This document shows, piece after piece, positions 1 to 64,000 of a DNA stretch of 64,000 nucleotides. Location of the stretch: assembly GCA_010356995.1 (NCBI GenBank), contig ML996706.1:62001-126000 (forward strand), in the 5' to 3' direction. Below the pieces are notes generated by a model. That model did not search any database, was not told where the DNA came from, and saw only the letters and a program-made list of their open reading frames with translations. Source of the DNA: Trichodelitschia bisporula (Eukaryota; Ascomycota; Dothideomycetes; Phaeotrichales; Phaeotrichaceae). The translations under genes and the position numbers were made by a program. The number at the start of each line of letters is the position of its first letter. Within the stretch, counting starts at the first letter, position 1.

Positions 1-638
1 TTGAGTAATGCACCTGCCCCGCCTGGTCCTTGGTCATCATCTCGATGTCCGACTCCTGCGTGTCGTTGTAGTACGTGAAGATGCCGGCGCAGGCGCCCGG
101 CGCGCCGGACACGCGGGCGTAGACGCGGATCGATGCATGTAGGACCTGGAACTCTTTGTAGGTTATTTCGGCGGATTCTTGCACTTCGTCCGCAGTGCGC
201 GCTGTGCTGAGGCTCAGGTATGTCTCATAGTCGTGGGACTTATCAGTGCTCTTGGCTGCGCGGTGTTAGGAGGGGATGATGCGGTGAGAGAATGAGAGGG
301 TAAGTACTGATTGAGATGCGCTTCGGAGTGAAGGCTACCGGGATGACGGTCCCGCCGGGGCTCTTGCGCTCGTAGTCGCGGAAGTACCAGTCTTTGGGCC
401 ACTGGCCATCGGCGACGGTCTTGCTCGCTGGGCCCTGGGCAGAGGGCGACGCTGAGTCTAATGGTGCTGGGGAGGCGAGGGTGCCGGTCACGTTGCGGAA
501 GTCGTAGAAGCGGTGGTATTGGAAGGTGGACGGTGTCTTGCCGCTTGTCTTGAAGGCTGTACATGAGTCTGCGATGCTGGCTTTGGCTTCGGTGATCAGA
601 GCGAGGGCAGTCAAGAGGAGGGTGAGCGAGGCCAGCAT
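1..638 (-). CDS. Secreted GH16-like glucanase/lectin-fold protein, N-terminal part (gene runs off the window start)
   Basis: Likely a secreted glycoside hydrolase family 16 (concanavalin A-like fold) protein acting on beta-glucans of the cell wall or environment. Exon 1 is 638-308, a 52-nt intron follows (307-256), and exon 2 runs from 255 out of the window. Splicing joins RISI to TKSTDKSHDYETYLSL in frame. The first 20 or so residues (MLASLTLLLTALALITEAKA) form a clear signal peptide. Near the window edge the protein reads FTYYNDTQESDIEMMT; the ESDIEM segment corresponds to the GH16 active-site strand in which two acidic residues act as nucleophile and acid/base. I chose the ATG at 638 because the open frame upstream of it starts only at a TTG and the signal peptide begins exactly there. 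The C-terminal half is outside the window, so activity and any anchor cannot be judged. Family assignment rests on the ESDIEM motif and the flanking fungal GH16-like pattern. Confidence 0.82.
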
Positions 639-3631
639 GATGGCGGATAAGATAGGGGATGGTACGGGATGCTTCAAACATGGGCCAAGAACTAAAAAAC
701 CAAGGCAGGTTACGAACTACAGGAAGTGGGATGGGGGATCTATTGCTATTGTTTGGTTTCTACCCAGCCTGAACGTTAGGGGCCAGAGCCCACAAAGGCT
801 CCACGAAACGAAGTGCTGTGGCCAGGATGAAAGGGGCGGCGGGTCGCGGGAGGCTGAGGCTGGAATCCCTCTTTGAAGCGCTTTGAAAGACTTCGAAGCA
901 ATAAGATGTCAGAATTCTCACCTCCCGCAAATTCTTAGGAGGCAAGAAGAGGGGTCTCCAAAACAGAAATACCCCTTGACTGCACAGCGTCCAGACCATT
1001 CGGGACGTAAATAGAATGTCAATGCCAACGAGGTTCGCATGCTCTAGGTCGTACAGACAGTCACGACAGTGTACCTGTGTCTCTGCCCTACAGACCGACT
1101 GGTGCAAAAATAGCGATGGTGAGTGCCAACGAGAATTATCCTATCGATAGAGGTGGTTCTCGTCACCTTGCATGAGATAATCCCCAGGATACGAGTAATA
1201 GTTGCTACTTGCGGCTCAATACCGATTGGCGGTCTGCGGCCCCACGTTTCACCGAATGGGGTTCTCGCTGGTTGCAACCCGGTCGCTTTGTCTCCGTCAT
1301 CTCTCCTGTCATTTCATCGCCGGAACAGCACTCGCTGCAATCCCTGATCTCAACATCCAGTCGCGATGCAAAGAACCCGAAAACCGGCCACCGGGAAGGA
1401 TTCAACACCATGGATCTGGAGTTTCTCGTACGACGGAGTGAATCCCCTCCTGGGAATGTCGACATTCCAACAGGCCCTTACATCGTCATGCGCGAGCTAA
1501 TCGACGACAAAGCCTCTCGTAGGCGCTATTTTCTGCATTGTCAGTCATTCGATGGTTGGTCTTTCACATTGCTGGTTGGACACCAATATGGCGAATCGCC
1601 TTCAGCCACGAGCAGACTCGCCCGATCCTCGTCCAACCCCGCATTCTGATGATCACAACCATGGCCATGGGCATCGAATAACGAGCCGACAAGAGCATCA
1701 CCCCCGATGACGATTCCAGGGGCAATCGCTAGGAGCTCCAGCGGCACGAATTTCATGTTACACAGGATCCTGCTGTGTCCATCCATCGCGTGCTCCTGCA
1801 GTAAATCCCTTGTCTTGGGCTGATCCATCGATATTTGTTTGTCATAGCATCGTACAACCGCGCAAGTCACGACCGCAAAGTGTCTTGACGCCTGCACGCG
1901 CGGTAAGTCAGCAAATCTGTCAAGCTCCGCAAACACACTACATTGTGCGCGAAATCAGATGCTCTATCTTCTCGCCGAAAGAGCATCGGCTTAGTTGCCG
2001 ATTAGAGCCGCATTAACGTCAAACGACCTGCGACGTTGATGCGCCATAAACCTTACTGGAGCTTTCGCAGAGTTTCAATGTGCGGATTCTCTGAGTACGT
2101 ACCTGTCCTGGGCGCCATTCGGAAACCGGAAGCGATGCACGTCAACTCGCACTCACTCTAAGAATATCCCGAACGGTCTGGATGCCCACGCGATGTGATG
2201 GTCTCAACCCTGGAGCAAATACTTCATTCTGCCCTTTCTATGGCCGAGTTTTACAGCGCCGGTTACTGTGCGTGTTATCCTTTCGAGCACTTCCCACTGG
2301 ATGACTTAGCGCTGGATTCCAACCTATCCTTGGTCTTCAAAACATCGGCCAATCCGGTTTGCCAAGATGTAGTACAGGGCTGGGCGATGGGGCTCAATCC
2401 TGCGGACGTCACGACAAGGGTATCCGGATGTTTGCTCGGAAGCTCTTGCATCTATCCGTCTCTCTGCGGTCCTTCCGGGAGGGCGGAAGTACCCTCCTGG
2501 GACATACAGCATACCTGCCAGGGGCACACGTTCTGCTCCGCTTCACTGGGATATTCATGGCATGTCCCTTTGCCACTTCCCTAATCCTGGCTCTCAGCCA
2601 GGACAAAGGGTTTTCATCGCAACGTGCTAGCTCAAGGCGATTCCTCCTTAGGGATAGGAGGCTAGCGATGGTCGGTTTCGTCGAGGACCATCTTCGTTGG
2701 CTGATACCCGCAACCCGAAGCTAACATCCAGTAGTTTCTCTCTTGTCGTATTCTGGACGCACGTCTTCTCGCGAACTCGGAGTACCTACGAGTATCCCTG
2801 ATGGAGGAGAACTTGATCTTGATTTGCTAGACAGTAACCACCTCAGCCTGAGCTAAACTAAGCGCTCCTTTCGTGAAGCTCTTCACATTTTCCAGGCATT
2901 AACCGCTATCGTGGCGTTGCCAGCACCCGGGGCGGCCGACCAGAATTCTGAAGGCACTCACCAGTAATGCTCGTCCAAAGGGATCACCATGTGTCCAAGT
3001 TCCGATCTGTCTGTGGCTCCTCATGCGCGAGGCTGTACCTGTTGCAATACGGGATCTCCCGGTGGCTCGCTAGTACTTCGGTTGTTGAGACTACGGAACT
3101 ATTTTCGCTTCGCCGAGTTCGGAATCGTCATGGCTCTGAGGGATCCCGTCACTAGCATCCCGCTCCACCTTCAGCTGAGCCTCCATCATGGAGGTACCGT
3201 GCAGTTCTGGATCCTTTTGCCTCTCGCCCTTCGCCTAAGTCTGCTGGCTTCAGGGGAACGGGGGGCGCTTGGGCTTGGGCTCTAGGACAGCTGGCGTGGC
3301 TGCTTGCAAGCTTCATGCTCGGCTTTCAGCCCTCTTAGCCATATATCGAGGCGAGGCTAAGATGGCTTCGGTTCCCACGAACACAAGCTTTTATCCTCGG
3401 TTCTCATCACTCGCTTTCCCATTCGTTTGTGTGCTGTCTGTCGCTTCACGATGATCTGATCTCTCTTTGAGTTTGTCCTTTGCACCCTGCCCCTCGTTCT
3501 ACTAGCTTCAAAGCTTGTCAATCGTTATCCTCTTTCTTTTCTACGTCTGGAGTATCCAGACTTCACACTCGCTCCCAATTGCGTCGTGAAGATTGCTATC
3601 GGCTTGAGCTCGTGTGTAGCCACTCGTGGCC
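639..3631. other. Long intergenic region, no convincing gene
   Basis: Short open frames occur on both strands (for example 1209-1649 plus and 1541-1936 minus) but none shows a family motif, a splice-supported extension or a plausible start context. The last 250 bases before the GT2 gene are rich in C and T, which is common in fungal promoters and 5' leaders. It may hold an extended promoter or leader for the downstream synthase. Confidence 0.5.
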
Positions 3632-6179
3632 ATGAGCTCCACTTCAGATACCCGGGAGGGGCAGCTCATACCTGAGATTCAACCCCACCCACCCGCCGAC
3701 AGTCCTCTGACGAAGCCGATCACCTTTGGACTGTACAAGGCGCACCGCAGAAATGCTTCGCCTCAGACAAATGCTTCAAACCCGTTCACCGATCCGGAGC
3801 CGCCGAACCCGGTGTATCTCCACCGGCCGCCTCCTCTGAGGTTTTATGGGCCGGCGGCTTCATCCCTCAGCGTTGCTACAATTGATTCGGATGTGCTATC
3901 ACCGCCGCAGAGTCCGTGGGCTGTCTCCCGAGCTCCCAGTCAGGAGATGCTGCGACCCGAGAGGTTTCCGTCAGGTATGTGTTCGCGTCAGGTAGCGGTG
4001 GCTTGCCTGACCTTGATAGATCTCCCCGAGAGGCCAAAGAGCGAGAAGAAGCCCTTCTTCACGCGCGCCAAAGAACGCGTGTACAAACATGTCGAGCCGG
4101 CGGCAGTACTGCATCTCATCGACTTCCGTCCTTGGTTCTGGCCCTTCACGATCAAGAAGTACTCAGTCTTGTTCCTGATTGCGTGCGCTATTGCTGGCAT
4201 CATCGTCTCCAACATGTACTTCCACTGGATCGACAAGTCGATGAAGATTACGCGGACTTATATGTTGCCCGTTCTCATCATCTCCGTGTGTGCCGAGCCG
4301 CTTATCATGATCATCATCTTGCTCGTCGCCAAAATGCCCGATATCCCGAAGGAGGAAGTCGACATGATCATGAACCAGAACAAACAAGACGAAGACATTG
4401 AGGCCAGGGCATCGGAGAAAAAGCGCGAGCCGCAAGGCCCCTTTGAAACCGCGCTGGTTATCCCGTGCCACGATACCGACGAGACGGCCATGCGGACGAC
4501 TCTCGAATCGGCCTTTCCGCATTTCCGGCCCCAGGATATCTTCCTCGTTGATAACGGGCGGACGCGGCATCCCAGACACCCAACGTGCAATTTCCGCGCC
4601 TTCATCCGCAGCATCCATCCCGATATTGTTTATATCTGGTCGCCCATTGGGAGCAAGAATGCGGCGCAGCTGGTCGGTACACTGGCCGCGCGGGACTACA
4701 AGTATATCATGACGGTTGACGATGATGTCTGTATTCCGATGAACTTCCGCGCGCCGACGGAGATGATTGATGAGCGGTTCAAGGCCGTCGCGTATCCGCT
4801 CAAGGCCATGGATGCCGATTGCAATGTTCCGTTGTGGATGGTGGCATGGCAGGATGTTGAGTATCGCCTCGCGGGTATCTCGAAGATGGCGGAGGATCGG
4901 CTGTGTGGTGTTCAGTTTCCTCATGGTGCTGGGTGGTATGTACTCCGACAACGACAGTAAACGCAATACTGACAATAGCAGGTTTGTGGAGCGCGATACC
5001 TTTCTAACTCTTATGGAGTACTACCACCCAATGGACTTCATCGCCGAAGATTGTAACGCCGGCCTCGGCATAAACCGCATGGGCAAAGGCATTCGCTGCG
5101 ACGGACGCTCCTACCTCGCCACAGAGGTGCCCACAACCCTCTTCGGCCCCGGGCTGAACTGGTGGAAGCAGCGCCAGAAGTCGTGGGAAATGGGCCGTCA
5201 CGGCCAGCTCTTCGCCTACATCCGGCAATTCCTCTGGTCCATGCCACCACGGCGCACAGTCCAAGGCATCCTCTGGCACAAGCTAACCTACTTCTACCTC
5301 ATCTGCTGCATCGCAATCGACTGGCTGCGCATCCCCACCATCATCGCCCTCGGCCGCACAGCGACCTGGTGGCGCAACGCTGTCCTCCTCATGCTCTTCT
5401 CCGCCATTCCCCCGCTCTACTACTCCTACGTCAGTTGCCGCCGTCGCCCCGACATGAAGCCGCGCTTTTGGGCCTGCTTCACGTACCCCTGGTACAAGCA
5501 ACTCTACACCGTGGTCTCCATCTTCGGCGCCATCCGCGCGGTCGGCTACTTTTTCGGCGGCCACCCCCGCCCCCCCACCATCCAACAAATGCTCAAGAAC
5601 AAAGACGACCGTTGCTTCTGGCTCGACCCACGCTTCGCAACCAACCCCGCCTATCTCGCCGACGAAGGTGAAGCCATCGAGGCTGCCAAAGCCGGGGAGT
5701 CGACGGAAGCGTTGAACGAGAAATCACAAGCCGCCCCGCCGCCCGACCTCGTGAACCCCTTCCTCGATCCTCCTCGCGCGGCGTACCACGCGCGGCGCCC
5801 CTCGGCAAGCGAGATCGAGATTGACGTCACGCCTGAAGTATCTACGCCTGAGCGCCCGGAGTTCCATTTCATGTCAAGTCCGTTCGCGGACTCGAGTGTC
5901 ACGCTTGCTGGGCCTGGCACCGTGACGCCCGGCAGCCGCAGTCGCCCGAGCAGTGGGCGCGGCCCCGGGGCGTTGGGCCGCGAGTGGACGGGTGGGAGTG
6001 AGTTGACGCTTGTGGAGGCGGCGGGGCCTGAACGGTGTCGGACGCCGGTTGTGAAGGCGCCGGTGGGGCCGTTTGTGTTGCGGACTGTGGATGAGGGGGT
6101 GCCTGCGTTGCCGAAGGGGGGGTATTTTGCGTATACGCCTCCTGGGGCAGTGGAGGCGCCGTTGAGGGTTGTTAATTGA
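3632..6179 (+). CDS. Membrane glycosyltransferase family 2, hyaluronan/chitin synthase-like polysaccharide synthase
   Basis: Processive-type GT2 enzyme expected to sit in the plasma membrane and polymerise a cell-surface polysaccharide from a nucleotide sugar. Exons 3632-3974, 4020-4935 and 4982-6179 give 818 residues. The first intron (45 nt) is in frame and lacks a stop, so it is inferred from GTATGT, a CTGAC branch and TAG; the second (46 nt) is required to continue the reading frame. An N-terminal Pro-rich tail of about 140 residues precedes two membrane segments (about 160-225). The cytoplasmic GT domain starts at ETALVIPCHDTDE and carries the metal-binding DDD (about 348-350) in MTVDDDVCIP, then WQDVEYRLAG. 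Three or more membrane segments follow (LTYFYLICCIAIDW, AVLLMLFSAIPPLYYS, LYTVVSIFGAIRAVGYFF). The C-terminal 230 residues are low complexity. The place where QxxRW is expected reads WWKQRQKSWEMGR, a divergent form. The product could be hyaluronan-like, a beta-glucan or another polymer; the sequence does not tell. Confidence 0.85.
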
Positions 6180-6694
6180 GGGATTGATTGGGCCTGAGTG
6201 AGGGCGTTTTGGGGGGTAATGTGTTGGGATCTTTGTTTGGTGTTTAAAAAGGGTGGAAATACCCGAGTGTTATCTACGATCTTTGGTTTGGGCTTTCTTT
6301 GTGCCGTGTGGAGGGCATACATGATTTCTGTTCAAGTCAGGCTCGGGTTTAAAAGTGTCTAGGTGGGTAGAGGGTATATATGCATTACATGTTGGAGTTT
6401 TGATAGTGTCTTTGGATTCGTGGTTGGTTCAGCCGGCGTCTTTCGTGGGTCCTTGGTCGCTCATCTGTTTTCATGTCTCGCACTTGCTGTCTACGTCGGT
6501 CCTCACAAAAGAACATCCTATTTCTATGCACTCTTCTCACCGAGAGTTTTCTCTCAACTGAGCTCATCAGCGGCGTTATATCACTTAAAATTCTCATTCT
6601 CGTGACGGGCAGTATATATCAAGGCACAGTATTCACAAGGCATGTCACTTACACCAGTCCATAATTTGTACCGAAGCTCATCATTCATTTTCTC
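6180..6694. other. Convergent 3' intergenic region
   Basis: Lies between the GT2 stop codon and the stop of the minus-strand repeat protein, so it should hold two 3' untranslated regions. T-rich stretches are present. No gene seen. Confidence 0.5.
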
Positions 6695-8330
6695 CTAGTC
6701 ATCGGACCCGCTCCAAGGGTCATCACCCTCGTAAGTCACCATCCGGCGCTCAAGTTCCTTCTTCCCGTCCCGGTACCGGCGATACCCCAGACTAACAACG
6801 CGCACCAGCCTCCCCCGTGCCTGCTCCCGAAACCGCTCCAGCCTTGTCCCAGACTCGCCCCCAGCGGACCTCGTCCGAGGCGACTCCCGCTTCTTGGCTC
6901 CGGAGAGCGTGGCATCGGAAGTCGAGCGAGGCGAGGGAAGAGGTGGGCGGCCTGTCGGACTGCGACGCGGCGACGGGGCTGTCGGCGTGCTTGTCTCGAC
7001 GAGGGAAGAGGGGGAGGAGGGGGTGGGTTCTGGGGAGGCGGCGGGGCGCTTAGGAGCGTACTCTTTGTCCTTGCGCGGCGGGTTTGGAGGTCAGGACTCG
7101 GAGTACTCGTGGCGTGGGACGGGTTTCTTTCGGATCTGGAACTCGTTGTTAACGCCGTAGTATCCTGGCTCCCGGGGGACGGGTTTTCTTCGGATCTTAA
7201 ACTCACCATTCCGTCCGTAGTACCCAGGTCGGCGTTCTTCCGCAGAAGGAGACTCCAGGTTGTTTCCCTGAGGACACCCGCGCGCCGAACTCGCACCGCG
7301 TTCTAAAGATAGCTCCCGAGTCGAAGGGGCCTGGCGGTGCGGCATTGACTCTATCGGGGCGGCGGCGGCGGCGTTGAGACTCAAGCTCGCTGCCGCTGGT
7401 GCTGTCGTCGGAGTCCAAATCGTCCTTCCACACCGGACGGCGTCTAGGAACCGCGCGGCGGGGCGGCATCGGATCGCGCGGCGCGCGGGTCTCGACGTTG
7501 TAGTGCCGCGGAAGGATGGGATTTGGCAACAGGGTTGGGCCGTAACGGCGGCGAGGCGTGCGGCCGTCACGGCCGTAAGGGGAGAAAGCCGGGCTGCGTG
7601 CCGGAGATTCCCACCCAGTGGGCGCTTCCCAGGCCGGTGGTGCGCGACAGGGCGGCATCGGCTCGCGCGGCGCCCGCGTTTCCACGTCATAGCGGCGGCG
7701 GCGGGCTGGCTCCGGCCAGAATGGGGAGAGAGGGGCGGGAGTGCGGCCATAATCCCGTGGCGGCAGTGGCATCTCTCCAAGCGGCACCCGCGTCTCCACG
7801 TTGTAATAACGAGGACGGCGGGGGGGAGGGGACGGACTGCGGCGCCGGCGTGGAGGAGGCGAGGGGCTCCTGCCGCGATATCCCGTGCGAGGGCGGCGAC
7901 CGTACTCCTCTGCACCTGCCGGGGTGCGTGCATACTCCCAAGGGGGCGGCATCTCTCCTGCCGGCACCCGCGTCTCTACATAGTAGTAGGGGCGGCGGGG
8001 CGCGGGGGCAGGGGATGGACTCCGGCCGCGGTAGCCCGTTGCAGGGCGGCGACCGAACTCAGGTGTACCGTAGTACAAATCGGCGGGGACCTCACCGCAG
8101 GGCATCGGCGGCGGAGCGGGCGGACGGCCGTACTGCTCATCGAAGGCCCTGCGGCGGGCTTCGTGGCCGATGATGGTTTCCTCGGTGGGGTCGGACCGAG
8201 GGAGTTTGCGAGCGGGCTCGCGGGTGCGGGGGGAGGGAGGAAACCTGCGACGGTCAGCCTCGTGAGCGGCGGGGCGCTGAAGGTATGTTGGTGGGGGGCG
8301 CGCTGCGCGCTTGCGTGGGTATTCTTCCAT
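6695..8330 (-). CDS. Arg/Pro-rich tandem-repeat protein, exon joints unresolved
   Basis: No family recognised. The ATG at 8330 opens a frame (to about 7300) rich in Arg, Pro and Tyr with four copies of a repeat built on VETR: YYYVETRVPAGEMPPPWEY, YYNVETRVPLGEMPLPPRDY, RYDVETRAPREPMPP and HYNVETRAPRDPMPP, plus RGRSPSPPPRR blocks of SR-protein type. A second frame (about 7300-7091) then carries two more repeats, PGYYGRNGEFKIRRKPVPR and PGYYGVNNEFQIRKKPVPR. The same frame, after one TGA at 7091, continues to a charged, highly coding-like C-terminus (LERFREQARGRLVRVVSLG and YRRYRDGKKELERRMVTYEG, ending DDPWSGSDD) with its stop at 6695. Joining the three blocks needs at least one frame change and removal of the TGA, presumably by introns, but I found no donor with a good consensus, so an assembly indel in this GC-rich repeat region or two separate genes remain possible. 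Likely intrinsically disordered; the SR-like and basic blocks suggest nuclear or RNA binding, which is inference. Confidence 0.55.
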
Positions 8331-9611
8331 GTTTTCTAATGGAGGAGTAGGCGTGAAGTGGAGAGTGAGATTACGGGGCGGCGTTTCGACTTATAAGGCC
8401 CAAGGAATGTCGACAAAGTGAGCGAAGGATGCTCAGCGTGATGTAGGAAAGCGGAGTATTGTGATGTCACTCAATGAAAGAATCGCGAATAGTGTCATGA
8501 ACTGCGCCAGAAGTGGACAAAGAAACTAAGAACAGGAACACAGAATAACAAAGTGAGATCACAATACGGTCTCCTAGCTCCTCCGCAAAGCGTGGTACAG
8601 ACCGGCTCTCTGATTTTCTTTCTTTCATTCATGAACTTTCAGCTGCTCTCTCCACCCCATCTTCACACACAGTATACTCAACGGTAATTAGTCTCAGAGT
8701 CGACTACAGGGCTTGGGGAAAAGACTGGCATATGAGTCGATCTGGTTCTAGTATTTTCATCTAAGTGGATTCACATTACCATAATAAGGTCTGAAAGCCT
8801 GCCCGAGGCAAATGCCCCAAAATAGGCTCTTCTGGTCCGCTGAAACTGGCTCGTTATCAGTTAGGTTTTTACAACCTGCGCACGAGGCTGAGGGAAGGCT
8901 GAGTTTCAGGTAAACTTACGGTAGGAAGTTGAGGAATGCCAGGTAACGAGCATGAGCTGTAACGCATTACACAAATCAGAGCAGTAAGCGGCTCGTCCGT
9001 TCATGAGCGTTCGTGACCTATCGATAAAAGCGATGAACCAACATAAGATGACAGGATGGCAGAGCTGGCAGAACTGGCCGCGCTGGGGCGTCACTCACCC
9101 AAGCGTTATCGATAAGTACCCCTGTATCGATAAATACCCGATGGGCCGAAGAAGGGCCGAAGAAAATCCGAGAAAATCCCGAGATCTATGGTCCGAGCTC
9201 AACAAGCTGCCAAAGCCCAATTGGCTTCCAGAGTGAACTTCCACCCTCCATTCAGAGCACAGCACACACCCTTGTCTTCCGCAACCACCTTTGTTGTCCA
9301 CCATCACCACCATGCCGAATTTTGAGGTCCTCTTTCGAAACGTGAGCTTTATGGCCATCACGCATCAATATGAACTCACCGAGATAAACATCGAAATACA
9401 ATCTACACGATACGCCTGGATTCCTTCCTGAATACATCGATGCATAGTGCCAGAGCGCGCGGCCCTGTCGCTTTCTCCCAGAAGTGTCCGTCAACCATCG
9501 GAAACTCCGGCGTATAATGCATCAGACGGAACCTTAAAGCCTAAACCAGAAGGTATGTATGAGAATGCAACACAACAAGCTGATTCTGATATAAACTAGA
9601 AGCCCGACTAT
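8331..9611. other. Intergenic region upstream of the repeat array
   Basis: No supported gene. Contains a short cluster of ATCGAT-centred motifs (listed separately) and leads into the hairpin array. Confidence 0.5.
9019..9133. promoter_or_regulatory. Cluster of three TATCGATAA motifs
   Basis: TATCGATAA occurs at 9019-9027 and 9125-9133, and the perfect palindrome TTATCGATAA at 9106-9115. Each holds GATA sites on both strands (TATC and GATA back to back). Three copies in 115 bp are more than expected by chance, but no adjacent gene start makes use of them obvious. The same core reappears at the right arm of one palindromic repeat (about 14019-14026). A binding-site role is inference. Confidence 0.3.
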
Positions 9612-9734
9612 GAAAGCCAGGTGTGCCGCTTGCTCCAGTCCCATATGCTCTCAGAATTGCAATGGTTCTTCATGAAGGTCCAGTACCACGAAGGTAATCA
9701 TCATATGAGCATAGGACTTGGACGAGCAGTCCCA
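9612..9734. repeat. Left-end repeat copy 1 (second copy at 10019-10151)
   Basis: Starts GAAAGCCAG and includes TATGCTCTCAGAATTG, AATGGTTCTTCATG, ATCATCATATGAG and GGACTTGGACGAGCAGTCC. The block at 10019-10151 repeats all four segments in the same order with scattered substitutions and a small insertion. It is a distinct repeat type confined to the left end of the array. Confidence 0.75.
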
Positions 9735-9738
9735 ACCG

Positions 9739-10018
9739 AAATACGAAAGCTGACTCGAAGGCCGAGTACGAAAGAAGAATACGAAAAGCAAACTCTGAAG
9801 ATCGAGTACAGAAGAAGCATACGAGACGCCGACCCGAAGGCCGAATACGAAGGAAGAATGCCAAACGCCAACTCCGAAGATCGAGTACAGAAGAAGCATA
9901 CAAGACACCGACCCGAAGGCCGAGTACGAAAGAAGAATACGAAACGCTGGTCCGAAGGTTGAGTACGAAAGAAGAATACGAAAAGCTGACCCAAAAGTCG
10001 AGTACCGAAGAAGCATAC
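9739..10018. repeat. Short tandem repeat tract, GAAGGCCGAGTACGAAAG type
   Basis: About seven degenerate units of roughly 35 bp built on GACCCGAAGGCCGAGTACG followed by AAAGAAGAATACGAAACGC. A related tract with GACCCGACGGTCG and ATGATACGAGAGATG units fills about 10175-10430. Both are linker tracts of the larger array. Confidence 0.7.
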
Positions 10019-10448
10019 GAAAGCCAGTTGTGCTGCTTGTTCAAGTCCCTATGCTCTCAGAATTGTAATGGTTCTTCATGCAAAAGTCTGTAACCATAAA
10101 CCGACAAACTGATCATCATATGAGTATGGGACTTGGACGAGCAGTCCTCAACTGAAGTTTGAAAGCGGACCCAACGGACGACTACGAAGAGCTGGCTTCG
10201 AAGACTGAGCCTGAAGAGGTCTTGAAGCCCGAGTACGAAAGAATGGTACGAAAGATGACCCGACGGTCGCGTACGAAAGAATGATACGAGAGATGACCCG
10301 ACGACCGCGTACAAAAGAATGAGACGAGAGATGACCCGACGGCCGTGTGCGAAAGAATGAGAGGAGGGATGACCCGACGGTCGTGTACGAAAGAATGATA
10401 CGAAAGCTGACCCGAAGGCCAAGTACGAGATGAGCCTTATCAAACCCT

Positions 10449-13085
10449 TGTATCTTCTCAGAAAGTTTTCTTCATCAGCTTGATCAGAATCACGAAGGTA
10501 TTTCATCATTGAGGATACCGGCCATGGCCTTGAGGGACGAAGACTTAGCTGTGCCGGAGATATCAACCTATACCGATGTAAGCGTGTTCGAGACGACTAC
10601 GAAAAAGCTGACCTAAGACAAAGCAGAGGCCAGACCAGGAATATCGAGAACGAGAAGAGAGATGACCCGGAGGTCTACGAAAGAGACGATCTGATATAAC
10701 CCAGAGGCCAGGCCAAGAAGACCGAGTACGAGAAGAGAGTTGACCCGAAGGTCTACGAGAAAGCTGGCCGGATACAAACCCGGATCAGCAAAGAGTGACC
10801 TGAAGGTCTACGAGAAAGCTGGCTTGAGACAAATCCAAGGCAAAGCCAAGAAGATCGAGTACGAAAAGAGTGTTGGCGCGAAGGCGTACGAAAAAGCCGG
10901 CCTGATACAAACCAGAGATCAGACCAAGAAAGTTGTCTACGAAAAGAGAGCTGACCCAAAGAGCCCGTATCTTCTCAGAGAATATTCTTCGTCATCGCGA
11001 TCAGAGACGTGCATATGTCTGTCATCATTGGAGATACAGGCGATAGCCTTGAGGGACATTGACTCAGCATCTCGGAGACATGAACATATACCGATGTAAG
11101 CGCGCTCGAGACTGAGCTGACCCGAAGGTGTACGAAAAAGCTGACCTGAGATAACTCAGATGCCGGACCAAGAAGAGTGACGACCCGAAGGTCTACGAGA
11201 AAGCTGGCCTGCAACGAACCAGAGACCACACCCAGAGGAGAGTTGACTCGAAGGTCTACGAGAAAGCTGACCTGGGAAAACAGGCCAGACCAAGAAGATT
11301 GAGTATGAAAGTTGCCCGAAGGCCGAGTACGATAGTTGACCCGAAAGTCAAGTACGAGATGAACCTTGTCAAGCCGTTGTATCTTCTCAGTCAATATCAT
11401 TCGTCAGCTTCATCAGAGACGTGCAAATGTCTGTCATCATTGAAGATACAGGCGATGACCTTGAGGGACATTGACTCAGCGTATCGGAGACATAAACCTA
11501 TACCGATGTAAGCGTGTTCGAACAGAGCTGATCCGAAGGTCTACGAGAAAGCGGCCTGAGACGAACCAACGGCCAGACCAAGAAGAGTGATGACACGAAA
11601 GCGTACGAGAAAGCCGTACTGAGCAAACCGGAAGCCGGACCAAGAGGAGTTGACCCGGAGGTCTACGAAAAGGCTGACCTGAGACGAAGCAAAGGCCAGA
11701 GAGTTGACCTGAGACGAAGCAAAGGCCAGAGAGTTGACCTGAAGATTTACGAAATGACTGGCCAGAGAAGGATCAGAGGCCAGACTAAGAAGATTGAGTA
11801 CGAGATGACCACCAAGGTCGAGATACGACACAGCTGAGCCATGTCAACCCTTTGTATCTTCCCAGAAAAGCTTCGTCAACTTGTTCAGAGCTTATGTTCC
11901 ATCATTTGAAGATACAAGGCATGACCTTAAGGGATGAAGATTCACCTGTCTCGGAGACATAAACCTATACCGATGTAAGTGTATTCGCGACGAACGACCC
12001 GAAAAGCTTCCCAAGACAGTTACGAGAGAGGCTGCCCAAGGCAGCTAAAAAGTACGAGACAACTTGTCTTTGGCACGTCCAAAGAAGGATACGAGAGATG
12101 TCGGCCTTTGAGGGCGCAACGGGCGTACGAAAGATGTCGACCTCCAAGGGCGACGGCGTACGAAAGACCTCCCTGACCTCTGGGGTGCGGAGAGAGTACG
12201 AGATGATCACCAAAATCCACTTACCTGACAGGACCACAAAGGTCGAGATGCGAGACCGGTGAGCCATCTCACACCCCCGTATCTTCTCAGGAGGGCTTCG
12301 TCAACTTGTTCAAAAGCTGTTTTCATCATCGAAGATATAGGCTCTCCCGGAGATACATGAACCTATGCTAATGTACACAGTATTCGAGACAAACGACCCG
12401 GCGGACTCAAAACAATTACGAAAGAAGTTGCCCCAGGCAACTAAAAAGTACGAGACAACTTGCCTTTAGCAAGTCCAAAAAAAAATACGAGAGATGCCGA
12501 CTTCAGAGGGCGCGACGTGGATACGAAATATCCTCTTGACCTCTTAGGACGCGGAGAAGAGTACGAGATGTCTTCCAAATCCACTTACCTGACAGGACCA
12601 CGAAGGTCGAGATGCGAGAGAGGTAAGCCATCTCAAACCCCCGTATCTTCTCAGAAGAGCTTCGTCATCTTGTTAAGAAGCTTTTGTTTCGTCATCGAAG
12701 ATACAGGCCACACTCACCCGTCTCGGAGTGACATAAAACCTATACCGATGTAAAGAGTGTGCGAGATGGACGACCCAAAAATTCCACAAGGGTTACGAGA
12801 AAGGTTGCCAATGGCAATTCCATTGGATAACTGAATAGATACGAGACAACTTGCCAACGACAAGTCCAAAAAAGCGTACGAAAGATTTCGACCTCTGAGG
12901 GCGCGGAGGAGTACGAGATGACTACTAAAATCCACCTACCTGATGGGACCACGAGACTAAGATACGAGACAGGTGAGCCATATCAACCCTGTGTACCTTC
13001 TCAGAAATGCTTCCTCAACTTGTTAGGAGCTTGCTCCATCATTTGAAGATACAGGGCATGCCTTCAGGGTTGAAGTCTCACCTGC
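10449..13085. repeat. Palindromic core copies 1 to 7 with their linkers
   Basis: Cores at about 10449-10580, 10970-11099, 11380-11509, 11825-11977, 12244-12374, 12606-12753 and 12957-13085. Each has GTATCTTCTCAG or a close variant, a central TTGTTCAGAGCTT-like stretch, GAAGATACAGG, and in most the right arm CTCGGAGACATAAACC. Copies 4 to 7 also have a left arm CGAGACAGGTGAGCC complementary to the right-arm CACCTGTCTCGG. Linkers between copies 2 and 4 use GACCCGAAGGTCTACGAG, itself a small hairpin (GACC, CGAA loop, GGTC). Linkers after 11990 contain GCTGCC-CAA-GGCAGC (12031-12045) and GTTGCC-CCA-GGCAAC (12427-12441). Confidence 0.75.
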
Positions 13086-13093
13086 CTCGAATT

Positions 13094-13417
13094 GTCAATG
13101 GCAAGCGAGAGAGCGTTAGTATACGGAAAAGCTTGCCAACGGCAAGTGAGAGAGCGCAACAATAAGAGAGAACTTGCCCACAGCAAGTGAGAGAACGCAA
13201 CCATACGAAAGAACTTGCCCATGGCAAGTGAGAACGCAACCATACGAGAGAACTTGCCCGTGGCAAGTGAGAACGCAACCATACGAGAGAACTTGCCTAT
13301 GGCAAGTGAGAGAACGCAACTATACGAGAGAACTTGCCAGTGGCAAGTGTAAGAGCGCAACCATACGAGAGAACTTTTTTATTGCAAGTGGGAAAGCGTT
13401 CCCAGGGCAAACGCTTT
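13094..13417. repeat. Hairpin minisatellite, about seven units of 40-46 bp
   Basis: Units consist of ACTTGCC, a 3-nt loop (AAC, CAT, CGT, TAT, AGT and similar), GGCAAGT, then GAGAGAACGCAACCATACG. Stems are nearly invariant while loops differ from unit to unit. The block closes with a further perfect 8-bp hairpin, AAAGCGTT at 13393-13400 and AACGCTTT at 13410-13417. Confidence 0.8.
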
Positions 13418-13430
13418 TAAAGTTTTACGT

Positions 13431-13596
13431 CAGATAGGTTTATGTTTCTTCAACACAGGTGAGTCAAGTCAACCCTTTGTATATCCTCAGAAATGCCCAT
13501 TAACTTGTTCAGAGCTTGTCTCATCATTTGAAGATACAGGGCATGCCTTCAGGGTTGAAGACTCACCTGCCTCGAAGAGACACAAACCTATCGATG
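13431..13596. repeat. Palindromic core copy 8 (166 bp)
   Basis: Left arm starts CAGATAGGTTTATGTTTCTT and ends in CAGGTGAGTC; right arm GACTCACCTGCCTCGAAGAG then ACACAAACCTATCGATG is its near complement. A second, inner pair is CCCTTTGTATATCCTC with GAAGATACAGGG. The whole unit could fold into a long imperfect stem-loop. Confidence 0.8.
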
Positions 13597-13870
13597 TAAA
13601 CAGTGACCGTAGCGGCGGAGACGCGAAGTACGAAAGAATTTGTCCCTGACAGGTGTGGCCGTTGCGGCGGAGACACGAAGGTACGAAAAAACTTGCCTAT
13701 GGCAAGTGCGGCCATAGCGGCGTAGACATGATGGTCTCTAAGAGTTGTCTAATGGTCAACTATACGAAAGAACTTGCCAATAACAAGTGAGGGAGCGCAA
13801 ATTTAAGAAAAAATTTGCCCATGACAAGTGAGCGTTGCCTAGGGCGGGCAAAGGCTCTAAAGGCTTACAT

Positions 13871-14026
13871 CAGATAGGTTTATGTCTCTTCCAGAGAGGT
13901 GAGTCAAGTCAAACCTTTATCTCCTCAGAAATACCCTTCAACTTGTTCAGGACTGACTCATCATTTGGAGATATAGGGCTTGCCTTGAGGCTCCCCTGTC
14001 TTGAAGAGACACAAACCTATCGATAA
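13871..14026. repeat. Palindromic core copy 9 (156 bp)
   Basis: Left arm CAGATAGGTTTATGTCTCTT pairs with right arm AAGAGACACAAACCTATCG; about 28 of 33 positions are complementary over the full arms by hand alignment. The right end contains TATCGATAAAC. Confidence 0.8.
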
Positions 14027-14228
14027 ACTGTACGAAAGAACTTGCCTATGACAAGTGAGAGAGCCGAACTTTAAGAAAAAACTTGTCCAGGACAAGTGTG
14101 GGCGTAGCGGCGGAGACACGAAGGTCTCTAAGAGTTGTCCAGTGGTCAACTGTACGAAAGAACTTGCCCATGACAAGTGAGATAGCGCAACATTAAGAAA
14201 AAACTTGCCTATGACAAGTGAGTGAGAT

Positions 14229-14386
14229 CAGATAGGGTTATGTCTCTTCTAGATAGGTGAGTCAAGTCAAGCCTTTGTATCTCCTCAGAAATGCCCTTCA
14301 ACTTGTTCAGGACTGACTCATCATTTGAAGATACTGGGCTTGCCTTGAGGTTTACCTGCCTCGAAGAGACACAAACCAATTGATGA
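14229..14386. repeat. Palindromic core copy 10 (158 bp)
   Basis: Left arm CAGATAGGGTTATGTCTCTT, right arm CGAAGAGACACAAACC. Central segment AACTTGTTCAGGACTGACTC is shared almost unchanged with copy 9, so copies 9 and 10 are the closest pair and probably the most recent duplication. Confidence 0.8.
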
Positions 14387-14392
14387 ACTGTA

Positions 14393-14706
14393 CGAAAGAA
14401 CTTGTCTATGACAAGTGTGGCCGTAGCGGCGGAGAGTACGAAAGAACTTGCCTATGGCAAGTGTACGAAAGAACTTGTCGATGACAAGTGTGGCCATAAC
14501 GGCGGAGACACGAAGGTCTCGAAGAGTTGTCCAATGGTCAACTGTACGATAGAACTTGCCTGTAGCAAGTGTACGAAAGAACTTGTCGATGACAAGTGTA
14601 CGAAAGAACTTGCCAATGACAAGTGTACGAAAGAACTTGCCAATGACAAGTGTACGAAAGAACTTGCCAATGACAAGTGTACGAAAGAACTTGCCAATGA
14701 CAAGTG
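14393..14706. repeat. 27-bp hairpin minisatellite, right end of the array
   Basis: Units are GTACGAAAGA followed by ACTTGnC-nnn-GnCAAGT. The last four units are identical, reading ACTTGCC-AAT-GACAAGT in the stem, while earlier ones read ACTTGTC-TAT-GACAAGT (14400-14416) or ACTTGCC-TAT-GGCAAGT (14446-14462). Because the unit is 27 bp, repetitive frames stay open on both strands (for example 14402-14707 plus), but these are not taken as genes. Confidence 0.8.
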
Positions 14707-14750
14707 AGAAAGCGTGGCCTGAGGCAGACGCTGATGTTTTACTTACCTGG

Positions 14751-16653
14751 TATTTGGGTCGAAGCCATGACACTGTATGTCGAGGCAGTGTGCAGTCAAA
14801 AGTCGATGGGGGCGTTGGGTGGAGCAAAGAGTGGAAGAAAAGGTGCTGCAGTCAAAGACTGTGGAAGAAGATGTGGATGTGGATGTAAAGGAAAGGTTTC
14901 TGGAGAGCCCCTCGAGGGGTATTTAAGGACCTGGGGAGCGCTAGTTGATATCGTGGGCACCGCTGGTGGATTCACCACAGCAGGCAGGTACCAGGGGTGC
15001 CAGCATTATGGGAGTGTGGGGAGGGGGACGATGAGGTGAATCGCTAGTTGATTTGCCAGAACGGGCGGGTACGCTGGGGTGGCGGCACGATGTGGGTGTG
15101 CGGAGCGGACGATGAGGTGAATGATTGCTATCGGGTGGGTGCTGCTGCAGCGGGTGATGGGCGGCACACGCTTTTTCCGAGCAGGTGCAATTTGGTACCC
15201 CATTCACTGGCACCTGCCAAACCGGGTCGAGCCCATCGGCCCATGCCGACTCGGTACCGGCTCCATGCCGGCTTGGCACCGGCCCGTGCCGACTCGGCAC
15301 CGTCACATGCCGACTCGGCACCAGCCACATACCGACTCAGTGCCGGCCATATACCGGCCATAACAACCGGGTGCAAGCGGCAACTTAATGAGTGAGCGGG
15401 CCGATGCTTGAAGAGAGCACATCAAAGGAGATGGGGAAGCATTTCACTGGGTTTGTTCAGCAAACGTATACGAATCGTAATTAGCATCGGATGGCGAAGA
15501 ACACATTGTACATGGAATGGTGAAGAGGAAACCGAGCCTTGAGTTTGATAGCGAGCGAGCAAGTATGCGATTTGCAATGCAATTGTGCTTTACGAACTAT
15601 GAACCATAATGATCTACAAATATAATGCTGCAAGTCAAGCGGAGAAGCCAACCCTCCTTGGCTCCAACAGCATCTACTAGCGTGTCAAACCGTATGATGC
15701 ACGATGCTGAACCGGTTATCATACTGGGGAAGGAAATGCGGTATTTCTAGGGCTCCAGAACGAAATGCTTTGAGAAGAGTTTGCTCTATGATAAAAATCC
15801 ATGGGAAGAGGTGAGGTTGGAGCTCACGGACAACATGTTACCAGTTGAAAATATCAGTGCATGTGATTCAAGGACTCGATGCTCCATAACGAGGTCGTGG
15901 AAAATTTCTTGAGACTCTGAAGCTTATGATGGGAGAGAGTGGTACCCGTATATTGCCTAAAGGCGCTCTCCATGGATAACAATCCTAGTTCATGAGCAGC
16001 GGACGCTTCATTGTGTAGCAGGGTAATAATCTACAGCTTCATGGATGTTCCGAATGGGAAAATCCCACTCCGGTCCAGCCTCGTCCACCAGCACGTGATC
16101 GAGCCTTGCGCCCCAAGGCGGTGATGGACATGTGATGCTGAATTAACAGTGAAGGTCCAAAGGATGGCAAACGCGGTCTAGAGTTCAAGTAATGCAGTTC
16201 ACTCATCTATGACATTTCAAATATATTTCTCATCAACGCCTCTGTGATCCTCCTTTCGAGCTTTTGGTATATGCCGCCGGCCAAATTTTGGCAGCGATTT
16301 TGGTAGAATGCCACGATGGTGCTCAGGAGCATCACCAACTTTCATGGCGTTACGAGCCAGCACTCAACTAAAAGGTTGATGCACTATCACCAAGGCTTCT
16401 AGCATAGCGTCACATATGGCGCTTGATTACCTGCAGTACCTGTTACCCGATGCACCCATTACCCGCAGCATCCATACCCGCAACGCCCATCGCGCTCAGT
16501 CCCCATTACCCGCGGAACACATCACCTGCAAGAATTCATGAACTTCAAGGTCAAAAATCAGCAAACCTTAGGATCAATATTTAGCTCCAGAACACCTAAA
16601 AATGAATTTATTCCCCTAATAATGTCGACGTTCCATCAAATCTCCAATGTCTT
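14751..16653. other. Intergenic region right of the array
   Basis: No supported gene. Holds a small GC-rich palindromic minisatellite near 15.3 kb and, at 16435-16520, several TACCCGCA-like repeats that do not amount to a telomeric tract. Confidence 0.5.
15230..15360. repeat. GC-rich palindromic minisatellite
   Basis: Five to six units of about 21-24 bp around TGCCGACTCGGCACC. Several are perfect short palindromes, such as GTGCCGA-C-TCGGCAC at 15286-15300 and TGCCGA-C-TCGGCA at 15308-15320. Others diverge on both sides. Confidence 0.75.
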
Positions 16654-18203
16654 TCAATGAAGTCCCTTCCGTGCCCAAACCGCCTCCAAAAACGCCGCAT
16701 AGCTCCACGTCAAATCCCGCGCACCACGCTCAAAGCCCTTCTCGCGATCAAACTGTTCGCTCAGACTGCCGGCCTCATCGGTATGCTTTCTGACGACTGC
16801 CAAAAAGTCGTCGCCCACGGCCTTCAGTCTCGCCAGTATCGTGTCAAATTTGGTCTCCCCAGCAGCGAATCCCGCTCCGGATTGTAGATTGTCATCGCGA
16901 AGAAGTGCGCGCCAAAACGGGACACCGATATCCGTAACGTTGACGACGCCTACGCTTTGCGCCCGAGCGGCGCGGAGATAGAGAACCTGGGCAACGGTGC
17001 TTGTGCAGAGAAACCACGGGTTGCCCATACCAGGCACCAGCTCGTAGCCGTCATAGCCATCCTCCGGGTATCGTCCAATTCCGACGCCTCGCAAGGGATC
17101 AGTGTCCGCGGCGTCATCCGCGGCGTTGATCGGGAATCGGGTGGCCATGTCTTTGACCAAGCCCAGTAACGTGGCCAAAACCTCATCGCTGAATACCGGG
17201 AGAGGCAAACTTCCGTCAGCGCGAGTGCCGTGGACAGCGCCGAGCAGAACACCGCAATCCAGTCCACTTCGGTCGCTATCAAACGTCTCGATAATGTAAC
17301 CTTTACTGCTGTCGCGGAAGCGAAGCAGCATGTTGTCCACCTCCGCTGCTTGTTGAATATACCAGTCTCCCGCGCCGGGGTCGCCCAGGACGTAGGCTAT
17401 CTTCGCGCCCTCCTTCAGCGCCCTTGCCTGAACGGCGGCGGTAAAGAAATGCATGCCGGAGACTTCCTCCCAGAGATCGAAGCCTTGCTGGTTCCAGTAT
17501 TGAGCGACGTACTCCAGATCAGCCTTGAGTGGTGAGCGCGGAGGCATTTCTGCCTTGTAGATGTCCGAAAACGTATCGCGGTTGGCAGCCCAGCGCTCCG
17601 GGTACGTCATGTTGAGAGCGTGGATCCATGAGATGAGTGTAAGGGCGCGTAGAGCAGGACCGTCGTGCTGAGGCCTTCCCCATGGGAGAGTGTAGGGCGT
17701 AGCATTTACGTAAAACTTTGGTTCTCCGAGGCCAGCAAGCGAGGGCGTAGATTGTAAGAGACTCGTGAGCGACGTATAGGCAGTAAGGAAAGGATTCAGA
17801 GAATGTTGCGAAAGGTATGAATGCGGATCAGAAGAATAAAATGATACGAGGGTGGAAGCTGTTAAGGCTGCGTCTCGGGTCCCTAAGGCACATTAGACTG
17901 CGGAAGAGACGGGGATTAAAGGATGGAAGTACATTGGTAGTAGTAGTCAGGATGCGCATGAGAGGGGCTTGCGATCACAGTGCCCGGCACGCAATCAGGG
18001 CAATTGGATCCGCCAGGAGCTATATTCTTGAGAAGATTGTCCAGCGCTATCTTCTCTTCCTCTTGCAACCAAGCATCAAGAGACAAGTCTACGTTAAGTG
18101 AGGCTTTCCAAGCATGAGTCGGGATGAAGATTTGAGGCTGAAGGAGAGCGTAGACATCGAGGAAGAGGTAGGCGACAACGATGAACGGGAAAAGGACAGT
18201 CAT
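16654..18203 (-). CDS. Glucoamylase (GH15), secreted, no starch-binding domain
   Basis: Glucan 1,4-alpha-glucosidase that releases glucose from the non-reducing ends of starch or glycogen outside the cell. Exon 1 is 18203-17933 and exon 2 17882-16654, with a 50-nt intron; the joint completes the Trp of HPDYYYQWTRDAAL, a GH15 hallmark. The product has 499 residues and starts with a hydrophobic signal peptide (MTVLFPFIVVAYLFLDVYA). The general acid lies in DLWEEVSGMHFFTAAV (Glu 229/230) and the catalytic base in LSEQFDREKGF (Glu 466), matching Glu179 and Glu400 of Aspergillus glucoamylase. The GH15 barrel ends close to the stop, so the CBM20 starch-binding domain and its Ser/Thr linker found in many industrial homologues are absent. 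It borders the large repeat zone at its 3' side. Confidence 0.93.
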
Positions 18204-18977
18204 GGCGCTGACGGATAAAGAAGAGATCTAGGGAGTCACGTCACAGCGTGGGAGGAAAAAGAGGTCTGTACGGGTAGAGGCTTAGCTCAAATTACACTGC
18301 GGTATATCCTTTGAAGCACAGAAAGATGAAGTCATGCGGAGAGCGGAGAGCGGGGAAGCTGGTATGACGGGACACGCGCTCTTTCCGCCAGTAAGATGCT
18401 GAGATAGCTGGTAAGGTACTTTGTACTGCAGTACAAGTTCGAGGAGCAAACAGGGTGACTGAAGAGCACAGGATGCGGTGGCAATGAACACCAGGAGCGT
18501 GAGCTTTACAGTACTCGCATTCGATGGCGTGTGGATGGGTCATGCGCTGATCTCCCATGCAGATCTCAAGGGTGCGGCAGGCGGCCTTTGTTTTCTCCGA
18601 CCCAAGTCTTATATGTCACTTCAAGTCACCAACATCGCGAATGAATCAATCATGATACGATCTCTGTGAATTTGTTCCTGTAAATTTGTTCCGGACGAAG
18701 TTGAGACATTGATGAAGTCAAAGAGAAAGCCTCATTCATCATGTCTACTCGAAAGTCTGGAGCTCCATTGTCGAATTAGATCAATTTTGCAAGGTTTCGC
18801 GAGAGCGCTCAAGTACAATCGCATCGAATGCGTCCCTCCGACAAGCACCGTCTTTGTTTAGCCGTCGATGACATCTTCCGGGCGGACTTCATCGCGCAAT
18901 GGCGATGACCCGTGAAGACTGAGTGAAACTTCTCCGGTGCCCAATCCTCCAAAGCTCTCGGCACCCTGTATTCCGTA
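18204..18977. other. Promoter region of the glucoamylase, otherwise empty
   Basis: Upstream of the minus-strand glucoamylase start and downstream of the next minus-strand gene. No gene or repeat recognised. Confidence 0.5.
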
Positions 18978-19435
18978 TCAGCAAGTTCTCTCACCGCAAT
19001 ATGTCCGACTGACTCTGGAAAAACTGAAGCGTGGAAGCCCCTGGAGCAACGGGTCCCAGTACGGAAGGACGCTGAAGTAGAAATTGCGCTCTCTAACCGC
19101 ACGCTCAAGGCGGTTAGTGGTGTGATTATCCATATCCCAGTTGGCGGCCATGTAGCACACCCAACCTTCCAAGTTGTTGAGCCCGGTCCAATGGTCTGCG
19201 AAACTGAAGTCCCATTGCTCCTCCAAGTCGGATATCTCCCAGAGGAACGGACGATCGCCATGATAGACGAGGAAAGCCTGATTTATAAGAGAAGAAATAT
19301 ATCTAGGGGCCGACTTACGGAGTATCCCCTTGGGAGACGTCTCTCATGCTGCAACGCATACAGCCACGCACAGAGGTACTGTGGGATGACCAGCGGCGGC
19401 GGGATAGCCATGTTTGTGGCGTTTTCGTCGTCCAT
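18978..19435 (-). CDS. Hypothetical protein, 138 residues or longer
   Basis: Exon 1 (19435-19319) and exon 2 (19277-18978) are joined by a 41-nt intron with a GTAAGT donor and an AATCAG acceptor; splicing fuses LQHERRLPRGYS to AFLVYHGDRPFLWEISDLEE. The composition is typical of a folded soluble protein with many aromatics (DHWTGLNNLEGWVCYMAANW, YFSVLPYWDPLLQ). No known motif, signal peptide or membrane segment is visible and I do not recognise the family. The ATG at 19435 is the first methionine in the frame, but the frame is open for 12 codons upstream and coding-like sequence continues further upstream, so this may be the 3' half of a longer gene. Confidence 0.6.
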
Positions 19436-20135
19436 TGGAAATGCTAACAATCGTTGTTTGTTGGCAGTGATCAAGGGGCCTCATTGATGGCAGAAGACGG
19501 CTTTCGGTAGCTGCCAAGGTCAGTGGAGCGCGTGGCGGCGACGGCTTGGAGGGGGCGCTTCGGGCACCGCTATCAGCAGAACAGGGTGGGTTTTTGCCCG
19601 GCGGCGGAAGGCGGTTGAGACACGACACGCGGCACAAGCGGCAGGGCACTCGGCTCCGGTGCCGACACCGCAAACAGCGTCGATTTCGGCCTCGGGATCG
19701 GCCTCGAAGTCCACCGCAGGTGCGCCGTCGGGAACCGAGTCGGCGAATTGAACTTCGGCTGCCATATTGCGTCTTAAAGCACTTCCCAAAGTTGAACGAC
19801 TTCGACCTGGTCCGTTACGCCATGCAATGTCAGGGTTTCCTTAGGCGAAATCGATGATGAAAAGTACGGATGCGGTCAGTGTATCGGAGTATCGGCATGA
19901 AAGCTAACACCCTTAGGCGCAGTCCATCAGCCTATTGAAATGTCTGGACACGAAAATCGCATGAAGAGCCGCCGGCGTTGTTTGTGGCAGATTTCAGCCG
20001 GGCCTTGACCGTACCGTCAATACTCCATTTCAGGGCCGTAGTATCATAATGAGCAGGAGACAGCAGGGCCTCTTTGTGGAGGCCTAGCTTGCCATACTGG
20101 GGAATATTCAGCTCGGCTTCCACAATATGTACCAC
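19436..20135 (-). other. Possible further minus-strand exons, unresolved
   Basis: Three coding-like blocks lie on the minus strand: AAEVQFADSVPDGAPAVDF and onward (about 19766-19520, high G/C at third positions), SPKETLTLHGVTDQ (about 19850-19805), and ELNIPQYGKLGLHKEALLS (20135-19932). Stops and frame changes separate them, and donors with a good consensus are lacking. They could be 5' exons of the gene at 18978-19435, a second gene, or a decayed gene. Confidence 0.3.
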
Positions 20136-20678
20136 TTCTTAACCAGGTCCTTCTATGCCAGTCATAGCTTTGTTCCTAGTCACATTCGATTGGAGATATC
20201 CTTTAAAATATGGAACTCGTTATACTCCCTAGGGAACAGCAACTCTGTTCAAAAGAAAGACGAAGGTACGATACGGAAATGGAAGACAAGTGTTCCCTCT
20301 CAAGCGCTTCCCTCTAATTCTTCCATTTAGAAGGTGTGCTGTTACCGCGTCGCAACCGTTGGTCTTGTCGTCTACTACACTTCCATGTGCTTCCAAAATC
20401 AGCAAGCAGCTTAAAGAGGGATCCGAGCAAAAGGATACCTTGATCGTTGCCTCGTGACTCACCGAGAGGCATAAGAGGCGAGAGAAACGGTCAATATTTG
20501 GCGTCCGAGAAAGTTGCGTGGGTTATATCATCGTCTTTGACGGCGGGAGTGGATTCCATGGCAACAATCCTATTCTGAAGGTCTTTGACTTGCTCACAAT
20601 GTGGTTGACCCGACCTGGTAGAGCCCCTCTTTTCGCCGGTATTTATCGCGGTAAACCTGCTTGCGGCCGCTCCCGAGG
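20136..20678. other. Intergenic region
   Basis: No supported gene or repeat. Confidence 0.4.
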
Positions 20679-21503
20679 CTAGCAGGAGTCTTGATCATAC
20701 TGGTGCGTCTGCACCATGATAACCCAGTGTGTGGCAATGTCGTGACGGGCCCGCGCCAGCGAGGCTGCAAGTTCCCCTGCCTCCCAGTGCGTATGCGCCA
20801 CTGCGGCGCCCACATTCTCAACTGCTGCACGCACTTTCACCTTCTCGATCTTGAGATTCTCGATCTCCCAGTCATGCCTCGCCAGCTTATCTTCCAAGTT
20901 GTTGTAGAATTCGTTGGTCACATGCTGAAGGAAAGTCTGGACATTCTCAATTGTTTCGTGAACGAGAGCGATTGCCTCGATTATCCAGCGGTCGTCCGGG
21001 TCTAAGGGCGACACTTGTCGCTCTGGTCGGAGGGCTGAGTCGGTCACGATTGGATTCTGGGCTCCGCAGTTTGGATCCTGGATTTCAGGGTTTGGATCTT
21101 GGATTTCAGGATCAGGACCTTGGATTTCAGGGTCAGGATCTTGGTCTTCGCCGTTTGAATCTTCGACTCCAAGGTTTGGGACACGAAATGTAACGATGCA
21201 TGAGCGATCGGGGCCAGCTTGTGAAGCGAAATCTTCCCGTGAGGGATTTTTGCTCCCGCCGAACGGACCAAGGTCTATCTCAATGGGATCGGAGTCCACG
21301 CCTTGCCAATGTCGAATACGAGTGATTGGAGCCGAATCTGGGTCTACCGGATCCGAACCCGTCCGGGATTTGATCATTGTCACTCGTGCTCTCTCTGATC
21401 TTGCTTTTGCCATAGGGGGGGGTTTGGCCATTGTCCGTCGAGCTCTCAGCGCTCTTGCTTTTGTCGGAGACGAGGCTTTTCGTTCGGATCGCTTCGATGG
21501 CAT
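20679..21503 (-). CDS. Hypothetical protein with acidic DP(D/N)PEIQ repeats and a helical C-terminus
   Basis: Single-exon frame of 274 residues from the ATG at 21503; the frame upstream of it reaches only a GTG. The first 50 residues are strongly basic (PSKRSERKASSPTKARALRA) and look like a nuclear localisation region. The middle is acidic and holds tandem heptads PDPEIQG, PDPEIQD, PNPEIQD, PNCGAQN (about residues 125-155). The last 100 residues are predicted from composition to be helical, with heptad-like spacing (HETIENVQTFLQHVTNEF, LEDKLARHDWEIENLKIEK), possibly a coiled coil. No family recognised; it may be lineage specific. Confidence 0.55.
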   Translation of the reverse strand: MPSKRSERKASSPTKARALRARRTMAKPPPMAKARSERARVTMIKSRTGSDPVDPDSAPITRIRHWQGVDSDPIEIDLGPFGGSKNPSREDFASQAGPDRSCIVTFRVPNLGVEDSNGEDQDPDPEIQGPDPEIQDPNPEIQDPNCGAQNPIVTDSALRPERQVSPLDPDDRWIIEAIALVHETIENVQTFLQHVTNEFYNNLEDKLARHDWEIENLKIEKVKVRAAVENVGAAVAHTHWEAGELAASLARARHDIATHWVIMVQTHQYDQDSC

Positions 21504-22183
21504 TGCGAAGGAAGCTATGAAGTGCTGCACAGGTATAGCAATAAATCTATAGATGTGAGAGTGATGTTCTCTTGCAAGTATAATTAGACGATGTCAAGGG
21601 CGAGAGTTGAGAGAAGACAGCGAGGCAGGTTGACTTCATCCCCACGTAGATCTTGTTTCTCAGAGAGCAGGAACCATGAGAGTACGGCAAGTGCGGGCTC
21701 GATGACCAGCATCACCGACAGCAGGACATCAATACTCACACACGGAAAGAGTGTTGGACAAACATGTCATCTCGTCACCGTCACTTTAACTACTGCTCAA
21801 GAGATGCCCAACATCTTCGAAGTTGAGCAGTGCCGAGCCACAGCCTTGCGGCTTTCGAGATCCCCAAAGCCGACAAGGCCCACACAGAGGCAGATGAAGC
21901 ATCCTAGCTCAAATCATACCGACCAAGAGACGGACCGCTCCTCATCCTTCAAAGACACCATCTCCAAAGTCCCATACAGTCGCATACCTCAGCTTCGCAA
22001 TTCCGTTCACCATCCATTGCCAAGTGCGGCCATCGCACGATTGGCCAATTGCGATGACGTGCCACGAGCGGGGCCGGGGCACCACCGCGTTGATCCCCGC
22101 AGTCGGAGCGCTCAACCGCGGGGGCTTACATATCCAGCCGGCAAAGGAAGCCACCCTTCAAACTAAATCCCAACTTTCACCGC
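21504..22183. other. Divergent intergenic region
   Basis: Lies between the minus-strand repeat protein and the plus-strand SDR; presumably carries both promoters. No gene recognised. Confidence 0.45.
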
Positions 22184-23190
22184 ATGCTCTCAGCAACTCG
22201 TACTCTTCTCCGCACGTTCCCCCGGCAGATCCGCACAATGACCAGCGCTGCCGCAGCCCGCCTCTCCGGCAAAACCATCCTCATAACCGGCGCCTCGTCC
22301 GGCATCGGACGCAGCACCGCGAAGGAATTTGCGCGTACGAGCCCAAAGGACTTGAAGCTCATCGTCACGGCGCGGCGGCTGGAGAGCTTGAAGAGCCTGT
22401 CTGAGGAGATTAAGACTGAAGTTGGAGAGGGCGTGCAGGTCCTCCCAGTGCAGCTGGATGTGAGCGACCCTCAGCAGGTGGCCGGGCTGGTAGGGAAGCT
22501 GCCGGAGGGGTGGGGCGAGGTAGATGTGCTCGTCAACAATGCGTGAGTCCTCCACTCCCTGTGCGTTTTGGCTAGGTGCTAATCGTGGCACAGTGGACTC
22601 GTAAAGGGCATGGCACAAGCCCCCGCCATAGAAGCAGCAGACATCGACATCATGTTCAAGACAAACGTCCACGGCCTAATCAACATGACGCAAGCCATCC
22701 TACCCATCTTCAAGAAGCGGCCCGACGGCGGAAGGGGCGACATCATCAACATCGGCAGCATCGCGGGCCGCGAAGGGTATGCGGGCGGGAGTATATACTG
22801 CGCGACGAAGGCGGCGGTGCGTACGTTCACGGAGGCGCTGCGCAAGGAGCTGATTTCGACCCGTATACGGGTTATGGAGATTGATCCCGGGCAGGTTGAG
22901 ACTGAGTTTTCGGTTGTTAGGTTTTATGGGGATAAGGCGAAGGCGGATGCGGTTTATGCGTAAGTGCTGAGTGAGGCGAGATGGTGGGGACTAATGGGAA
23001 TAGGGGCTGTGAGCCGTTGACGCCGGATGATATTGCGGAGGTGGTGGTCTTCACCGCCAGCCGGAGGGAGAATGTCGTTATCGCGGACACTTTGGTCTTC
23101 CCCAGCCATCAGGTATGTCTCCGCTCAGACCGAAGGCAAAGCTAACCATCATAGGCCGGGGCAGGTGTGCTGTACAAGAAGCCGGCGTAA
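22184..23190 (+). CDS. Short-chain dehydrogenase/reductase, yeast YMR226C (Ydf1)-like
   Basis: NADP(H)-dependent classical SDR; relatives such as yeast YMR226C oxidise serine and other 3-hydroxy acids and reduce carbonyls. Exons 22184-22542, 22594-22959, 23004-23112 and 23155-23190 give 289 residues. Visible motifs: cofactor loop TGASSGIG (about 38-45), NNAG (made across the first intron), the catalytic Ser in INIGSIAGREGY and the YCATK Tyr-Lys pair, then DPGQVETEF. The end, LVFPSHQAGAGVLYKKPA, matches the short C-terminal extension of this subgroup. The N-terminus (MLSATRTLLRTFPRQIRTM) is basic and could be a mitochondrial presequence; a second in-frame ATG at 22238 would skip it and give a cytosolic form. 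All four exons keep frame with consensus GT-AG borders. Confidence 0.92.
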
Positions 23191-23327
23191 GAAATCAGGA
23201 CTTGTATAGAGAATGGGAGGGCAACCAGCACTGCGTGGTCGTAGAGCGAAGTGTAAATATGCTATCAAGTATCGAGAAGCCGACTACATTTCAAACCTTT
23301 ATTTCGCTCAGCATCGTCCATGTCCCT

Positions 23328-23845
23328 TCACTTCTTCCAAGCCGTCGAGCCCCACTCCTGCGGCTTCCCCTGCATAATCTTCTCGTCATCCTCCCGGAGC
23401 TCCTGATCAATCCGCGCCCCACGGCTAGGCTCATTGCCATGCGACCATGCCTAATACGTCAGCTTCATCTCATCCACAGGGACTCGGGTTACCCACCGGT
23501 GCTCTAGCATCCCTCTGCAAACTCTCGCGGTCCATGTCCGCCTGCGATGGCGGATGGTAGCGCTACATAGCTCATATCAGCTTCGTTCCGCAGTATACAC
23601 GTAAGGATATACCTCTGCCGTCCGGTTGAGCTTGTCATGGACACTCGGGTTCATAGTCTTCGCCGCGTTGCTCCCAGACACGGGCATGCCCTGCTTGTAG
23701 CGCTCGGCACTGTCGATGGTCTCATTGTCGAAGGTGCGCTGGCGGCAGCATTAGGCCGTACAAATGTCCTGGTCAGAGAGCATACCTGTTCTTGCGACTC
23801 GTAGATCCCGGCGGTGCCGACGTTTGAGTTTCCAGTTCCGCTCAT
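23328..23845 (-). CDS. Small conserved-looking fungal protein, 117 residues
   Basis: Four exons, 23845-23786, 23738-23613, 23541-23497 and 23450-23328, with introns of 47, 71 and 46 nt; all are phase 0. The protein is hydrophilic and lacks a signal or membrane segment. It begins MSGTGNSNVGTAGIYESQEQ, runs through RTFDNETIDSAERYKQGMP and DKLNRTAEADMDRESLQRDA, and ends EDDEKIMQGKPQEWGSTAWK plus K. The Gly/Ser/charged composition resembles small stress-related or intrinsically disordered fungal proteins, but I do not recognise a named family. Convergent with the SDR, 137 bp apart. Confidence 0.75.
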
Positions 23846-24393
23846 GGTGATAGACTGTAGGGTAGGTGATTCGTAGGTAGTTCCTATGTGAGTGAGGAAG
23901 ATTGTAGACGGCCGGCAGCTGTTATGAACCCTTCGCGTGCGCGGAAGGGCAGGAACGGGAAGGTCGGAGCAGAAGCAGACATGACGTCAGGATGTGCGCT
24001 TAACATACGAGGCTGCAATTGTATAGGTTGTGATGAGAGGGGACACAGGGTCCCGGGTTCCTCTGCGTTTCGATGTCTAGCTAGAGCTCCGATACTGACT
24101 TCCAGGGCTCGTCCGGCCCCCCCTGTATCTCCGCATATCGTCACATTTTCGGCAGCCACGTTCGTGGAGGACAGGGCGCCGATTAAAGTTGATAGATACG
24201 GAAGATATGGCGAGCTGCTGTCGGTGGCCTGTAAACTCGTCTTGGCTTGCGTAAATTGGGGTATCGCGGACGTAGATCATCTGCATGTCTTGACCACGGC
24301 TCCCGGAGCGGACATTCGCTGACGGACCCACCAAAATCATTGCATCACAGCAACACTCAGGGAACAATGGGGCAGTTTTGAGGACAATGTCCA
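23846..24393. other. Intergenic region
   Basis: Between two minus-strand genes; expected to hold the 3' end of Bcp1 and the promoter of the small protein. No further gene supported. Confidence 0.45.
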
Positions 24394-25356
24394 TCAACTT
24401 GATTGTCGCAGATAGTCCTTCAGCGCCTCCACGGCCTCCTTGAATCTACCCGCCTCAATAAGGATCAAATGTCCTTGGGGCTCGATCCCAGCATCCGAGA
24501 ATACGCGCTTCGAGTCCGCAGAGCCCTCATCCCGCTGGTGAGTGTACGGGTAGTCTGAAAAGCCTACGGCAAACTTGTGCAGAATCTCGTCTTCGGGGTG
24601 GAAGTAAAAGGTCTCGGGCGAAGCATCCTTGCGCTTCTTCTTTGACGGCCGGCTATCCTCAGCATCTAGCTTTGATTCTACTTCTTTGTAGGTTTTGGAG
24701 AGTACGAGGTAATGTGTGAAGGCGTAGGGCTCGCCGTCATTCAGTGCCCACTCGATCTCCTCCAAGAGCATGGTGTACATTGGAGGTATGATCTCAGAAG
24801 GCATGTTTATCAGGCGCTCAGTAAGAATGAGTCCAACTTGAGCGGGAGAGGAGGTATCGAGCAGAGAGGGAAGTTGGCTAAGGGCGGGAATGGCGGCAGC
24901 CTTGGACGCGATGTACTGCGTGAGGGTCTGGATGACGGGTGTTCCCTGGCAAGGGTCAGCGCGCAGACCATAAGCACGCCAGGCTCACGAACCCTGTGCT
25001 CATGCAGATTCAAAACGGTCAAGAAGGCATAGGGATCGGTCTCATTTCCGTCAACTTTAACCGTAGACCCCAGCGTCGGTTGCGAGAGGATCAAGTCCGA
25101 CAGCGCCGACAAGTCCAGGATCTCCGCATCGCTGTCAAACAGCTGGCGACATAACGTCTTCAGCCCATGAAAGTCGACCTCCGGTTGCGGGTCAAACCAC
25201 TCGAAGTCGACATCAACCATATCCATATCCTGTTGTGCTTAGCCGTGCATAGCGGGGTGTGGAGAGGGGAGGGGCTACTTCATCGTCGCTGCTGTCGGCC
25301 TCGCCACGGCCGTTGCTCGGAACGGACGACTCGGCGGTAGTCTTACGCTTGTTCAT
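24394..25356 (-). CDS. BCP1: Bcp1/BCCIP family protein
   Basis: Homologue of yeast Bcp1 (human BCCIP), a nuclear protein that chaperones ribosomal protein Rpl23 and supports nuclear export of the kinase Mss4. Exons 25356-25279, 25229-24993 and 24945-24394 give 288 residues; introns are 49 and 47 nt. The acidic start (EADSSDDEDMDMVDVDFEWF) leads into the family core FDPQPEVDFHGLKTLCRQLF, then TPVIQTLTQYIASKAAAIP, LILTERLINMPSEIIPPMYT, MLLEEIEWAL and FTHYLVLSKTYKEVES. A basic patch RPSKKKRKD sits in the C-terminal half. The second intron has a weaker donor (GTTCGT) but is needed to keep the family sequence in frame. Length agrees with fungal Bcp1. Confidence 0.93.
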
Positions 25357-26399
25357 GGTTAATGGTGGCGTCAGCGTAGTATACGGAGAAGATTAGAGAG
25401 TTGGTGATGCGGGAGAGTATGTTTCTGTCTCAACTCCAGAAAATCGTTTGCCAAGATTTCGACCTTGCGCCGACAGTGGGCGCGACTCTGATTGGCTGTG
25501 TGAGTCCTCTCGTCCAAGGCCAGCCGAAAAGGTCATGGCCGCCATCGTCCGCACAAACGCCTAGGCAGGGTGGCCACGATTTTCCTGGGGCGGCTCTTGG
25601 TCTCTCCTCGTGGGTGCTGAAAGATGAAAAGTGTCCCGGCGAATCTGGAATCCTTTGCGGGGACTTTGCTCTGGGTTTCTTTTACTCTATCTTCTCGTTT
25701 GCCCACTGCTTCTCATAGACAATGACGGTCGGTTGTTTTTCAGTTCGATGCTTTGGTGACAGCGGTTGGACGAGATTCCATATCCCCGACGTCGGAACGC
25801 AGAGTGAAGCGTGGTAGTAATCATGTCGGCTATAAGATACATAAGATGGCATGCTACCGGTCTCCTATGTTCTCTAGAGATGCATCAGTTTGTGTACCCC
25901 GCAAGTGCGAATCTAACATGTGGGGGCAACGAAGCATGGCGAGCTTGGAATTGCGGGGACGGCTTGACAGCCGAGTGTTTCCTAGGAGATGATGCGCTCT
26001 GCGGTGCGTTGTACGCTCTCCCATGCAGTGCTCAGTGTCGAACAAAGCTCCCTCTGGAAGCAGGATCACTCCATAGACGCTATCCAGCTGTATTTGTTTG
26101 TGGTTATCGCGATTCGCGCTTTCTCCATTGTAGAACAAGGCGAATCACATGAAGGGAATTGTCAACTTGGCGGCATACTGTTTTGGTGGCGCCGCTGGCC
26201 GCTCGTGATTTGGGCTGGCCGCGCGCGATCGTTCCCCCCGTGAACCTCGGGATTCATATCCGCGCCGCTCACCAACCTGTCCCCGGCGACAACGAGCATT
26301 CTAGAATCGCCATCTCACTCCATCATAACCTCTATCACTCCTCACACATCTTTCATTTCAGCGTTCCATTCCTTACATTCCACTCTCTCATCCTCCGGC
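25357..26399. other. Divergent intergenic region between Bcp1 and Lon
   Basis: About 1 kb shared by two divergent genes. The last 80 bases before the Lon start are C/T rich (leader-like). No gene supported in between. Confidence 0.5.
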
Positions 26400-29324
26400 A
26401 TGGGCAAAGCAAAGGCCTCCAAGATCCTCCCTGTCATCCCCCTCGCGAAGGGGCTGGTGCTCTATCCTGGCCAGCACCTGAGCCTCAGCATCGTCGACCG
26501 TCCCGACTTGACGGCCCTCCTTGCTCACATCTACAGCACAGCAAACTCTCCACGAGGGAACATCCCCATTCACATTGGCTGCCTGCCGCTTACCTCATCG
26601 TTACTGAGTCCAGATGGCAAGCTGCTCATTGAAGATGGAAAAGCCGAGAAGACGAAGCTAGCGGAGGTTCTGCCTGCTGCCGCTGAAGGCAAGGACTTGT
26701 ACTCGATAGGCACCGTGGCTAAAATCTCGGGAGTGCAGGGCCGGCGGCAAGGCGAGCTCAATCTGGTGGTGGAGGGCGTGACCCGCTTCAAGACCATCAA
26801 GTTCATCCAGGAACGACCGTACTTCGAGGCAGAGCTTGTGGTGATCGACGAAGAAGGTATGTTACGAAAGTGTCGCAAAACGACAGTCGCTGAGTAGTAC
26901 AGCCATCATAGCCAGTGACACCGTCCTCCAAGAACAGTTCGCCACCCTCAAGCAACTCTCGCGCGAGTTTCTCGCTCTCGTTCGCCTTTCGTCTCTTCTT
27001 CCCCGCTCTCCTTCTACAACTCTTTCTCCACTGATCGCGCGCCGTATCGAGCTGTTCGTTGCTCGGAAGGACATACAAGATGCGGGTGCGCTGGCAGACT
27101 TCATGGCCACTGTGCTCGACTGCTCGCAAGAGGAGAAGCTGCGCGTGCTCTCTGCGCTCCCAATCAAGGAGCGTCTGGCTCTCGTTATCGAAATCATTCA
27201 GAAGCAGCTTGTCAAGCTGCAAGGCAACGGCCGCATCATGACGATCACAACCACGGCCCCTAACACCGAGCTACCAGGTGGTATTGACATTGAGCGCCTG
27301 CGCAACCAGATCCAACAACACGGCTTCAAGTCGCTGGGGCCGAACCTCGCAGGCATCGGGCCTCTGCCGCCAGGCTTCCCCGGCGCCCCTGGACAAACTG
27401 GCGGCGAGGAAGTCAATGAGCTAGAGGAGTTGAAGAAGCGGCTCGACGAGGCCAAGATGTCCCCCGAGGCAAACAAGATCGCCCTGCGCGAGCTAGGCCG
27501 GCTGCAGAAGATGAACCCGGCGCAGGCCGAGTACCAGGTTATGCGCAACTACCTCGAGACCTTGGCCGAAATACCGTGGAGCAAGGTCACGGAAGACAAT
27601 CTCGACACTACGGTCCTGGCCCGGGCGCGCAAGCAGCTGGACAACGATCACTACGGCTTGGAGAAGATCAAGAAGCGGCTCTTGGAGTACCTGGCTGTGC
27701 TTAAGCTGAAGCAAGGTGCCAACGCTGCGCTGGAGGCCCAGATTCAACGTCTGCACGAGAGTGCGAAGGCTAAGGAAGAGGGGGAAACGAAGGCGATAGA
27801 GGAGGACGCCGAGGCTAAGCCGGTCGTGCCCAAGCCGGTCTTATCCGAGGACACTGCAGCGCTGGAGCTTGCGATCCGCGAGAAGCAGCGCATGATTGAC
27901 AAGGCCCCCATCCTGCTTCTCGTCGGGCCTCCCGGCACGGGCAAGACATCGCTTGCAAAGTCCATTGCCCACGCTTTAGGTCGCAAGTTCCACCGCGTCT
28001 CCCTGGGCGGTGTGCGCGATGAGGCTGAGATCCGCGGCCATCGTCGCACATACGTGGCCGCCATGCCTGGGCTGATTGTCAACGGGCTCAAGAAGATGGG
28101 CGTGGCAAATCCCGTCATTTTGCTCGACGAGATCGACAAACTGGGGATGGCCAACTTCCACGGCGATCCGTCGGCCGCTATGCTTGAGGTTCTGGACCCG
28201 GAGCAGAATCACACGTTCGTGGATCACTACGTCAACATTCCGATTGACCTCAGCAAGGTGCTGTTTATTGCGACGGCGAACTCGCTCGACACCATCCCGG
28301 CACCGCTGCTCGACCGCATGGAAACAGTTCAACTGAGCGGGTACACTACGCTGGAGAAGCGTCACATTGCTACACGGCATCTGCTGCCCAAGCAGATCAC
28401 GACCAACGGCCTGGCTGATGACAAGGTGCAACTTCCCGAAGAGGTCCTGGACAAGATCATCATGGCCTATACGCGCGAGTCAGGTGTTCGTAACTTGGAG
28501 CGTGAAATTGGCAGCGTGTGCCGCTACAAGGCCGTTGAGTACGCCGAAGCCCAAGACAGCCCGGAGAAGCTGCAGCAGTACAAGCCGCTGGTAAGCCTTG
28601 AGGACCTCGACGAGATCCTCGGCATCGAGCGCTTTGACGAGGAGCTCGCTGAGCGGACCAGCCGGCCAGGCGTGGTCACGGGTCTTGTTGCGTACAGCAG
28701 CGGCGGCCAAGGCAGCATCCTGTTCATCGAAGTCCAGGACATGCCGGGCAAGGGACGCGTGCAGCTGACGGGCAAGCTGGGCGACGTGCTTAAGGAGTCC
28801 GTTGAGGTGGCGCTGACATGGGTCAAGTCGCACGCCTTTGAGCTCGGTCTGACCGCCGATCCGGCGGAGGACATCATGAAGAGCCGCAGCGTGCATGTGC
28901 ACTGCCCTTCGGGTGCTATTCCTAAAGACGGGCCTAGTGCTGGACTGGCGCATACCATCGCGCTCATTTCGTTGTTCAGCGGACATCCGGTCCCTCCCAC
29001 TATTGCCATGACGGGTGAAATCAGCCTGCGCGGGAAGGTTACGCCCGTGGGCGGCATCAAGGAGAAGTTGATCGGGGCTTTGCGTGCTGGTGTCAAGACG
29101 GTTCTCCTTCCGTATGGTAACAGGAAGGACGTCCGGGACTTGCCCGTGGAAGTGAAGGAAGGCCTGCGGATCGAGCATGTCCAGTAAGTCTACCATTCCC
29201 ATTGCGTTAAGTGGCAGTTGAGGCTAATGGCTACAGGCACATCTGGGAGGCCATGAGGCTCGTATGGCCGGATGTGCACTGGCCTGGCGAATCGCGGTGG
29301 ACCGGATTTGACAGCCGGCTTTAA
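26400..29324 (+). CDS. Peroxisomal Lon protease (LonP2-type)
   Basis: ATP-dependent serine protease of the peroxisomal matrix that degrades misfolded or oxidised proteins. Exons 26400-26856, 26912-29183 and 29237-29324 give 938 residues. The N-terminal Lon domain begins [20 protein letters not shown]; the AAA+ module has Walker A GPPGTGKT (about residue 491) and Walker [10 protein letters not shown]; the protease domain has Ser in [10 protein letters not shown] (about 828) and Lys in [14 protein letters not shown] (about 869), the Lon dyad. The last residues are FDSRL: SRL is a peroxisomal targeting signal type 1, and no mitochondrial presequence is present, which separates it from mitochondrial Pim1. 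The PTS1 exists only when the last 53-nt intron is removed; retention would end the protein without it. Confidence 0.95.
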
Positions 29325-29875
29325 GCAGTACCGTAGCATCTTATGAGTGGAGAAGGGGTCTTCTAGGACGGTCTTTTCCCCATAACGTGCATATACCAAC
29401 GTAGCATTGTGTTTGCATTGTATTAGCGAGGCATTTGCGGGTGGAACGGAGACATGGAGTTGGTCTTGACTTTGATACATGTGGCTTAAAGTTGATGATA
29501 CTGGGTTTGATTCTCGTGGCCACCCCTGCGAGTTGAGTCTCCGCTGTTCTTTTAGGATAACTTAATCGGATGTAATTATTCCGTGGGATCTCGATGGCCT
29601 CGTTCTCTCGCTCTCTTGTCAACGGCCATAGCTTTTGAACTAGCATGTGAAAGGCGGGCATACTCCCGCCACAGGTGATGTCATGAGCCCGTAGCACAGC
29701 CACACCGCCCCGCATCTTGCCCCTCGCGCGAAGCCCAAGTTAAACGAGCTCCAATCCTGAGTCACCAGCTCTTGCCACCGGTCTGTTTAAAGAGCAACCT
29801 GTTCCTGAAGATCAACCGTATCAACAAGTCACAATCACATCCTCAAGTCAAAAACTCAATTCCTCAACGACCACA
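29325..29875. other. Intergenic region
   Basis: 3' region of Lon and promoter of the next small gene, with a C/A-rich leader just before 29876. No further gene supported. Confidence 0.45.
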
Positions 29876-30079
29876 ATGCCGCTCCCCGTCCTCACAACCG
29901 AAAAGCCTTCCGTCTCGGAGACCAAAGAAACCGCCATTGCGACGACAAGCACTACGGCCGGCACTGGCCAGAGCACCACCTATGCCACGAAACCGAAGTC
30001 TGAGGCCGAGCTTGCGGCGGAGAAGGAGTATGAGGAGCGGATGGAGGAGGAGTATGCGAAGCGCGAGGGAGGTGCTTGA
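29876..30079 (+). CDS. Small hypothetical protein, 67 residues
   Basis: Intronless frame with a well placed ATG after a leader ending CGACCACA. The N-terminal two thirds are Thr/Ser/Ala rich (TKETAIATTSTTAGTGQSTT), and the last 25 residues are an acidic/basic helix (EAELAAEKEYEERMEEEYAK). No membrane segment or known motif. The composition and start context argue for a real gene, but no family is recognised. Confidence 0.55.
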   Translation: MPLPVLTTEKPSVSETKETAIATTSTTAGTGQSTTYATKPKSEAELAAEKEYEERMEEEYAKREGGA

Positions 30080-30232
30080 GGGTGTTGATGGTTGAATGGG
30101 TGGATTCCTTCGTGTGTTGCTTTTCACTGGGTCTTTGCGCATATCTGTCTTCTGTACATTGTAACCTGTCTTTTATACTGTAAATACCCTCTCACAATCC
30201 AAGCACTATCCTACACGTCCTCACTCAACATA

Positions 30233-30826
30233 CTACGCCCCCTCATCCCCCAAAGCCTTCCTAACAACCCTCATCTCCTCCTCCCCCATCCCCAATCCTA
30301 GTGCCAACTCTCTACCCCTAGAGCCCATCTTCCCCCACGTCTTCCTCACAACCCCCACAACCTTCTCCTCCTCCCACTTCTCCCTAAACGCCGCAAACTG
30401 CTCCTCAAGAAACACAAGACACGCCACATCCTCCAGCACCTGGCACTCGGGATCACTCTTCAACCCTTCCTTCCGCACCAAAACCCCCACCCTTTCCGCA
30501 TCTTCCTCCGCATATCCAGCCTCGCGACATATCGCCATAGCGAGCTCGGCCTGTCGCCGCGCCAGCCCGGTCCGCCACGCGTAATATCCGGCTTTGGTCA
30601 TGGGGTAGGAGGAGCGGGGGACTTCCCACCGGCGCAGGTGCTGGGCACGGACGGCGAGGCGCAGGGTTTCGGATGCGGTGGGTGTGTGGGCTTCGAGGTG
30701 TCGTGTCATGGACTGGGCGTAGGCGAGTTCGCTGGGGATCGGGGTGCCGTTTTCGGTGGTGACGGAGGGGTCCTGGGCGTGGGCGGCATCGATGAGCGCG
30801 AGGGCGCGGAGGTAGGGGGTCGGCAT
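30233..30826 (-). CDS. DUF4202 family protein
   Basis: Intronless, 197 residues, cytosolic by appearance. It matches the DUF4202 pattern of fungi and bacteria from end to end: RALALIDAAHAQDPS at the start, ELAYAQSMTRHL, LAVRAQHLRRWEVPRSSYPM, then AGYYAWRTGLARRQ and VGVLVRKEGLKSDPECQVLE with DVACLVFLEEQF. The repeated His/Glu pattern (DAAH, RAQH, LEDVACLVFLE) resembles HD-type metal-binding helices, so a hydrolase is conceivable, but no activity is established as far as I know. The ATG lies in a good context (CACCGCCATG). It is convergent with the small gene ending at 30079. Confidence 0.88.
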   Translation of the reverse strand: MPTPYLRALALIDAAHAQDPSVTTENGTPIPSELAYAQSMTRHLEAHTPTASETLRLAVRAQHLRRWEVPRSSYPMTKAGYYAWRTGLARRQAELAMAICREAGYAEEDAERVGVLVRKEGLKSDPECQVLEDVACLVFLEEQFAAFREKWEEEKVVGVVRKTWGKMGSRGRELALGLGMGEEEMRVVRKALGDEGA

Positions 30827-31558
30827 GGCGGTGGTTTGAAAGGGCGTCGTGGGTAAGGGATGTCGCTGGCGCGGGATGTCAGCGGAGGTTTCGGCGGAGA
30901 TGGGTTTTGCGCGGGGTGGGGGTCGGGCTTGGCTTTAGACTGGGGTGGCATATTTCAGCCTTGTGAGATTGATGGACGGCGTGTGGCATTCGTGAAGGAA
31001 AGTTGGGATGGTTCGAATCCATGACCATGGTATATCGGAATTCCAGGTAAACTCTATGAAGCAGCACTTCCCCATGAAATTATCTCATGCGTCGACGATC
31101 TAAGTTGTTCTGGAGGCAGGTGCGTTGAATCGTCAGCCTAGTAGAGGAAAAGAACTAATACTGATTCTCTTCGCGGAAGCATTCTGCTGCCTGAATCACG
31201 GTCTCAAAATTCTTAAACGTCGTCGAAGGTGATGGAGTCGAAACAGTGAGGCGTCGTTGGAACATAATGTGGCGTCTCGACCCAGTCCAGCCACACCTGT
31301 TGGGTTCCAGTAGGCGCGACCACGTCAACGCTCCACGACGTCCAACAGCGAACAACTCAGACTTGTGAGTCGCTTTGCAGCGATGGAGCCAGTAATGGCC
31401 GCTAAAAGGCCACTTACATTTGGCGGTAAGCTCTCCTAACCTCTAGCCCTTCCATCTTCTGTGTTAAATTCGCAATTGCCAGCTCGCCGTTGCGAACTTA
31501 TAATATTGCAGCAACTCGCAAGATTTTAGACCACATCGCCAACGATCTTGTATCCAAA
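30827..31558. other. Divergent intergenic region
   Basis: Between DUF4202 and a plus-strand hypothetical gene. A minus-strand open frame at 31155-31355 has no supporting motif. Nothing else seen. Confidence 0.45.
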
Positions 31559-32712
31559 ATGGCTATCCAAGCTCTCACTCGCATGCCTTCAAACTTGTGG
31601 AGCTACATCTCCGTTCGGCAAACCAGAAAGCGTCGTGAGAAGCCATTCAAGATCTCAACTCCTACGAAGCCTATCGCAAAGCAACTCTGCACCCCTCCTT
31701 CTTCCGTTCCACCTACAAAAAGATTCAAGCTCAGCCCCAGAAAGCCCAAGAATGAGCCTGTCACGCCACGTCGCGACTTTGACATCAGCCGCAGGACGAG
31801 CCTAATGACGCCCGAGGAGACGGCGAAAAAGGTGGTTCACGGCAGGATCAAGCAGGAGATCATTGACCTGGACGAGGAAGCGTTGGAGCAACAGAAGCAG
31901 GCGAGGGAAATGCTTGCTGATGGCTGGGCGCAAGACACTATCAACGTGTACCAGAAGCTCGAGCGCCGAGGATACGAACCCCTCCTTCCAAAGGGTTGGT
32001 TGCTGGACTTTCCTTTGCTCCCGGCATTCACTTTCGCTGAAGACGATGATGCTGCATTTTTGAAGCCGATTTATGGCTCCCACTACAGAGGTACGGAACT
32101 TGCTGTAATCTGCACGCACGTGCTAACTGACTTCCTGCAGCAATCAACGCCGTTCAGAACTTCATCGAACTCGGGAAGCGCGTCCGGGACCTATCTTCAT
32201 CGCCTTTTTCTCAGCGCAAGCAGGGGCTCATTATTCAGCAGCACATCAAGGCCTACCTCGACTGGATGTATACTGATGCTCAAATCAAGGCGGACGTGAA
32301 GGCCGGGCGCCTGCTACCCATGATCGCGCTCCATATCGGCCAGCCCAACAAGCCCGACCTCGCAGAACAGAGGATCCACGAAAAGCTGCGCCTCCTTGCA
32401 GACCAACATGATGAGCGCCTCATTCCAGGAGCGGAGAACTCTAATGTCATGGTCCCTCCGACGCTTTATGGGGTTGTCATCACTGGCGCTGTTGTTGGGC
32501 TTGTGGCATACGAGCCTGCTTCGGTGGAAGATGACATTCGCACTTTGGCGGTTTTCAACTACGCCAAACCGCTTATGGACGTGTGGAGCAGTCTTGCTAT
32601 TGCCATCATTGTTGTCCATTGTCGAGGTCACATGCTGCGGGCAAAGAAGATTCTGTCGCAGGCAGAGGGCTGGGAACAAGCTTCGAGTTCGTCTCAGTCT
32701 GAGGATGACTGA
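31559..32712 (+). CDS. Hypothetical protein with basic N-terminus, 367 residues
   Basis: Exons 31559-32090 and 32141-32712 with a 50-nt intron that has a GCTAACTGAC branch region and a TGCAG acceptor; splicing joins IYGSHYRA to INAVQNFIELGKRV. The N-terminal 100 residues are basic with NLS-like stretches (RKRREKPFK, PPTKRFKLSPRKPK). A helical middle follows (IKQEIIDLDEEALEQQKQAR), then a C-terminal module with PPTLYGVVITGAVVGLVAYE, DDIRTLAVFNYAKPLMDVWS and SLAIAIIVVHCRGHMLRA. That last part is moderately hydrophobic but looks like a buried fold rather than a membrane anchor. The ATG at 31559 is the first in frame; the frame upstream begins only at a TTG. No family recognised; probably nuclear. 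Confidence 0.75.
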
Positions 32713-33101
32713 GATTCATGGTGTGCGGGGACTTCATTTCCTTTTTATATCCGCACGATGGAAATTTTACGGTGGCATTTCAGCGGGACGGCGTTCTGCG
32801 CGCGGTTATGATACCCTCAGAAGATTGCATTCTGTGTTGAGTCGGGCATCGGGCTGGCTTAGACATCGACGCTCCGTTTTGCTGTCGGTTCACCTCAACA
32901 GCATATAGATTCTGTAAACAGTGATAGACCTTTTCACGTACATCCGAGTCTATCTCACCTCCGTTATTGTTCCGTACAATTCGTCTGTTGGCCTGTGAAA
33001 GGCGAGCACTGAGAGCGTCGAGTACATCTTCGGAAATATGCTAAACAAAAATCAATCATTATATACTCCAAAGAAGCATCCCCTTTCATCAAACCAAAAG
33101 T
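32713..33101. other. Intergenic region before tRNA-Val
   Basis: 3' region of the preceding gene and upstream flank of the tRNA. Nothing else seen. Confidence 0.45.
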
Positions 33102-33193
33102 GGTCGCGTGGTGTAGTTGGTTATCACACTTGTCTAACATCTCCTCCGAGACGTGGACACAAGTGGTCCCCAGTTCGAACCTGGGCGCGATCA
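33102..33193 (+). tRNA. tRNA-Val(AAC) with intron
   Basis: Acceptor GGTCGCG pairs with CGCGATC (one G-T pair), D arm GTGTAGTTGGTTATCAC, T arm CCCAGTTCGAACCTGGG. The anticodon stem is CTTGT/ACAAG with AAC at 33136-33138 and an intron of about 18 nt (33140-33157) one base after the anticodon, the canonical position. A short T run follows the gene (polymerase III stop). Confidence 0.93.
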
Positions 33194-33361
33194 GTTGCTT
33201 TTGCTAAGCTTGGTTCGGAAGATACATTTTTGCCCGCATGGGCTGGAGAATGCGCTAGGTTGGGATCGGAGCTAAGCGATCATGCGGAAAATTCCGGATG
33301 TTTGGAGACGACACTCGGACAGGACGGCGCGATTTTTTATACAACATCAAGTCATATTCCA

Positions 33362-34758
33362 CTACAATCCGAACGGGTATGTGTCCTCGACGCTCAGAGG
33401 CTCATCCGGCTGCGCTGTCTCGAAAGCCTCAACCGCCTGGCTTTTATCAAAGAAAACCACGGCATCAAGCTGTTTCGGCAAGGAAGCCATCATGTAGTGA
33501 CTCCAGAGCTCTGTATCCGGCTTGTAGATCACGCCGATGAACCGTTCCCTTCGCGGAGCAATCAGCTCCTGGCGCACACTCTCGTCCCCCCCAAACTCGG
33601 CGCCTCGCAAATCCAGCATGAAGCGCTCCATCCCGGTGTCATGTAACAACCCCTCATAGCTGTCATCTCGCGCCAGAACAACAGGCATGACCTCCTCGGG
33701 CATGTCCCACTCATCGGCCGCCGCAACCGTACTCCCAGGCCCGCCGTACGTAGCGCATCCAATGATACTTACCTCGCGAGGCGCAGAAAACGTCTGGCGA
33801 CACAACTGGCCGAGATTCAGTTCGCCACGCTTGATCATATCCGTGTGGCGCGCGTCACCAATATGCGAGTTGTGCGCCCAAACGACGGCATTTGCGCCGG
33901 GCCGCACCTTCAGCAGCCGCGCCAGCGTGTCGAACATGTGCGTGTCGCGCAGGTTCCACGACTCGGCCCCGCCGTAGTACATGGCGCGGTAGTAGCGCTC
34001 CGAGTCACGGACGACACGCGCGTTAATCTCTGCGTCGAGGAAGTCGTCGCCGTCTTCCGGTTCCCCAATGAGCTCGAGGCGCTTGAGCAGCAGATCTTGG
34101 AGCATAGCGACCACGCCCTCCTCGCACGGCGCATAGCCCTTGTTCAGTGCGACTCGTCCGTACTTGGCCGGGTTCTCGACCCACGGCTGCAGGCAGTTGT
34201 ACCGCGCCCGCGCAACCTTCGCCGCCTCCGGGTCGTGCCGGTCCAGATACTCCGTCACAGCGGCGATGCTAGCACCCATGCTGTATATGTCGAGCCCAGC
34301 AAAGCGGGCGCGCTCGCCGGCCGGAAGCGCCATGTTGTGCGTGCGCAACCACTCGACGAAGTCGCGGACCTCGGTGTTGCGCCACATCCAGCGCGGGAAG
34401 TGGTTGAAGATGGGCATGTTGCGCATGCTGTGCGGGGTGCGCGAGCCGCGGACGTAGCGGTCGATGGCGCGGCAGTCGGGCCAGTCGCCTTCGATGGCGA
34501 CGATGTTGAAGCCGTGGTGCGCGATTAGGCGTTTGGTTATGGCGGCACGGGCGCGGTAGAACTCTGAGGTTCCGTGGCTGGGCTGTTAGATGATGGGAGG
34601 GTTCGGACGGTAATTCCGCCTTGGTCTTACCTGCCATCGCCGATAAGCACGACTCTGGAGCTCCCGAACTTGTCGAAGAATTGCCCGAACGCGGGACTCT
34701 CGATCTCGGGCAGAACCTGGGCTGCGTTTTTGATGACACTGATGACATCGCGAACCAT
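33362..34758 (-). CDS. Erythromycin-esterase-like hydrolase
   Basis: Member of the erythromycin esterase family (PF05139). Bacterial members open macrolide lactones; the natural substrate in fungi is not known. Exons 34758-34631 and 34577-33362 give 447 residues; the 53-nt intron joins VVLIGDG to SHGTSEFYRARAAITKRLI, which restores the family's first active-site His/Glu segment. Further conserved parts are GFNIVAIEGDWPDCRAIDRY, FAGLDIYSMG and VVWAHNSHIGDARHTDM, the second catalytic His region, with FIGVIYKPDTELWSHY near the end. There is no signal peptide, so it is probably cytosolic. Length is normal for the family. Confidence 0.9.
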
Positions 34759-36484
34759 GATGGTTATAGTTTAGTTGATTGAGGAGGTAATGGTAAGATG
34801 TACTGTATTCCCGTTAGATGGGTGATGATCGTTGATCATCGTTGGTGGTGTGAGGGTGACGTCATGTTGATGAATGTAAAGTCAAAGAGTTAGACCTTGA
34901 GATACAAACCTTCGATGATATTCAGAGGTGCGTTGCCGGCCTGTCTACCATGATTGTCCGCTTTTCGAATTTTGGCTGCTCAGCGCTGGCCGCTATGGTG
35001 CTGTTCCCGTACCCGAACCTGCTGGCAAGGTTCATCACATAGTGTCACCTAAACACTGCCATCCCACCTTTGATATCATATTCGCTGAACTGGAACACTG
35101 TTCACCGTTGATGCTACTTCAGGACTCACGTCGGCTCCGTACAGCGGCGAGATGAAGGGAAAGGATTACGCCCGCTGAGACAGATCGTAACCGCTTATCA
35201 CGTCTTCTTTGAGAGAATAGACTAGGCACTTTGCAGCTGTCAGAGACCGATCTTTCTGTACCTCCATGCGGGCGCCACAGTACTTGGTTGTAGCGTGTAC
35301 CACAGCAGATGTTGTCGAAGTGAGTGGTCATGAATGTCGCTTCATGCTCCTTGCCGCGGGATGCGCGCTTGACGCCGTGTACCTAGGGCTAGTGTTGGCG
35401 CTCGTCCATTCCGACGACCTCCCATTTCAACCTGCCTTGCCACATACTTTTCAACCTCACTCGTTGTCGTGATAGACCTTTTGACAGTTCTTTCGCTTAC
35501 TTTAACTGCAAAAATAACTTCCATCACCTCCACCGCCTCGAATCCGAACTTCTCTGGATTGTAGTACCTACCTGGAGAAGTCGACGAGCCATACCATGAC
35601 GGGCCGGCCCATATTCACTGCACATTCATCGGCTGCATGCAGCACAGCGGAAAGGCGACAAACGAACAGACGATGGACGAATTGGATTCGATTTCCGGCT
35701 ACTCCCAGCTAACAGCCTCGTTGACGCCTACGTCTGTGCCGCAATGCCTCGTCTGGCCCTCCTAGGCCAACCAACTGCTAGAAAGCCTTGCGTGTACTTT
35801 CATGCTGGGCGTCGAGCGTATCTACTGGATATATCCGATGTATCAAGTGCCGTCGCTATGCCTCTAGCATCCATTGGGTGTGGCCTCAAGTTTCTTTTTT
35901 CCGTTTGTCGCGGGGGAATGGACTGTGGCTTCTTGCCGCTCGCTATCTTCCTAGCTGCTCCCACGCGGTCCACCTCCATGAACCATGAAAGGCTGGAATA
36001 TTTATGCGCGTTCTGGGTTCCGGGATCGTGATGATGTTCGTGGCCGCAGTCACTGTCTTGGACCGATGAGTTGTTCGTCTTGCCTCCTCTCTAACCCCGA
36101 TGGATGTCGGCTGCGAGCAAGGATTAATGCAAACGGCTGGATTTAGATGTCTGTCAAATCGCCCATTTGGTGAAGTCCAGAATCACACTATCGCCTTCTA
36201 AACAGTCGGTGTCCAATCTGCGCCCTGCCGAGCACCCGTCCTGTCTCGCTCCGGGTAATAGCATGAGAGCGAGTGCAATCCTTGGACGGGCGGATTTTGT
36301 CCCATGCTCTGCCGCTTTCAAAGTTGTTGAGGCAGCTTGAGTTAAGGGTGAGACGGAAGGCGAAGATGGGCTAACAACCTGTTCCTTCAACCCCATACAA
36401 TAAGGATAGTCCAGCTCCTCGCTAGCTCCACATCTCCTTTCCTCCACAACCTCCTCTCGGCTTCCGCCATTTTTTCACAGCAGA
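34759..36484. other. Divergent intergenic region of 1.7 kb
   Basis: Separates the esterase and the giant DUF3638 gene. Only short, motif-free open frames are present. The last 60 bases before 36485 are C/T rich, consistent with a leader. Confidence 0.5.
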
Positions 36485-39400
36485 ATGTCGCTGGAGTCAA
36501 TTTTCAACCACCTTGTGCTGCCTCCAAAGCTGCCAGGCAGGGAGGATAGCAACTTGGACGAAATCAATCGCCAGCTCACAACTCGACTTCTCAAAGCCGT
36601 CGACACACTTAGAGATTCAGATGACGAATTCTTTCAAACCCTTGACAGTATTAGCCGCTCCATCAAGCTTTGCGAAGCCATTAACGAAGATGGATGGATC
36701 AACAAATCGGCCCTCATGAATGCCTTTCCCTCAGTCCAGCACTCGGACGCAGTCATCTTGCATATCAGCGGGCAGAATGCTGGTCTCCTGATACGGCCTG
36801 AGACTGAGTGAGTGACATTGGAATCTCATAACTTCATCGACTGATAATCACAGCAAAATCGTCTTTGAAGCTTTCGAAGCTTCACCGGTTTCCGAAGACG
36901 TCTTGGCTTCGAAGGCCGCCCTTGAATGGGATTTCCCTGGCAGTGCGGTCGCTATGAGCCTTCGGGACTTCGTGGATCCCAACTTCCAGGAAGCCATTGC
37001 CGATTTTCTTGGAGAAGTCAGCTCGCAGACATTCGGCAGGTTTGCGGCCAGCACCAAGAAGGCAGGAAAGGACAACGTCGAGGTCCGGGACACTACGGAT
37101 CCAGCTCTCGTGACACAACTGCTCATGAACTTACTGGAGCCTCAAGGATGCCGCGTATTTCCTCCTCTGTTGCGCAAACGTGTCTACGACAACGTGTGCT
37201 GGGACAATTCAGAAATACCTTGGAGGCGGTCTCCATTCTGGCTCGTGCTCCGCGTGTCACTTCAGAGACTACTTTGCCTGTCACTGGGCGACGGGGAAGG
37301 ACGGGTGCATTATAAATTCATCCTTTGCCTTGTATTGGCGAAACTGCTCGATGAATCATTGGCCCACCCCAGCCTCGAGACTCCACATCTCTTGAAGGCT
37401 AAGCTCTGCAGACGTCTCGGGAAGCTCGAATCAGAGAGATCTCAAGCGTTTGGCTCCCTCCATGAGGTCTATGGCAAGCTTTTTGCAGCGCTGGAACCGT
37501 GTTTGCGAGCGTCTGTCCTGGCGGCCACCAACCACATCGAAGTGAAGTGGCGGCAATACAGGAAAGACATTCAGAGACCGATTCCGAAGCTGCCACTTCG
37601 GGTTGGCCCATTGGAAACTCGCCTTTTGCTTCGAAACAGTGGAGAACATCTCGGGGCCATCTTGGACGAGTTCCAACGGTCGAGCAGAATGAGATACATA
37701 TCTTCCGAGGCACGCGACTATGAAATTGCTGTCAGAGATTACATGTCTAAAGCTCCGATGCATCAGCTCTTTACTCGCTACATGTCGCTTGCAGGTCTCA
37801 ACTGTGCTATGGTCCGCTTTGCAAACGAAACACAGGAAGTGCTGGGCTATCATCCTCTAAGGATAGTCAGTGACAACATCCACAAATTCCTCGATGAAGC
37901 TCACGGCGCCTTTGATTCTTGTCCGGAGCAGATGAGTAGCATCCTTCTCACTGTTTTCAGGCTTTGGATGGCCATGGACGAATGCACCACGCGCAGCTTT
38001 CCTCTTTTGAAAGAGTATCATCCTGGCTTTGAACCTGAGATTCTGGATGTTCTGCAGCTGTCTCGCCTTGAGGACATGGTGTCTTTGCGGACAGTGCAAG
38101 AATACGTCATGGAAAGGTGCAAGCATTCCGGCAGGGCGACCATTTTTGCGGATCCTGGACTCGATTGTTTCGCTTACCGCTTTGTACAAGAATCACCCTC
38201 CATGTTCCGCGCCCATCAGCAACGCGTTGAACAGGCTTCAGAGGCGGCGCGCAGTGCAAAGGAGCGTGAATGGCGCCGTTTGGACGCCGAGTATTCTAGG
38301 TTCACGTCGCAGATTGCTGTCTCAACTTGCACCCTAAAGCGGAACCCCGATGGCTCGCACGACATCAAAGGCTGCAGTCAATGTTACTTCCGCCGTCAGC
38401 GGAAGCGACTTCGGATTGATATTCACGAAGAGTTTCTTCCGAATGAAGACACGACGGCGAATATGATTCAGAAGCAAGCAATAATCTTTGAGATGGCAAT
38501 TCCTATGGAATTTGCAATGTATCGAGAGGCCACTTGGAGAATCCTTAGCACCCTGTGCCGTCCGAAAGGGGCCATGACTTCGGAAACTCCGCGAGTACTG
38601 CTCAAGGATCATCCCCCGCTTCAAATATTTATGCCCATGAGTTCGGGCAACTTTGCCTTGGGTTCTAAGACGAAGTCCTTTCTTGTCGCCCACTACAAAT
38701 CTCGCCGTTTCCCCGCGTCCTTGGATGATGTCATCAAGCCTTTAGGACTCAATTTCTCCTACTACGACTCGAGGCTTAAAGGCTGGGCGAGCGACCTAAC
38801 CACTCCGCCGACTCTTGTGCATCATTGCTTGTTCTCTGCTCAGAAGACGCCCTTTACTGGAGTTGATCATCTTACCGGTCCAACTTCGTATGAAATCATT
38901 TCAAACCAGACCAAGTGTCCCTCTGCTCTAACCCAGCAGGAGTTTGCGGCCTATCAAAGCCTCTTAACGGGGAAAGCTGGCCGGTGGATGACAATCATAC
39001 GAGAACTTGGATCCACTAATCTCAACTTCAGCTCCGAAGCTACGATGAACCTGATCAACCAATTGGCGTTGCAGGCCGGACCAACTCATGAATCCGATGT
39101 CCTTCGTGTTCCTCACGTTACCTTTCGAGATACTGATTTCTGCGACAAGCTTTTTCAGTTGCTTAACCAAAAGTTGGATGGCTTGTTCACGAACTGGCGC
39201 GAGACTCACTGCTTGGAGCTCTTGACGACGTTGACCCTTCGCCTCTGCACTCTTGGCGACGACCTCGCTAAGAATAACGGCTTGCGGCTGCTCACAAAGG
39301 TCCGCACTGTGACGCTCAATTGGATTCTTCGACTCCGGGCGGAAGTCTCCTCGGCGTCCGACGCTGATTCCGCCAAAAGAGCTGCTCAATACGCCTTCGG

Positions 39401-42400
39401 GGCTGCTTTGTTGTGTCGCAGAACCTTCTCTGCCAACTGTGACCTTGACATCCAAGTTAATGAGGAGGCGCTTAAGTGCTTCGTTGAGGCCTCTATTGCG
39501 CTACAAGAGAATGCCCCTAGCGATCCTTCCTCACTCCCACTGGCGTTGAAAAACATGCTCTTGCGAGATGTATACTTATCATTCCGGATCACACATCGTG
39601 TTCGTCAGGCCATTCGATCTTATCCAGCCGGGCTGGCCTCCGCTATCGAGACCGTTTGGCCTCTGCCTGAAGGGAGTCCACATAGGGCCTTTGCACAGTG
39701 GAAGTTTTTGCAGCCGCCCGACGATGAATGGGTGATGTCGACTGTTCAAGACGACAAGCTGAAGCCACAGACTGTCCATTACAATTTTGTCCAAGGCCAC
39801 CTTACCGTTGATTCGAAGCCCTTGGGGAAGCTCCCTGCGGATGTACGTGACTCCGAAATTGTCAAAATGCTTTTTGGGAACCAACATCTGCTTTCGGTTC
39901 CTTCTAATGTCCCTGGGATGCTCCATGCCCTGGTTACGCCACTGGAGGACCATGTTGTGCATATTGGGTATCGTGGGGGACAACTTATGCTCCGAGCCTT
40001 GTACAGGAGCACTACGTTGGAGCTTATTAGCTCCAGTATGTTCGGCCATGCTCACAGCCTCGACCTGCCAGCTTCACTAGTCAATGACTGTGTTCACTGG
40101 CTGGATCTCAAGAGCGGGATTATGGACATCAGAAGGAAGCCAGCTATTTGGCGTGCCAACCGCCCGGCAAACTGGGCGCTCGATATTCGCAATTGTCGGG
40201 CTCGCCGGCGTGATGTGTTGTTAGTTGAGCCTTCTTGTCCGGTTGCGCAGGACATTGTCGGCATCTTCAAGCATTTCGCCGCTGCTCAGGATCTGACGAT
40301 ATACCAGCGTCAGAAGCGTGGGGGCACTCTCTCTGTGGATATCAAGCACTTTGATCTCCGGTTCAACGTCAACCACAAACAACTCCTGCAGTCGAGGCAA
40401 TTGACGTCGGAAATTGACCCCGACCAAGACGCGGGGGTGTTCTACGGGCTTCAGAGCAAAATTGTCCTTCGGGACATCGCAAATCCGCTTCTGCGAAGCA
40501 TCATCCTTCCCCTGGGGACTTTGGATTTCAGGCGAACTCCTGTACATGTGTCATCTCGTATTATGTCTACAGCCGGCGTTTACGCGCGCTTCAATATCAA
40601 CGCCGAGCTACAGCGCCTGGAATGCCCCCCCGAGCCGCGCTTGCTCTACACCAAAGCTGAGCTCCACGCTTACACGTCATTTTTCTTGCCGGATCCCTTG
40701 ACAGGGAGAACGGGGGCAGAGGAGGCTCTTCATTGTCTGCATTCGGGCCTGTTCCAACCGTGGAGTTCAACTGAGTTCCCCATCGCGCTGACCAAGTTAC
40801 TCTCCATTGCCAAGCTAACGCCACTCCGCAAGTACTATCCACGCGGGCTGAAGCGACAACAAGAAGTCGGTTGGAACGAAAACCTTACGGCGTCTGTTCA
40901 ACACGAGAGCTACCTACCGGCCGTCGCCGCCATCTACTCGGCCTTTGAAAGATTATCTGCGCTAGCTGAAAAAGATTCAGACAAACCCCAAACGGAGCTG
41001 TCCAAGATAATTGCAGGCTACGTTTCGCACCTCGGCGAACGTGCTTCCGCTCACCAGTCTCGATATGAGCGTCCGCATGCCTTCTCTGGCAGGTATGACA
41101 GACTGCTGGATGTTGCTTATCAACGTCGTGACAACCCGGATCAGTCAAAACAAGGCAAAAATGTGTATGATGTTGCATTTTTGCTCTGCAATCCACCACC
41201 GGCTCAGCTTCGCACGACATTGACTTTGGCGGCGCAGCTAAGCAAGTTTACCCTCATTCAAGGGCACCACAAAACTTACGATGCAACGATCGACTCATCA
41301 CTCAGCGCGGACCTCGCTCTGAGTTGGGGTTCTCTTGTTGAGCTTTGCCGAAAGAGTCGGCCCGAACAAAAGCACCGTTTGATATTTGTTTTAGGGACCA
41401 TTGCCTTTCGCAACGATATCGACATGAATCTCATCAAGACGCTATTGGCCTTCAGCATCTTCGATGAGCTCAAAGACAAGCGCTTGCCGGAGTTCCCTAC
41501 CTTCATGGACTTCAAGCCGAATGAACCCCCAACAGAAGAGGTATTGACCACTTTGGTTTCTGGTTGTCACCCTCCATATACTTCCAGCGATGTAGAAGAA
41601 CACGATGGTTACTTCAAGCTGTCGGCCAAAATGCGAAAGGCGCGGTTGAACGCGCCAAAAGCATATGAAGCGAAATGTGCCGAGGAGAACAAGAGATTCG
41701 TCGGGTTTCTTTTACGCCAGTGGCCCTGCAGGTGCCCGAGCTCAGAAGGGTTTGATGCTGCGAGTCTTGAAGTTTACCAAGCCATTGAACTCATCAAGCC
41801 GGAATGGTTGAGATTGTGGCAAAATCTACAATTCTCGCAGCACCTTGACGATGTTCAAGGAATTCTTAAGGCTCGTTACACTCGGGTGCAAACCCCCCAA
41901 CCGCAATCAGCAGTGCATGATGTTGAATATTTCCGGATGTACTTTGAGCGCATGGCCATGCCGTCACTTTCGCCTAACTTCTTATCAGCATGTGGTACTA
42001 TCCATGCCACCGGTCTTCCAGGAACTTCAGGCGTTGGAATTGCTAGAACCAGTGCCGTCGAAACCCCATTCCATCGAGACATCTGCAAAATACTGCCCGC
42101 CGATCACATGGAATTGGACCAGCTTCTAAGTCGCTTTTCTCATACGGAATCACCGTTGCGGAAGCGGTACGCCCAAGACATGAAACAAAGCCTGGTGGCA
42201 TTGAGCAAAACGGATCAGGAATCGAACCAGCCTCGAAATGAGCCTCCGCCGCATCGTGAATTGGCTGATGCCCAAACGTCTATGCAGCAACGGTTGGAGG
42301 GGATCCAACTTGCTTGCTCCGCAAATGATCCTAGGAGTTGGTGGCTAACAAATAGTGGTCTTTGGCCCTGCATCTCTCCGGTCACCCTGCTTGAGCAGCT

Positions 42401-45400
42401 GCGGTCCACTTCCGAACTTACTATCAGCGAGAACGTGAAGCGGGTGCTGATAGATTATGCTCTTTCAATCACAGCTGTCCAACGTCTGTTGAGAATCAAG
42501 GCTGCCAGCACTAATTATGACCGCAATAAGATAAATGAGGAAAGAGCAAACGTCGGTCACGAAAATTGGAGTCCCTTGCAATATCCCGACTGGCTGCTTT
42601 TGGAGATTGATGCCAACATCCTCCTCCGGAAGGAACAAGTCGATGTTGCCCTTGCGACCATTTCACCAACATCTGGGTCCAACTCTGTGGTGCAGATGCA
42701 AATGGGTCAAGGTATTCAATGTCGTACTGCTTTCGTTGCGGCTTACTGATCTTGATGTAGGCAAAACGTCCTGCATTATACCCATGGTTGCAGCAGTTTT
42801 GGCCGACGGTACTCAACTGACGAGAATCATTGTGCCAAAAACTCTGCTTCTGCAAACGGCGCAAATACTCCAATCCAGGCTTGGGGGGCTGCTCGGCCGG
42901 ACCATCAAGCACGTCCCCTTCTCCCGATTGTCTCCGTCATCGCCGGATGTTATGCAAGCTTACCATTCATTGCATCAAGAGGTACTGGCTTCATCTGGGG
43001 TTATTTTGGCATTGCCAGAACACATCTTGTCGTTTTTCCTCTGCGGCCGCCAGCGTCTCTCTGATTATCTCATGGAAGAGGCTGCAAAAATGGTCCAGAT
43101 CCAGTCTTGGTTTGACTCGGTGTCTCGCGATGTCCTGGATGAAAGCGATTACACGCTTGCAGTCCGCACTCAGCTAATATACCCAAGCGGCTCACTCAAG
43201 ACGGTCGACGGCCATCCACATCGGTGGATAACAGCGCAAAGCCTGTTGAGGATGGTTCACGGTCACCTGGAAGGCCTTCAGAAGGAATATCCACGGAGCG
43301 TCCAAGTGGTTTCGAACTCGGCGAAGGGCTTCCCTGTGCTTCACTTTTTGCGAAGGGATGTCGAAGACGCGCTGCTTGCACGATTAGTGAACGACATCGT
43401 GGATGGCCGCTTGCCTGTACTCCCCATCCAAAATTGTGCCGCAGCCCTTCGGAAAGCCATTAAGTCGTTCCTTTCAGAGGAGCAGGTGGATTCTTCGGTT
43501 GCATCGGCAATTGCCCGCGTTTTCCCAGACAACCCTGCTGCCATGAAATGTTTGTTCCTCTTACGTGGCCTACTTGTTCACCGTATTCTTCTGTTGTGCT
43601 TGAAAAAACGGTGGAACTTTCAGTATGGATTGCATCCGAACCGCGATCCTATCGCTGTACCGTTCACTGCCAAAGGCGTCCCCTCCGACCAAGCGGAGTG
43701 GGGTCACCCGGACGTTGCCATTTTATTCACCTGCCTTGCCTTTTACTACAGCGGCTTGACACTCGACCAGTTGCGTGAAGGGCTGCAACATGTCTTGAAA
43801 TCCGATGATCCTGCGAGCGAGTATGACAGGTGGACCCATGGCGCCATTTCTCTTCCCCACGGACTTCAACACTGGAACGCCATCAATATCGATGATGAAG
43901 GCCAAATTCAGGAAATCTGGTCGCATCTCCGCTTCACCGTAACTGTCATCGATCATTTTTTGAATCACTTTGTGTTCCCTAGGCACGCAACGCAGTTTGC
44001 GATTAAGCTCCAAGCTTCAGGCTGGGACCTCCCTCTTTTCCTTGGGAGCAAGCAAGCTAAGGCCGATGGAACTCGTGAGAAGCGGACCTCCCGAGCCTTG
44101 ACGACGGGTTTCAGCGGGACAAACGATAATCGGCGGATGTTGCCCTTGACTATTCAACAGGATGATCTTCCCGGCCTTTCGCATACAAATGCTCAGGTTC
44201 TCGCATATCTTTTGCAGTCGCGGAACCGGTCGTACGTGCTTGCCGCCACGCAAACCGGACAACATATTTCGGAGAAGGAGCTTCTCATCAGGCTCCGCGG
44301 GAAGGGTATCCGCATACTCATTGATGCCGGTGCTCTAATTCTGGAGATGGACAACCACAGCCTAGCTAGAGAATGGTTGCAAATTGATACCCAAGCACAA
44401 GCTGCCGTTTACTTTGACAACAAAAGTAAGCCATGGGTGCTCTACAGGAACAACAAGAGGCTTCCACTTCTGGCAACTCCGTTTGCCAACAACCTTGAGG
44501 AATGTGTTGTCTACCTCGACGAGGCCCACACCAGAGGGACTGACCTGAAGTTGCCACCGAAAGCCAAAGGTGCACTGACACTTGGTCTCGGCCAGACCAA
44601 GGACCAGACAGTGCAAGCCGCGATGAGACTTCGACAGCTCGGGACAACTCAGTCTGTCACCTTTTTTGCACCTCCGGAAGTACACCAGAGCATCCTGGAC
44701 CTGCGGAGCGACCGAAATACCGACCGGATAGATTCATCTGATGTTGTATACTGGCTTTTGGAACAAACTTGCAACAGCAACGAGCAGCTTCAGAAGTTAT
44801 ACTGCGCTCAAGGCCTCGACTTCTGCCGCCGCGTCAATGCTGGGAAGAAGAATTCGGACTTTTTGACAAGCGAAACCCACAGGGACAACTACTTACGGGT
44901 GCTGCGACAGCCAGAGCAGCAGTCCTTGCAACAGATGTACAAGCCGACCAGTGGAGCCAAGACCAAAGTGACTGTTAGCACATTCTGCTCAGAAGTTCGT
45001 GGGTTTGTGGACCAACTGGTACAACAACGGGACGTACAAACCGAATGGAGCACAACACATACGTCGGCCCTCGAACAGGTTGAGCAGGAAAGGGAGGTGG
45101 CCAACGAAGTCCAACAGGTGCGGCAAGTGCAGAAACCGGTGCACTTCAAACCATTTACTTTCCCTGGCCTGCATCCTACGATTCGCAGCTTTGCAGCTAC
45201 AGGCAAACTCCGCTCCTGCACGAGCTACATACCCGCATATGCCATATTGTGTCAAACCGAACTGGGCATGAAGCATGAAGTTATACTCGGTCCTGACTTC
45301 GAACAACGGCGTCTGTTTGTCTCGGCTCAGTTTATGCGGACGGTAGAACTGAAAGGCGGCCAGTTGAATGACAACTTTATCGTGAGTTACTTCCAGCATC

Positions 45401-46141
45401 AGAGTCTAATCCAACAATACTGACGATATCTAGCGCCCGGTCAACTGGATCCTCTGGTGTCCCTCCACGCAAACGGCTCTTGTCGTTATTCCTGAGGAGG
45501 CCGAAGAATTAATCCCCATTGTCCGGAAAGCCAACCATGCACAAGTTCATCTGGTGATCTATTCAGCCCCGGTCACCAAAAGGATGCTGCACTTCAACGA
45601 CCTCACGTTCTACTCATTGCCATCGCTTCGTCGCGGCTGGAAAGCGCCTCTTTGGCTGAGAATCCATCTCGGAATCCTTGCCGGGAGACTTTATTTCGAG
45701 TTTGAAGAGCATGGCGAGTTGACAAGGGTTCTAGGGCTCGGGGATGATCCCGTGGATGCACACCGCGGAAGTCAGATAGATAGGGCGGACGACGGAGAAA
45801 CGCGACTCAACTCGAGGCTCAGGAGTTTCGTACAGGACTGGTTGGCTATCAGGCGCAATGGGCAGGATTTCACGCACACTCCGATGGGTTACCTTTGTCA
45901 GGGGTGGACACTAAGGCCGGAGCATCCCTTCTTTACGGAGAGTACCCAGAGCGAGGCTGAGCGGCTTGTCGCCGGAGTTGATCGGTTGCGGATCGGACGA
46001 TCCAACCCCAATGCGGAGGTGGATTATGACAGTGGCGACGAGGATTACGAATCCGAGCATGAGGAAATTGACGACGGAGAGGATGGGCTAGAGGATGGGC
46101 TAGAGGATGGAGCTGAGAGTCAACGTGCTGTAGACTTCTAG
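36485..46141 (+). CDS. Giant DUF6606/DUF3638/DUF3645-type protein, about 3169 residues
   Basis: Very large uncharacterised eukaryotic protein, often labelled 'ubiquitinyl hydrolase' in databases without evidence. Exons 36485-36807, 36854-42711, 42761-45381 and 45434-46141 sum to an exact multiple of three. The N-terminus (IFNHLVLPPKLPGREDSN) and the following 600 residues match the fungal DUF6606 pattern, including a Cys-containing stretch GCSQCYFRRQRKRLRIDIHE. The central part holds NQTKCPSALTQQEFAAYQSL and long helical regions. DUF3638-like features start near residue 2050: QMQMGQGKTSCIIPMVAAVL is a P-loop-like motif (Gly-Lys-Thr at 2061-2063, split by the second intron), followed by RIIVPKTLLLQTAQIL and GRTIKHVPFSR. 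A DEAH box lies in VVYLDEAHTRGTDL (about 2647-2650), then GALTLGLGQTKDQTVQAAMR with MRLRQLG. This looks like an ATP-driven, helicase-type engine. The tail is acidic (DYDSGDEDYESEHEEIDDGE). No protease or ubiquitin-hydrolase motif was seen. Confidence 0.85.
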
Positions 46142-46988
46142 TACTCGTAAGGCAGCTCGGGGATGGCCTGAAATCCAATCTTGATACATGCTGCTTACTG
46201 TCGCTGTGCTTACATCTGTACACTACCGATATCACTTTCCTTACACGGGATAGCGCATTTACGCCACCTACTTGACCAATCACAGCTAGCGAAGCTTACC
46301 CCGTGCATCCATCATCAACTCTTCAGCCTGACGACATCAATGGAGAACATTCTGAGAAAGGTGAATTCGACAAGCAGCAATAATGCTACGAGATCGATGC
46401 ATTGAAGCCTAACGTCGAGAATTGGATCCCAAATGCTCTATGTCCGGGCGGAGAAAGGCAACCGGGTATAGCAAAGTGCAGCGCTCGTTCGGCGCCTTGT
46501 CCGGCACACGGAGATAGAAATAAATGGCACACAGAAGTCCTCTTCGACATTGTGACCGGCATCTCTTGCGACGACAATACGACCGCAACGAACGATACAT
46601 AGATGCATAAAATCAGTCTAGGGGTATAACTGGACAGTAGGAGTACACCTAGCACGTTTGTTAAATTTCTTTGCGTCGTTGCAAGTTGATATTCGTTCCT
46701 ACCTCTACGTGTGTGCCACATATTTTTTATCTCCGTGTGTCCGGGTACCTTGTCCGGTTCCTGGTCCGGCCCGCTAAACCCCGCCCGATGCCCCGTAAAA
46801 GCCGTTTGGCAAGGCTGCGGGATGGAGTTGTAGATGCAGTTCCACAATTGCATGACGAGGGTGTTTCCGGGCTTCAAAATGTATATAAAAGCCTGCAGTT
46901 CCCCAGCTCGAGACAAGGTCAATCAGCTCGATTTGATCCATTGCAAGACCAACACACTCAGAACCAATTCACCAGCACACCCTTCATC
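46142..46988. other. Intergenic region and promoter of the aldo-keto reductase
   Basis: No supported gene. Minus-strand open frames here lack motifs. A TATA box lies about 100 bases before the next start codon. Confidence 0.5.
46882..46889 (+). promoter_or_regulatory. TATA box of the aldo-keto reductase
   Basis: TATATAAA, 100 bases before the ATG at 46989, a usual distance given a leader of about 60-70 bases. A strong TATA box is in line with an inducible gene; this is inference. Confidence 0.5.
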
Positions 46989-48287
46989 ATGGACACGGCA
47001 TTCCCTCCTGCCCCTCCTCCGGCCTCGAACCTGGCCTACTACCGGGTCCTGGCCCCCGTAGCCGGCGTCCGCGTCTCGCCGCTGTGCTTGGGCGCGATGA
47101 ACTTCGGCGAAGCCTGGTAGGGAATCTTGAACCTTCTACGTTCGCAGGGCTGACCCAAAGCAGGAAGGAAATTCTCGGCGAATGCTCCAAGGATACGGCG
47201 TTCGAGATGCTTGACTTCTTCTACAAGAGCGGCGGCAACTTCATTGACACGTGCGTCGCTCCTTTCAATTCCCCCCAATTACGTACTAACGCCATCATAG
47301 CTCTAACAACTACCAGAACGAAGAGAGCGAGACCTGGATCGGCGAGTGGATGGCCTTGCGTGGCAACCGCGAGCAGATCGTGCTAGCAACGAAGTTCACG
47401 ACGGGCTACAAGCGCGGTGGCGTCGCAGTCAACTACCAGGGCCAGCACTCGAAGAGCCTGCACATCTCCGTGGCCGCCAGCCTGAAGAAGCTGCAAACCG
47501 ACTACATCGACCTGCTGTACGTGCACTGGTGGGATTTCACCACCGGCATCGAGGAGGTCATGCAGTCGCTCAACCACCTCGTCACCCAGGGCAAGGTGCT
47601 GTACCTCGGCATCAGCGACACCCCTGCCTGGATCGTTTCCAAGGCGAACCAGTACGCGCGCGATCATGGTCTGCGCCAGTTCAGCGTGTATCAGGGCCGG
47701 TGGAGTGCGGCTGATCGTGACTTCGAGCGTGAAATTATCCCCATGGCTCGTGAGGAGGGTATGGCGCTGGCGCCGTGGGGTGCGCTCGGCGGCGGCAACT
47801 TTAAGACTGAGGAGCAGTTCAAGTCCGGCGAAGGTCGCAAGATGGGAGGCCCGAGTGAGAGGCAACTTGCGGTCACCAAGGCCTTGGAAGCTGTTGCTAA
47901 GAAACATAATACGCTGATCACGAGCGTGGTACGTTTAACCGCTTTCCCCTTCGGAATGTGGTGCTGACAGCACAGGCTCTGGCATATGTACGGCACAAGT
48001 TCCCGTACGTGTACCCCATTGTCGGCGGTCGCAAAGTGTCGCACCTGAAGGGAAATATCGAAGCACTCAGCTTGACCCTCACCGACGGCGAGATCGACGA
48101 GATTGAGGGCGCTGCTCCCTTGGAGATGGGCTTCCCGATGGGCTTCATCTTCGGGGAGCCGTACGTGCAGTACAAGAATGACATGAACGTCAGCAACGTC
48201 CCGTTCGTTCAGTCTACCGCTCTTGTCGAGACTGTTGCCTGGCCCAAGCCATTGACTCCGCACGACAAGGTGGAAAATAAACAATAA
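46989..48287 (+). CDS. Aldo-keto reductase, aryl-alcohol dehydrogenase / norsolorinic acid reductase-like
   Basis: NADPH-dependent aldo-keto reductase of the fungal AAD group. Exons 46989-47116, 47164-47250, 47301-47928 and 47976-48287 give 384 residues. Catalytic tetrad visible: Asp and Tyr in [19 protein letters not shown], Lys in [12 protein letters not shown], His in [17 protein letters not shown]. Other family parts are the start [58 protein letters not shown] and [19 protein letters not shown] for cofactor binding. In the first intron two AG sites compete; the later one (47163) restores the family sequence WKEILGE. No backbone polyketide synthase lies nearby, so a role in secondary metabolism is not supported by this window; aldehyde detoxification is equally likely. 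Confidence 0.93.
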
Positions 48288-48737
48288 GGGGCGAAGCACA
48301 CGCAGTGTGAGAGTGGGATTTGGCCGGTTTTCTAATCTTTGATGGGATCAGAAGGACTTGAGAGCTAATAATGAATGAATTGGGTTAGATCAATGTCTGC
48401 TTGACTTGTCAGCTTGTCATAGCTTAGATGTAAAATGGCAGTTGTAATAGAACGTGAATGCATTGTCCGTCTGTTTACAGTTGCAGTCTCAATATATGGC
48501 ATGATTCAAGTCCTAAGACATTATACTACGAGACGGCCATTAGCTCTCGGTCAGCTCTCTTCCTGCAGCGATGATACCCTGGATCAGGCGGGAATGCCGC
48601 CAGCCTACTCCACTCACATCAGGCCCCTGAGAACGTCACAAGCAACAGCCTCCCAGAACTTGTGAGCCCAAAACAGCCGCCTACGCCTGGTTTTCCAACC
48701 TAAGGAAGAAAAGAGACCTTATTTGACGTTCGTTTTT
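48288..48737. other. Convergent intergenic region
   Basis: 3' ends of the aldo-keto reductase and of the small minus-strand gene. No gene seen. Confidence 0.45.
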
Positions 48738-49039
48738 TTAGATGCCACCGCCTGCACATCCGAATCAGTTTCTGCATCTAGCCACAGCCCTAGCCGAGGA
48801 AGCTTACGTACCCGACCGCGAGGCATCAACGTGGAAGTCGCCCTCGAGGCGCTGTCTCCGTTTGGCCGCCAGTGTGCGAGACTTGAGGACGAAGTATGAA
48901 CCACCGAGGGTGAGGAGGGAGAAGACGGCGAGATTGCGGCGGCTGCGAGATTGGTTAGCCTTGAGCCTTGGGAGGGGCAAATGTGAGGCTAGGTGGAAAG
49001 GAAGACGTACTTGAAGTAGAAGTTGAAAGTTGAAGCCAT
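48738..49039 (-). CDS. Small single-span membrane protein, 57 residues, probably mitochondrial
   Basis: Three exons: 49039-49011 (29 nt), 48942-48812 (131 nt) and 48751-48738 (14 nt), with introns of 68 and 60 nt. The product starts MASTFNFYFNRRNLAVFSLL, continues through TLGGSYFVLKSRTLAAKRRQ, and ends EGDFHVDASRSGGGI. It has one membrane segment (NLAVFSLLTLGGSYFVL) followed by a basic helix, like small subunits of inner-membrane complexes. The coding parts are so short that simple ORF calling misses the gene; all borders are GT-AG with GTACG donors and the frame closes exactly. I recall similar short fungal proteins ending in SGGG plus V or I but cannot name the family. Head-to-head with Esf1. 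Confidence 0.75.
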
Positions 49040-49353
49040 TGTCGCAAAGAACGATGTATATAGACGTTAAACAGCAATTGAGGAGATGATTTTGAGGAAA
49101 TGACTCTGTGGGATTGAGTCGTGGTGGCGGAAGAGAGCGGCGGGAGAGGACGGTTGTTGGGAGCTCACCCGCACGCGACCCCGGATTCCGACTGGCGTCA
49201 TGTTCTAGACGATGGAAGCCTGATCCCTGTAGCCCTTATCGATAGCATTCGAGCCAGGCAGAGACGAAATCTTGGCGATTTTTTCGCCGACCCTCGTCTT
49301 GAGTCGCCGCTCCATCACCCGCGAATACACAATCAAACCACCATTCCTCCATC
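49040..49353. other. Shared promoter between the small membrane protein and Esf1
   Basis: A 314-bp divergent intergenic region. The Esf1 frame happens to be open across most of it, which can mislead start prediction. Confidence 0.5.
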
Positions 49354-51553
49354 ATGTCCTCCCGCCCCAAACAAAAGACTGCCAAAGGGCGTGCAGCTCA
49401 AGAGGGACAGTCCGAGATCAGTTCGTACTCCTAGGTATCCCAATGAACAAGCTAACGCGTTTCCAGCTGATCCCCGATTCCGCTCCATCCAAACCGATCC
49501 ACGCTTCCGCCTCCCCTCCAAGAAACACACACACGTCAAGCTCGACAAGCGTTTTGCCAAGGTCCTTAAGGATGATGACTTCTCCCAGAAGGCCAGTGTC
49601 GATCGCTACGGTCGGAAGATCGACAAGGCCGCTGGCCGCAAAGACCTCGAGCGCCTGTACAAGCTAGAATCAGACGAGGAGGACGAAGACGTGGTGGCAG
49701 ATGATGATGAGGTGCTCAAGGAGCTGAGACGGGCGGATAAGAAGTACGATCCCGCGCGGGACGGCGGCTTCTCTTCGTCAGAGGAGGACAGTGACAGTGA
49801 TGAGGAGGTGGAGGTGGAAGAGGAAGTCGATGAGGCAGCACTCTTCCCTTCAAAGGCCGATGAGGTTCCTTTGGGAGAGATTTCCTCTCGGCTGGCGGTG
49901 GTCAATCTCGACTGGGACAATATCCGCGCCGTAGACCTTCTCGCCGTGGCATCGAGCTTCGCACCCGCAGACGGCAAGATCATCAACGCGATCGTTTATC
50001 CAAGCGAATTCGGGCGAGAGCGCATGGACCGTGAGGAGCTGGAAGGACCGCCGCGGGAGATCTTCAACAATAGCAAGGCGAATTCAGATTCAGATACTGA
50101 GTCAGACGCCCAATCAGGAACCGAGGACGTCGATTCTGAAGACGAGGAAGAGGAAATCAAGAAGCGCCTACTACAAGAAGAGAAAGCGGAAGATTTCGAT
50201 CCCTCAGCCCTGCGACGCTACCAGCTGGACCGGTTAAAGTACTACTACGCAGTGTTGACCTGCTCATCTCCCACTGTGGCAAAGGCGCTGTACGACGCTA
50301 TGGACGGCCGCGAGTACCTCTCCTCCGCTAACTTCTTCGACCTCCGCTTCATCCCCGATGACGTATCATTCGACGATGAGGCCCCACGCGACGAAGCCAC
50401 TACCATCCCGACCGGGTACCGTCCTACCGAGTTCGTAACCGACGCGCTGACGCACTCGCGCGTCAAGTTAACGTGGGACGCCGAGGACACAAAACGCAAG
50501 GAGGTTCAAAAGCGGGCCTTCAGTCGACAAGAAATGGACGAGAACGACCTCCAGGCCTACATTGGAAGCGCATCGGAGTCGGAAGAGTCAGAAGCGGAAG
50601 CCGAGGCCGAGGCTGGGAAGGGAGATCGCCGGGCAGCATTGCGCGCGGCACTGGGCCTTGGAGGAGCGCCGACGAAGGCGAAGGGTCGGAAGCAGGAGGC
50701 CCCGGTCGGCGATATGCAGATCAGCTTCACACCCGGCCTCTCGGCGACGGCAAAGAAGGGCCCTGTATTCGAAAACGAGCCGATTATCGAAGAAACGACG
50801 GCCGAGCAGTACATTCGCAAGGAACGCGAGCGGAAAGCCAAGCGGAAGGAGAAGGCGCGGGCACAGCGCCTCGGCTTGCCGGACCCAACAGAGGCTGCAG
50901 ACGACAAGTCTGCGGACGAGGCAAAGCCCACAGACAAGAAGGACAAGAAGGACAAGAAGACGAAGAAAGACAGGAAGGCCAAGTCGCCCATCCCCGATGA
51001 AGAAGACCCCTTCAACGACCCCTTCTTCACAGACCCCGTCGCCGCTCTCGACGCCGCTAAAAAGGCGCGCAAAGCCGAGAAGGCGCGTCTCCGCGCCGAA
51101 CGCGCGGCAGAAGAAGCAGCGACGTCTGCGCAGCGCGCCGAGCTGGAGCTGCTCATGGACGACAATACGAATTTGCGCCACTTTGATATGCGCGAAGTTA
51201 TGAAGGCCGAGAAGGAGGCTAAGCGCGGGGGCAAGAAGGGGAAGAATCGGGGGAAGAAGGGCGGGGACGATGGGGCTGAGACGAAGCCGGCGGATAATTT
51301 TAAGATGGATGTCCACGATCCGCGGTTCAGTCGCTTGTTTGAGAGTCATGAGTTTGCGATTGATCCCACAAATCCGCGGTTCAAGGGTACGGAGGGTATG
51401 AAGGCGTTGTTAGAGGAAGGGCGGAGAAAGAGGGCAAGGGAGGGGGATGTCGAGGGGGCGCCGGAGGAGAAGAAGGCCAGAGCGAGCGGCACATCACGGA
51501 GCGAGGATATCACGCAGCTGGTGGAGAAGGTCAAGAATAAGTCGAAGCACTAG
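49354..51553 (+). CDS. ESF1: Pre-rRNA processing protein Esf1
   Basis: Nucleolar protein of the small-subunit processome, required for 18S rRNA maturation. Exon 1 (49354-49420) starts MSSRPKQKTAKGRAAQEGQS; a 46-nt intron joins it to exon 2 (49467-51553) at EITDPRFRSIQTDPRFRLPS. Total 717 residues. I chose this start because the sequence matches Esf1 N-termini, whereas the unspliced frame opening at 49121 has no such match. Conserved parts: KKHTHVKLDKRFAKVLKDDD, VDRYGRKIDK, LAVVNLDWDNIRAVDLLAVA, IVYPSEFGRERMDREELEGP, YQLDRLKYYYAVLTCSS, FFDLRFIPDD and, near the end, DPRFSRLFESHEFAIDPTNP with RFKGTEGMKALLEEGRRKRA. Acidic Asp/Glu/Ser tracts alternate with Lys-rich ones (KKDKKDKKTKKDRKAK), typical of nucleolar proteins. 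Confidence 0.96.
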
Positions 51554-51660
51554 TTCTAGGGTGCACTTGTATTTATAGGCTCTACATACCATCGTGCTCG
51601 GTGTATCAAAGGGGAATAGGGGCATATTCTGCACCCAAGCGCAACGCCTTTAAAAGTTCA

Positions 51661-53868
51661 TCAAATCTGGATACGGTCAGCGCAACTCGAAACCGCGGTG
51701 CGAAACTTGCCTCTCCCAAACAGGCCCCTCTTTGTCCAGTCCATTGCTAACATAAATCGCGTGCGGAAGCTGACGCTCTGCGCGAAGTAGATGCTACGCC
51801 AGAGGTAGACAGCCATGAGGCCGCCGGCGAAGTTCATTCCACCGATGTCGAACACCGCTGCATTGCCGACGTACGCCAGACTGCCGAGGTTGTGGTACTC
51901 AAACGCCTTGTACACCGATTCATCCAGGTCTCCGTAGTCCACCTGATTGAGTTGCATCCCAGGAGCCACTTGCGCCATCCGGTTGAGCTTTTTGGCGAGG
52001 TACGTGCCCTGCTGGTGCGCGCGCTGAGCCGTCGCTGGCAAGCTCGTCAGCTTGCTGTCAATCTGTATCAGCAGCTCTCTCAGCTCGCCGAAATCCAGCG
52101 TCCCACTCTTATCCTTGTCATACTGCTGGAACAGGCGATCTAACCGGCGCAAATGGTCCGCGGCCTGAGGAAAGCGCTGCCGAACCTTTTTGGCCACGGA
52201 TCGCCAGTCGGAGAATGTGATTTGCATGTCCTCTGGGTTCTTGCCCTTCTCCCACGCCAGCGTGCGTAGGAAGGTGACGATATGGTCTGAGACATTGTTT
52301 TGCACGGTACTGCAATCGCCAATGGCATAGACGTCGCCAAGGGGCGCGCCGATGAGGCGGAGATGTGTGTCGGTTTCCAGGGCGTGCTTGTTCTTCTGTA
52401 CCTCGATTTTGTCCGCAAGGCGCCTGCTGAATTCGGTTTGGGCTGTGTTGTTAGCCGGGCCCCATAACATTGGGGTCACTTATCACTTACCGACGCCCGT
52501 TGACCATAGACAAAAGCCCATGGGGATTTCCTTGACAATGTCCTTGCCCTGTTCATCCTTTTGTGAGAACAGAATCCGGTCCGGTTTGACTTCCTTGACT
52601 CTCGCGTTGGTTTGCACATCGACGGAATCGTGGGCAAAGCGCGCCTGATATCATCAGCATATTTCTCTCTCGTCGTCTGGGGAGCATACTTCTGCGTAAC
52701 GCGACAGGGTCTCGTCGTAGGTGTTCAAGATGTGACCTCTGCTCTGAACCAGATGCACAGAAATCTCGCAGCGCAAGATCTTGGGGAAGAATTTGACAAC
52801 ATCTTCGTTGAGCATGTCATACAGCTCGGCGGCAAACTCGACGCCGGTAGGCCCACCGCCGCAAATCACGAACGAGAGTAGTCGCTTACGCTCCTCGTCC
52901 GTCGTTGTAGGGAGAGAGGCGGTCTCGAGGTTCCGAATGACCGTGTTGCGGATCAAGCGCGCATCATTGGTGTCCTTCAAGAAGTGGCAGTTATCGAGGC
53001 CTTTGACGCCGTGCGGGTTCGAGACAGAGCCAACGGCAACAACGAGCTTATCGTACGGGAGGTAGAAGCTCTGGTTTTCGCCATTCGGACCGACGGCGGT
53101 GCATTCCACCAGCTTTTCCGAGAACTCAATATCTTGAGCCATGGCTTTGAGAAAGTGTCCGTCTACGCGCGCTACAATGGGTCGGATAGGCTCAACCAGC
53201 GACCGGAGGTCCAGCGTACCAACGGTGGCGGACGGCAGCATGGGCGTGAAGAGGAAGTGATTCGATGGTGATACAACTGTAACATGGTACTCGTCCGGGT
53301 CGATATTCTTGAGCAAGGACACAGCGCCCCACCCGGTGCCGAGGATTACGAGCTTTGGTTTGTGCTTCTGGTTCTTCTTTGATGGGGAGTCATCATCGTC
53401 AATTAGGTGTTCAGCAATAGGTAAGTTCTTCGGGCCTCCACGCCTAGGATTCAACGCAACCTCTGAAACAGAAACATCTTCATTGGCAGGCCCCATGCGA
53501 TATGTCGTCGCATCGTAGATGAAGACGGCGGTCAGGACACCGCCGAGGGAAAGGACAACGAAACCGAGCGCGGCAAAGCTTCGATATGCGTATCGGTAGA
53601 CGCGCGATTTTGTGTTCGGCAGTGGCCTTGTGGAGAGTGCTCGGCCGGTCGTATAGATAGCAGTTCTAGACCATCTCCTCGTGAGGTGGCTCGCGATTGT
53701 GGGTCCAGAGGGTCTAGAGCGGGAGGTGAGGCTGTACAAACGCGCTGGCGTGACTGGAGACGTGCGCAATCGTGTTCGACATTGAGATGAAAGAGCTTGT
53801 GATACTTTGAAGGTGTTCGATGGTGTGGAAACCCGCGCAGCTCGTGCGAATGCCTGGTGAAATGGCAT
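51661..53868 (-). CDS. External alternative NADH dehydrogenase (type II) with EF-hand
   Basis: Single-subunit NADH:ubiquinone oxidoreductase of the mitochondrial inner membrane, facing the intermembrane space, passing electrons to ubiquinone without pumping protons. Exons 53868-52690, 52644-52491 and 52442-51661 give 704 residues. A basic mitochondrial presequence is followed by a membrane anchor (about 99-118, AALGFVVLSLGGVLTAVFIY). The FAD site is VILGTGWGAVSLL (177 onward), the NADH site is FVICGGGPTGVEFAAEL, and VYAIGDC is the second flavin motif. An EF-hand loop, DKDKSGTLDFGE at 553-564, has all calcium-binding positions filled, as in Neurospora NDE1-type enzymes, and predicts stimulation by calcium. 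The C-terminal membrane-binding part FAGGLMAVYLWRSIYFAQS is intact. Confidence 0.95.
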
Positions 53869-54732
53869 GGTGAGAAGGCGCGCGGGGAACGCGCAACGAG
53901 CGGGTTGTTGTTGTCAGAGCCACAACAGGAGTGAGAGGATCAATGGCAAGAAGGGAAGACAACCACAGACTAGGCAAAGAGGCGAGCAAAGGGTGATTAT
54001 GTAAGAGGTGAGAAGATGTCGCGAAAAGAAGATAGCATAACTAGTTCTAGTGGATGAGCTGTGAATATGGCCCACTTGCGCGAATTTCCGGTGACGTAGA
54101 CTCCAGGTTGCCAGGGGTCCGTGGGAGTCTTCTTCCCAGGGTTCCTCGCGGGCAAAGCGGGCCGTCTTGAGGCACGTTCACGGCCAAACCGGAAGCGACC
54201 GCAAACAAGCTTCCAGCTAAGCACCGGGAACGTGTACCGGTAAAACAGCTGATCTGCTCACATCCAAGATAACCCCGGGCTACTGTTGTATGTGCTATCA
54301 GGTTAAGATGTCCTTTCGTTCTTGGTAAAGATCATGAAGCATGATAGTCTCAGTAGTTCCTAAACTCAACGCTGTGTTAGCTCATTCTGAGGTCAGCTAA
54401 CCCATCCTATCTCGGTATCTTGAGCTCGAAGGGAACACCAATCAAGTATGCATCCTGGCAGCTCCGTAAGATGATCATGCAAGCTGAAGTAATGCTCCAC
54501 CTCGCGCCTTGCTGCCAGGTACGCTGTGCTAACCGCTTGAGCGGAGACTGCGTGATAACCGGCCATCCTCTTAGTGTACTTGAGCAAGCAGCATCTGCGT
54601 CCAAAGCGATGCATTAATATACTATGTGTACGCCTCTTCCTTTAAGTACAGCCTTGTTCGCAGTGCCAACGCAGTCTTTTAGCATTGTTATTTGGTTATA
54701 GATTTAAAAAAGTAGGTTTTCATCAGCAAATA
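53869..54732. other. Intergenic region
   Basis: Promoter of the NADH dehydrogenase and upstream flank of tRNA-Gln. Short open frames only. Confidence 0.45.
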
Positions 54733-54830
54733 TCTCCTTTGGTGTAGTGGTTATCACTTTGGATTTTGATGTATATCTTCAAAAGTTCCAACAACCCCGG
54801 TTCGACTCCGGGAAGGAGATTACTTTTTCG
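54733..54830 (+). tRNA. tRNA-Gln(TTG) with intron
   Basis: Acceptor TCTCCTT pairs fully with AAGGAGA, D arm GGTGTAGTGGTTATCAC, T arm CCCGGTTCGACTCCGGG. The anticodon stem is TTGGA/TCCAA with TTG at 54766-54768 and an intron of about 16 nt (54770-54785) one base 3' of the anticodon. A run of Ts follows. Confidence 0.93.
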
Positions 54831-55130
54831 TTTCACGATATTTTTCATTGATCCGAGAGGATATCTCTTTTTGTGTAAATTCACAAGAGTCCTAGCCGTT
54901 GATTTTGGGCGGAGGGAGCATCATCAGGACCAGAACTTGTCTCAGCCTTGGACAGCAGCCTTTCGGCAAATCTGGGACACTTCGTTGTTCCAATACGAGT
55001 GTCAACGAAGTTTAAAAAATGGCCTCGAGGATCGATCTCAAAGAATTGAAGGTTCTTGGCAGTCGCTGATTAACGAAGCAAGCATGCACATCCCCTCCAA
55101 ACTCCACCATATCCTCATCACCAACTCATA

Positions 55131-55490
55131 TCAAAACAACCCCCCAACCGCCCCCGATGTCCCTCCAGAACCACTACCACCCCACCCTCCCACCGCCGCA
55201 CTTCCTCCCCCACCACCACCTCCTCCAACAGCCGCAACCCCATCTGCCGCCCCCGCCGCCGCTCCAGTCCCAGTACTTCCCCCATTCAGCTTCTCGAACT
55301 TCCCGCGGTCATCCTGCTTCCTCCCGCCGTCACAGCAACACCAGCATCCATACCACCATGTCGTAAAGATGCCGAGGAGAAGGATGAACACGCCGAAGCT
55401 AACTGCGATGATTATGGTTGCGCGCTGTGAGGCGGGTTTGCAGGAGGAGGGTTCGCATTTGTGGTATGTGCGGAAGTGGAGGAGGGGCAT
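55131..55490 (-). CDS. Small single-pass membrane protein with Gly-rich tail, 119 residues
   Basis: Intronless. The ATG at 55490 (MPLLHFRTYHKCEPSSCKPA) is used because the frame further upstream starts only at a TTG. A membrane segment follows (ATIIIAVSFGVFILLLGIFT) and then a Cys cluster WWYGCWCCCDGG that could be palmitoylated. The last 60 residues are Gly/Ala/Ser rich and presumably disordered. No family recognised; the layout (short outside, one span, cysteines at the inner face) resembles small fungal plasma-membrane proteins. The Gly-rich tail is encoded by a C/A-rich plus strand, which also gives a Pro-rich open frame on the plus strand that I take as a shadow. Confidence 0.6.
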   Translation of the reverse strand: MPLLHFRTYHKCEPSSCKPASQRATIIIAVSFGVFILLLGIFTTWWYGCWCCCDGGRKQDDRGKFEKLNGGSTGTGAAAGAADGVAAVGGGGGGGGSAAVGGWGGSGSGGTSGAVGGLF

Positions 55491-55989
55491 CGTTGTGGCG
55501 CGTGGGGGTTGATTGAAGGAGTGATGGGCGATACAGTATGTATTGTGGTGATAGGCGATGCAGTATGGGTTGTGAGGATTTGGAGGTTCGAGAGTGTGTA
55601 TCAAATCTGGCGACCAGGCTGAAATGATCGACAAGGAAGGTGAGATGGCTTGTCAATGGAGATCAGAAATGCAACACCACCAGTAGACGGGCTTCGAAAA
55701 GAACCTTATATGCGCCTTGCGACATGCTTCAAGGGATGGCGTAGGCGAGCTGAATGATATCCAGTGGTTGAAACCCACGATGCGGCTGAGCAACAGAGCA
55801 CACTAGCCAGATTCGGGAATTCCATGCGCGCCATGGCGTTGTGTACGACCTCACGATAGTACGAAAATAGACATAGTCAGCGGAGAGACCGAATTTCCCC
55901 TCGACACGGTGTTCAATACGCTTGATTGTTGTTGGCTCAATGTCATCCAGACTGGTCGTTATTGACCTGCGATGCAATGCCCTTCCACC
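55491..55989. other. Intergenic region
   Basis: Between two minus-strand genes; nothing recognised. Confidence 0.4.
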
Positions 55990-58338
55990 CTAAATCTCAA
56001 CAATCTTCTTCTTCCCCTTCCGATCCACCCTCTCATCCCTCGGATCAAACCCCCCATTCCCCCACAGCGCCCATTCGGGCGTCTCATCGCCCACATAATC
56101 ATCCGGCCCAAACGGCTTCCCACTCTCCAACAACTCGAAGAACCGGCCATAGTCAATGCGCGTGCACCACTTGCCGTCGCGCCGGAAGCGGGTACTCGCC
56201 AGCAAAACACAGCAGCTATGCGCATGCTCCGCCGCAATTCCGTAGCTCAGTCCGCGCCGCGCAAGCGCCGCATCTAGCGCCACGACAAAGGCCTGGACTT
56301 CAGCGTAGAAGGGCACGTTTTGCATGGTCAGGCCAGCGGCGGAAGACGTCGATGTGCCGCAGTATGTAACACCCTTAACCTCCACAAAACACGGCAGGCC
56401 CTTAGCGACCAGATCCGCGTACCCCTCGACCTCTTCGTCAATGTTGAAGCCCTTCACCAGCGTGAGCCGGAAAACGGTGCGTTGCTCGAAGCGTTTCTCG
56501 CGCAGGATGTCGAGACAGCGGTTGAAACGCTCCCAGAAGTCGCGGTGGAGGGGTCGGTCGATTTTGCGCAGGCTCTCCTTGTTGGAGGCGTCGATGGAGA
56601 CGTAGAGTTGGGTGACGTGGTTCAGGGTTGCGAGTTGGTCGGGATGTTGGGCGTTACAGACGAGGAAGGAGGAGATGTGCTCCTTGTGGAGCATGGCGGT
56701 GAACTCGTTGATGTAGGGGTAGAAGATGGGCTCGCCGACGAGGCTGAGTGCGCAATGCCGGATACGCATGGCTTCTGCGAAGCGTTCGGCACGCACGCCG
56801 GGAACGCCTTTCATCATCTTGATCTTCTTGTAGTGGCCCTCCTTGACCCCCTCGAAGATGACCTCTGGCGGGTCGACCTTCCACCTCCACGTCGTTCCGA
56901 CGGGGTTAGTTCCGTGCCGCCAGCAGAAGACGCATTTGTTGCTACATGACAGCGATGGTGTGGATTCCATGCATAGGTGAGACTTGATGCCGTAGAACGT
57001 GAATTTGTAGCAGGATCCTCGGCCACGGAGCGCTGATTTAGTCCAGCGGCAGATTTTGACTCCAGAGTGTGAGCCCACGATCGTGTAGCCTTGCTTTGTA
57101 AGGGACGCATATGTTGGAGAAGACTTGGGAACCATCTCTTTGAGGGGGGCAGGTGCTGGTGCCGGTGCTGAGGCGGGCTTGTTGAAGGTCGTAAAGTCAA
57201 TGGCCATCGGTGCCCACTCCTCTGAGTCCTTTTCAACAGGTCCCCGGTAAGATTTTCCGAGGTCCTCAACATCGTCCAGCGAAGCCTTCGAGTTAGGTTC
57301 TTCCTCTTCCTCGTCACTTGCCACCGCGTTGCCGCTTCCCGCTACGCCCTCACCCAACCCCTTTCCGGCGGCGATGTCGACGAGAGCGTCTTGAATGCCA
57401 GACAACCACTCTCCTAACCGCTCCGCTCCGTCAGTTTTGACGTCTCCCATGCCGAGCGGGAATGCTCTCTTCCTTCCGGTGAGTTTTGCAAGCCACTTGT
57501 CAACCTCAATGGCCTGTGAGCAGAATCCCTCTTCTTCTGTCGACCAGCCCTCCCTATCACCGAATCCGAAAACCGTGTACCCGACAAGGCCAGACAGCGG
57601 AGCTGTGTCGATCCGGAAGTCATGGTGTGTCTCTTGCAGGTGCTCAAGGAACGTGTTCAGAACAGTGTCTATGTCGTATGACGGAATGATGACGATGTAG
57701 AAGTATTTTGTATTCGGCTCATCCTTGGGCGCTGTGATGAAGAAATCATCGTATTCAACGTACGACAAGTCATGGGACTGTGTCTCCAACAGCTTAGAGT
57801 CACCGGCCGTTTGACGATCCCGTATCCAGTGGTTGATATCACTGGCCAGCTTTCCTGCGGCCTTCTCGGTGGTGCCAGCGAGGGAGGAGTAGAATATAAG
57901 CGGGCGTATACTGTCGACTTCTGGGTCGAAGAGCATCTGCCCGGTACCTTTCGGCCGGCGAACCTTCTTGCCCGTAACACGCTTAGGGCTGTGTTTGCGT
58001 GCACTCTTGACAGGCTTGGGTTTCTCGGTATATACCACTGCCTTCTCTCCGGACTCTAATGGACGGATCTTAATATCCACTAGAGGCTTTTCAACGCCGT
58101 CTACCAAACTGGGCCGGGGCGAACCCGGCATCGAAGACACCATAGCTTTCGGACGTCCATACTTGAAGTGTAGGCCGAGACGCACAGCAGTCAGGAGGCC
58201 AAAGGTGGAAAGAATGATCGGGATGCGATACTGGTGCCACAGATCCAGCAGCTCTTTTTGGTGTCAGTTTCTTACAATAAGACCCAATGGACAGGAGCAT
58301 TTACCATCAGGAAGCTCAAAAATACCGAGGTGCGGCAT
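55990..58338 (-). CDS. TYW1: tRNA 4-demethylwyosine synthase Tyw1
   Basis: Radical-SAM enzyme that builds the tricyclic base 4-demethylwyosine from 1-methylguanosine at position 37 of tRNA-Phe, second step of wybutosine synthesis. Exon 1 (58338-58305, MPHLGIFELPD) and exon 2 (58253-55990) are joined by a 51-nt intron; total 765 residues. An N-terminal hydrophobic stretch (IPIILSTFGLLTAVRLGL) suggests membrane anchoring, as reported for fungal Tyw1. A flavodoxin-like domain starts LIFYSSLAGTTEKAAGKL; the radical-SAM cluster site is CSNKCVFC (Cys 448, 452, 455), followed by WRHGTNPVGTTWRWKVDPP, the GE motif ALSLVGEPIFYPYINEF, LYVSIDASNKESLRKIDRPL and VEVKGVTYCGTS. The end DETPEWALWGNGGFDPRDER is typical of the family. 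Confidence 0.96.
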
Positions 58339-58689
58339 CGTGACAGTCCTTGCCGTTCGGAAATGTGAGTGGCTGTCGAAGTATCCTCAACACACCAGTG
58401 AGGCTGACAATTCACTTCTGGCTGACATCAAAAAGTTCAGAATCGCGACACTCGCGTGGGGTCGGAACGGCAGAGAGTTCCCCGCTTGATGTGGCGGTGC
58501 ATTTTTGGTCCCTGCAGGGGCCAAGTGGGTGGCTTGCGGGTCAACTGAACGCGTCGAAAGCGGAGCTCACCTGCTGTTAGCGGGTTGAAGCCGACGAACA
58601 ACAAAACACAGCGCCTACTCCAATACCCCTCCACGAAGACCGTCACCATCGCGATCGGAGCATGGCCCATTGCTTCTGAACTCTACACC
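58339..58689. other. Divergent promoter region between Tyw1 and the PQ-loop gene
   Basis: A 351-bp head-to-head spacer; no further feature recognised. Confidence 0.45.
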
Positions 58690-59623
58690 ATGAATAGCCT
58701 CCTCAACCCCCTCAAGATGAGCTCGGAGCACTGCGATCAGCTCGCCACGCCGAACGGCTTCTCCTTCGGTCTCTCCATCTTCATCGTCGTGGGCATCTTA
58801 GTGTCATATCTCCCTCAGCACCTCAGAATTATAGCGCGACGATCTTCAGAAGGTCTCTCTCCATACTTTGTGCTCCTTGGGACGACGTCAGGCACCTTTG
58901 CGCTCGCCAACATCATCACCCTTCCGACATCTCAGGCCGACATTGGATGCTGTCGTGAGATCAGCCGTGTTGCTTGCGCGGCGGGGCTGCTGGGCATCGC
59001 ACAAGTAGCCGTACAATGGGGATGCTTCAGCGTTATGTACGTCTCCTTCGGGTAGCTTAAGCCCCTTGCTGACCCTATGCAGAATGTTTCTCTTCCTCAT
59101 TTTCTTCCCCACTCCGGGTCCTGAAGAGCATGTCCCTGGATCCCCTCGACCGGCTACCTGGCGCGATGCGCTCACCGTGGCGGCTATCTCCGTTGCGCAC
59201 TTCGTTATCGTCATTATAATTTCCATCGTCTTTCTCCTCTGGTACCCAAATCTCCTCCAAGGATGGGCCACATTCCTGGGCGTCTGCGCGGCGCTCCTGG
59301 CTTGTATCCAGTACCTGCCGCAGCTGTGGACGACATGGAGGCTGCAACACGTCATGAGCTTGAGCATACCCATGATGTGCATCCAGACGCCCGGCAGCTT
59401 CGTGTTTGCGGGCAGTCTTGCGGCGCGGCTGGGGTCGTCGGGTTGGAGCTCGTGGGGCGTGTATATTGTTACGGGATGCTTGCAGGGCTGCTTGCTGGCT
59501 ATGGCTATACGCTTTGAGCTTAGGGATAGGAAGAAGGCACAGCAAAGCGGAGGTCTGCGTGTACCGGATGAGCGCTCGCCCCTCCTCTCTCACGTCTCCC
59601 CGCAGCTGCTTGGTCGCGATTAA
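58690..59623 (+). CDS. PQ-loop repeat membrane protein
   Basis: Seven-span PQ-loop family protein (as in vacuolar cystine or cationic amino-acid exporters). Exons 58690-59036 and 59083-59623, joined by a 46-nt intron, give 295 residues. Two PQ loops are visible: SYLPQHLRIIARRSSEGLSP (about residue 40) and QYLPQLWTTWRLQHVMSLS in the second half, each preceding a hydrophobic span. Other spans include GFSFGLSIFIVVGILVSYLP, FSVIMFLFLIFF, AHFVIVIIISIVFLLWYP and WGVYIVTGCLQGCLLAMAI. A short hydrophilic tail with SPLLSHVS could hold a dileucine-type sorting signal. The substrate cannot be read from sequence; vacuole is the likely site. The ATG at 58690 is the first in frame. Confidence 0.88.
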
Positions 59624-59853
59624 CGATACCCAGGATAGGAAGATGGGTTGGTGGATATATCATGGCACACGGGACGAACTGGGACTGTAAATTTTGTACG
59701 ACGAAGAGTATCAGCGCTCTCTTCAAGTCATGACTGTTTCTGGCATAGCGGAATTCATCGTGGTCAGTTCCAGCCAAACACTCTGGACTACAATACATTG
59801 CTCGATATCTGGTGCGCTAGTTGAGTTGAAGGTGCTGCAAATGCGACGGGATA

Positions 59854-60978
59854 TCATGAAACCGGCTTGATAATGATGTTGTCAATCAACCTCACAGGTC
59901 CGTGCCCCCCACCAAGCCCAGTGTCCTCTCCTTCTTGGGGCGCTTCCAACGGGAGCATCTTGATGGCGCCGCTCAATATAGCACCTCTCTCATCGATCTC
60001 CTCAACCTCCTCCAGAGTGTCGGGGTCGGCAAGCGAGATGTAGTCGACCTCAAACCTCGCTCTTTGCTCAGCTGGTAGATCATCTTGCTTCAGCATTTCC
60101 TGGTTGACCACATCGTTCGCCGGCCACAAGATCCCAGACCGCGACCTCTCGCCCTTCGCATACTGCGCCGCAGCAGCACGCAGCGCTCGGCTGAGCACGA
60201 CACCAACCTTCCTCCGGCGCGCTCCGAGATAGACATTACGGCTGCTCATCGCAAGGCCGTCTTCTTCGCGCCTTGTCGGCCCAATCCTGACCTCGGTGTT
60301 GATGTAAAAGTCCTTGACCATGCGCTTAATCACCACAGTTTGCTGCACATCCTTCTGTCCAAAGTACACGCGCTCTGGCTCGACAATGTTAAACAGCTTC
60401 ATGCACACTGTGGCCACGCCGCGGAAGAAGACCGGCCGCGATGCGCCCTCGAGAAGTTCTGCAACCGGCGTGATGGTCACGAAGCTGCCCTTGCCGTTGA
60501 TCTCGGAGCTCGGAGGAAGCGTGGGATACATGACGTTGGTGCTAGGCGCAAAGATGGCTGATATCTTGCCAGATCCGGGCTTCGAATCCAGTTCCTTCTG
60601 CAGCTCGTTGAGCATTCGTACGTCGCTCTCCCACGTCTTTGGGTAGGTCGTCAGGTCCTCGTTGATGCCAAACTGCGTCGGGTTGACGTATATGCTCACG
60701 AAGACATCCGTGTTCTCTGCAGCAGCCTGCCGGACAAGGGAGAGGTGGCCATCGTGCAGAGCACCCATGGTGGGAACGAGGCCGACGGTACGGTTTGCGA
60801 AGAGGAGTGAGCGGCGGAAGGAGCGCAATGGCGGGACACCGTGGAACACTTGAAGAGGCGATGTGTCGGCAACGGCTTTGCTCGTGCTAAACAGTTGCCT
60901 GGAGCGAGCTATAGCGAAATACGTGATGCCACGCCTCGGTGTGCGCAAAGCCGCGGATATCGAAAATGCGAGAGACAT
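59854..60978 (-). CDS. PAN6: Pantoate-beta-alanine ligase (pantothenate synthetase)
   Basis: Condenses pantoate and beta-alanine with ATP to pantothenate, last step of vitamin B5 synthesis. Intronless, 374 residues. The N-terminal 40 residues are basic and Ser/Ala rich (MSLAFSISAALRTPRRGITY), perhaps a mitochondrial presequence. ATP-binding HIGH-like motif in VGLVPTMGALHDGHLSLVR; pantoate site in YVNPTQFGINEDLTTYPKTW; VYFGQKDVQQTVVIKRMVKD; KMSKS-like loop DGLAMSSRNVYL. A family-typical insertion lies between VRMLNELQKELDS and FAPSTNVMYP. Start context and length agree with fungal PanC homologues. Confidence 0.95.
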   Translation of the reverse strand: MSLAFSISAALRTPRRGITYFAIARSRQLFSTSKAVADTSPLQVFHGVPPLRSFRRSLLFANRTVGLVPTMGALHDGHLSLVRQAAAENTDVFVSIYVNPTQFGINEDLTTYPKTWESDVRMLNELQKELDSKPGSGKISAIFAPSTNVMYPTLPPSSEINGKGSFVTITPVAELLEGASRPVFFRGVATVCMKLFNIVEPERVYFGQKDVQQTVVIKRMVKDFYINTEVRIGPTRREEDGLAMSSRNVYLGARRRKVGVVLSRALRAAAAQYAKGERSRSGILWPANDVVNQEMLKQDDLPAEQRARFEVDYISLADPDTLEEVEEIDERGAILSGAIKMLPLEAPQEGEDTGLGGGHGPVRLIDNIIIKPVS

Positions 60979-61348
60979 GTTGCGCGAGAAGGGAGTGCGA
61001 GTGCTAGACAGCTAAACTTCTTCAGCCGGGGAGCCTGAGGGCTATGTAAGCTCGGAGTTCCTCGATGCCGGTGGGAAGTGTAGCTGTATCCATGGTCAAT
61101 GGCTTCGGAAAGGAAGGGGAGGGAGGGGAGGTCGAACCTGAATGTTCGCTGAAGCTCTCGTCCCGAGCCGGTAACGCGACCGGGGGTGGGCACTGGTGCA
61201 TCTAATCTTATCTTTTTACATTTGCGCCGCCACTTTTTTCTGCGGCGCATCGCTAGAAACTTTCCTTCGACATCTTGATCGTCCGAAATCGCCATCCCCA
61301 CTCCCATACCCTAAGCGCAGACTCAGGAACTGTAATACGACAGCCGAC
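60979..61348. other. Divergent promoter region between PanC and Dbp7
   Basis: A 370-bp spacer. The Dbp7 frame is open through part of it without an ATG. Confidence 0.45.
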
Positions 61349-63697
61349 ATGGCCGACGACGGTCTCCTGCTCAATTTTTCCCTCGGTGACGGTCCTCTCA
61401 CCACCAAATCAGCCATCACCGGCGGACCTTGGAGGGCCAGAAGACGAGCTCAGAAAGTTGCGGCGTTCAGCAATGGGACGCTCCTTTCGACCCAGCAACC
61501 CAATTCTTCAGAGAATCCAGACTTTGGGTCACGGCCAGCTAAGAGAATACGAGTAGACGATTCCCGACCGCATAGCTCTAAGCGTTCAAGTTCATCCGCC
61601 AACCCCACATATGAGGCGCCGAAACAAGTCGTATCGTCACTATTCTCCTTCAACCCGAAAGCTACCTCTGAGGCCGCAAAGGAGCCGGCCCAGGCTGAAG
61701 ATGAGCCCGTCGAACCGTCCAATGCACCTCTCACCAAGGAACAACTGAACTTCGTGAATTTGGATATCTCCCCCTCTCTTGCGGCGCATCTCACCCAAAA
61801 GATGAACATTTCCGCACCGACAGCTATCCAAAAAGCCACCATTCCCCAACTTATCAAGGAGGACGCCGACGCCTTCATTCAAGCTGAGACTGGTTCCGGC
61901 AAAACGCTCGCCTACCTACTTCCCATCGTCCAGAGGATCATGCAGCTGTCTGAGCTCAAAGATGCCAACGGCAAGGACCTCCTCCATCGGGACTCTGGTC
62001 TTTTTGCCATAGTGCTTGCTCCTACCCGCGAACTGAGCAAGCAGATAGCTGTGGTCCTTGACAATCTTCTTCGCGCTGCGCACTGGCTCGTCGGCGGTAC
62101 CGTCATTGGTGGCGAGAAGAAGAAATCCGAAAAGGCCCGTCTGCGGAAGGGCCTCAACATCCTGGTTGCGACTCCTGGTCGTCTGGCAGATCACCTTGAG
62201 CACACCGAAGCCCTCAATGTGAGCAACGTACGATGGCTTGTGCTCGACGAAGGTGATCGGCTGGTGGAGCTCGGGTTCGAGGCAGACATCAAGAAGATTG
62301 TCAGCAAGCTGGATTTCCAAATGAAGAAGAGCTCTGCAAACCCAATTAAAGGCCTTCCGGAGAAGCGCGTCAACATTCTGTGTTCAGCAACCATGAAAAT
62401 GGACGTGCAGCGACTGGGCGAGATCAGCTTAAAGGATGCTGTGCATATCCACGCCTCAACCACTGACCCTACGGAGAACGTGAATGCTACGACAGACGAC
62501 ACCAAGTTCCTGGCCCCTGCACAGCTCAAGCAAAGTTATGCTATCGTACCGGCTAAACTACGTCTTGTCTCGCTAGCGGCTTTCCTCAAGCGCTCCTTCG
62601 CGCGCCACGGATCTGTGATGAAGGCTATAGTCTTCATCTCGTGCGCGGACTCAGTGGACTTCCATTACGAAGTCTTCACCCGCAAAGAGGAATCCGAAGA
62701 CACCGAGCAGAAAGAATCAACAGAAAAGCCAAAAACTCCAGTAACTCCAGTAACGGCTACTCCGAAATCCCAGAAGATGTCAAAGTTTCAAGGCAAAGCC
62801 GAGCGAAAGCCCCCCGCGCCCCCCACCGAAGTCACCACCTCCGCCATCTCTCCCACCGTCTCCAGCCCCACAAACACAGTAACCTGCTACCGGCTCCACG
62901 GCTCCTTTCCCCAAGCCACCCGCACCAAAACCCTCCAAGCCTTCACAAAGGACACTTCCCCCTCCTTCCTCCTCTGCACCGACGTCGCCTCCCGCGGCCT
63001 CGACCTCCCAGACATCGACGTGGTAATCGAATACGACCCGCCCTTCAGCAAAGACGAACACCTGCATCGCATCGGGCGTACCGCACGTGCGGGGCGCAAT
63101 GGCCGGGCTATGATTTTCCTCCTCCCGGGACCGGAGGAGGGTTATATCCAGGTGCTCGATAAGCTGCGGTCGGAAGGCGCGGCGGGCCTGGCGCGCCACA
63201 CGGCTGACGAGTTGTTGAAGAAGGGCTTGCCGATGCCCACGGCGCCGGATGGGAAGAACGTCGAGGACCGCGCGACGGAGTGGCAGCTGGGCATCGAACG
63301 CTGGGTGCTCGAGCACCCAGGTATGCTCGAGGCCGCGCGGCGCGGGTACCAGAGCCACATCCGCGCGTATGCGACGCATGTCGCGGCGGAGCGGTATATG
63401 TTCAATATCAAGGAGCTACACTTGGGGCATTTAGCGAAAGCCTTCGGGCTGCGTGATAAGCCTGGCAGCATCAACGTGCCGGGACTGCGGCAGAGCGCGG
63501 GTAAGGTTAAGACAGAGAGGGTGCGGGCGGGTGTTGAGGGTGGGAAGCGGAAGAGGGTTGATGGGGCGGGGAGGCAGGCGAGGGATAAGGCGGATTTGGA
63601 TTTGCCGGGGGCGGTGAGCGCGGATGATGCGGCGAGGAGGATGAGGATGAAGGTTAAGAAGATGATGGGGGGGGCGTCGGAGTTCAATATTGCGTGA
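61349..63697 (+). CDS. DBP7: ATP-dependent RNA helicase Dbp7
   Basis: Nucleolar DEAD-box helicase for 60S ribosomal subunit assembly. Intronless, 782 residues from the ATG at 61349; the frame upstream opens only at a GTG. The N-terminus MADDGLLLNFSLGDG is a Dbp7 signature. Q motif NISAPTAIQKATIPQLI, Walker A AETGSGKT (about 179-186), VLAPTRELSKQ, motif II as DEGD (residue 300 onward) in place of DEAD, usual for Dbp7, SATMKMD, then TDVASRGLDLPDIDVVIEY and HRIGRTARAGRNG. A Pro/Thr/Lys-rich insertion (KPKTPVTPVTATPKSQ) sits in the second RecA domain before CYRLHGSFPQATRTKTLQAF. The C-terminal extension includes IRAYATHVAAERYMFNIKEL and HLGHLAKAFGLRDKPG, followed by a basic tail. Confidence 0.96.
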   Translation: MADDGLLLNFSLGDGPLTTKSAITGGPWRARRRAQKVAAFSNGTLLSTQQPNSSENPDFGSRPAKRIRVDDSRPHSSKRSSSSANPTYEAPKQVVSSLFSFNPKATSEAAKEPAQAEDEPVEPSNAPLTKEQLNFVNLDISPSLAAHLTQKMNISAPTAIQKATIPQLIKEDADAFIQAETGSGKTLAYLLPIVQRIMQLSELKDANGKDLLHRDSGLFAIVLAPTRELSKQIAVVLDNLLRAAHWLVGGTVIGGEKKKSEKARLRKGLNILVATPGRLADHLEHTEALNVSNVRWLVLDEGDRLVELGFEADIKKIVSKLDFQMKKSSANPIKGLPEKRVNILCSATMKMDVQRLGEISLKDAVHIHASTTDPTENVNATTDDTKFLAPAQLKQSYAIVPAKLRLVSLAAFLKRSFARHGSVMKAIVFISCADSVDFHYEVFTRKEESEDTEQKESTEKPKTPVTPVTATPKSQKMSKFQGKAERKPPAPPTEVTTSAISPTVSSPTNTVTCYRLHGSFPQATRTKTLQAFTKDTSPSFLLCTDVASRGLDLPDIDVVIEYDPPFSKDEHLHRIGRTARAGRNGRAMIFLLPGPEEGYIQVLDKLRSEGAAGLARHTADELLKKGLPMPTAPDGKNVEDRATEWQLGIERWVLEHPGMLEAARRGYQSHIRAYATHVAAERYMFNIKELHLGHLAKAFGLRDKPGSINVPGLRQSAGKVKTERVRAGVEGGKRKRVDGAGRQARDKADLDLPGAVSADDAARRMRMKVKKMMGGASEFNIA

Positions 63698-63715
63698 TTG
63701 GGAGAGGGGTTGGAT

Positions 63716-64000
63716 TCAGTATATATCCCATAAGGAGACCTTTCCGTCCTTGGAGCCTGCTGCTAGCCAGTGCGTGCGCCGCATCTTGTCCTCCCGCCGC
63801 TTGCTCGTCGTCTCTAGACGAGATGCCGCCATTCCCAGCTCCTCACTTCGCGGGGCGAGCAGCTCCCCATTCCGACCCTCCCCCTCCTCCCGCGGGCCCA
63901 CGTCTGCAATTCCTATACCCGAATCCTCCCTCTCATCCTCCTCCTCCAATATATCCGCAAAAGCAAGCGCATAACACCCCTCCTTATGCCACTTCAACAC
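63716..64000 (-). CDS. ASA1: ASTRA-associated protein 1 (Asa1), C-terminal end
   Basis: WD-repeat subunit of the ASTRA complex, which supports assembly of PIKK kinases with the Tel2-Tti complex. Only the last 94 residues are in the window. The final blade reads MLKWHKEGCYALAFADI, then an acidic loop, then THWLAAGSKDGKVSLWDIY and the stop, a very characteristic Asa1 ending. Convergent with Dbp7, only 18 bp between the two stop codons, so the transcripts probably overlap. Confidence 0.85.
   Translation of the reverse strand: MLKWHKEGCYALAFADILEEEDEREDSGIGIADVGPREEGEGRNGELLAPRSEELGMAASRLETTSKRREDKMRRTHWLAAGSKDGKVSLWDIY

Follow-up and report, generated by a model that had tools for sequence, protein, structure and literature searches.

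A palindrome array at 9.6-14.75 kb of the 64-kb window, by which the whole stretch of DNA analysed is meant, makes most sense on the minus strand. There it probably encodes a noncoding polycistronic RNA that hosts orphan box C/D snoRNAs in tandem, once intronic and separated by putative protein-binding linkers. The plus strand presents a set of palindromes, and the same letters on the minus strand present box C/D snoRNA anatomy. Twelve C/D units were identified on the minus strand, running from a box C at 14324 to a box D at 9651 with a box C-to-box C spacing of 345-519 bp. They form two families, ten units (1-10) with one stem and two units (11 and 12) with another. A first-pass annotation had described ten related cores about 350-520 bp apart; their place and spacing hold, whereas the number of units is twelve. 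The three cores that it considered best (13431-13596, 13871-14026, and 14229-14386) are units 3, 2, and 1, respectively. Its remark that nothing here codes for a transposase or reverse transcriptase is consistent with the Pfam result, as no match was found in two stop-to-stop frames of at least 150 aa lying in or overlapping the array.

Each unit on the minus strand has a 5' stem arm followed by box C (ATGATGA), and a box D (CTGA) followed by a 3' stem arm. The inner palindromic pair reported earlier (GTATCTTC/GAAGATAC) is indeed present, as the C/D terminal stem common to ten units, and the two-level design that had appeared to be without precedent has box C/D snoRNA anatomy as its core, to which some units add a longer flanking stem. 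The terminal stem of the second family is unlike that of the first in sequence. A terminal stem of at least five pairs is predicted in all 12 units, with mismatches interrupting it in units 3, 9, 10, and 11. Exact box C (RUGAUGA) occurs in 9 of the 12 units, being altered in units 4, 5, and 7, and exact box D (CUGA) in 11, the exception being unit 7, whose box C is altered too. The distance between boxes C and D is 40-47 nt in units 1-7, which is short for a C/D snoRNA. By their anatomy, the units are probably box C/D snoRNAs.

Both strands of the 64 kb were scanned for RTGATGA followed 30-130 nt on by CTGA, with an adjacent stem of at least five pairs. Seven places were found on the minus strand and none on the plus strand, and six of the seven are array units: units 1 (14285-14324, box C to box D on the minus strand, as for all units), 2 (13925-13964), 6 (12287-12329), 8 (11387-11440), 9 (10975-11028), and 12 (9651-9704). 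The same scan of 200 dinucleotide shuffles of the array gave a mean of 0.025 and a maximum of 1. A loosened scan, designed after units 4 (13001-13042, box C ATGATGG) and 5 (12651-12697, degenerate box C CGATGACGA) had been seen, recovered eight units, these two among them, and two other places, with a shuffle mean of 0.055. Units 3 (13487-13527, one mismatch in the terminal stem), 7 (11862-11905, box C ATGATGG and box D CTGG), 10 (10458-10509), and 11 (10057-10119) were missed by both scans and are assigned by their boxes and stems. Clear D' and C' boxes are present in units 8, 9, and 10.

A gathering-score match in Rfam defines known families, not the C/D class itself. At this score no array unit was matched, and the only match in the window was a tRNA. 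With no cut-off applied, 27 matches were listed for 9000-15000, of which 24 were C/D snoRNAs, all 24 on the minus strand. These sub-threshold matches fall on units 2, 6, 8, 9, and 10, the best in the array being SNORD31 on unit 9 (E 0.004). The cores of units 1-10 were used to build a covariance model, which retrieved, by construction, its own ten units at E 5.5e-20 or better; it also matched unit 12 weakly (E 0.51) and gave one weak plus-strand match (E 1.1), and unit 11 was not recovered.

Pairing in the array points to the same strand. Folding energy was better on the minus strand in 18 of 25 array windows, compared with 139 of 292 elsewhere, suggesting an only slight preference. Stronger strand evidence is provided by the hairpins with ACTTG/CAAG arms, in which the inner pairs are standard on the minus strand in 23 of 23 cases, these not being independent events because several of the hairpins are recent copies. 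A U-G pair, which would be C-A on the plus strand, is found in 12 of the 23.

The linkers (9746-14705, minus strand, from a motif at 14684 to a motif at 9746) contain a repeated motif, YUYUCGUA, between their hairpins, which was absent from the first-pass annotation. All 72 copies of TCGTA in 9500-14900, including 67 of TYTCGTA, are on the minus strand and none is on the plus strand; in the rest of the window, 5.4 kb of strand has 3.7 copies on average. With 40 copies, TTTCGTA outnumbers every other 7-mer of the array; no 7-mer exceeded 11 copies in 30 shuffles. Of the 67 TYTCGTA copies, 46 follow within 0-4 nt of the end of a hairpin with six or more pairs and at most one defect, against 23.6 expected from 600 random positions. 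In predicted ensembles, the unpaired fraction is 71-81% at the four positions preceding TCGTA and 35-60% in CGTA itself. The five-base motif exceeded 732 of 733 circular shifts in predicted openness, and its plus-strand complement was likewise more open than the plus-strand average.

The small hairpins that had been said to make up the linkers are present, mostly with 5-9 pairs, and, taken by itself, their number exceeds chance only modestly (90 on the minus strand and 64 on the plus strand, against 74.5, sd 6.7, in 15 shuffles and 53-75 in five other stretches). The linkers are most likely repeated protein-binding sites, putative and matched to no known protein. Motifs of the Nrd1/Nab3 type, which we take to be GUAA/GUAG, were considered and rejected, since in 58 of the 72 copies GUA is followed by C or T. 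Of 25 papers containing one or more of four motif strings, none of the 10 listed dealt with a fungal motif, judging from their entries. The earlier suggestion of a structured non-coding RNA locus is supported. Box spacing, wobble pairs, and motif all indicate a single RNA strand, which speaks against the alternative suggestions of a satellite or a chromosome-structural element.

Strong outer stems are confined to units 1-4 and are not general. In units 1-4 the two 90-nt flanks give duplex energies of -64, -78, -75, and -65 kcal/mol, the stem around unit 3 (13433-13602, minus strand) being an example that has its like around units 1, 2, and 4. The long outer arms noted previously stand for these four units and not for units 5-12, in which the values are -40 to -55 kcal/mol; swapped flanks average -45.6. 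When flanks were swapped among units 1-3, the duplexes were as strong as the true pairs.

Three conserved rRNA patterns were absent from this genome assembly, so guides were compared only, and provisionally, with S. cerevisiae rRNA, stretches of which in alignments match a protist rDNA contig at 65-88%. Of the 21 guides adjoining D or D', 3 form at least 10 pairs with this rRNA; the average over 12 shuffles of the rRNA was 1.6. As the matches are about as frequent as by chance, the units look orphan, their lack of targets being provisional. The D' guide of unit 8 and the D guide of unit 12, with 11 pairs each, were rejected as candidates because of this near-chance number and because D+5 lies off the positions that we take to be rRNA methylation sites.

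A putative 5' end of the host RNA lies at 14746-14940 on the minus strand, where inspection by eye found a TATA-like TTAAATACC near 14927, a pyrimidine-rich stretch, and an ATG at 14767; CCAG|GTAAGT at 14746, one of the listed splice-like sites, is of the 5' type and strong. Further 5' splice-like sites precede box C by 20-40 nt in units 1, 3, 4, 5, and 7 (5 of 12) and by 118 nt in unit 12, and none was found near box C in units 2, 6, 8, 9, 10, and 11. Units 1 and 7 are followed by TTGAC and then YAG. The array gave no strict intron-like match, about one being expected from density. The units were probably once intronic, with signals that have since decayed. Decay of intron signals around fungal snoRNAs has been described (PMC3596301), as has a noncoding snoRNA precursor of S. 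pombe that is cut by RNase III (PMC12508059).

We infer a minus-strand noncoding gene, from about 14.9 to 9.5 kb, whose transcript would be a polycistronic precursor of twelve mostly orphan C/D snoRNAs. Processing of such a predicted precursor is given an even chance. The terminal stem of each unit would pair and bring boxes C and D together as a kink-turn, which would bind C/D core proteins and keep a short RNA, some 55-80 nt long, from being trimmed. Originally, the unit was probably intron-encoded, complete splice signals having since been lost in most units, and the long flanking stem of units 1-4 could serve as an RNase III-type release site in place of splicing. Between the hairpins of the linkers, the approximately 70 pyrimidine-rich YUYUCGUA sites may act as repeated protein-binding sites.

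The best-known tandem orphan C/D arrays are mammalian, and what they do there is debated; none from fungi was seen among the matches listed in a literature search of open-access papers. In the mammalian SNORD115 and SNORD116 arrays, a single host RNA carries paralogous C/D snoRNAs in tandem for which no targets are known (PMC11608373). The present array resembles these Prader-Willi arrays by analogy, as tandem paralogous C/D units with no homology claimed; unlike SNORD115/SNORD116 units, which are intronic and imprinted, its units are of doubtful intronic state. In N. crassa and in fungal clusters I-III, several C/D snoRNAs per noncoding precursor have been reported (PMC2780460, PMC3596301). 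As described in the former source, the known clusters consist of different, mostly rRNA-guiding, and mostly intronic snoRNAs, whereas the array contains ten plus two paralogues without clear guides and with hairpin-rich linkers. The S. pombe mamRNA-snR107-snoU14 transcript, named mamRNA for its binding of Mmi1 and Mei2, is a noncoding C/D precursor cleaved by Pac1 (RNase III), which as described carries two unlike snoRNAs and no tandem array (PMC12508059); the present array differs in having another motif, in about 70 copies and with no known protein. A compact fungal array with a motif resembling protein sites would make array function addressable by deletion and pull-down, and snoRNA release after intron decay would likewise become experimentally addressable.

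Several other explanations should be weighed against a processed host RNA. A few working C/D snoRNAs (e.g., units 8-12) might have been multiplied into a decaying pseudogene array, in which most copies and the linkers would be functionless. The altered boxes of units 4, 5, and 7, the shortness of units 1-7, the orphan guides, and the incomplete splice signals would all agree with this, but most copies keep intact boxes and stems, the motif is kept although hairpin sequences differ, and TTTCGTA also tops a second array (see below) to which BLAST matches are only short. The pseudogene explanation appears unlikely. An ordinary fungal intronic cluster, in which each unit would occupy a separate small intron of a spliced host and guide rRNA methylation, would account for the 5' splice-like sites that five of the 12 units have 20-40 nt ahead of box C and for the TTGAC and YAG that follow units 1 and 7, and C/D snoRNAs of N. 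crassa are described as mostly intronic (PMC2780460). However, six units (2, 6, 8, 9, 10, and 11) have no 5' site near box C, the rRNA guides are unconvincing (3 of 21 against 1.6), and the units are paralogous, not different; the absence of a strict intron-like match from the array is a weak point, about one being expected. Such a cluster is quite improbable. It is very improbable that the long hairpins are a source of siRNA or milRNA: the long outer stems of units 1-4 would suit that role, but they occur in part of the array only, snoRNA release accounts for them equally well, and the linker hairpins mostly have 5-9 pairs.

A somewhat less remote, still tentative, reading is that of a long nuclear scaffold RNA, in which the twelve C/D modules would protect the transcript and hold it at the nucleolus while the approximately 70 YUYUCGUA sites, framed by hairpins, titrate one RNA-binding protein. 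It would be a fungal counterpart of mammalian sno-lncRNAs or of S. pombe mamRNA, and the diverged second array at C20:555 kb on the same contig would then be a sister scaffold.

This second array, the only further one found, has the same motif and supports the earlier idea of several such arrays in the genome. A pattern of three spaced motifs occurs genome-wide at 12 places, of which 11 lie in the window and the twelfth is at C20:555 kb; controls gave none. A two-motif pattern gave 19 places (13 in the window, five at C20:555 kb, and one on C19), and its reversed control two. On the minus strand of C20:555 kb, a 4.5-kb stretch contains 17 TYTCGTA copies with none on the plus strand, and TTTCGTA is again the top 7-mer, with 14 copies against a shuffle maximum of 8. 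Of 16 TYTCGTA copies, 12 are preceded by the end of a hairpin, different in sequence from those of the first array, against 5.0 expected. Five BLAST matches connect the two arrays; they span 20-31 nt, and the best has E 7.5e-4.

The C20:555 kb locus has ACACGCTTACATCG in common with units of the window, and a pattern written from both loci, occurs four times in the window, once at C20:555 kb, and once on C11 (three mismatches). The C11 and C19 matches lie in 8-kb stretches with three TYTCGTA each on one strand (about 0.6 expected), without a dense array. Three related C/D-like units adjoin the C20:555 kb array, one passing the scan, one with a weaker terminal stem, and one without box C; no rRNA duplex next to box D was found for them among the matches listed. 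An identification of this locus as U3 was rejected (15.8 bits, cut-off 34). In two of its units an internal helix, compared by eye (GCCAGCGG/CCGCTGGC versus GCTAGCAA/TTGCTAGC), differs at three pairs, with both sides changed.

A stretch of approximately 210 bp within the second array (about positions 2568-2777 of L032, the DNA stretch that carries this array; C20:556.1 kb) showed 74-93% identity to other places in the genome, 25 of which were found among the matches listed, including two that lie no more than 150 bases from a contig start. Judged by these matches, this stretch is a dispersed repeat that was inserted in the second array. In the window, a tandem repeat with a period of 21-22 bp (15237-15356) was observed immediately upstream of the putative minus-strand promoter.

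Two ribosome-biogenesis-like genes are also present in the window. One (49118-51553) encodes an ESF1-type protein, and the product of the other (61175-63697) is a DEAD-box helicase that carries an SPB4-type extension.

Among the other contigs, L019, although assigned to a Clostridium MAG, is in fact eukaryotic rDNA, containing 18S, 5.8S and partial 28S. The IMG/VR contig L018, for which no match to Rfam was listed at the gathering score, was judged by eye to resemble an RNA-phage genome. Its first 83 positions (1-83) are a fragment of eukaryotic 28S rRNA, and the combination of this fragment with an RNA-phage-like remainder is probably a chimeric assembly.
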